From Coleofasciculus sp. LEGE 07092 (lineage in GTDB: Bacteria > Cyanobacteriota > Cyanobacteriia > Cyanobacteriales > Coleofasciculaceae): a DNA stretch of 33,445 bases. Below the pieces are notes generated by a model. It was not told where the DNA came from. It worked only from the letters and a program-made list of their open reading frames with translations, and did not search any database. Of this stretch, positions 1 to 33,445 are shown piece after piece. The position numbers and the translations under genes were made by a program. Each line of letters starts with the position of its first letter. Positions within the stretch are counted from its first letter, which is position 1. Location of the stretch: NCBI RefSeq assembly GCF_015207375.1, contig NZ_JADEWY010000077.1:1-33445 (forward strand). Direction: 5' to 3'.

Positions 1-208
1 CCCCCATCTCCCCAATTCCCTTTGCTCTGCCAATAGACTCAAGGTTAAGGCAACAGGTTGCTGTAAAATCGATCTGAGAAAAGGCAGACCTATTCAGTCA
101 TGCCCCAATGATCCTATCCAGTGGGGTGGGAGATTGCCGATCTAAATTGCTCAATCACAAATTGCAGCAATCTTGTCCGCTGTCGCTTTTGAGAAGAGGA
201 GAACTACA

Positions 209-541
209 TTGAAGAAACTACTGTCAGTCGTTTTAGTTGCGATCGCCTTTTTCGGGCTCGTTCTAAGTCGTCCTGCCCTAGCTGCTGATACCGTCAGCGG
301 TGGCAAAATCTTTGGTGCCAACTGTGCTGCCTGCCATATGGGAGGTAACAACGTCGTTATGGCGAACAAAACCTTGAAAAAGGACGCCTTGGAGCAGTAT
401 GGCATGGACTCCATGGATGCAATTGTCAACCAAGTAACCAATGGCAAAAATGCTATGCCTGCTTTCAAAGGACGCTTAAACCCGTCCCAAATTGAAGATG
501 TTGCGGCTTACGTTCTAGAACAAGCCGAAAAAGGCTGGTAG
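209..541 (+). CDS. petJ: cytochrome c6 (cytochrome c553) precursor
   Basis: Soluble thylakoid-lumen electron carrier that moves electrons from cytochrome b6f to photosystem I, or to the terminal oxidase, in place of plastocyanin. The TTG at 209 is chosen as start because AGGAG at 197-201 lies 7 nt upstream and a clean signal peptide follows (KK, hydrophobic core, ALA-A near residue 25). An in-frame TTG at 173 would add 12 residues and has no such site. The 110-aa precursor gives a mature protein of about 85 residues, normal for the family. The heme site CAACH is at residues 39-43 and the axial Met lies in NAMPAF. Known homologues are often copper-repressed, but no operator was recognised here. 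The gene stands alone. Confidence 0.95.
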
Positions 542-671
542 TGAATAAAGCTAAGGGAGCAGTTCGGCTACCATAGGGTGTGTCGAAAGGCTTCCTTGGC
601 GTGTCTGGGTGGATTGCCCTTTGCCCTGCCGATTGATGCGGCTCTCTGAGTGGGGCTTCTCACCGGAACAG

Positions 672-2834
672 TTAAAAGACTTTCTGCGATTCCAAATTTG
701 CCTCTATTTCCCTACGAGTACGCCACACCCATCGCAACTCATTCTGCGCATACAGAGGTAACTGATCACGACTATGAACAGAACCCGGTTGAGTCGCATT
801 GCCGTAAACCGTCAGTACCTTTGCTTTCACCGGATTAGAAAACTCAATTGCCGCCATATAACTATCCCCAGCTACCGAGCCAAAACGCCCCTCACTGGTT
901 GGTGCTAAATCAATCACCCGGAAAATCCCCAAAAACCCGGGACCCCCACTCGCAGGCAAATCCACAGTACCATAGCGCAATCGTGCCACGTCTCCCCATG
1001 GCACATCCAGCGCCCCATAGAGTAACTTAACGGTTGTTGCTGCTGCCTCTAAGGTTTTCACGGCAGCTACAGAGTCAGCTAAACCGTCAGGAGTTGTCAG
1101 AGGCGAATTTGGGTTCCAGCCTGTGGCAAACCAGTTATTAGTAGGCATCGAGCGCGCCCACAGTGCAAATAATACCGCCCCTCTACTGTCAGCATTTGCC
1201 TGCCGATCCCATGCTGCCAACACATCAGCCGCTTCACCTGCCAATTTGCCTCCCGACTGCCGCGCTGCTGGAATTAAGTCATCTAAAATTCGATCGGCTA
1301 ATTCCATGCAGGGGGAAAATTTCTTGGCAATCATCTCTTCAAAACTAATTTGAGAATCCTCCATCAACATCTTTGCCGAGCGCTGGGCGCGGAAACCCAT
1401 AAATTGTGGTGCCATGTAGGGAGGATACTGATCCAGATTAATCGTTTGGGGGAATGTGGTTGTCCAGGGTGGATCGTTGGCATTCTGCAACCAACCACTA
1501 GTCGGATCGAGAATACGGGGTAAATCCTGATAGGGATGGTATCGACTCCATAAGGTTTGAGAGGTGTCACCTGGTACAATACCCCGCCAATACCGCCAAT
1601 CTCCTTGCCCTCGCACAGGTACTAAACCATTAAATAAATGCAGGATATGCCCCTCTCGATCCGCATACATAATCGTGAACATGGGAAGCTGCAACGGTTG
1701 TACTGCTGTCTCAAACTCCCTGAGATTGTTAGCTTGCGCCATCTCCCATAACTGTGCCATGATTTGAGGCTGGTCTAAACCTACCACCCGCAATGCGATC
1801 GCTTTTCCGTTATTCTGTGCAACTATTGAACCATGAAGCGATCGCCGAATAACTAACTCTTTTTCTCGCACCGTCCCATCTGCCTGCTTCACCTTCAGGG
1901 TTTGGGTTTCGGTTTCAAAGGGATGCACCTTACCGTCAAAAAGATAACCCCCATCCGCCAGCGTCAATTCGTAAGCATCCCAACCGTCATGGGTATTCAC
2001 GGTAAACGTCCAACCCAAGTTATCGTTAAACGCAATAGCCAACATAGGCATTCCCACCAACGCCGTACCATAAGTATCAATTCCTGGTGCAGTTAACTGC
2101 GCTTCATAGCAAAGGAAAAAGTCTGACCAAGGTAAGTGAGGATTTGCCAGCAGCATAGCATTGCCCGTGGCAGAATGAGAAGGTGCGATCGCCCAAGCAT
2201 TGGAACCCATGGGTTGGGGAGTTGGGAGTTGGGAGCTGGAAATAGGAGAAGGTTGTGATTCTTTCGGTAAACGACTGGGACTCAGGGATGCCACTTGCTG
2301 AGGACTCACCACAAAATTAAAATGAATCACGCGCTGTACGTGGGCAAGCACATCCACCCCATCTACAGGCAGCACTACCTTAACCTTATCCTCAATTTGG
2401 TCAGCCTTTTCCTCAGCATAGGCATTAATTCCAGCAGCAAAGGCATCCAAATAGTGCTGCATCGTCAGACTTTGTGCCTCGTACCATTCCTGCGCCCTTG
2501 AGGGAATACCCATCGTTCTGACATACTGATCAGATTCTAGGTAGTCTTCTCCCCAATATTCCGCTGCCCTTCCTCGTGCCTGCCCGTACAGTTGTAAAAT
2601 CAAGTTACCGTGACTGGCAGTTTGCGCCCATCCAAAGGCTTTAAATAGACTTTCTGTATCCTGACCGTAGATATGAGGAACTCCCCAGGTATCCCAAAGA
2701 ATTTCCGTTCGCTCTACCCCGTTAACCGGACGAGAAATTCCTAAAAACAACGTCAAAACTAAGGGTATCAGCAACAGTAATAATAATGCAAGTCTCTTCT
2801 TCAATCTAACCATTGGAAATAAAAAATCTGCCAT
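672..2834 (-). CDS. penicillin acylase family protein (peptidase S45, Ntn hydrolase)
   Basis: A 720-aa member of the penicillin amidase family. These enzymes are exported, cut themselves into alpha and beta chains, and hydrolyse amides such as acyl-homoserine lactones or beta-lactam side chains; the substrate here is unknown. A membrane segment or signal lies at residues 13-33. The family start WDTWGVPHIYG is at 47-57. The self-cleavage and catalytic site is MGSNAWAI, making Ser211 the predicted N-terminus of the beta chain. NPHLPW and VVGLDQP motifs follow as in homologues. The linker just before Ser211 (about residues 185-208) is rich in Ser, Pro and Gln and is partly encoded by a GTTGGGA tandem repeat. 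The start could also be the second Met (residue 8). Neither candidate has a clear ribosome site. Confidence 0.9.
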   Translation of the reverse strand: MADFLFPMVRLKKRLALLLLLLIPLVLTLFLGISRPVNGVERTEILWDTWGVPHIYGQDTESLFKAFGWAQTASHGNLILQLYGQARGRAAEYWGEDYLESDQYVRTMGIPSRAQEWYEAQSLTMQHYLDAFAAGINAYAEEKADQIEDKVKVVLPVDGVDVLAHVQRVIHFNFVVSPQQVASLSPSRLPKESQPSPISSSQLPTPQPMGSNAWAIAPSHSATGNAMLLANPHLPWSDFFLCYEAQLTAPGIDTYGTALVGMPMLAIAFNDNLGWTFTVNTHDGWDAYELTLADGGYLFDGKVHPFETETQTLKVKQADGTVREKELVIRRSLHGSIVAQNNGKAIALRVVGLDQPQIMAQLWEMAQANNLREFETAVQPLQLPMFTIMYADREGHILHLFNGLVPVRGQGDWRYWRGIVPGDTSQTLWSRYHPYQDLPRILDPTSGWLQNANDPPWTTTFPQTINLDQYPPYMAPQFMGFRAQRSAKMLMEDSQISFEEMIAKKFSPCMELADRILDDLIPAARQSGGKLAGEAADVLAAWDRQANADSRGAVLFALWARSMPTNNWFATGWNPNSPLTTPDGLADSVAAVKTLEAAATTVKLLYGALDVPWGDVARLRYGTVDLPASGGPGFLGIFRVIDLAPTSEGRFGSVAGDSYMAAIEFSNPVKAKVLTVYGNATQPGSVHSRDQLPLYAQNELRWVWRTRREIEANLESQKVF
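2213..2240. repeat. heptanucleotide tandem repeat (GTTGGGA) inside the acylase gene
   Basis: Units read GTTGGGGA, GTTGGGA, GTTGGGA, GCTGGA. This resembles the cyanobacterial STRR short tandem repeats that are usually intergenic. Here it encodes part of the linker peptide directly before the acylase cleavage site. Confidence 0.7.
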
Positions 2835-2968
2835 TCGATTGATTACACTAGTCTACTTTTGAGCTAAGGTAGAGCCGGGATTTTATTTTTTAAAGCCTTG
2901 TCTTTAATAGAAGCTAAACTAGAAATAAATAAATCAAAAAAAATAGAACTCAACTGAAAATTAATATC

Positions 2969-3754
2969 ATGTCTACTGCTTTAATTACTGGAGCCTCAGG
3001 GGGAATTGGTGCGGCTTTCGCTAAAAAATTGGCAAAGCGCAATACAGACTTAGTTTTAGTGGCTCGTTCTCAAGGGAAACTTGAACAACTTGCCAAACAG
3101 TTATACGATAAGTATCAGATTCAGGCCGATGTCATTGTGCAAGACTTGACTGAACCGGACGCGGCTGCTCGAGTATTTGAAGCTGTTAGTCAAAAAAATA
3201 TTACCATTGATTTACTCATCAACAATGCTGGATTTGGAGACTACGGTTCCTTCAGTCAGAGTTCCCGAACCAAGCAGATCAAGATAGTTCAACTTAATGT
3301 TCTAGCATTGGTAGACCTGACTTACCAGTTCCTCCCCCAAATGCAGGAGCGTGGTTCCGGCAGTATTATTAATATCTCTTCCATTGCCGGTTTTCAACCT
3401 TTGCCGTACTTATCCGTTTATTCAGCAAGCAAAGCATTTGTAACCCATTTCAGCGAGGCACTTTGGGCAGAAAATCAGCACACGGGAGTCAAAATTCTAG
3501 CAGTTTGTCCAGGACCTACTGAAAGTAACTTTTTTGAAACTGCTGGCTTTAGCAAATTTGCCAGTGGTTCGGAGCGTCAGAATGTTGATTCTCCAGAGGA
3601 CGTGGTGCGCGAATCACTCAACGCTTTAGAAGCGGATGAGTGTACAGTGGTGCCGGGTCGGTGGAACAATAAAGTTACCGTTAATTTATCACGATTCGTA
3701 CCGAGAAAAATGCTGGCGCAGCTAGTGGAGCCGCAGTTTCGTCCTAGAAGTTGA
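2969..3754 (+). CDS. short-chain dehydrogenase/reductase (SDR)
   Basis: A 261-aa classical SDR using NAD(P)H. The cofactor loop TGASGGIG is at residues 7-14, the NNAG motif near 86-89, the catalytic Ser in NISSIAG, and the catalytic YxxxK in YSASK. The pattern 'TGASGGIGAAFAKKLAKR' with a C-terminal 'VVPGRWNKV' region resembles the DltE/YqjQ-like subgroup of small cytosolic SDRs of unknown substrate. The start is ATG at 2969. No strong ribosome site is visible in the AT-rich leader. It is divergent from the acylase gene, with a 134-nt gap that must hold both promoters. Confidence 0.92.
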   Translation: MSTALITGASGGIGAAFAKKLAKRNTDLVLVARSQGKLEQLAKQLYDKYQIQADVIVQDLTEPDAAARVFEAVSQKNITIDLLINNAGFGDYGSFSQSSRTKQIKIVQLNVLALVDLTYQFLPQMQERGSGSIINISSIAGFQPLPYLSVYSASKAFVTHFSEALWAENQHTGVKILAVCPGPTESNFFETAGFSKFASGSERQNVDSPEDVVRESLNALEADECTVVPGRWNNKVTVNLSRFVPRKMLAQLVEPQFRPRS

Positions 3755-3861
3755 AAATACTGTGGGTCAATTTACCTTATCCCTCTTCTGTCACTCTCGG
3801 TAGAGCAAACTCTGAAAGCCTTACACAGAGAAACTTTCACTCGAACTGAAACCTTTAGATG

Positions 3862-4395
3862 TTACATTTCACAAGTCTCGATTCGAGAGAAGAACCACCA
3901 CAACAACCCAAACCACCACTCTCTATCGTCCAAATCCCTATAAACACAACAACTCGACCTGATCCCCACTGCTGGGAGATGCCCCTGGGGGGCTTTAGGG
4001 CTAAAGGTAAGCTCCTGGTAACTCAACCATTCTCCATTTTTACGCCATCCCAGCATATCGGCTAATTTTTGATAGATGTGATAATCAAACACACCTGAAG
4101 GTTGACCCCCTACCCTTAAAAAGATTCGCTTTTGCACAGAAAAACCAAAGCGTCCATTGCTGTATTTTACCCAGAGACGATCAATCGTTCGTAGGTCGGT
4201 ACAAGGAAATTTTTCTATATTCCAGCTTTCTTTGCCGATCACAGCCAGCATTTTGTCTGAGGTTTCTTGATCGGCTTTTTTCCACTCTCCGGCGGCTAAT
4301 AAATCTCGCAGTCGGCGGTAATCGATGCCACATTTTGAACTCAAATCATCACCCGGATTCTCGGGAATCAATACCTGCCCTGAAGCCCAAACCAT
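3862..4395 (-). CDS. GUN4 domain-containing protein
   Basis: A 177-aa protein that is almost entirely one GUN4 domain. It starts at GIDYRRLRDLLAAGEWKKAD (about residues 23-42) and continues through KESW, CTDLRTIDRLWVKYSNGRFGFSVQKRI and GWR, ending in SRIETCEM. GUN4 proper binds protoporphyrin and Mg-protoporphyrin and activates Mg-chelatase. Cyanobacteria also carry many GUN4-like domains fused to kinases or other signalling modules, and this ending is typical of that second group. So a chlorophyll-synthesis role should not be assumed. The short N-terminus (22 residues before the domain) could mean that an upstream domain has been lost. The 190 nt upstream hold no gene. Confidence 0.85.
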   Translation of the reverse strand: MVWASGQVLIPENPGDDLSSKCGIDYRRLRDLLAAGEWKKADQETSDKMLAVIGKESWNIEKFPCTDLRTIDRLWVKYSNGRFGFSVQKRIFLRVGGQPSGVFDYHIYQKLADMLGWRKNGEWLSYQELTFSPKAPQGHLPAVGIRSSCCVYRDLDDREWWFGLLWWFFSRIETCEM

Positions 4396-4586
4396 TGCTC
4401 ACCGTTTTGACACGCTTGTCTTGATTTTGGCATAGATTTGATCTGACTTGGACGTGCCAGACTCAAGAGCGATCGCACAGCTTTAATTACTATAGTGTTG
4501 ATTGTGGGATAGGCGTTTGCCTGTCCTGCAAATAGTGCAAGATGGGAGTAGGCACTGATGAACAATGCCCTACTCCTACCGAAAGG

Positions 4587-5564
4587 TTACAGATGCGGGA
4601 AAAACTTCAGAAACGACTCTCGGTAAAAAGACAAAACTCTTTGAGTATAGTCAGCCGTTGAGCCACTTTTATAGCGACTGGGGTCGCCTGTCATCCACCA
4701 AGATGCAGCACGTCGTACTGCCATCGATAAGTTGTTCTCACTGGCACTGTACTGTTCCTTGAGAATATCTCTCATCACACAAGCTACAACCGTGCGAGCA
4801 GTTGTGGGATTCCCTTCAAACACCGCTGGTGTCAGTTCCTGCCCAGTACACTGCTTCGACCAACGGGGAATGTTATCGGCTTTGATTTGCCATTCACTAT
4901 AAAGTCCGTCGTTCTGAGTGCCTGTTTGCGGCGCTGCCAGTCGCAGGGCTTCAACTAGTGCATCAACTTGAACATCAGAAATTTCCCTAGTGGATGAGGC
5001 ACCGGTTGTGGTTTGAGTCTGAGTGGTTGCGGGTTTTGCTTCAGCCTGAGTTTCAGTGGGTTGTGGGGGAGTAGCAGGTTGTTGGGTTTGGGGCGTGCGG
5101 CGCTGCTGCTGATAGAAATTTAGAACGTTCTGAGTGTAGGAATTGGTGGGCGCACTACTATAACGACTGGCATCACCCGTCATCCACCAAGCCGCAGCAC
5201 GCTGCACTGCCACCGACTCATTATTCCCACTTGCACTGTACTGTTCTTTGAGAATATCCCCCATCACACAAACCAGTATTGCTCGGGCAGTCACGGGACT
5301 GGCTTCAAAATCGGCAGGCGATAGTTGCCGTCCAATACATTGCTTCGACCAACGAGGAATATTTTCAGGTTTGATTTGCCATTCACTGTAGAGTCCGTCG
5401 TTTTCAGTCCCCGTTTGCGGTGCTGCCAGTCGCAGTGCTTCTACTAACGCCCCAACTTGGGCATTAGAGACTTGGGCTTGTACGGGGAGGTGCCCCAATC
5501 CGGCTGTAACTATCACTGCACCCAGTAAGAATCGTCTTGCTTGTCTGACTAATTTGGAACTCAT
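4587..5564 (-). CDS. secreted protein with two copies of an unknown ~120-aa domain
   Basis: A 325-aa protein of unknown function. Residues 1-30 form a signal peptide ending in VQAQ. Two closely similar domains follow, about residues 32-151 and 195-314, both with ALVEALRLAAPQTGT, NDGLYSEWQIK, IPRWSKQC, a second Cys about 23 residues later (C76/C99 and C239/C262), ILKEQYSAS and WWMTGD.SRY. The paired Cys suggest one disulfide per domain in the periplasm or outside the cell. The linker at 152-194 is rich in Gln, Thr and Pro. The similarity is also high at DNA level (for example around 4860-4950 and 5340-5430), so the duplication is recent or kept uniform by conversion. No catalytic motif was recognised. 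Confidence 0.85.
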   Translation of the reverse strand: MSSKLVRQARRFLLGAVIVTAGLGHLPVQAQVSNAQVGALVEALRLAAPQTGTENDGLYSEWQIKPENIPRWSKQCIGRQLSPADFEASPVTARAILVCVMGDILKEQYSASGNNESVAVQRAAAWWMTGDASRYSSAPTNSYTQNVLNFYQQQRRTPQTQQPATPPQPTETQAEAKPATTQTQTTTGASSTREISDVQVDALVEALRLAAPQTGTQNDGLYSEWQIKADNIPRWSKQCTGQELTPAVFEGNPTTARTVVACVMRDILKEQYSASENNLSMAVRRAASWWMTGDPSRYKSGSTADYTQRVLSFYRESFLKFFPHL

Positions 5565-5762
5565 TGGCAGTATTTAGTGGTCAAATAAACTACTTTGGCT
5601 ACCGCGTTCGCTTAAGGTAGAGAGAAATAGCCAAAAACAGCTAACTCTCCTGATAGAATTTTGACACTGAAAACCCCTTGCTTGTTAGCTTCTTTAATAA
5701 CCTAATAACGTTAACCTTGATTAGGGAAGATATCAACACAGCCTGCCTCAAGGAGTAACAGC

Positions 5763-6473
5763 ATGAACCATCAATTTTTTCAGAAGTACCGGATTGACCG
5801 TCTCACATTCGGGTTGTTCAGAAACTTGATGCTAATGACGACAGGCGGCATGGTGGTGGTTGCCCTGATTTTTGGCATTGGGATGTGGCGAACAGGCTCT
5901 CGTTTTTTTGAACAAGTAACGGCGATGTTCAATGTTTCCCAACCTGCGCCAGAAGTTGATGTCCGTTCCCTCGTCGTCCAGCAAGTGCGGGGTGCTAGCG
6001 AACTGACAACGGCTGTGTTTACGATGGAAGCCGTCGTTCCTACCCGTCAGGCTAGAACTGTGGCAGGCTATCCGATTGCTGAGACAACCCTCCTCTACAT
6101 TGCTTACGGTGAGGTGCGGGCTGGGGTTGATTTAGAAGAATTGAAGCCTGAAAATGTAGCTATTGTTGACGATACCATCCAGATCCAGCTACCACCGCCC
6201 CGCATCCTAGACAGTAAAATTGATGTCAATCGTTCTCAAGTCTATGACTACAATCGCGGTTTTTTGGGGTTGGGTCCAGATACAGCTCCTCAGTTACAGA
6301 GCTTGGCTCAACAAGAAACGCTTCAAAAAATCTTATTTAATGCCTGCAACCAAGGTTTGTTGCAAGAGGCGAACACGCGCTCACAATTGGTTGTCAGTCA
6401 GTTATTAACGACGGCAGGATATAAAAATGTTGAGGTAAAAACTCAGCCACCCCAACCCGAAACTTGTATGTAA
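5763..6473 (+). CDS. DUF4230 domain-containing membrane-anchored protein
   Basis: A 236-aa protein with one N-terminal membrane segment at about residues 25-44 (GGMVVVALIFGIGMW). An extracytoplasmic domain of the DUF4230 family follows: LVVQQVRGASELTTAVFTMEAVV, LLYIAYGEVRAGVDL, IQIQLPPPRILDSKIDVNRS, and a C-terminal helix. The molecular role of DUF4230 is not established. AAGGAG lies 8 nt before the ATG, which fixes the start. It is divergent from the duplicated secreted protein and convergent with the small four-Cys gene. Confidence 0.85.
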   Translation: MNHQFFQKYRIDRLTFGLFRNLMLMTTGGMVVVALIFGIGMWRTGSRFFEQVTAMFNVSQPAPEVDVRSLVVQQVRGASELTTAVFTMEAVVPTRQARTVAGYPIAETTLLYIAYGEVRAGVDLEELKPENVAIVDDTIQIQLPPPRILDSKIDVNRSQVYDYNRGFLGLGPDTAPQLQSLAQQETLQKILFNACNQGLLQEANTRSQLVVSQLLTTAGYKNVEVKTQPPQPETCM

Positions 6474-6546
6474 GCGAATTATCGCGCAGCCAAAACCATG
6501 TTTTATAACATTTGCCAGAAGTCAAAATCCTAAGTTGTATGATTAT

Positions 6547-6888
6547 TTAGAGTAATCCCTCTGGCTGCAATTGGGCGTCAGTTCCAGTAGGGCTAACGGA
6601 TTGGGGATTGGGTAATTCGAGTTTCCTCGGCTTTTTCGTCCGTAACTGTTGCAGTTGTTTCCGACTCGCTTTGTCCTTGTTTAAAAAGCGATCATTGACC
6701 TTTTTAATTGAGTTTAATTCACTCTCTTCAACGAGAAACAACCAATTCCCATCAGTTTCAAATTCAAACAGCGTTGTTAGATGGCATTGACCAGGAGCGC
6801 TGTATCGGGGGCATCCCCCTGAGGAAGGTTTGTTTTCAAAAAAAGGACAGTTGATTTGGGAACACGCGTTAATTGTTGGCTGTGACAT
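6547..6888 (-). CDS. small conserved-looking protein with four N-terminal cysteines
   Basis: A 113-aa protein taken from the MSQPT start. An upstream in-frame Met would add 8 residues. Four cysteines lie near the N-terminus in the order ACSQINC, GGC, GQC (spacing C-x5-C-x10-C-x8-C), which could bind Zn or Fe. The middle (LFEFETDGNWLFLVEE) looks like a beta hairpin, and the C-terminal half is basic (RKQLQQLRTKKPRK) with a Pro-rich tail. I do not know the family. It is flanked by 270 nt of AT-rich DNA upstream. Confidence 0.6.
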   Translation of the reverse strand: MSQPTINACSQINCPFFENKPSSGGCPRYSAPGQCHLTTLFEFETDGNWLFLVEESELNSIKKVNDRFLNKDKASRKQLQQLRTKKPRKLELPNPQSVSPTGTDAQLQPEGLL

Positions 6889-7119
6889 AGGATAACTTTT
6901 AGTCAACCTCAAATTCGCGGAAAAGGTGGAGTTTTTTGCATCTTACAATCTTAACAGACTTTCTGAATTTATTTTAGTTCCTGACTTTCCCTTCTGAAAA
7001 GAGAGTTAATTGTTCAAAATTACGGTATATTAATCCTCACAAAAAATACACTGATGAAAAATAAATCCTGAGCTTTTTGTGTTCAATAAAATTAATAAAC
7101 ACGGCTCATTGGACAAAAT

Positions 7120-7140
7120 CCTGAACCCTGAACCCTGAAT
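7120..7140. repeat. short tandem heptanucleotide repeat, 3 units of CCTGAAC
   Basis: Three adjacent units (CCTGAAC, CCTGAAC, CCTGAAT) just downstream of the Gfo/Idh stop codon. This is STRR-type sequence without other visible function. Confidence 0.7.
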
Positions 7141-7158
7141 ATCTTAATCTCCGACTAT

Positions 7159-8295
7159 TCAGCCTTTTTGATCAAGAAATACATCCAAACTTGGCACATC
7201 TACCCAACTCGTTGTTTCGTGAGATTGATGAGTTAAATCCATTAGCAGTTGTGAGTAAGCCCCTTCCCGCAGTGAAGGCGTCATCACTTTACCTGCGTCA
7301 ATCCCTTGTACCCATTGGTCAACAACCCGAATAAAGGGTGCTAGACGCCCATCGGTGTAGACTTGCGGAAAAGCCAACCGCTTAGGAATTTCTACTTCTG
7401 CTAGGGGTTTACCTGCTGGTGCTGCTTGTAGGTTAAAGCCGTGAACGTAATCTTTCTGATTGCAACTACCCAACACTAATGTACCGCGATCGCCATAAAC
7501 CTCCACAAAATGCCCCCGCCCTTCATAGGTGACGGAACTGATACAAAGCTGACAAGGTGTGCCGTCCGCTAATTCCAGCATCAATAAACAGGTATCATCG
7601 GCATCGACTGACTTTAACTCACCGCCTGCCGTGGGGTCTGGGCGTTCGGGAATGGCGGTACTCAGTTGAGCGCACAAGCGACGTACTGAACCGAATAACC
7701 AATGAATGTAATCAAACGTATGAGATCCAACAGCGCCTAATGCTCCCCCTCCCTTGGTTTTTTGGGCGTACCAGTTCCAAGAACGTTGGGCATCAGCACG
7801 ACTCGATACTAACCAATCTATTTTAATCAAACGCTTTTGACCGACATACCCCTGTGCCAGATATTCAGCAAATAGCTGCCATGCAGGTACAAAACGAAAC
7901 TCAAAATCTGGCATTGCGACAACACCCTTCGCTGCTGCAAGGTGGTAAAGTTGCCGTGCTTGTGTTGCTGAAAGAGTCATGGGTTTTTCCAGCAACAAAT
8001 GTTTCCCCGCCTGCAACACCTGTTTTGCCATCTCGTAATGTAGGAATGGTGGTGTTGAAATGCTGACTGCTTGAACCTCGGGGAGTGCCAAGAGTTCCTC
8101 AAGGCGATCGCCAGCATGGGGTATATCATGGGAACGAGCGATCACTTCGGCTTTATCAATATCGGGGTTATAGACAGCAGCAACTTGCGTCCGGGGGTGA
8201 ATCTCAAAGCCAGGAATGTGAATTTTCTGCCCAAACCCCGTGCCAATAACGGCGACACCAATCACTGGCATAGTTTTAGAAACCTCTGAAGACAT
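7159..8295 (-). CDS. Gfo/Idh/MocA family NAD(P)-dependent oxidoreductase
   Basis: A sugar or cyclitol dehydrogenase-type enzyme of about 378 aa. The N-terminal Rossmann fold has VAVIGTGFGQKIHIPGF. The EKPM motif (LLEKPMTLS), whose Lys takes part in catalysis, is near residue 100. GGALGAVGSHTFDYIHWLFG marks the start of the C-terminal Gfo/Idh domain with its conserved His. The substrate is unknown. The start is taken as the ATG at 8295: AGAGG at 8301-8305 gives 6-nt spacing, while the upstream TTG and ATG lie too close to it. That ribosome site overlaps the end of the restored DUF4870 reading frame, so the two genes were probably one operon. Confidence 0.9.
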   Translation of the reverse strand: MSSEVSKTMPVIGVAVIGTGFGQKIHIPGFEIHPRTQVAAVYNPDIDKAEVIARSHDIPHAGDRLEELLALPEVQAVSISTPPFLHYEMAKQVLQAGKHLLLEKPMTLSATQARQLYHLAAAKGVVAMPDFEFRFVPAWQLFAEYLAQGYVGQKRLIKIDWLVSSRADAQRSWNWYAQKTKGGGALGAVGSHTFDYIHWLFGSVRRLCAQLSTAIPERPDPTAGGELKSVDADDTCLLMLELADGTPCQLCISSVTYEGRGHFVEVYGDRGTLVLGSCNQKDYVHGFNLQAAPAGKPLAEVEIPKRLAFPQVYTDGRLAPFIRVVDQWVQGIDAGKVMTPSLREGAYSQLLMDLTHQSHETTSWVDVPSLDVFLDQKG

Positions 8296-8384
8296 CATCA
8301 ACCTCTATCTCAAAAATCGAATCGTAAGTGGGTAACGGTAAGACTTGCCGTTGTACGCCTCAAGAGAAGCCACAATCACCAAAA

Positions 8385-8774
8385 TCAAATCAACGAAACC
8401 CAAAACAATGAATAACCCAAAACAATGAATAACCCAAACAAACCCAGCCCAACTGCCCCACCCAACAACCAGAAAGTCACTTGCTCAGTACTTGCCGCAG
8501 TTCCGACAACTGCCAGGTAGATTAGAGCAAAGACTGCCACAACTACAAATAGGATCAACCCGTAGATAGTCATCGAAATTTGAAAGTTCAGAGACTCTTT
8601 GCCGTGATTGTTAACAAACGGGTCGTCTCCCTTCTTGTAAAGCCAAACAATTAGCGGTCCGACAACATTAGCAGACGGTATAGCTAAACCCAGAAATGCT
8701 AGAGGCAACCACAGCAGGGAAGCTAGATGGCAAAGCATTCCCCAGTTACGAGCATCCTGATGATTATCTTGCAT
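8385..8774 (-). CDS. DUF4870 domain membrane protein, C-terminus frameshifted
   Basis: A small membrane protein with the DUF4870 pattern: MLCHLASLLWLPLAFLG, then PLIVWLYKKGDDPFVNNHGKESLNFQ, then two or three further membrane helices. The start is taken as the ATG at 8774, because GGGAGG lies 9 nt upstream. The reading frame ends at 8385 with an atypical tail (YSLFWVSLI). A perfect 17-bp tandem duplication at 8401-8434 causes this. Removing one copy by eye restores GLFIVLGFVDLILVIVAS and the family-typical end SYRYPLTIRFLR, stopping at 8305. The function of DUF4870 is unknown. The altered protein keeps most of its helices but loses the conserved C-terminus. Confidence 0.85.
   Translation of the reverse strand: MQDNHQDARNWGMLCHLASLLWLPLAFLGLAIPSANVVGPLIVWLYKKGDDPFVNNHGKESLNFQISMTIYGLILFVVVAVFALIYLAVVGTAASTEQVTFWLLGGAVGLGLFGLFIVLGYSLFWVSLI
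8401..8434. repeat. perfect 17-bp tandem duplication causing a frameshift
   Basis: Units 8401-8417 and 8418-8434 are identical (CAAAACAATGAATAACC). Seventeen is not a multiple of three, so the duplication shifts the DUF4870 frame. Confidence 0.95.
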
Positions 8775-8865
8775 AATCGTTCTCCCTCCCAAGCTACTAC
8801 ACATCTTGCTTGTTAGGATACGTCGATTACGATTCAGGGCAAAGAAAATTTCCTTTTCCCTTTAT

Positions 8866-9840
8866 CTATCCCCTAGCTCCTCTAAACTGTTCCACCCATG
8901 CAATCACTTGTTTCCCCAACCGCACATTATTGAGCCTATCAATTTCACGAATACCAGTCGGACTAGTAACATTTACTTCCGTAAGATATCCACCAATAAC
9001 GTCAATTCCGACAAAATACAAGCCATCGAGCTGTAACTTCGGCTTCAGCAAAGCACAAATTTTCTGCTCTTGGGGAGTAATCTCGGTGGCAGCGACTCTA
9101 CCACCGACTGCCATGTTACCGCGAAATTCGCTACCCGTAGGAATGCGGTTAACAGCTCCGAGGGGTTCACCGTTGAGTAGAATAATTCGCTTATCCCCTT
9201 CTTTCGCCGCTGGTAGGTAAGCCTGAATCATCACCGGTTCACGTCCCCATTTAGTGCTGATTTCGACTAAGGAGTTAAAATTGCGATCGCCATTTTCCAG
9301 AAAAAGAATACCTTCACCAGCTTTACCCCCTAAGGGTTTGAGAACGGCTGACCCTTTTTCTTTAACAAATTTCTGAATAACAAATTTATCTGAGCTGACA
9401 ATCGTTTCGGGAATAACGTCCTTAAACTGGAGAGCGTACATTTTCTCATTCGCTCTCCGCAGTCCCAATGGGGAATTGATAACTAAGGTGCTTTCGGGGT
9501 TAATGTAGTCAAGAGTATAAGTAGCATAGAGGTACGGAACCGTCACTGGTGGGTCAGTGCGCATAAAAACAGCATCCATATCCTCCAGAGGACGTGATAC
9601 GGCACCCGACACAGTGTACCACCCCTCATCAACCAGCCAACGCCCCTCTACTAGTTCAGCGGGTTTCAGCTTTATCTGTTCCAAAAGTGCCCAAGCCTGA
9701 GTGCTTACAACCGATAATTTTTCAACCTGAGTCACCCAAACTTCGTGACCTGATGCCTGTGCTGCTTCCATGAGCGCCACACTGGTATCGTGACCGGGGT
9801 CAAGCTTCGAGAGCGGGTCAATGATGAAGGCAAATTTCAC
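8866..9840 (-). CDS. gshB: glutathione synthetase
   Basis: ATP-grasp enzyme joining gamma-glutamylcysteine and glycine, the second step of glutathione synthesis in the cytosol. Its 324 aa match the prokaryotic GshB length. Landmarks are FIIDPLSKLDPGHDTS at the N-terminus, VFMRTDPPV, the substrate loop region LKPLGGKAGEGI, RIILLNGEP, and GLYFVGIDVIGGYLTEVNVTSPTG at the metal and ATP site. It lies 99 nt downstream of the glutaredoxin gene on the same strand, an order common in cyanobacteria, so the two probably form a redox operon. Confidence 0.96.
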   Translation of the reverse strand: MKFAFIIDPLSKLDPGHDTSVALMEAAQASGHEVWVTQVEKLSVVSTQAWALLEQIKLKPAELVEGRWLVDEGWYTVSGAVSRPLEDMDAVFMRTDPPVTVPYLYATYTLDYINPESTLVINSPLGLRRANEKMYALQFKDVIPETIVSSDKFVIQKFVKEKGSAVLKPLGGKAGEGILFLENGDRNFNSLVEISTKWGREPVMIQAYLPAAKEGDKRIILLNGEPLGAVNRIPTGSEFRGNMAVGGRVAATEITPQEQKICALLKPKLQLDGLYFVGIDVIGGYLTEVNVTSPTGIREIDRLNNVRLGKQVIAWVEQFRGARG

Positions 9841-9939
9841 ACCAGGAATCCTTTAGATTGATGAGTGGGACAGGGAAATGACAGGGATAGATTTTCGGGG
9901 CATTCTTTTATCACCGACATTCTATAGGTGTCAATTTTG

Positions 9940-10215
9940 TCAACCCCCCGTTGCTGCATTGTTCAGGAGAGAATTGAGTTTGCCTCTATCTTCGAGTGCA
10001 TAGAGGTCATCACAACCACCAATATGTTGGTCATTGATAAAAATTTGCGGCAGGGAACGGCGTCCGTTCGCCCGTTGAGCCATAACTGCCCGCGTCTCTT
10101 CATCGCCGTCAATGGAGTATTCGGTAAAGTCAACGCCCTTTTCTTTGAGCAGCGCTTTAGCTCGAAGGCAGAACGGGCACCAGCTCCAAGTGTAAATTTC
10201 AACTGTTGGTTCCAT
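9940..10215 (-). CDS. grxC: glutaredoxin 3
   Basis: A 91-aa dithiol glutaredoxin that reduces disulfides with glutathione. The active site CPFC is at residues 13-16 and the glutathione-binding SLPQIFIN and GGCDDLYAL motifs are present. The start is the ATG at 10215, which matches the usual N-terminus (MEPTVEIYTW) and has GAGGAG 3-4 nt upstream, a tight but usable spacing. An in-frame ATG at 10239 would add eight residues. The gene comes first in a probable grxC-gshB unit. Its promoter lies in the long gap that holds the CRP-like palindrome at 10377-10392. Confidence 0.95.
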   Translation of the reverse strand: MEPTVEIYTWSWCPFCLRAKALLKEKGVDFTEYSIDGDEETRAVMAQRANGRRSLPQIFINDQHIGGCDDLYALEDRGKLNSLLNNAATGG

Positions 10216-10376
10216 TTTCTCCTCAAGGTCAAGCAACATTTCTTAAATTTTAGATCGGTACTGGACGTAAAAGAATGAGAGTACGATGTTAAATAGATGA
10301 ACAAGTTCTACAAGTCGTGCAAGAGAGATGCTTATCCCATCGCGGAAAGGAGACTCTTCTGCCTTCGACATTCAAA

Positions 10377-10392
10377 AGTGATCCAAATCACA
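10377..10392. promoter_or_regulatory. possible CRP/SyCRP1-type binding site
   Basis: AGTGATCCAAATCACA matches the palindrome TGTGA-N6-TCACA at all half-site bases except the first. It lies about 160 nt upstream of the grxC start, reading on the minus strand, and about 590 nt from the MBL-fold gene. It could control grxC-gshB or an RNA in the gap. This is a sequence match only. Confidence 0.4.
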
Positions 10393-10515
10393 GGGTTTTG
10401 TTGCGTCAAATGCCAGACGGCGTTGACCTGAAACTGATAACTTTAGAACAATAACTGGCATAGTGAGAGTTAGAGACTCTGGAGACTTATACTTAACTCC
10501 TATCAAGGAATTAGC

Positions 10516-10549
10516 ATTAGGTTTCTAACCTGTAACCCTCAAACCTAAT
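10516..10549. other. hairpin with 9-bp perfect stem
   Basis: ATTAGGTTT at 10516-10524 pairs with AAACCTAAT at 10541-10549 across a 16-nt loop. There is no U-run after it, so it is not a typical terminator. It may belong to a structured RNA. Confidence 0.5.
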
Positions 10550-10835
10550 ATTGACTTATCTATATTGTGCAGCTACCACTTGGGTAACTACAGGAAATTA
10601 CCTCTGTTGGATAAGCATTATGAGAAACAGTCTACCGAATCAAACGCAGGTCGTTTCCAGCAGAAATATTTTAATTAGCTGCTGTAAGCTCAACTTTCGG
10701 ATAAAGTAGATTAGCACATCTGGTGTAAAAAAGATTTTGTCTACCCCCCTGTTACAACTTGCGACTCCTAAAATAAGGCTTGATCAAAAATCAAAAGACC
10801 TTAAGGCTTGTAGCCAACCCCCTGCCGATGACTGT

Positions 10836-10848
10836 GGGAGTCACTCCC
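10836..10848. promoter_or_regulatory. 13-nt palindrome, possible operator
   Basis: GGGAGT-C-ACTCCC, perfect, 136 nt before the MBL-fold start codon. No known regulator was recognised. Confidence 0.3.
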
Positions 10849-10983
10849 TCTTTGTAAGGATATTCCTGTTATCTCTGAAATTGGGGGAAACTTAAATAGG
10901 TGGGAATTGGATGAAAAGGACTGCAATCAACCTGGTGAAACGTTACTAATAGACTGCCGAAAAAAGCCTGCAAGGAAAAAATT

Positions 10984-11889
10984 ATGTCTAGTAAGCACAA
11001 CTTATTCAGCATCCATTTTTGGGGCGTTAGAGGGAGTATTGCCTGCCCAGGACCAGAGACAGTCCGCTACGGGGGTAATACTCCTTGTGTAGAAATGCGA
11101 GTCGGTAGCGAACGGCTGATTTTTGATGGCGGCACGGGTTTGCGAGTTTTGGGGCAGTCACTTCTTTCGCAGATGCCGGTGGAAGCGCATTTATTTTTTA
11201 CCCACTCCCATTGGGATCACATTCAAGGCTTTCCCTTCTTTGTTCCGGCTTTTATCAAAGGCAATCGCTTCAACATCTACGGAGCCGTTGCACCAAACGG
11301 TACAACTATTAAACAGCGCCTCACTGACCAGATGCTCCACCCGAATTTTCCAGTTCCCCTACAAGTCATGCAAGCTGACTTGAGATTCAACAACCTCGCA
11401 ATTGGCTCTAAAGTTGAAATTGGTGAAGTTACCGTGGAAAATAAGCTGCTCAACCATCCTGGCGAAGCTGTGGGCTATCGTGTAAGCTGGCGAGGACATT
11501 CTGCTGCCTACATCACGGATACGGAACATCGGCTAGAGGAACTCGATCAAAATGTCTTCAATCTGGTCAACAATGCTGATGTGATGATTTACGATGCCAC
11601 CTACACCGATGAAGAATACTACGGTAGCAAGATGGGTTGGGGGCATTCGACTTGGCAGGAAGGCATCAAGCTCGCCAAAGCCGCTAATGTGAAAAAACTG
11701 GTAATTTTTCACCATGACCCCTTACACAACGATGATTTTCTTGATCGCGTCGGTGAAGAAGCCATTCAACATTTCCGCCATACCATTATGGCTCGCGAAG
11801 GTCTTTCCATTTCCTTGATGGATACTTCCTCCCTACCTAATCCAGTTCCCTCCCAAGAAGCCAAGCTTTCTGTTGAAGCAGTTAACTGA
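10984..11889 (+). CDS. MBL-fold metallo-hydrolase
   Basis: A 301-aa zinc-type hydrolase. The metal motif THSHWDH (H74, H76, D78, H79) is followed by further ligands in LLNHPGEAVGYR, ITDTEH and FHHDPLH. The early GVRGSIACPGPETVRYGGNT segment is typical of a large bacterial group within the ribonuclease Z/phosphodiesterase-like MBL proteins. In some relatives this unit is fused to response-regulator or cyclic-nucleotide domains; here it stands alone. The substrate is unknown. AAGGA lies 7 nt upstream of the ATG. It is followed after 89 nt by ribF. Confidence 0.9.
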   Translation: MSSKHNLFSIHFWGVRGSIACPGPETVRYGGNTPCVEMRVGSERLIFDGGTGLRVLGQSLLSQMPVEAHLFFTHSHWDHIQGFPFFVPAFIKGNRFNIYGAVAPNGTTIKQRLTDQMLHPNFPVPLQVMQADLRFNNLAIGSKVEIGEVTVENKLLNHPGEAVGYRVSWRGHSAAYITDTEHRLEELDQNVFNLVNNADVMIYDATYTDEEYYGSKMGWGHSTWQEGIKLAKAANVKKLVIFHHDPLHNDDFLDRVGEEAIQHFRHTIMAREGLSISLMDTSSLPNPVPSQEAKLSVEAVN

Positions 11890-11978
11890 AGGCAGCAGGC
11901 AGAAATATCTTTCATAACTTCAGACTTCTTGAGTCAAGATCTAGCAATAGACACGTTAAATGTGTAAAGATGTAAAGC

Positions 11979-12995
11979 GTGTGGGTTACTTCTTCTTCAA
12001 CCGCTGCATTAACACCAACTGCTGTTGCCCTGGGAAATTTTGATGGCGTTCACCGAGGGCATCAACAGGTCATTCAACCGATCTTGCAGGAATCGCAAAC
12101 GTCAACCGTAGGCGGCGAGCCAAGTCAGTACGAAGATTTGCGTTTGCCGAGTTCTCAGACCACTGTTCAGAATCAAGTCGAACGGGGAAGAGAGCATATT
12201 TATGCGACAATGGCAACCTTTTATCCTCATCCCCGTGAATTTTTTTCTGGTCAAAAGTGGAAGTTGCTGACACCTCGTTCAGAAAAGGTTCAACAGCTTA
12301 AACTCCTAGGTATTGAACAGCTAGTGTTGCTGCCTTTTGATTGGGAATTGGCTTCTCTGAGTCCAGAGCAATTTGTAGAAAAGATTTTGGTGCAGCAGCT
12401 ACAAGTTACCCATGTGAGTGTGGGAGAAGACTTTCGCTTCGGAAATCGACGAGTCGGAACATCCCAAGACTTGCAAGCGATCGCATCTACCTACGGGGTT
12501 GATGTGACTATCGTACCCTTGCAAATGTCTCTAGGAGAACGGATTAGCAGTTCGTTAATCCGTAAATCCTTAGAACAAGGGGATATGGCTAAAGCCAATC
12601 AACTGCTAGGGCGTTCCTATAGCATTACCGGCGTCGTGGTGAAAGGGCAAAGACTGGGGGCAACTCTAGGATTTCCGACAGCCAACCTCCAGTTACCACC
12701 CGACAAGTTTTTACCCCGGCAAGGCGTGTATTGTGTCCGAGTCTATAACCCCTTACTACCTCCCTCTACATTGGGTGTCATGAATATCGGCATACGCCCC
12801 ACCGTTGACGGCTCTTCCTTGACTGTTGAGGTTCACCTGTTAGATTGGACGGAAGATTTATACGGGCAAGTATTAACCGTGAGTTTAGAGCAGTTTTTGC
12901 GACCCGAACAAAAGTTTGCTTCCCTAGAGTCCCTCAAGGCTCAAATTCAGACAGACTGCGCAGCCGCCAGAGCTTTTTTTGAGCATAAGGGTTAG
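11979..12995 (+). CDS. ribF: bifunctional riboflavin kinase / FAD synthetase
   Basis: Makes FMN and FAD from riboflavin. The N-terminal nucleotidyltransferase domain has ALGNFDGVHRGHQQVI, FYPHPREFF, GEDFRFGNRR and ISSSLIRKSLEQGD. The C-terminal kinase domain has GRSYSITGVVVKGQRLGATLGFPTANL and GVMNIGIRPT. The length, 338 aa, is slightly above the usual 310. The excess is a low-complexity insert at about residues 35-72 between the two parts of the nucleotide-binding fold (rich in Ser, Gln and Glu). The start is a GTG at 11979. No strong ribosome site was seen. Confidence 0.95.
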   Translation: MWVTSSSTAALTPTAVALGNFDGVHRGHQQVIQPILQESQTSTVGGEPSQYEDLRLPSSQTTVQNQVERGREHIYATMATFYPHPREFFSGQKWKLLTPRSEKVQQLKLLGIEQLVLLPFDWELASLSPEQFVEKILVQQLQVTHVSVGEDFRFGNRRVGTSQDLQAIASTYGVDVTIVPLQMSLGERISSSLIRKSLEQGDMAKANQLLGRSYSITGVVVKGQRLGATLGFPTANLQLPPDKFLPRQGVYCVRVYNPLLPPSTLGVMNIGIRPTVDGSSLTVEVHLLDWTEDLYGQVLTVSLEQFLRPEQKFASLESLKAQIQTDCAAARAFFEHKG

Positions 12996-12999
12996 GGAA

Positions 13000-13036
13000 T
13001 GGAGAGATAGGGAGTGGGGAATGGGGAATAGGGGAT
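13000..13036. repeat. G-rich STRR-type tandem repeat between ribF and moxR
   Basis: Irregular 7-nt units of the form GGGGAAT/GGGAGTG fill most of the 52-nt gap. Similar units appear at 20101-20120 and 18403-18416. Confidence 0.6.
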
Positions 13037-13047
13037 AATCTACCAAT

Positions 13048-13956
13048 ATGAGAGAACGAATTGAACAGCTAACAGAAAATCTCGGTCGTACTATTGTCGG
13101 TAAAGCCGATGCGATTCGCTTGGTGCTGGTGGCGTTCCTGTCTGGGGGACACGCCTTGCTAGAAGATGTTCCTGGTGTTGGAAAAACGCTGCTGGCTAAA
13201 TCCTTGGCTCGTTCCCTTGACGGGCGGTTTCAGCGAATTCAGTGTACACCCGACCTGCTGCCTGCTGATATCACTGGTACGAATATTTGGAATCCGAACA
13301 GCCGTGAGTTTGAATTTCTTCCTGGTCCTGTATTTGCTAATATTCTGCTGGCGGATGAAATCAATCGGGCGACACCTCGCACCCAGTCGGCTTTGTTGGA
13401 GGTGATGGAAGAGCATCAGGTTACAGTGGATGGCGTGTCTCGCCTGGTTCCCCAGCCATTTTTTGTGATTGCCACTCAAAATCCGATTGAGTACCAGGGG
13501 ACTTTTCCCTTGCCAGAGGCTCAAATGGATCGCTTCACCCTATCCCTATCTCTAGGCTATCCCACTCCGGCAGAGGAACTCCAGATGCTACAGCGACATC
13601 AGGAAGGCATGATGGTTTCAGAACTCAAACCTTGTATTTCGACAGAGGATGTTTTGGAGTTACAGCGTCTTTGCCGTCAGGTGAAGGTAGAAACCTCGTT
13701 GCAAGAGTATATTCTGAGTTTGATACGAGCCTCCCGCGAAGCCGAAGATGTCATGTTGGGGGTTAGTCCACGGGGCACCGTCACCTTACAGCGTGCTGCT
13801 CAATCCTTAGCGTTTCTAGAAGGTCGAGAGTATGTGATTCCCGATGATATCAAGTTTGTGGCACCTCATGTCCTGTCTCACCGTCTCATTCCCACGGGGG
13901 GGCGTCAAGCTAAACCGATTGTTGAGCAGCTTTTGCGTTCCGTATCTATTCCTTAA
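13048..13956 (+). CDS. MoxR family AAA+ ATPase
   Basis: A 302-aa ATPase of the MoxR group, thought to act as a chaperone in assembling protein or metal-cofactor complexes, often with VWA-domain partners. Walker A is GVGKT at residues 43-47 and Walker B is LLADE with D103/E104. Sensor 1 is IATQNP, followed by GTFPLPEAQMDRF and the C-terminal lid with SPRGTVTLQRAAQSLAFLEGR. No VWA or DUF58 partner follows. The next gene is a diheme cytochrome starting 20 nt after the stop, so the two may be co-transcribed. Confidence 0.93.
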   Translation: MRERIEQLTENLGRTIVGKADAIRLVLVAFLSGGHALLEDVPGVGKTLLAKSLARSLDGRFQRIQCTPDLLPADITGTNIWNPNSREFEFLPGPVFANILLADEINRATPRTQSALLEVMEEHQVTVDGVSRLVPQPFFVIATQNPIEYQGTFPLPEAQMDRFTLSLSLGYPTPAEELQMLQRHQEGMMVSELKPCISTEDVLELQRLCRQVKVETSLQEYILSLIRASREAEDVMLGVSPRGTVTLQRAAQSLAFLEGREYVIPDDIKFVAPHVLSHRLIPTGGRQAKPIVEQLLRSVSIP

Positions 13957-13976
13957 CTACAATATGTTGAGTTCGG

Positions 13977-14549
13977 ATGAGGTCAAAGCGTGTGAGGTCA
14001 ATTATTCAACGGCGAAAGCGAGGACGTTCGGCTGCCGTGTTGTTAATGTTGCTGATGGTTTGGAGTATCTTGCTGGGATGGGGCATGGCGTTAGCGTTGA
14101 ATGCGGCGGAAAAACCAAATGTGATCGCCCAAGGAACACCCGTAGCACTCGGTACGGTTGACTATGTTCCAGAACGCTACCAGACTGGATTAAAACTTTA
14201 CTTGGAAAACTGTGGGAGTTGCCATGTTGCCCTGCCACCGGAAGTCATGCCTACAGATACTTGGCGGACTTTGTTGTTAGAGCCAGAACAGCATTACGGA
14301 CAGCAGCTAAAGCAAATTTCCCGTCCCTTCATCTTTATCGTCTGGGATTATCTGCGAGCATTCTCCCGTCCTTTAGTACAAGAGGAGCAAACTCCCTTTC
14401 GCTTGACACAATCTCCTTATTTTAAGGCGTTACATCCACGAGTAGAGTTGCCGCGAACGGTAAATGCGACTAGCTGTGTTAGCTGCCACCAAAATGCGCG
14501 TGACTATGATTACCGCACGTTAACTGCGGAGTGGGAAGACTCGCCGTAG
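13977..14549 (+). CDS. membrane-anchored diheme cytochrome c
   Basis: A 190-aa protein with a basic N-terminus and one membrane segment (about residues 19-42), followed by a periplasmic or lumenal domain. It has two CxxCH heme sites: CGSCH at 79-83 and CVSCH at 167-171. The pattern of distant heme sites with YFKALHPRVELP between them fits the diheme cytochrome c (DHC) family of cyanobacteria. Its electron partners are unknown. It may serve in transport to oxidases or photosystem I. It lies 20 nt after the MoxR gene on the same strand. Confidence 0.85.
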   Translation: MRSKRVRSIIQRRKRGRSAAVLLMLLMVWSILLGWGMALALNAAEKPNVIAQGTPVALGTVDYVPERYQTGLKLYLENCGSCHVALPPEVMPTDTWRTLLLEPEQHYGQQLKQISRPFIFIVWDYLRAFSRPLVQEEQTPFRLTQSPYFKALHPRVELPRTVNATSCVSCHQNARDYDYRTLTAEWEDSP

Positions 14550-14648
14550 GAGGAATGACACTGGTTCATATGAGGAAATAGAAAAAACGCTACAAATTTT
14601 GTGTAGAGAGGTAGCATATTATGTATCTACAGGTTTATGATGCCTAGC

Positions 14649-15269
14649 TCACAGCTTTTGGATTTGACTGGCGGCTATGACCTGGGATACGGTTAACTTC
14701 AGCTCTGGGAAAGTACCAGAGATAATTGAGTCAGAGTTATTAAACCGTTGGGATTGGTATTGACCATCAACTAATTGATAAACAAAAATTGAGGGGACTT
14801 TGGGATTACCAAGATAAGTTCTAGAAGCGATCGCTAAATAGTCTACAATCCAATATTCGGGAATACCAAGCCTTTGATACTCATCCAGCTTGTCAACATA
14901 ATCGTCTTCCCAATTCGTTGAGGCGACTTCTACAGCAAGTTGGATGGGTTCAATCAGCGCTCCGTAGGCAAATACATTACTGTTCCATAAAGCATCACTG
15001 ACTACGCTCACATCAGGATTTCTGCCGCGTTCTTCACCATCAACGGTAACTGTTTTGACCACTATATCCTTGTCAACGATATAATCAAGTCCTAAACGGT
15101 CTTTTTCTCGGTCGAAACACCTGACGAGATATCGTGCTACATTCTTATGCGCTCTGGTTGGCTCCACTTGTACAATTTCCCCATTCACAAGTTCGTAAAT
15201 TCCATAACCATCGGGGTACTGTTTGAGAAACGCCTCAAACGTTAGTTTTTTTAGTGTACTAATCGTCAT
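14649..15269 (-). CDS. Uma2 family endonuclease (DUF820)
   Basis: A 206-aa protein of the Uma2 family, which has a PD-(D/E)xK nuclease-like fold and is strongly multiplied in cyanobacteria. Visible parts are TFEAFLKQYPDGYGIYELVNGEIVQVEP, then NPDVSVVSD (catalytic Asp), then IQLAVEVASTNWEDDYVDKLDEYQRLGIPEYWIVDY (catalytic Glu, then Lys). The biological role of these proteins is unproven; a link to mobile elements has been suggested. It ends 99 nt from the diheme cytochrome gene, convergent with it. Confidence 0.9.
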   Translation of the reverse strand: MTISTLKKLTFEAFLKQYPDGYGIYELVNGEIVQVEPTRAHKNVARYLVRCFDREKDRLGLDYIVDKDIVVKTVTVDGEERGRNPDVSVVSDALWNSNVFAYGALIEPIQLAVEVASTNWEDDYVDKLDEYQRLGIPEYWIVDYLAIASRTYLGNPKVPSIFVYQLVDGQYQSQRFNNSDSIISGTFPELKLTVSQVIAASQIQKL

Positions 15270-15299
15270 AAAGCCTCCTGTATAGACAAATCATTTAGG

Positions 15300-16262
15300 C
15301 TAGCTATAGCCCAGCAGTAGTACAATTCCACCAACTGCTACCAAAACTCCCAAAACGGCTCTAATTGTTACAACTTCTCCTAGGGCGACAAGAATTGGTA
15401 ATACAAATAAAGGACTGGTGGTTATCAGCGTTTGGGCAATTCCTGCTGCTGTATATTTGAGCGCCGTTTGTTGCAACCAAATTGCCAGGTAAGTCCCCGC
15501 AAAGGCAGCGAAGAAAATTGCTGTTAATGCCCGCCTCGATGGTAGCGCTTTGAGGTGTAAACCTTGGTGTTCAGTCTTGTCATTGGTTGGCGAAGAAGCA
15601 GGGGAAGTCCATCTTTTAACCGCAAGTTGGTATAGGAGTGTCGAGGGGAATAAAATCACCACACCTGCACTCAACCGCAAGAGAGCTGCCCAGAGAGGGC
15701 TAATCGCTGCCTGGGTTAGTGCTGCCCTCGATAGAACAGCACCGCTTGCTTGGGCTAGTGCTGCCAAAATGCCAAAGCCAATTCCTCTCAGAAGCTGTTG
15801 TTGCCTGATTGTAGAACCGGGTACTCGTTCAGCAATAACCCAAGCAACGCCCAGAATAGTCAACACAATGCCGCACCAAGCATTGATAGGGAGTTTTTCC
15901 CCTAAGAAAATCAGCGCCAAGATTGCCACTAAGGGCGGTGCGAGGGTTTCCATCAGTAGGGCGCGACGCGCTCCCAAGCAATTTAAGGCGGCAAAATAAG
16001 CGGTGTCTCCTAAGGCGATACCCACTGCACCACTGAGTAGTAGCAGTCCGCAGGCAGTGATGTCGAGTGAGAGGAGGGGTTTACCTGTAATGAGGAGGGT
16101 AAGCAGGATTAACGCGATCGCGATCGCTCCTTTCATCAAGTTCAGTTGAACAGGTGGGTATGAACGCCCCAAACGTCCATAAACTACCGTAGACACTGCC
16201 CACAATCCAGCAGCACCTAAAGCGGCTAGTTCTCCTTTAAATTCTGCAATCGAGACATTCAT
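15300..16262 (-). CDS. EamA/DMT superfamily transporter
   Basis: A 320-aa inner-membrane protein with about ten helices arranged as two EamA repeats: the first from GELAALGAAGLWAVSTVVYG, the second from GFGILAALAQASGAVLSR. It is a likely exporter of metabolites such as amino acids; the substrate cannot be told. A soluble loop of about 30 residues (RWTSPASSPTNDKTEHQGL) interrupts the second half. It lies 30 nt downstream of nothing co-directional except the Uma2 gene that follows it, so both could share a transcript. Confidence 0.88.
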   Translation of the reverse strand: MNVSIAEFKGELAALGAAGLWAVSTVVYGRLGRSYPPVQLNLMKGAIAIALILLTLLITGKPLLSLDITACGLLLLSGAVGIALGDTAYFAALNCLGARRALLMETLAPPLVAILALIFLGEKLPINAWCGIVLTILGVAWVIAERVPGSTIRQQQLLRGIGFGILAALAQASGAVLSRAALTQAAISPLWAALLRLSAGVVILFPSTLLYQLAVKRWTSPASSPTNDKTEHQGLHLKALPSRRALTAIFFAAFAGTYLAIWLQQTALKYTAAGIAQTLITTSPLFVLPILVALGEVVTIRAVLGVLVAVGGIVLLLGYS

Positions 16263-16457
16263 GAACCTGTCAACCTATCCGGGAAACATTACCCATTATT
16301 ATGCGGTTGGCACGTCACAAGAGAAGAATTCAGGAGTTCAGGAGCAGAAAAAATCAACTCTGATAAAACTTTCCGCTTTCAGACTTGGGTACTGCCACCC
16401 ACTGTTTTTTATAGCCTTTAGATTGGGTTACAAATCCTACCCTAAACATGATTTTCA

Positions 16458-16484
16458 TTAGCACTCCACCTCAGTGAGTGCTAA
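16458..16484. promoter_or_regulatory. CIRCE operator (HrcA binding site)
   Basis: TTAGCACTC at 16458-16466, nine-nt spacer, GAGTGCTAA at 16476-16484. This is a perfect match to the CIRCE heat-shock operator. No groES/groEL is present here. The nearest genes are the 116-aa protein starting at 16641 (plus strand) and the DMT transporter starting at 16262 (minus strand). Confidence 0.9.
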
Positions 16485-16545
16485 CTCTATAGACAGAGAA
16501 GCAACTCAGCTTTAAACATCCAAATAATCCTTAAGGCTGATAAAA

Positions 16546-16574
16546 TTGTAAATTTTTTGTGAAATGTTCATAAT
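16546..16574 (+). promoter_or_regulatory. candidate sigma70-type promoter
   Basis: TTGTAA, 17-nt spacer, CATAAT, ending 66 nt upstream of the 116-aa gene and about 60 nt downstream of CIRCE. The region is AT-rich, so a chance match is possible. A promoter upstream of or overlapping CIRCE would be needed for direct HrcA repression. Confidence 0.35.
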
Positions 16575-16640
16575 GTTCAATTCCATAGTGAAATTATGAT
16601 TAAAATTATTGTAAAGTACAGAAATTAGAGGTGTGCCAGA

Positions 16641-16991
16641 ATGAAATACACGTTTGAAATTCTGGGGATATCTCCCGTTTTAGAGTTTTTTAACTATCAA
16701 CAGACATTCAATCAGAACAAACCGGCAACTGGAATTGAATACCTGGGAACCTATCAATGTACCCTAGATGCTTTTATTGAATCGGTTGAAACTGTTCAAC
16801 CACAAGAAGATTGGGACATGGATCGGGTCGTAAAGACAGTCATTCAATTCTGGATAAATCACTCCGAGCGCATTGGCTATTGGAAAGGGCGATTAAACGA
16901 TGCGGGTGAACAAAACCTATTAGTGTCGAGAGTCGCTGACATCAAGTCCTTGAAAGCTCAGTTTGATTCTTTGCTAGGAGAAAATCCGTAG
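16641..16991 (+). CDS. unknown 116-aa protein behind a CIRCE operator
   Basis: Family not recognised. It is a soluble, acidic protein with no signal peptide: KYTFEILGISPVLEFFNYQQ at the start, a helical middle (DRVVKTVIQFWINHSERIGYWKGRL) and a coiled-coil-like end. AGAGG lies 9 nt before the ATG. Its only marked feature is position: the first plus-strand gene after a perfect CIRCE site (157 nt upstream), which suggests heat or stress induction through HrcA. It is flanked by non-coding DNA on both sides and stands alone. Confidence 0.75.
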   Translation: MKYTFEILGISPVLEFFNYQQTFNQNKPATGIEYLGTYQCTLDAFIESVETVQPQEDWDMDRVVKTVIQFWINHSERIGYWKGRLNDAGEQNLLVSRVADIKSLKAQFDSLLGENP

Positions 16992-17139
16992 AGAAATTCC
17001 TAGGGCAGCGTGACGGAAATAAGTAACCAGCTAAAATCCTCCTTGTCCCCCTTGTCTCTCTTGAAGTAGTCAAAAACTGCTGCCAAGATGCACCAGGCTC
17101 ATATCCCAATCTCGGTTATTTGTCTGCGAATTCTGCTGG

Positions 17140-17499
17140 TTAAACGTTAGGTTCTGGCTCAGAAGACTCTTCTGAGTTTAGTATCAGACTATGTTCTAAA
17201 TACTCTATCCTTTTCTGCTGATTGGTAATCTGTTGAGCCTGTTCGCTTGATGCTTTCTCTAGCCGTGTAATTTTTTTCTGATGACTGGCGATTTTCCAAC
17301 TTCTCTTAATGATTGCAGGCATTGAGACTAATAAGCCGACTAAAATCCCGACGACTAGCGTCAAAACCAGTACTAATGCCAGAGAACCCTCCAATTGCCA
17401 GAACCACACGCTAATGGTGATAGGAACAGCATTCTGGAGTGCAAAGATTATTGCAGATATGGCGATGATGCCAGCCAAAATAAGGAATAATCGCAGCAT
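17140..17499 (-). CDS. LapA domain (DUF1049) membrane protein
   Basis: A 119-aa protein with two N-terminal membrane helices (about residues 3-22 and 39-63) joined by the LapA-type segment FALQNAVPITISVWFWQLEGSLALV. A cytoplasmic coiled coil follows (KKITRLEKASSEQAQQI...) with an acidic tail. In enterobacteria LapA/LapB affect envelope lipopolysaccharide assembly. In cyanobacteria the role is not established. It is divergent from the PRC-barrel gene across a 99-nt gap. Confidence 0.85.
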   Translation of the reverse strand: MLRLFLILAGIIAISAIIFALQNAVPITISVWFWQLEGSLALVLVLTLVVGILVGLLVSMPAIIKRSWKIASHQKKITRLEKASSEQAQQITNQQKRIEYLEHSLILNSEESSEPEPNV

Positions 17500-17598
17500 T
17501 GCAAGCTAAAATCTATATACACAAAGTTAAGCGATCGTTCTCATAACAGGCAACGCTCGCGGTGAGTTGTCTACAGGATACCCTAAGAGAGGTGTTTG

Positions 17599-18330
17599 AT
17601 GTCCGTGCAACCCCAAATCCTGAAGCAAAGCGAGTTACTCAATCGATTAGTATTAGACCGTCATACAACTGAAGAAGTGGGTCGCGTAGCACAACTGTGG
17701 CTTGACCCTCAAGCTCATCGCGTAGTGGGTTTTACTTGCAAGTCTGGACTTCTAGGCGGTAAAAAACAATCCTTTACTTGGAGACAAATTTATACGATTG
17801 GTACTGACAGCATTCTAGTCAGCACTCTTCAAGACACAACGGTTTCAGACCAAGGTGAACCCTTAGAGTCTCGAATTGGTCATGAAGTCTGGACAGACGC
17901 TGGCAATAAAGTCGGCAAATTAGTAGATTACATTTTTGAACCGAAAAGCGGTGCTGTAATTAATTATCTCTATGCCTCTAATGGTTGGGGGGTTATGGAT
18001 GGAATTTATCTGCTTGCGCCTGCTGCAATTTCTAGTGTTGGCAGTAAGCGCCTCATCGTGCTAACTGCTGCCGTGCAAAATAGCCAAAAGTATACGGAAG
18101 GAGTAAACGAACGCATTAGTCAAGCGGCAGAGTTTATCCGAGAAGATTACCAAAAGACGCTCAAGCATATGGAGACGGTAAAGCAAGATATGCCTCATTT
18201 TGCTGAGAATTTAAAAGACCAAGCTCAATCTGCAACGGACAAAATTAAAGAGCGATTCTCTGAAGTTAAAATGCCATTTCACAAAGAGTCTCAATCAGAT
18301 AGTAAGGGTTCAGATAAAACATCGGATTGA
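17599..18330 (+). CDS. PRC-barrel domain protein with helical tail
   Basis: A 243-aa protein. Two PRC-barrel units are visible, about residues 8-75 (LLNRLVLDRHTTEEVGRVAQLWLDP) and 90-160 (RIGHEVWTDAGNKVGKLVDYIFEP). After residue 165 comes a long amphipathic, coiled-coil-like tail (TLKHMETVKQDMPHFAENL) with a Ser/Lys-rich end. PRC barrels bind partner proteins or RNA (photosynthetic reaction centre H subunit, RimM). The start is the ATG at 17599, since AGAGG lies 6 nt upstream; a TTG directly before it is too close. Confidence 0.85.
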   Translation: MSVQPQILKQSELLNRLVLDRHTTEEVGRVAQLWLDPQAHRVVGFTCKSGLLGGKKQSFTWRQIYTIGTDSILVSTLQDTTVSDQGEPLESRIGHEVWTDAGNKVGKLVDYIFEPKSGAVINYLYASNGWGVMDGIYLLAPAAISSVGSKRLIVLTAAVQNSQKYTEGVNERISQAAEFIREDYQKTLKHMETVKQDMPHFAENLKDQAQSATDKIKERFSEVKMPFHKESQSDSKGSDKTSD

Positions 18331-18399
18331 AAATTAAGAGTTCTTTGGTTTTCAGGACTTACGCAGCTATACCCTCTATAGCGGTAATGGTGCGTTACG

Positions 18400-19323
18400 C
18401 TACTCCCTACTCCCTGGAAGTTTCTTGGGAATAATTTTACCTGTTTTATCAATGCTCAAAGGAGTTTTAGGAAAATCACTCTGGGTTAGCTCCCGGATTA
18501 ACTTAATACTGCGACCTTGAGAATCAGGATAAGGGATGCCCTGTCGGTTGAGAATAACGGGAATAATCTGACCCGAAACTAAATCTCCCCGGTTGTTGAG
18601 TTCCACCTCTAATACTAGAGAATAAGCCAATTGAGCTTGGCTAGAAAGGCTGCGATATCCCAAAAAGTTGCCCAATGAGTAAGCAATTAATTTGCCCTTG
18701 TAAAGTTCTAAGGCTCTGGGAACGTGGGGTCCGTGTCCTAAAATTAGATCGGCACCGTGATCGATCATCATGTGAGAAAATTTTACTAAATTTCCTCGGT
18801 TTTCTCCATGAAACAATTCGGTACGGTTTCTGACGTGCATAGCCCCCGTTCCTTCAGCACCAGCATGGACTGAAATTATGACGATATGGGCGTTTTGTCT
18901 GGCTTCTTGTACCAAAGCACTGGCTTCTCGCAAATTATTCAAGGAATTATGATAGTTAAAGTAGCTAAAGCCAATCCAAGCGACTGATAGCTCTTTGAAG
19001 TAAGCATAAAGAATTTGACCTTTTTGTCCGAGGGCTTGTACTCCAGAGTTTTCCAGGTTGCGGATGGTATCGTTAAATCCCTGAACTGTAAAGTCATAGG
19101 AATGGTTATTCGCAACGCTTAAAATATCAAACCCAACGTCTTTCAGTCGAACAGTAACGTCTGGGGGAGGTGGCTCTGTAATGATGTCTGGAGTAGGTTC
19201 AATGATGGGTTCTGGTGGTAAATCAGGATATTTCTGGACGAAACCGTAGCCCATGCCGAGTAAAAAGCTAACGGCACTAATCGAGAGCAATAAAGCTCCT
19301 ATGCGGTGTAATTGTAAGGTCAA
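18400..19323 (-). CDS. CapA-like protein lacking the first part of its domain
   Basis: A 307-aa protein of the CapA/PgsA metallophosphatase-like family (poly-gamma-glutamate capsule proteins). One membrane helix at residues 8-28 and a Pro-rich linker lead straight into LKDVGFDILSVANNHSYDF. Later motifs are normal: VISVHAGAEGTG, ILGHGPHVPR and IAYSLGNFL. What is missing is the family N-terminus with the GDxM-type metal motif and the 'FGNLE' strand, about 80 residues. This suggests an in-frame internal deletion at the PPPPDVT/VRLKDVG boundary. Metal binding would then be impaired. It lies 70 nt downstream of the M23 gene on the same strand. The last codons fall in a GGGAGTA repeat. Confidence 0.82.
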   Translation of the reverse strand: MTLQLHRIGALLLSISAVSFLLGMGYGFVQKYPDLPPEPIIEPTPDIITEPPPPDVTVRLKDVGFDILSVANNHSYDFTVQGFNDTIRNLENSGVQALGQKGQILYAYFKELSVAWIGFSYFNYHNSLNNLREASALVQEARQNAHIVIISVHAGAEGTGAMHVRNRTELFHGENRGNLVKFSHMMIDHGADLILGHGPHVPRALELYKGKLIAYSLGNFLGYRSLSSQAQLAYSLVLEVELNNRGDLVSGQIIPVILNRQGIPYPDSQGRSIKLIRELTQSDFPKTPLSIDKTGKIIPKKLPGSRE

Positions 19324-19393
19324 AATTATTCTGCTCCCCTGTCTCCTGCTCCCCTGCTGACATATTTTGACAAAAACGAACGGGATGCACCCA

Positions 19394-19954
19394 TTACTGC
19401 TGGGCAGTCGGTGTTGCCGTCAGGTGCAATTCCGGATCTTGTGCAACCCAACCCGCAGGTGCGTTGAGGCGAACTTCAAAATGTAGGTGGGGTTTGGTGA
19501 TGTCAGGCTGTCCGGTGGAACCTGTAGTTCCTAGAGTCGTTCCAGTTTGAACTTGCTGACCCTTCCTTACGGTGATATTACTCAAATGAGCGTAGCGGGT
19601 TTGGCGTCCTCCTTGATGGTTAATAACGACCAAATTGCCATAAGCCCCTTGCTGACCGGCAAACGCTACAGTACCAACATCCACTGCTAACACAGGCGTT
19701 CCGGGGTTTGCCAGCAAATCGATGCCACTGTGAAACCCTGTTTGCCCATCGGCACCTTGATACCAGCCGTAACTGAAGAGGATGGGGGCTAGGGCAGGTA
19801 AGGGATAACCAGGAAAGCCTGTATAGTTTTCTACTTGACCATTTGCCAGTAGAGAAGGACGTTGAGCCATTGCTAGATTGCTGCTGCTACTAATAGCTGG
19901 GGCAACTAGACAGAGAACTGTAGACAAAATGGGGAGCCAGCGAAATAATATCAT
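19394..19954 (-). CDS. M23 family metallopeptidase (LytM-type murein hydrolase)
   Basis: A 186-aa exported zinc peptidase acting on peptidoglycan cross-links or serving as an activator. The signal peptide at residues 1-30 ends AMAQ. The LytM motifs are complete: HSGIDL (H75, D79), H123 in YAHLSN, and HLHFE (H156, H158). It lacks LysM or coiled-coil parts, so it is the minimal catalytic form. It is followed on the same strand by the CapA-like gene, so both envelope genes may be co-expressed. Confidence 0.92.
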   Translation of the reverse strand: MILFRWLPILSTVLCLVAPAISSSSNLAMAQRPSLLANGQVENYTGFPGYPLPALAPILFSYGWYQGADGQTGFHSGIDLLANPGTPVLAVDVGTVAFAGQQGAYGNLVVINHQGGRQTRYAHLSNITVRKGQQVQTGTTLGTTGSTGQPDITKPHLHFEVRLNAPAGWVAQDPELHLTATPTAQQ

Positions 19955-20148
19955 TGGTATTTGACAGATTGTGTGCTAATTTTTTATCTGATATTCCGCA
20001 CCCAAGACTCGTCACAATCGAGATTTTCGGAATAGTTAACGGTTTAAACGTGATTTTTGATGCATGATAACTGAATTACTGAATTGAGGTTTTCTAAAAT
20101 TCCCTATTCCCCATTCCCTAGAAAAGGTGCCGAATGTGAATCCCTAAG

Positions 20149-21798
20149 TCAAACACCGACGGCAGTTTTATCTAGCGATCGCTCAATGTTCACTTTTGCT
20201 GAATCCAAGTGCTTAAGCAAGGTAGCTTGAGGCAGCGCTCCTTGCAAGTGACTCCAAGGTAGTACCCGATCCGTTGACCAATCGGCATGAACATAGAAAT
20301 CTAGTTCTGGCAACTGTCCCTTTAGTTCCTTAAAAGCACGGCGAAAACTACCCACCGAGTCCCCATAATGCCGAGTCAGTTCCAACAAACGCGACAACCG
20401 CCGATCGCCTCTAGAAATTAATGCCTGAATGACCGACCAATTATAGCTTTCCGGGCGAAAATCTATCCCCTGCGATCGCAATTGCTTTTGCAAATACTTC
20501 AACCGCTTCTCAGCTTGAGGGTTTACCCCAAACCACTGGAACGGGGTATGCGCTTTGGGAACAAAAGTACTACAACCCAGGGTCAAGCGCAAACCCGGAG
20601 CCGCTTTCTTAATCCCTTTCATCATCGCCACCGTCTGTTCTACGTCTGACATCTCCTCACCCGGAACTCCCACCATCCCGTAAAGTTTCAGTCCTTTTAA
20701 ACCCCCAGCTTTGGCATTAACCGCTGCTTGGATAATTTCTTCATTCGTTAATTTCTTATTAATAATCTGCCGCACCCGTTCCGAACCGCTTTCAACTGCG
20801 ATCGTAATTGAGTTCGTCCCCCGTTTAGCCAGCGTTTCCGCCAGTTTCTGCGTTACCGTATTCGTCCGCACCGAAGCAATACTCAATCGCACATCCTCAT
20901 ACTGCGGCTGACTCATATAATCGAGCAAAACCTCAAACTCTGGATGCTGGGTTACTGACGCCCCCAGGAAACCGATACGCTTTGTTACCTGTAAGCCCCG
21001 CTCAATTGCCGGAATCAAGGAACCTGTAGCACTGGGCGTCCGAAACGGTAGAGTTAGATAGCTTGCCAGACAGAAGCGGCACATCTCTGGGCAACTGCGT
21101 ACTACTTCTACCATGTAGATATTTTCCCAAGCGGCTTTTTCAGTCACGACTGTTGAAGCGGATAGGGTATTGCCTCGATAGGTTTGTTTTTCCACCCTGG
21201 CAGGAATGTCTGCATCTATGGGTTGGATAGTTGCAATTGCGCCAGTCGAATCTTGGTAAGTCACCTCGTACAAACTGGGAACGTAGACTCCTGGTACTTG
21301 TGCCAAATACCGTAGTTGTGTAGTGCGGTCAGCCGTGCGAACTTTTTGGTAAGCTTCAATAAAATCTCCGACGAGGATTTCCCCATCTCCCAGCAAGATT
21401 AGGTCAAAGAAGTCAGCAAAAGGTTCTGGATTCGCCGTCAGTACCGGTCCACCCCCAAATACTAGAGGATGGGAGCGATCGCGTTCTGCTGACTTCAACG
21501 GTATCTCCAAAAACTCCAGGAGTGCTAAAATATTGACATAATCTAGTTCCCATGATATAGAAAAGCCTAATAATTCCGGCTCTCTGGGTAACGATTCGTG
21601 ACAATCCGTGAACAAGCGACTGACTTGGAGATCATGGCGCGATGCCAGCATTGCCCATATCACCTGATAACCCAAGCTGGTAATTCCTACAGTGTAGTCG
21701 TTGGGAAAAGCATAGATTGCCGATATTGCACCAGGATTGGGAGTTGCAGGTGTAAACAGCAGGCGTTCGGCTGCAAAAACATCAGGGGTAACGGGCAT
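20149..21798 (-). CDS. B12-binding-like radical SAM protein
   Basis: A 549-aa radical SAM enzyme. The N-terminal domain resembles a cobalamin-binding fold (GITSLGYQVIWAML, VFGGGPVLTANPEPFADFFDLILLGDGE). The iron-sulfur site is CPEMCRFC, with C236, C240 and C243. Further radical SAM motifs are SVRTNTV, IAVESGSER and KLYGMVGVPGE. The C-terminal RPESYNWSVIQALISRGDRRL segment is typical of a widespread bacterial group of unknown reaction. It stands alone on the minus strand and is divergent from the PBP gene across a 190-nt gap. Confidence 0.9.
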   Translation of the reverse strand: MPVTPDVFAAERLLFTPATPNPGAISAIYAFPNDYTVGITSLGYQVIWAMLASRHDLQVSRLFTDCHESLPREPELLGFSISWELDYVNILALLEFLEIPLKSAERDRSHPLVFGGGPVLTANPEPFADFFDLILLGDGEILVGDFIEAYQKVRTADRTTQLRYLAQVPGVYVPSLYEVTYQDSTGAIATIQPIDADIPARVEKQTYRGNTLSASTVVTEKAAWENIYMVEVVRSCPEMCRFCLASYLTLPFRTPSATGSLIPAIERGLQVTKRIGFLGASVTQHPEFEVLLDYMSQPQYEDVRLSIASVRTNTVTQKLAETLAKRGTNSITIAVESGSERVRQIINKKLTNEEIIQAAVNAKAGGLKGLKLYGMVGVPGEEMSDVEQTVAMMKGIKKAAPGLRLTLGCSTFVPKAHTPFQWFGVNPQAEKRLKYLQKQLRSQGIDFRPESYNWSVIQALISRGDRRLSRLLELTRHYGDSVGSFRRAFKELKGQLPELDFYVHADWSTDRVLPWSHLQGALPQATLLKHLDSAKVNIERSLDKTAVGV

Positions 21799-21987
21799 GA
21801 CGTAAGGCTAGGGCGTACCAAGTTTGGCTTATCCCTTTAATTGTAGGATCTTCAATATCCCTAATCTAAGGGTTCGGTGTAGGAGAGGTTACAGTCAAAG
21901 GAAATCAGTACCTAACACAGATTCCGCTCCCAAGCCCTAAAATAAGCAAGAAGTCCTGATGGCTTGTGGTGTAATTGAGGAGTTCAA

Positions 21988-24585
21988 GTGTCAAATTCCA
22001 TCCCAAAACACGAAGATCCATCGAGTCAGTTGAATGTAGAGGCGTCAGGGGTACAAGAATCGGAATCCATCTCTGATGTCTCTAATCATGATGTTCAACC
22101 GAATCGAAGCAAAAAACCGTCCCGCTCACCCCAGTTGCTGGCGCAATGCCGACGGGGAGCAACAGCCACGCTCAACGGGCTAAAGCGGCTCCCTAATGTT
22201 GTTGTCCAGTCATTGGCAGGAGAGAACCCCATTCACAACCGCCCCTCGTTTTGGTGGAGCTTGGGAGTTGTGGGTATTGGTGGAAGTGCGATCGCTCTCG
22301 GTTGGGGCTGGTATATGCTAGAAAGGAGTCTTCCCGCATCCACTGAAGATGTTTTGACCTACGTTCGGGATGACACGATCACCATCAAAGCTTCAGACGG
22401 TACAATTATCCAGCAAATTGGACCTGCCACCAACGAAACGCTCAAGATTTGGGAAATCCCTGAACAGATCAAAGAAGCCTTCACAGCTAGTGAAGACCAG
22501 CGTTTTGAGAGCCATGAGGGACTAGATTACCAGGGCATTATCCGCGCAGCTCTGTCGAACGTCCTGGCTCGAGATGTCGTCGAAGGTGGCAGCACGATTA
22601 CCCAGCAGCTTGCCCGAGCAGTCTACTTCGATCAAGAGCGCACCCTAGGACGCAAGCTGAAAGAAATGCGGATGGCTCAAAAAATTGAGCAAGATCTCGA
22701 CAAAGATCAAATTTTAGAGCGCTACTTAAACTTAGTCTATCTGGGTTCGGGAGCCTATGGAGTTGCAGATGCGGCTTGGGTTTACTTCAGCAAACCCGTC
22801 ACAGAACTCACTCTACCAGAAATCGCCATGCTGGCTGGATTGCCCCCTGCACCGAGCGAATACTCACCCTTTGTTAACGCTACAGCCGCGAAAGAGCGTC
22901 GAAATGTGGTATTGCAACGAATGCTTAAAAAGGGGTACATCACAGAAGCCGAAGCTGAAGAAGCAATGGCGGCACCGATGAAAACTAATCCTAGCAACCC
23001 CAAGCGGCTCGAGCGACAGGCTTATTACTTTACCGAATACATTCAACAGGAACTGCCCAAGTATGTATCCTCAGAAGTCCTGGCACGGAAAGGATTAACC
23101 GTTGAAACCACGCTTAATTTAGGCTGGCAAACGGCGGCGGAAGAAGCGGTTTCAGATACCATTGAAACCTATGGTCGATATCAACGGTTTGAGCAAGCAT
23201 CATTGGTGGCAATTGACCCCCGTAACGGTCATATCAAAGCGATGGTGGGGGGAAAAGATTTTTATGATCAGCAATTTAACCGCGTCACCCAAGCCCAGCG
23301 CCAACCGGGTTCTACTTTCAAAACCTTTGTTTACACAACAGCCCTAGCCGCAGGTTTCTCACCCTATCGAAGTTACGAAGATGCCCCCTTTATTGTCGAT
23401 GGCTACGAACCCAAAAACTACAGCGAAAGTTTCCGGGGCTGGCTCTCAATTCGTGATGCTCTGACTTACTCAATCAACATTGTTGCAGTCAAATCCTTAA
23501 TTGATATTGGCTGGAACCCCGTGATTGATATCGCTCACAAAATGGGGATTGAATCAACACTTCATCCCACTTACTCCCTCGCCTTGGGAGCATCCGAAGT
23601 GAATCTTTTAGAATTAACCAGCGCCTACGGGACTCTGGCAGCTAAAGGTATTCACGTTAAGCCCCACGGTATCCGCCGCATTCTTGACCAAAAGGGTAAG
23701 GTGATTTACGAGGAAGTGTTTAATAGCGAACGGGCGATTGATGAAGAAACAGCAGCAATCTCGACTTGGATGTTGCGCAATGTCGTTAGCTCCGGTACGG
23801 GAGGTGCGGCACAGATTGGGCGACCGGTTGCTGGTAAAACGGGAACTTCAGACGAGGCTCGCGACCTTTGGTTTGTGGGTTATATTCCCCAACTCGTGGC
23901 AGGAGTTTGGCTGGGTAATGACGACAATAAGCCAACGTGGGGTTCAAGCAGCACGGCTGCTGTGACCTGGCGTAAATTCATGACTGAAGTAAAAGAGGAT
24001 CTGAGAACCGAACAATTCCCCGATCGCCCCAATCAATTAGAAGGTCGTAAGGGTATCATTGAAGCGGAGCCGATTAGACCCAAACGCACAATTCAGAAAA
24101 AGCTTCCCAGTAACACCAACAACTCTTCTAGCAGTAGGAGTGGCAGAAGCTATGCCAACCGGGGTTCCAACAGCGGCTATTCTGGCAATTCTAACCGGGG
24201 CTATTCGCGAAGTTCTAGGCGGCAATCTAGAAGTACGGCGTCTCAAGGAAGCTCGACAGGCAGCAGCACCTACTCTCGGCGTCAGCGCAGTTCGAGTTCC
24301 CGCCAATCTCAGCCCGCTCCATCTTCCTCTCGCCAAGCACCTACCCGATACACTGCTCCCAGCAACCCGGCACCTAAACGACAGTCAGCCCCAGCCCCCC
24401 AACCGGCTGCGGCTCCCCCAAGCAATCCACCCGCAGCGGCGGCTCCCAGTGTGCAACAGAACCTTCAACCCGCACCCGTCGCACCGCCCCCAGCTCCTCC
24501 AGCGTCTCGCAAAGCCCCTGCACCCGCCGCAGTGGAACACGCTCCAGCGGCACCTGCTATAGCTCCGGCACCCGCGTCTGAGTAA
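21988..24585 (+). CDS. class A penicillin-binding protein (PBP1A type)
   Basis: An 865-aa bifunctional peptidoglycan synthase. It has a cytosolic N-terminus and a membrane helix at about residues 90-110. The glycosyltransferase domain has SEDQRFESHEG (E169), EGGSTITQQLAR and KLKEMRMAQKIE. The transpeptidase domain has STFK (S442, K445), SIN (495-497) and KTGTS (617-621). The tail from about residue 690 is unusual: first Ser/Arg/Tyr-rich, then Pro/Ala-rich, ending PAIAPAPASE. The start is GTG at 21988, with GAGGAG 6 nt upstream. The last 12 codons plus 9 nt beyond are copied at 29101-29146. Confidence 0.95.
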   Translation: MSNSIPKHEDPSSQLNVEASGVQESESISDVSNHDVQPNRSKKPSRSPQLLAQCRRGATATLNGLKRLPNVVVQSLAGENPIHNRPSFWWSLGVVGIGGSAIALGWGWYMLERSLPASTEDVLTYVRDDTITIKASDGTIIQQIGPATNETLKIWEIPEQIKEAFTASEDQRFESHEGLDYQGIIRAALSNVLARDVVEGGSTITQQLARAVYFDQERTLGRKLKEMRMAQKIEQDLDKDQILERYLNLVYLGSGAYGVADAAWVYFSKPVTELTLPEIAMLAGLPPAPSEYSPFVNATAAKERRNVVLQRMLKKGYITEAEAEEAMAAPMKTNPSNPKRLERQAYYFTEYIQQELPKYVSSEVLARKGLTVETTLNLGWQTAAEEAVSDTIETYGRYQRFEQASLVAIDPRNGHIKAMVGGKDFYDQQFNRVTQAQRQPGSTFKTFVYTTALAAGFSPYRSYEDAPFIVDGYEPKNYSESFRGWLSIRDALTYSINIVAVKSLIDIGWNPVIDIAHKMGIESTLHPTYSLALGASEVNLLELTSAYGTLAAKGIHVKPHGIRRILDQKGKVIYEEVFNSERAIDEETAAISTWMLRNVVSSGTGGAAQIGRPVAGKTGTSDEARDLWFVGYIPQLVAGVWLGNDDNKPTWGSSSTAAVTWRKFMTEVKEDLRTEQFPDRPNQLEGRKGIIEAEPIRPKRTIQKKLPSNTNNSSSSRSGRSYANRGSNSGYSGNSNRGYSRSSRRQSRSTASQGSSTGSSTYSRRQRSSSSRQSQPAPSSSRQAPTRYTAPSNPAPKRQSAPAPQPAAAPPSNPPAAAAPSVQQNLQPAPVAPPPAPPASRKAPAPAAVEHAPAAPAIAPAPASE

Positions 24586-24594
24586 TCCGACCAA
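24549..24594. repeat. 46-bp direct repeat, left copy (PBP gene 3' end)
   Basis: Covers the final codons and stop of the PBP gene. It matches 29101-29146 at 43 of 46 positions (differences at 24567, 24588 and 24592), in the same orientation and frame. The pair brackets about 4.5 kb of accessory DNA. Confidence 0.85.
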
Positions 24595-24636
24595 CTTGAA
24601 GTTCAAACTAGAGTACTGGCTAGATTTTTCTCCAAA

Positions 24637-24659
24637 CCCGTTTTCCGGTAGAAAACGGG
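24637..24659. terminator. hairpin after the PBP gene
   Basis: CCCGTTTTC (24637-24645) and GAAAACGGG (24651-24659) form a perfect 9-bp stem with a 5-nt loop, 52 nt after the PBP stop. No long U-run follows, so termination is plausible but not certain. Confidence 0.5.
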
Positions 24660-24719
24660 CTTGGCGGTTGCCAACTCAACTCGGCTAAGGAGCGATCGCT
24701 CTAATCGTCAGAAACGATA

Positions 24720-24936
24720 ATGCAGATAATAGCTGGATTCCCTGGATTGCATGGGTTGTTCATTGCCACACTCAGCATTATCCACTACAGACGCCAAAAA
24801 CGCAGCCAGAAATGCTTAATTGTATAACTGATATGTAGCTGTCTGCTGATTGTGGCTTGGTTGCTGACCATCACAAATGTATGGCTAGAGTCACAATCCT
24901 TCGTGTTATCACTCCTTGGCTGGTGGCTGGCTGCGA
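24720..24936 (+). pseudogene. broken copy A of the small membrane-protein gene
   Basis: Homologous to the 5' half of the intact gene at 27632-28036: MQIIAGFPGLHGLFIATLSI corresponds to MYIIAGLPGLHGLFIATLSI. A stop (TAA) follows codon 35 (KCLIV), where the intact copy has KCLIVEL. Similarity then continues in DNA to GGCTGGCTGCGA at 24936 and ends exactly where the intact copy has a HIP1 site (GCGATCGC). The 3' half is absent. The flanking CGGCTAAGGAGCGATCGCTC just upstream is shared with copy C. Confidence 0.8.
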
Positions 24937-24975
24937 GAGCGAACTTATCAGGATCATTTTGAGAGAGAACTTACC

Positions 24976-26013
24976 ATGCAACCTGAAACCCAACAACTTC
25001 TCGATACGCTCGAGGTTCTGACGGATGAACTGAGGTTTTGTGTCCCTAGAGAAAACAATGCATTTCATTACATCACCCCGTTTAGGTGGGACGTGGAGGC
25101 GCAAGGAGAACCGAATGCTTTGAATCTACTGAAGTTTAAAGGATCGGATCAATTTATGAAGTTTGAAAGATTGGTTCAACCTACGGATGCCGAGGTAGCG
25201 ATCGCCAATTGGCAAGCAATTGAGCGGCGAGGAACACCCATAGAAGATAATGATTATGCTCTAGAAGTTTTTGAAGAAGTAAACCAGCAAGAAGGTATTT
25301 TAAACCAGGAAACGCAAGCTAAAAGAGCAGCAGCATATCAATCACTATTACAGCTACTCAAATCAGAACTTCAGGAACTTCAAACCTATCGTTTTAGTCG
25401 TAGCCTCAACTTTAGCCACGAACAATACCAGATCTATGTCCTCTTGGGTAAAACTCAAGACAATGATTGGATTTGTCTGGCATCTACGGTTCCCAAACAA
25501 ACCAAGATTAAAGACCAGGAAATTTCTCGCTCTTTTGAGCGTGAATTTTCTGTATCTCAAGTCTCAGGAGCCCATACTAGCGCCATAGTATCTAGAATCG
25601 AGGAAATCCTAGCAGAACTCCCGCCACTGAAAACTTATGGTGTTTACGACGTAGGTTATAAATATACCTACGAACATAAGCTTATCTGCAAAGCAGCACC
25701 GACAAGGGAGCTAGCTTTTGAGAAAGCAGCCGATCTAGTTGAGATTGGTCGATTTAAGGGTTTTTATCCAGATGAAGATTACTTCCGCGAAGAAGTTCAC
25801 TACGATTATGAGTACGAGGAAAGAGAAATGGAACTTGACGAGTTCTATCTACGCTACCAAAATTTGAACCAATTTCTGACACAAAATCTTACCAACATCC
25901 TGGTCTACAGATTAAGTTTTTGGGATTGGGACTATATCTATATCCTCGGTCAAACTCAGGCAGGTGACTGGCTGGGGGTCGAGACAACTAATGAGTTTGT
26001 TTTTAATCCCTAG
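24976..26013 (+). CDS. protein with two nuclease A inhibitor (NuiA)-like halves
   Basis: A 345-aa protein using the ATG at 24976. The frame is open 20 codons further up, but that stretch is built from the end of broken copy A and has no better start. The first half (residues 1-170) has a NuiA-like plan: a helix, DELRFCVPRENNAFHY, then a helix SLLQLLKSELQELQTYRFS followed by YQIYVLLGKTQDNDWICLAST. The same ending recurs at the C-terminus: QFLTQNLTNILVYRLS, then YIYILGQTQAGDWLGVETT. In Anabaena, NuiA inhibits the nuclease NucA; that function is known only for the single-domain protein. A Tyr/Glu-rich acidic stretch (YPDEDYFREEVHYDYEYEER) separates the last parts. The assignment rests on pattern similarity by eye. 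Confidence 0.65.
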   Translation: MQPETQQLLDTLEVLTDELRFCVPRENNAFHYITPFRWDVEAQGEPNALNLLKFKGSDQFMKFERLVQPTDAEVAIANWQAIERRGTPIEDNDYALEVFEEVNQQEGILNQETQAKRAAAYQSLLQLLKSELQELQTYRFSRSLNFSHEQYQIYVLLGKTQDNDWICLASTVPKQTKIKDQEISRSFEREFSVSQVSGAHTSAIVSRIEEILAELPPLKTYGVYDVGYKYTYEHKLICKAAPTRELAFEKAADLVEIGRFKGFYPDEDYFREEVHYDYEYEEREMELDEFYLRYQNLNQFLTQNLTNILVYRLSFWDWDYIYILGQTQAGDWLGVETTNEFVFNP

Positions 26014-26347
26014 AGGACTCATCAGCTATCAACCCACATGAGGAACAAAACCTCCTCTACACAATCATCCCGATACTATTACCATCCGTAATAATCTGCA
26101 AATCCTGCAAAACTAGATGAAGTTGGCAACGGATGGGGTAACGGATGTAACGGATAAGTTATTGGAATTCCCGATAAGCCATCCGCACTCGTCCGCTATA
26201 TAATCCGTTGCAAACTGAACTCAACTAAGTGCGATCGCTAAGGAGTAAAATAGAGCTATGAATACAAAACTGAACTAAAAATTTATAGCGGATTGAGTTT
26301 GTATATTATTCGTTGATATATCTGTAGCCGCTTTTCAGGATGAAGGT
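26014..26347. other. non-coding gap with ACGGAT/ATCCGT repeats
   Basis: Contains three direct ACGGAT words (26129, 26141, 26150), two inverted ATCCGT words (26084, 26203) and the 81-bp repeat R1. No gene is seen. Confidence 0.6.
26141..26221. repeat. 81-bp dispersed repeat R1
   Basis: Aligns without gaps to 28087-28167 (R2), roughly 88% identical by eye. The alignment includes a 29-nt identical core containing CGCACTCGTCCGC and TATATAAT. AACGGAT at its left and ATCCGTT at its right could pair. Each copy is followed by an AAGG/HIP1 segment. Confidence 0.8.
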
Positions 26348-26539
26348 ATGGACCCGATAACACTATCTGCAACCGCGATCGCAACGTTAGTCATCACCAA
26401 AGCGTTTGAAAAGTCTGGTGAGGTGCTGGGGGAAAAGGCACTGGAACAAAGCGGGAAATTCAGTAGATCAAAAACTTTTGTCTTAGGCGGCGCTTACCTT
26501 GATATAACTAGGCTTTTAGACACTTATTTAAGAAAGTGA
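26348..26539 (+). CDS. truncated 63-aa protein, remnant of a larger cyanobacterial gene
   Basis: MDPITLSATAIATLVITKAF and EKSGEVLGEKALEQSGK resemble the N-terminus of a multi-copy cyanobacterial protein family that usually continues as a longer helical protein. I recognise the beginning but cannot name a function. After residue 37 the sequence (FSRSKTFVLGG...) no longer fits and the frame soon stops. It is probably a broken gene kept as a short ORF. The start is ATG at 26348, with GAAGG 5 nt before it. Confidence 0.55.
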   Translation: MDPITLSATAIATLVITKAFEKSGEVLGEKALEQSGKFSRSKTFVLGGAYLDITRLLDTYLRK

Positions 26540-26706
26540 TCGCCATAATTTTGTCGCCGCTTTAGTACATTTGCTCTAATCTCGACTTGATTTATAAGTT
26601 TACCTTATTATTAAACTTGAATTTACTCAACTTGAATATATGGAGAAAAAAACCTTGTTAAAAATGTTAAATAGTGAGAGTTGTCTCTAAAATTCCTTGA
26701 GAAAAA

Positions 26707-27497
26707 TTGACCCAACTAACAGAAAAACCAGCTCTTACTGATGAAGAAACATTAGAAGAAGTTCTAGACTGTTTAACAGAACACATCTCTGTTGACACAC
26801 AAGGAGCTTTTGACCAAAGGGACTTATTTCAAATTCTAGTCAGAGCGGCAAGTAACAAAGACAGCCTCGAAAATACTGCTAAAACTTTGAATAAAGTCCC
26901 CTGTAGTAACGACATCAGATATCATCTTGATAAAATCAATGATTTTGAAGAGATAGAAAAGCAGCTAAATTTAGCTCTCAAAACTAAACTCCCTGCTGGA
27001 CTGAAAAAGACTAAACTAAAATTAGCAATTGACCTCAACTTAATTCCCTATTATGGTCAACCTACCCCAGCTGAACTCCCTTTTATATATCGAAGTCAAG
27101 CTAATGGATTGTTTGTAAATATAGGAAAGGTCAGCGCGGAAAACAGGGTCTTGAATATTTTGCCTATGTAGTTTATCAAGCTTCAATTAGTTTGACATAT
27201 ATCCATGAAGATTATCGAAAACGATTTGGCATTGAAAGTAGTTATCGCTTAAAAAATATCTGTAGAATTAAAACAACGAACAAGAAACCTGCTCTCAGGT
27301 TATTCTTTGTCTGTCTCTCTTTTCTTCTGGTTAATATTTGGGTCAACTTATTATGGCGAAGGATTAGCCGACCGAGAAAAGGAGGACGCCTAGTTTATCG
27401 TGAACTGTTGACTTTCAAACAAATGTTATTGTTTTTATGCCAAGCTGTTGAGCGAATTTATCAGGTTGTTCAAGCCATCTACCTTCCTGCTGGCTAG
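26707..27497 (+). mobile_element. decayed ISH3/IS4-like transposase
   Basis: Two fragments in different frames. The first (26707-27110 or so, TTG start) has the N-terminal region, then GLKKTKLKLAIDLNLIPYYG with the first catalytic Asp, then FIYRSQA. The second begins around 27129 (GQRGKQGLEYF) and runs to 27497 with RKRFGIESSYR, carrying the catalytic Glu. The middle of the transposase with the second Asp, roughly 100 residues, is deleted at about 27110-27128 and the frame is shifted there, so it cannot transpose by itself. No clear terminal inverted repeats were found. The family call rests on the IDLNLIPYYG and GIESSYR motifs. Confidence 0.7.
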
Positions 27498-27631
27498 TTA
27501 AACCAAGTAGTTTCTTGAGCAAACTATAAGTAATATTAATAAATAGCTCGCTCACTTGTCCCAGACAAAAGTATCGCAGAATACAAAATTATGGGGGCTT
27601 GCTCCTGAAACGAAACTTTTCGATCTACTGA

Positions 27632-28036
27632 ATGTACATAATCGCTGGATTGCCTGGATTGCATGGGTTATTCATTGCCACACTCAGCATTATCCACTAC
27701 AGACGCACAAAACGTGGCAAGAAATGCTTAATTGTAGAATTGATATGTAGCTCTCTGCTGATTGTGGCTTGGTTGCTGATCATCACAAATGTATGGCTAG
27801 AGTCACAATCATTCGTGTTATCACTCTTTGGCTGGTGGCTGGCTGCGATCGCTACTCTCGTGCTAAATATTACCGCTATTGTCAAAGCGGTCAAGGCATT
27901 TAGAACCAAACGTAACAGATTTTTAAGTACAATTGGGGTATTGCTGAATTTCTCTGCCCTAATAATCTACTTAATCTTCGCGCTTTGGTTAACCTGGTTC
28001 TTCTTGCTGGCGCTGGCAGGTGCATCGTACCGATAA
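27632..28036 (+). CDS. small four-helix membrane protein, intact copy B
   Basis: A 134-aa protein of unknown function with about four hydrophobic segments (residues 1-20, 33-53, 62-86, 100-128) and short basic loops (HYRRTKRGKK, FRTKRNR). It is the only complete copy of three in this segment; copies A (24720) and C (28888) are broken. Its upstream DNA differs from that of A and C and abuts the decayed transposase. Repeat R2, 50 nt after its stop, carries the leader sequence seen before A and C. It may have come in with the repeat module. Confidence 0.7.
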   Translation: MYIIAGLPGLHGLFIATLSIIHYRRTKRGKKCLIVELICSSLLIVAWLLIITNVWLESQSFVLSLFGWWLAAIATLVLNITAIVKAVKAFRTKRNRFLSTIGVLLNFSALIIYLIFALWLTWFFLLALAGASYR

Positions 28037-28086
28037 AAGACGATTTGAAAAGTTTTTTTATCATTGCGAGTACTCAAATTTTAGTA

Positions 28087-28167
28087 ACAGATGCAACCGA
28101 TAAGTTATTGAACTTCCCAATAACCCATCCGCACTCGTCCGCTATATAATCCGCTGCCAACTGAACT
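28087..28167. repeat. 81-bp dispersed repeat R2
   Basis: Second copy of R1 (26141-26221), same orientation. It is followed by GGCTAAGGAGCGATCGC, the same words that precede broken copies A and C. Confidence 0.8.
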
Positions 28168-28204
28168 AGGCTAAGGAGCGATCGCCTACAAACCAATAGG
28201 CTAA

Positions 28205-28768
28205 TCAACCTTTCCCCACTTTCAACCATGCAAAAACTTGCTCGGCTGTTAGAGTCAGATTAATACCTTCAATCACTAAAAGCAGGCAATCTCCTCTACC
28301 CACTTTGGGTTCTTGATGCGGCGCAAACATTAGAACCGAGTAATCATCTGGATCAATCATCCAACCCAACTGACAGCCATAGCGTAGACAATGCAGGATG
28401 TTATCAATCACGGGAGTTGCTTTCTGATCGGGTGAAAGAATTTCAATAGTCCAATCGGGAGCTTTCGTAAAATTATCTTCTGGTTCTCCTACCTCATTAA
28501 CTTCAATTCGATTCCAACCAATAACCGCAACATCAGGTACAACAGAACGCCCCCCAAACGTACATCGCAGTTCAGGTAATGCTGTATAATCCTCGCTATT
28601 GTTGTCTATTACATTCAGCAGGCGTTTTTGCAGAATAGAGTGTCGAGTCTTGGGCATGGGTTTTTGAAGCGCTATTCCATCTACATACTCCCATGCTGGA
28701 GATTCTTCCACGTAGGTAAGCTTGAGAAAATCTTCAAGAGCGAGAGTTTGAGGAGGAGAGGCAGTCAT
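28205..28768 (-). CDS. Uma2 family endonuclease (DUF820)
   Basis: A 187-aa Uma2 protein with the PD-(D/E)xK-like core: RSVVPDVAVIGWNRI (Asp), then DWTIEILSPDQKATPVIDNILHC (Glu, Lys). The N-terminal LALEDFLKLTYVEESPAWEYVDG is the usual family opening and the end LTLTAEQVFAWLKVG the usual close. It differs clearly from the Uma2 gene at 14649. It lies between R2 and broken membrane-gene copy C, inside the repeat-bounded segment. The role of Uma2 proteins is not established. Confidence 0.9.
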   Translation of the reverse strand: MTASPPQTLALEDFLKLTYVEESPAWEYVDGIALQKPMPKTRHSILQKRLLNVIDNNSEDYTALPELRCTFGGRSVVPDVAVIGWNRIEVNEVGEPEDNFTKAPDWTIEILSPDQKATPVIDNILHCLRYGCQLGWMIDPDDYSVLMFAPHQEPKVGRGDCLLLVIEGINLTLTAEQVFAWLKVGKG

Positions 28769-28887
28769 CGTTTAGCTGGAGGAAAAATGCGCTTGGTTTC
28801 AGTATAACGGTAAATAGAAGAATCAAGATACTCTATTATCAACTAAACTCGGCTAAGGAGCGATCGCTCTAATCCTCAGAAATCACA

Positions 28888-29137
28888 ATGCAGATAATAG
28901 CTGGATTCCCTGGATTACATGGGTTGTTCATTGCCACACTCAGCATTATCCACTACAGACGCACAAAACGTGGCAAAAAATGCTTAATTGTAGAAACGTA
29001 ACCGACTTTTAAGTACAGTTGGGGTATTGCTGAATTTCCCTGCCCTGATAATCTACTTAATCTTCGCACTTTGGTTAACCTGGTTCTTCTTGATGGCGCT
29101 GGCACCTGCTATAGCTCCAGCACCCGCGTCTGAGTAA
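28888..29137 (+). pseudogene. broken copy C of the membrane-protein gene, joined to the PBP gene tail
   Basis: The first 36 codons match copies A and B (MQIIAGFPGLHGLFIATLSI). About 170 bp corresponding to 27740-27909 of copy B are then missing, which shifts the frame and gives a stop at 28999. Downstream, the copy B 3' part resumes (LSTVGVLLNFPALIIYLIFA). At TGGTTCTTCTTGATGGCGCTGGCA it switches to the last codons of the PBP gene (PAIAPAPASE and TAA). The copy B end (AGASYR) is absent. It is a two-way recombinant and cannot make the full protein. Confidence 0.82.
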
Positions 29138-29146
29138 TCAGACAAA
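29101..29146. repeat. 46-bp direct repeat, right copy (PBP gene tail)
   Basis: Same sequence as 24549-24594 apart from three positions. It forms the 3' end of broken copy C. Confidence 0.85.
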
Positions 29147-29233
29147 ATCCGGTTAATCTACCTTTTTTCCTAAGGATGCCCCCCCAAGTTTTGGTAGTAT
29201 AGCCAACAATAGGATAAGGAGTTGGCATTACTC

Positions 29234-29455
29234 ATGAATTTATTGATGGAAGCAGGCGTGGCTTCAGCATCGCACTTTCCCATTTCTTTTACGTTGGTGT
29301 ATGTCGTGGGTTTTATCGCAGCGGTAACTATCGGCTCAATTGCTTGGTACAATTCCAAACGTCCGGCGGGTTGGGAGAATAAGGAGCGTCCCAATATTGT
29401 GCCAAAGGTAGAAACAGAAGATAATGCCAGTCAAGGAGAAACCAAGAAAGGCTAG
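29234..29455 (+). CDS. probable Psb35-like photosystem II protein
   Basis: A 73-aa protein with one membrane helix (FTLVYVVGFIAAVTIGSIAW), then NSKRPAGWENKERPNIVPKV and a charged tail. The helix followed by the WYNSKRPxGWExKERP motif resembles the small cyanobacterial protein Psb35 (Ssl2148), described as binding near CP47 in photosystem II. I recall this only approximately, so the name is tentative and no symbol is given. AAGGAG ends at 29221. The ATG at 29234 (12 nt away) is preferred over a TTG directly after it. Confidence 0.55.
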   Translation: MNLLMEAGVASASHFPISFTLVYVVGFIAAVTIGSIAWYNSKRPAGWENKERPNIVPKVETEDNASQGETKKG

Positions 29456-29499
29456 TGCAGGCTGGCAGAACTAACTGACACTGACCCGCTAAATCTTTC

Positions 29500-29525
29500 C
29501 CCCTCTCCCAACCTCGGAAGAGGGG
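29500..29525. terminator. weak hairpin after the Psb35-like gene
   Basis: CCCCTCT (29500-29506) pairs with AGAGGGG (29519-29525) across a 12-nt loop. There is no U-run. It may end the upstream transcript. Confidence 0.35.
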
Positions 29526-29581
29526 TCTTCAGTGGTTTCTTGTCCGGCGATAATTAGCCACCCCCAGCTCAACTAACTCAT

Positions 29582-29764
29582 TCACCAACAACTTTCGTAC
29601 CCACAACCATATGAAGTAAGAGTATCAATCAAGCGATCGCTCTCCATCGGTATCAAGTGCTTGCCGTGGAAAACTTCTTGAACCAGAATGAATGAAACCA
29701 TTGACCCAATCAGGATTCGTGCCGTTGCCTCTGGATCGGAAATATCTAGTTCGGGATGGGATGC
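29582..29764 (-). pseudogene. C-terminal remnant of a TetR family regulator
   Basis: On the minus strand the frame between two stops reads DISDPEATARILIGSMVSFI, then LVQEVFHGKHLIPMESDRLIDTL. This is the ligand-domain end of a TetR/AcrR repressor. The DNA-binding N-terminus is absent, and the frame closes at about 29765 where HlyD-like sequence begins on the other strand. No start codon or promoter was found. Confidence 0.6.
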
Positions 29765-29766
29765 GA

Positions 29767-29864
29767 GTTAACGCTTTGCAAAAACAACTCGCACAAGGGC
29801 GTGCCCAACTCGAAGCCACACAGTCACAAGTCAAGCAAGCCCAAGCCGCACAAGATGCGATCGC
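29767..29864 (+). pseudogene. coiled-coil remnant of an HlyD-type membrane-fusion protein
   Basis: VNALQKQLAQGRAQLEATQS and QVKQAQAAQDAIA have the Gln/Ala-rich heptads of HlyD/RND adaptor proteins. TetR and HlyD genes are often neighbours in efflux loci, which supports both calls. The fragment stops exactly at a HIP1 site (29857-29864), where DUF2442 sequence starts. Confidence 0.45.
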
Positions 29865-30089
29865 ATCATCATCAATTTAAAGAGTGGAGCGACTTTCAGT
29901 TTTCCATCAGCATTAGCGCAAAGTTTAGCAGGTGCTTCCCCGGAGGATTTAGCTGAGGTTGAAGTTACTCCATCCGGTGATGGGTTGCACTGGGAAAAGT
30001 TGGATGCGGATTTTAGTGTTCCTGGGCTTTTGGCTGGTGTGTTTGGGACTGCGGCTTAGATGGCTCAAGTTAAGATGAAGGCTGGTTAG
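29857..30089 (+). pseudogene. 5'-truncated DUF2442 pseudogene
   Basis: About 90% identical by eye to 33121-33353, the last two thirds of the intact DUF2442 gene. It reads DRIIINLKSGATFSFPSALA through SPEDLAEVEVTPSGDGLHW to the normal end, but a TGG-to-TAG change interrupts FGTAAW, and the first 40 residues are missing. The match begins at the shared HIP1 site. Confidence 0.88.
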
Positions 30090-30146
30090 GGAGCAAGCTT
30101 TCTCTACCTTTTCCTCGGTTTTCTCGTGGACTTCCCACAAATTGTC

Positions 30147-30171
30147 ACTCATAGTCTGTAGACTGATAGTC
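30147..30171. promoter_or_regulatory. C-box operator for the controller protein
   Basis: ACTCATAGTC, 5-nt centre TGTAG, ACTGATAGTC. This matches the known C-box pattern of restriction-modification controller genes (paired ACTnATAGTC half-sites). It ends 23 nt before the GTG of the C gene. A possible -10 (TATTAA, 30186-30191) lies between them. C proteins use this box to activate and, at higher dose, repress their own promoter. Confidence 0.88.
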
Positions 30172-30194
30172 TGCACTGCGGTCAATATTAAGCC

Positions 30195-30410
30195 GTGAGG
30201 CAAACAGATATCAAGCAACGCTTTGGGCTTGCCATCAAGCAGCGTAGGCAAGAGTTAGGAATATCACAAGAAGAGCTTTCTTTTCGAGCTGGACTTCACC
30301 GGACTTATGTCTCGGACATTGAGAGAGGTTGCCGCAATCCCTCGCTGGAAAATATAGACAAGTTGTCAAAGGCATTACAAATTTCTGTTTCTGCCCTCTT
30401 TGCTCACTAA
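30195..30410 (+). CDS. restriction-modification controller (C) protein, XRE-type HTH
   Basis: A 71-aa protein, the usual size for C proteins. It is a single helix-turn-helix domain: GLAIKQRRQELGISQEELSF, RAGLHRTYVSDIERGCRNPS, LENIDKLSKAL. The GTG start at 30195 is just behind the C-box, with no clear ribosome site, as is common for the leaderless or short-leader C transcripts. It is predicted to bind the C-box as a dimer pair and time expression of the downstream endonuclease after methyltransferase has built up. The endonuclease frame opens directly after its stop codon. Confidence 0.92.
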   Translation: MRQTDIKQRFGLAIKQRRQELGISQEELSFRAGLHRTYVSDIERGCRNPSLENIDKLSKALQISVSALFAH

Positions 30411-30428
30411 TGTATAGCTATATTTTCT

Positions 30429-30989
30429 TTGCTTAACTCACAAATTCAAAAGGAAGCACAAGAAGAAGTTTCTTCAAAATTCTTAACTCTATTCAGCTCT
30501 GATCAATTTAATGATGGTAGAGATTTATCAAAAATTGCACCTTTTAAAAATAAAATTTTCCTTCCGAGTCCGGATTATATTATTACTGTTATTAATAACA
30601 GAGAAACTTCAGTACTAATTCAATCTCTTTTAGAAGAGCAAGCAAGAAAGCCAGATAGTTTATCGATTTATAACTTATTGAAAGGGAAACTAAAGGTAGA
30701 AGAAGTAAAAGCAGTAGTTTCTCTCAAAACTTCCAACCGTCCCGATCGCCGATATCAACCGTTATTTGAAGCAGCTATGATTAAAGCCATGAGATATGTC
30801 TTGCATCAAAATTGGCAGTATTATATGGTTGCTAGTGAACTCAGCTCTGCGGATAGAACTATATTTAGTACAGCCGTTGCTCCTCATGGCATTGCGATTG
30901 AGCAAGACTCCCAACTAGTAGATGGTACATACTTGTATAACCGAAAACTAGATTTAGTCCCATTAGTCGAATCTGCTCTTGAGCAATAA
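30429..30989 (+). CDS. type II restriction endonuclease, CCGG family (Cfr10I/Bse634I/NgoMIV-like), N-terminally short
   Basis: A 186-aa nuclease. The active-site set is PD at 48-49, SLK at 98-100 and Glu114, 14 residues after the Lys. The spacing PD-x~50-SxK-x13-E matches Cfr10I, Bse634I and NgoMIV. The Lys is followed by TSNRPDRRY, and the R-P-D-R module is known to read the CCGG core in this family. A site containing CCGG (for example RCCGGY) is therefore predicted. The family is normally about 270-340 aa. Here the roughly 90 residues before the PD site, including a conserved Glu, are absent. The TTG start lacks a ribosome site. It may be truncated and inactive, or translated by coupling to the C gene 18 nt upstream. 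Confidence 0.8.
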   Translation: MLNSQIQKEAQEEVSSKFLTLFSSDQFNDGRDLSKIAPFKNKIFLPSPDYIITVINNRETSVLIQSLLEEQARKPDSLSIYNLLKGKLKVEEVKAVVSLKTSNRPDRRYQPLFEAAMIKAMRYVLHQNWQYYMVASELSSADRTIFSTAVAPHGIAIEQDSQLVDGTYLYNRKLDLVPLVESALEQ

Positions 30990-31006
30990 CTGTTTAATAA
31001 ATAGCT

Positions 31007-32206
31007 TTAAAAGATAAAAAGTGGTAACTCTAGCTGCTTTTTTTCTGGCTCTTCATAATCCCATTCAGTTGTTTTTAAAAAATCAAGAATAGTTTTGGCA
31101 ATTGCTTTTGCTGCTAAATAAGGAACGCCATTGCCAATTGTTTTAAACATATTCGTCAGGGGCATTTTATCAGGAAGTGTGAAGTTTGAGGGTAAAGATT
31201 GTATAGCAAGAGCTTCAGCAACGGAGATACGGCGTACTTTATAGGGATGTAAGTGAACTTCGTTATTTCCATAGCAAGCTGTGGGAGAGTAACGCCATCG
31301 ATGAAGACGCTTATAAGATTTTTTTGAATCATCTCCTTCAGCAACAGAAGCAAATCTTTTTAGACCAGCTCTTGGTTTAAAATAGTGTTTAGCATTAGGG
31401 TGATTAAAGACATCGTTTTGCTTAAACCAATATTCAACAGTTAGTTGATTAGGAATACCTTTAGGACAAGGCAATTTAGAATCTTCTTGAAATGGAGCAG
31501 TAGAAGACCAAGGATAAGAAAATACTTCGGATTTAGGATATAAAATATACTTGTGCCATGGGAAAAGGCTTTCGGGCAGAACTTTTGCTCCATTCTCAAT
31601 CTTGATTCCCATGTCTTCGATTAAATTTCGGCGGAATCCTATGAGAATAATTCTGTCTCTGTTTTGTGGGACACCGTACTCTAGGGCATTAATTAAACGT
31701 TCTACTAAAATATAACCAGCTTGATTAAGCTGAATCTTCAGTTGTTCAAAAAAAATCCGATGTTTTTGGGTCTTCCATAATCCCTTAACATTTTCAAATA
31801 AAAAGAAGTCGGGTTGATGTTGGCAAATTAATTCGACATAGGAAGCGGAAAGCTTACCATTCTCTCCTTCCTTGCCTCGGTTTTTTCCTCCAACTGAGAA
31901 GTCAGGGCAGGGAGGACCTCCAATAAAGCCAATAATATCAGTAGACTGGCGAGCATCCTGTATCAAAGACCAAAGACGTAGTGCTTGTTCACCCTCTGTC
32001 AGTTTATCAACGTCTCCTTCTTCTCTCTCATGGTAGCCGTATTCGGGTAATGGCAGGTTAAGAACTTGCCGAGAATAACGGTAAGCCTCCATATAAGACG
32101 TATTAATTTCGTTGACATAAACAATATCAAAGCCATTGGCTTCAAAACCTAAATCGAGAAATCCAGATCCGGCAAAAAAAGAGAAGATTTTGGGGCGAAG
32201 GGTCAT
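31007..32206 (-). CDS. DNA (cytosine-5) methyltransferase of the R-M system
   Basis: A 399-aa C5-methyltransferase. Motif I is FSFFAGSGFLDLGF, motif IV GGPPCPDFS with nucleophile C100, motif VI ENV (138-140), motif VIII QNRDR (181-185), and motifs IX-X RRISVAEALAIQSLP and TIGNGVP. The target recognition region is about residues 190-330 and includes LHRWRYSPTACYGNNEVHLH. It should methylate a cytosine in the endonuclease site, predicted to contain CCGG. It converges on the endonuclease with a 17-nt gap. The gene is visibly AT-richer than the window's core genes, consistent with transfer. Confidence 0.95.
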   Translation of the reverse strand: MTLRPKIFSFFAGSGFLDLGFEANGFDIVYVNEINTSYMEAYRYSRQVLNLPLPEYGYHEREEGDVDKLTEGEQALRLWSLIQDARQSTDIIGFIGGPPCPDFSVGGKNRGKEGENGKLSASYVELICQHQPDFFLFENVKGLWKTQKHRIFFEQLKIQLNQAGYILVERLINALEYGVPQNRDRIILIGFRRNLIEDMGIKIENGAKVLPESLFPWHKYILYPKSEVFSYPWSSTAPFQEDSKLPCPKGIPNQLTVEYWFKQNDVFNHPNAKHYFKPRAGLKRFASVAEGDDSKKSYKRLHRWRYSPTACYGNNEVHLHPYKVRRISVAEALAIQSLPSNFTLPDKMPLTNMFKTIGNGVPYLAAKAIAKTILDFLKTTEWDYEEPEKKQLELPLFIF

Positions 32207-32246
32207 TTGGAAAAAACTTGTAAGCCATAGAGAACTATTCTATTAT

Positions 32247-32291
32247 TTATTTAGATGTGTCGGCATCTAGGTGCAGCCGCAGTTTAGACAT
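32247..32291 (-). pseudogene. start of a DUF5615 (PIN-like) toxin gene, cut off after 14 codons
   Basis: ATG at 32291 overlaps the last 8 nt of the DUF433 gene, the usual arrangement of DUF433-DUF5615 pairs. It reads MSKLRLHLDADTSK and then stops (TAA at 32247). LHLDADTS matches the first strand and acidic residues of DUF5615 proteins. The remaining roughly 100 codons are missing. The methyltransferase gene starts 40 nt further on. Confidence 0.6.
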
Positions 32292-32682
32292 GAGCTGCTT
32301 CTAAAGCTTGTTCAGCAGCGATCGCATCATCGATTTCCGAACGGTGGACGTTATAGAATGCTAGAGCATCATTGACTTGTGCTTCATTCAAATCATACTC
32401 AGCGGCTATCTGACTTGGGGATAAACTCCATTGTTGAGCAGCAATGACTACGGTTTGTACTCGTAGATTAGTCCCGCGCAGAATAGGTACAAGTTGACCG
32501 CTAGCACCGCGACGATAGGTAATATGAGGAAAACTTGGGTCGTTAAGTTGTTGGTTGAGGGACTTTACTTTTTCAGCTATGGCGTCCAACATGAAGGCTT
32601 CCAGAGGAATACCTTGCTGGGATGCCCAGTTTTCGGCTTCCTGCTTTAATTCATTGGGTAAGTTCAGGGAGTAGGATGTCAT
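32284..32682 (-). CDS. DUF433 domain protein, antitoxin-like
   Basis: A 132-aa protein. The N-terminal part (SLNLPNELKQEAENWASQQG) looks like a ribbon-helix-helix region. The DUF433 winged-helix domain follows: ITYRRGASGQLVPILRGTNLRVQTVV and LSPSQIAAEYDLNEAQVNDALAFY. DUF433 proteins usually pair with DUF5615 PIN-like proteins in toxin-antitoxin-type operons. Here only the first 14 codons of that partner remain. It therefore appears to be an orphan antitoxin-like gene upstream of the methyltransferase on the same strand. Confidence 0.85.
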   Translation of the reverse strand: MTSYSLNLPNELKQEAENWASQQGIPLEAFMLDAIAEKVKSLNQQLNDPSFPHITYRRGASGQLVPILRGTNLRVQTVVIAAQQWSLSPSQIAAEYDLNEAQVNDALAFYNVHRSEIDDAIAAEQALEAAHV

Positions 32683-32764
32683 ATTCTATCAATTGTCTCT
32701 CAGATCTAGCCTACTACAATAGGTTAAAGATTCAGGAAAGTTGGGAACCTGTCAAACTATAACT

Positions 32765-33007
32765 ATGCCAACTGTTCTCCGAAAGGATGGCTTTGCTGTC
32801 CGCATTTACTTTAACGATCACTTACCTCCTCACGTTCATGTTTTCAAAGGTGGAGGACAGGTGAGAATTAGTTTGGGGAGTGAGGCTGAAGAACCTGAAC
32901 TAGTTCAGATAGAAGGAATGAGTGATAAAGATGCGGCAAAAGCACTGGCAATAGTAATTGAACACCAATTAGAACTACTGAAAAAATGGGAGGAAATTCA
33001 TGGTTAA
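32765..33007 (+). CDS. DUF4160 domain protein
   Basis: An 80-aa protein from the ATG at 32765 (MPTVLRKDGFAVRIYFNDH, the family start; an upstream in-frame start would add eight residues). The PPHVHVFKGGGQVRISLG strand pattern is the DUF4160 core. DUF4160 genes commonly sit directly before DUF2442 genes, and the pair is suspected to be a toxin-antitoxin type module, although this is unproven. Its last 8 nt overlap the next gene (ATGGTTAA), so translation is probably coupled. Confidence 0.88.
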   Translation: MPTVLRKDGFAVRIYFNDHLPPHVHVFKGGGQVRISLGSEAEEPELVQIEGMSDKDAAKALAIVIEHQLELLKKWEEIHG

Positions 33008-33353
33008 TTCAGGTTGGGATGAAGCAACTCTGAAAGCTGCGATCGCAAAAGCAAGAGAAACCGCAGCAATTGCGAATGCTGTGGAACCTAGAGCTGAGTC
33101 AGCGTATTATGACCAGAGTAGCGATCGCATCGTGATCAATTTGAGGAGTGGAGCGATTTACATCTTTCCCTCAGCACTAGCACAGGGTTTGGCAGGTGCT
33201 TCCCCAGAGGATTTAGCTGGGGTGGAAGTTACGCCATCGGGTGATGGGTTGCACTGGGAAAAGCTGGATGCGGATTTTAGTGTTCCTGCGCTTTTGGCTG
33301 GTGTGTTCGGAACTGCGGCTTGGATGGCTCAAGTTAAGATGAAAGCTGGTTAG
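33000..33353 (+). CDS. DUF2442 domain protein
   Basis: A 117-aa intact DUF2442 protein. The N-terminal helix (NSGWDEATLKAAIAKARE) is followed by the DUF2442 domain: SDRIVINLRSGAIYIFPSAL, LAGASPEDLAGVEVTPSGDG, HWEKLDADFSVPALLAGVFG. It overlaps DUF4160 by 8 nt and is its predicted partner. A truncated relative lies at 29857-30089 on the other side of the restriction-modification genes. Confidence 0.9.
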   Translation: MVNSGWDEATLKAAIAKARETAAIANAVEPRAESAYYDQSSDRIVINLRSGAIYIFPSALAQGLAGASPEDLAGVEVTPSGDGLHWEKLDADFSVPALLAGVFGTAAWMAQVKMKAG

Positions 33354-33393
33354 GGTGCGATCGCATTTCCTTTTTAGGATGCATTGTGGTTCA

Positions 33394-33424
33394 GATCCCC
33401 GACTTCTTGGAGAAGTCGGGGATC
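33394..33424. repeat. perfect 31-nt palindrome, dispersed cyanobacterial repeat or terminator
   Basis: GATCCCCGACTTCT (33394-33407), loop TGG, AGAAGTCGGGGATC (33411-33424): a 14-bp perfect stem. Sequences of this type (GATCCCCGACTTCT...AGAAGTCGGGGATC) are familiar as a repeated intergenic element in filamentous cyanobacteria. It could end the DUF4160-DUF2442 transcript. Confidence 0.85.
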
Positions 33425-33445
33425 TCCTTACACTTACTCCCCCAC

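Follow-up and report, generated by a model that had tools for sequence, protein, structure and literature searches.

Cfr10I and Bse634I, restriction endonucleases (REases) of type IIF, cut R/CCGGY (PMC4652773, table), and in their family positions of the N73/E80 type serve the contact to the outer base pair and the active site (PMC4652773). In PfoI, the catalytic E113 sits on an N-terminal helix that also touches CCGG and the outer pair; the E113A substitution is reported to lower cleavage about 50-fold and to impair binding (PMC6344858). Kpn2I, a CCGG-family REase for T/CCGGA (PMC6344858), belongs to a system with a controller (C) protein (PMC6237814). The PvuII, Esp1396I and Kpn2I systems are described as having a small helix-turn-helix (HTH) C gene ahead of the REase gene and a C-box upstream, and C–REase fusions with both activities are reported from the PvuII group (PMC3850674). 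Anabaena and other cyanobacteria have DmtD/M.AvaIX, an m5C methyltransferase specific for RCCGGY (PMC4390886, PMC8112702). In Anabaena variabilis 1168 of 1311 RCCGGY sites, and in A. flos-aquae 743 of 1039, are reported as methylated (PMC8112702). Elhai (2015) approached RCCGGY in cyanobacteria via the methylase, and the legend of Figure 5 there names REase columns for other sites and none for rCCGGy (PMC4390886). In the literature covered, which included few subscription papers, we recognised neither a C-controlled RCCGGY system in cyanobacteria nor a DmtD locus with REase decay.

The window, which is the whole 33.4 kb (33,445 nt) of DNA analysed here, is contig C63 of a draft genome of 6.7 Mb in 296 contigs. 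Its restriction–modification (R-M) block (30147–32206) comprises a C-box, a C gene, an REase frame and a convergent C5-methyltransferase gene (Table 1). The arrangement of C-box, C gene and REase is that of PvuII, Esp1396I and Kpn2I, from which the window differs in its predicted RCCGGY site, its convergent methyltransferase at the far end and its truncated REase; Kpn2I is also unlike the window in that its C site lies within the C gene and its REase promoter is weak and constitutive (PMC6237814). Plasmid pairs of Nostoc sp. HK-01 and Moraxella osloensis have, as in the window, a methyltransferase convergent with an REase annotated as Cfr10I or Cfr10I/Bse634I, but their REase genes are full length (846 and 858 bp), and no gene in these pairs is annotated as C. 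We conclude, with a probability of about 0.8, that the window holds a C-controlled RCCGGY-type R-M locus in which the REase was recently disabled and C and a probably active methyltransferase are left; the interpretive parts of this reading are specificity, loss of cutting, methyltransferase activity, C regulation and recency of the deletion.

Table 1. Features of the R-M block and its surroundings in the window
Feature	Position	Strand	Description
Partial DUF2442 copy	29857–30094	+	left of R-M block; direct repeat of 33121–33358
C-box	30147–30171	+	two ACTnATAGTC half-sites whose starts are 15 nt apart
C (controller) gene	30195–30410	+	71 aa, GTG start, HTH protein
Inferred deletion scar	30405–30413	.	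C tail joined to REase codon about 99 (DNA alignment, 16 relative rows)
REase remnant	30429–30989	+	186 aa from TTG 30429; PF07832; N-terminal third missing
C5-cytosine methyltransferase	31007–32206	-	399 aa, full length, convergent to REase
DUF433 gene	32284–32682	-	PF04255 2.1e-6; right of R-M block
Second repeat copy	33121–33358	+	within and just past intact DUF2442 gene (33000–33353)

The initial annotation had described the block as a C-controlled type II R-M system with a two-part C-box and an HTH gene behind it, and both elements are present. The half-sites are ACTCATAGTC at 30147 and ACTGATAGTC at 30162, and no further ACTnATAGTC site occurs on either strand of the window, with 0.33 expected from base composition. 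Among the 10 C-bearing relative rows checked, the left half-site lies 49–61 nt 5' of C in seven (L004 and L016, both counted, are the same sequence), L012 has ACTnATAGTC as the right half-site only, and L009 and L011 are without any such half-site. The right half-site is degenerate in most C-bearing relatives. The C protein matches PADLOC Control_protein (2.6e-22) and HTH_3 (1.7e-18); it ends 4–10 residues short of its relatives (75–81 aa from the aligned start), and its reading frame is still open.

The REase frame is open from 30411 (30411–30989). Its product matches PF07832, the Cfr10I/Bse634I family, with E 8.7e-50 (170 bits, cut-off 27), and its PDB sequence matches are Cfr10I, Bse634I and SgrAI, in support of the kinship with CCGG-cutting enzymes and the CCGG core proposed in the initial annotation. 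Because the nuclease belongs to this family, a CCGG core in the recognition site is likely. The protein has PD...K...E and RPDRR in the same order as Cfr10I and Bse634I, and its C-terminal two thirds align with theirs. The catalytic signature had been read correctly as PD...SLK...E and RPDRRY: counted from the TTG start, D49, K100, E114 and R104-P-D-R-R108 are in place. All of these are invariant in alignment A1 (D49, K100, E114, R104, D106, R107 and R108) except P105 of the R-P-D-R module, which is S in L019. The fragment changes none of 28 invariant columns (18 other rows) and one of 60 columns conserved at 85%; the broken REase of genome G098, by comparison, changes 5 of 58 conserved columns. 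The seven named contigs that carry close REase relatives are all cyanobacterial. With 186 codons open and the conserved columns nearly unchanged, there has been either a very recent deletion or continued selection on the fragment, and we rank the former as the likelier of the two.

The REase behind C is not intact, a point overlooked in the initial annotation: the start codon and about 98 codons are gone, and an active-site test on D49, K100 and E114 would miss the truncation because those residues lie in the retained part. The PF07832 match covers profile positions 94–280 of 281 (starting at 93 in the genome search). The interval from C residue 71 to the first shared REase residue is 310–334 nt in nine C-bearing relative rows; the five closest rows, with one sequence present twice, have 316–319 nt. 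The window has 3 nt at this place, filled by the C stop codon only. This TAA (30408–30410) stands directly before the REase frame, and one gap in the DNA alignment removes the C tail and the REase start together. The N-terminal part is present in all aligned relatives except G098 (16 rows, 14 distinct sequences). Relative to L016, 98 REase residues are deleted, or 104 are lost if translation starts at TTG 30429. The REase start in C-bearing relatives (ATG; GTG in L006) overlaps or closely follows the end of C. In the window, an ATG at 30410 leads to a stop after 8 codons, and the first in-frame REase start is TTG 30429, for which no ribosome site was seen by eye. A profile search of the window's genome returned neither a second PF07832 copy nor a displaced N-terminal piece. 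From the aligned sequences we infer a deletion of roughly 310–320 nt that took the native REase start codon, with a junction known from one assembly.

The GALN(N/K)xxGxWNE motif, which stands ahead of the shared part in the relatives, is missing from the window REase. When the cyanobacterial REase profile is aligned to Bse634I, GALNNxxGxWNE falls on residues 69–80, as counted off the profile alignment, and covers N73 and E80; this alignment and the missing segment itself, like the genes, are direct observations. The N73 position is K in L006, L020 and L021, and the E80 position is kept in the intact relatives seen. We take E80 to be the Bse634I counterpart of the active-site residue of the family, the position matched by E113 in PfoI. 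Unlike Cfr10I and Bse634I, the window protein is without the N-terminal third that includes both positions.

AlphaFold, run on the same eight rows for both proteins, gave a pLDDT of 81.9 for the full-length relative L016 versus 55.2 for the window fragment. In Foldseek, the L016 model has the Cfr10I/Bse634I fold, with Bse634I and Cfr10I as top matches (E 4.0e-13 and 6.0e-13, TM 0.70–0.73); the best match of the window fragment has E 1.2e-5, and its TM to family targets is at most 0.36. Helix 66–96 (L016 numbering) is deleted in the window, and strand 99–104 lies within the open frame but 5' of TTG 30429. As the REase is without its native start codon, 98 N-terminal residues and the N73 and E80 positions, restriction has probably been lost, and tetrameric R/CCGGY cleavage by the window REase is predicted to be absent. 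The C-type locus of the initial annotation stands, with its C protein and C-box, but a working system is not supported, as the REase is without its N-terminal third.

In the ancestor, the methyltransferase would have marked one cytosine in each RCCGGY, and C, by binding the C-box, would have raised its own gene and the REase gene behind it once protection was established. The deletion would have taken the C tail, the REase start and about 98 codons, including the helix for the outer pair and the active-site glutamate. What remains would be C, an REase fragment, probably unexpressed or inactive, and a full-length methyltransferase that most likely marks RCCGGY alone.

It is improbable that the short protein owes its retention to some other role, for instance DNA binding or dominant-negative partnership, or that readthrough of the C stop yields a C–REase product. 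C and the REase core are in one frame with a single TAA between them. In G098, too, a separate N-terminal deletion has left the core open and with an ATG, but there the corresponding frame has three stops (TAA, TGA and TGA) separating C from the core, and two same-frame cases would arise by chance about 1 time in 9. The fragment is conserved but models poorly (pLDDT 55.2), and a C–REase product, for which there is precedent in fusions with both activities (PMC3850674), would still be without the N73 and E80 positions. Slightly less probable again is a complete and active system in which the 186-aa protein would cut despite its short length. D49, K100, E114 and RPDRRY are intact, the conserved columns unchanged and the frame open, as this would have it, but the helix with the conserved E, present in every intact-frame relative compared, is deleted here, the start codon is gone and strand 99–104 lies 5' of the first in-frame TTG; ACCGGT is also not strongly depleted in the window's genome (79/Mb), a weak argument because some intact-looking pairs are similarly dense (G092, 76.6). 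Least probable is an assembly error in a living strain with an intact REase, which would suit a draft of 296 contigs and a well-conserved fragment, but the junction, internal to a contig of 33 kb, resembles a plain deletion scar, and G098 shows an independent similar loss.

The convergent C5-methyltransferase, as first annotated, matches PF00145 (8.7e-53) and PADLOC MTase_II (9.8e-173), contains the five motifs FAGSG, GGPPC, ENV, QNRDR and GNGVP, and is 54–77% identical to the methyltransferases adjoining full-length REases. Judged from its sequence, it is probably active. Its specificity is predicted to be RCCGGY, of the DmtD/M.AvaIX kind, a link made through the REase partners and site depletion; the likeness to that cyanobacterial m5C enzyme, of the same kind and with the same predicted site, is by description. 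The window methyltransferase still stands beside C and an REase remnant, whereas the DmtD kind is here often without an REase. RCCGGY is most probably the recognition site of the locus, in view of the nuclease family, the plasmid neighbours and partial site depletion. The Nostoc plasmid methyltransferase is 61% identical to that of the window and the Moraxella plasmid one 52%, and both are convergent with annotated Cfr10I-type REases. The strain probably marks RCCGGY without cutting it, and no restriction barrier is expected from this locus in transformation.

Site depletion was measured as the observed/expected ratio (O/E) of RCCGGY with YCCGGR as control, on 140–355 kb per genome. In G101, which has an intact pair, RCCGGY stands at 0.05 and YCCGGR at 0.69. 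The window's genome is mildly depleted at 0.61, hardly beyond its YCCGGR value of 0.75; solitary G147 has 0.80 and 0.82, and two genomes with neither gene have 0.96 and 0.97 (G160) and 0.18 and 0.61 (G014). ACCGGT was counted in 32 chosen genomes: 10 intact (G199, G429 and, from the order sample, eight of the 11 genomes whose REase frame is open, without G016, G107 and G043), 3 broken (G003 left out), 9 of 27 solitary and 10 of 153 with neither gene. Median densities per Mb are 14.5 for intact pairs (n=10), 91.0 for solitary methyltransferases (n=9) and 101.9 for neither (n=10), and Mann–Whitney tests that ignore kinship give p=0.003 for intact versus solitary, p=0.014 for intact versus neither and p=0.78 for solitary versus neither. 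ACCGGT counts alone do not separate RCCGGY from ACCGGT; the O/E of G101 covers all RCCGGY forms.

Within families the ACCGGT contrast varies. It is strong in f1 (paired G101 2.7 and G199 20.4/Mb versus solitary G065 108.9 and G147 98.3) and f32 (paired G139 0.8 versus solitary G152 101.6), and there is none in f2 (paired G092 76.6; solitary G001 91.0, G033 105.5, G056 37.5) or f33 (paired G429 38.9 versus solitary G111, G168 and G154 at 34.3–37.2); the rest of the contrast comes from families where only paired genomes were counted. Low densities also occur with neither gene, at 13.5–15.9/Mb in G014, G004 and G037 and 26.0/Mb in G017. Site depletion as a clean REase marker was set aside, as it fails in part in f2 and f33 and in these four genomes. 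Of the broken loci, the window's genome has 79.0/Mb, closer to the solitary median of 91 than to the intact-pair 14.5, G123 has 73.4, and G098 has 4.4, which would fit a very recent REase loss.

We surveyed 195 genomes of the window's order, Cyanobacteriales. PF07832 matches occur in 15 of them: 11 with open frames spanning the GALN..WE region, the window and G098 with N-terminal deletions, G123 with a frameshift ahead of that region (sequencing error possible), and G003 with an N-terminal REase fragment only, recovered as an isolated piece by the same kind of genome search as was used on the window's genome. The G098 deletion is separate from that of the window, as the REase start and first codons are kept and a frame shift follows. 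The methyltransferase is found at E 1e-100 or better in 40 of the 195 genomes, 13 with and 27 without a PF07832 match when the two lists were compared by hand. Phages were rejected as a candidate, with three records at no more than 55% identity.

REase-linked and solitary enzymes are intermingled in the methyltransferase tree (45 rows), with bootstrap support not quite settled. The tree takes 22 of the 27 solitary genomes (G090, G121, G136, G150 and G179 left out) and, in addition to these, G195, whose solitary status is judged from a contig of just 4.3 kb; the tree's 20 REase-linked ('R') rows include the frameshifted G123 and the identical pairs L016/L071 and L018/L070. REase state changes 8 times on the tree, with at least 5 changes forced by starred branches, versus a shuffled mean of about 15, so the states cluster yet switch repeatedly. 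The interleaving fits REase loss and gain alike.

Several paired and solitary methyltransferases share a locus. Paired G092, its solitary congeners G001, G033, G166, G109 and G179, and G056 of the same family have in common the flank to about L155:9175 and the methyltransferase from about L155:10330, with an REase between them in G092 only. Paired G429 has its REase-side flank in common with solitary G058, G191 and G154, and G058 and G191 share its other flank too, at a different distance; paired G139 and solitary G055 and G152 have one flank only in common. A search for REase remnants in nine solitary-locus gaps gave weak matches only, the best of 30 nt at 73% (E 0.02, L156), and 27 loci of solitary methyltransferases, partly overlapping with one another and including L058, taken usually with about 1.5 kb of flank, again gave weak matches only (best E 0.45). 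REase-core and methyltransferase distances are correlated (Mantel r 0.897 for 18 pairs and 0.711 for the 14 closer ones, p 0.0001) in a set without G016, G107, G043 and duplicates, where each of the three broken loci was represented by the part of the core that is left; shared species history alone could yield such a correlation. The shared loci and correlated distances favour, but do not prove, an old REase–methyltransferase pairing with repeated REase loss in place.

We give about an even chance to the wider proposal that solitary cyanobacterial RCCGGY methylases of the DmtD kind derive from once complete Cfr10I-type R-M systems whose loci are old and have been passed on vertically, with the REase lost repeatedly in place and with the window, G098 and, if its frameshift is real, G123 as intermediates. 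One methylase family occurs both with and without an REase (two families have the two forms at one shared locus) and beside broken REases. Through this series the origin of solitary cyanobacterial methylases, and the change in site depletion after REase loss, become directly testable. The value lies in this paired, broken and solitary series rather than in any novel mechanism; the window locus is ordinary gene decay, yet it offers an instructive view of the way in which a solitary RCCGGY methylase may come about.

The surroundings of the block bear on its history. Two direct repeat copies of 238 nt, 89% identical and spaced by 3264 nt, enclose the R-M block together with the DUF433 and a DUF4160 gene. 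In G198, a genome of the window's family, DUF2442 and DUF433 genes lie about 72 nt apart without R-M genes between them; in the window, 2.19 kb of R-M block separates genes of these types. The repeat and the G198 adjacency suggest that the block arrived by insertion, possibly with target duplication. Gene order farther to the right differs between G198 and the window. Contig C66 of the same genome carries a second, collapsed methyltransferase in which pieces corresponding to residues 92–156 and 320–381 adjoin, a remnant left out of the tree; this collapsed copy, together with the full-length methyltransferase beside a broken REase, shows turnover in the window's genome.

The R-M block lies between the two copies of a direct repeat of 89% identity that carries DUF2442 sequence, and it shares this interval with a DUF433 gene and a DUF4160 gene. 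The DUF4160 protein near the block weakly matches the toxin DhiT (4.7e-8, below the DhiT cut-off). Two more direct repeats bracket a Uma2-family gene, giving another cassette-like layout near the R-M block. Near the window end lies an inverted repeat, its arms 14 nt long, that has the look of a dispersed palindromic repeat; among the matches listed it occurs in many contigs of many relatives. A second, collapsed copy of the methyltransferase is found on contig C66 of the same genome, in which residues 92–156 and 320–381 are kept and adjoin one another, the remainder being absent.

Features in the window and the second methyltransferase copy
Feature	Coordinates	Strand	Remarks
Nuclease A inhibitor-like (NuiA) protein, 365 aa	24916-26013		PF07924, 3.2e-20; two stretches matched
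Direct repeats, 109 nt (94%) and 116 nt (92%)	27631-28023 and 28887-29109		
Uma2-family gene	28205-28768	-	
Direct repeat, 238 nt	29857-30094 and 33121-33358		
Inverted repeat, 33 nt	~33389-33425		
Second methyltransferase copy	L058:5194-5549 (contig C66)		

Locus L011 (G043:C36) carries a C gene and a divergent REase of the Cfr10I/Bse634I family. The DNA methyltransferase downstream of it is of the SPPY type rather than C5, and the partner of this REase may therefore belong to another methyltransferase class.

ACCGGT, one form of RCCGGY, is strongly depleted in three relatives (G014, G004, and G037; 13.5–15.9 per Mb), and yet neither a Cfr10I/Bse634I-family REase nor a methyltransferase of the window's kind was found in these genomes, which suggests that a different enzyme acts, or acted in the past, on ACCGGT there. 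GGCGCC is nearly absent from the window's genome (observed/expected 0.04 in the sampled 355 kb). This scarcity is not peculiar to the strain, as GGCGCC is likewise absent from the samples of G101 (intact REase–methyltransferase pair), G147 (solitary methyltransferase), and G014, and scarce (0.37) in that of G160, which has neither gene.
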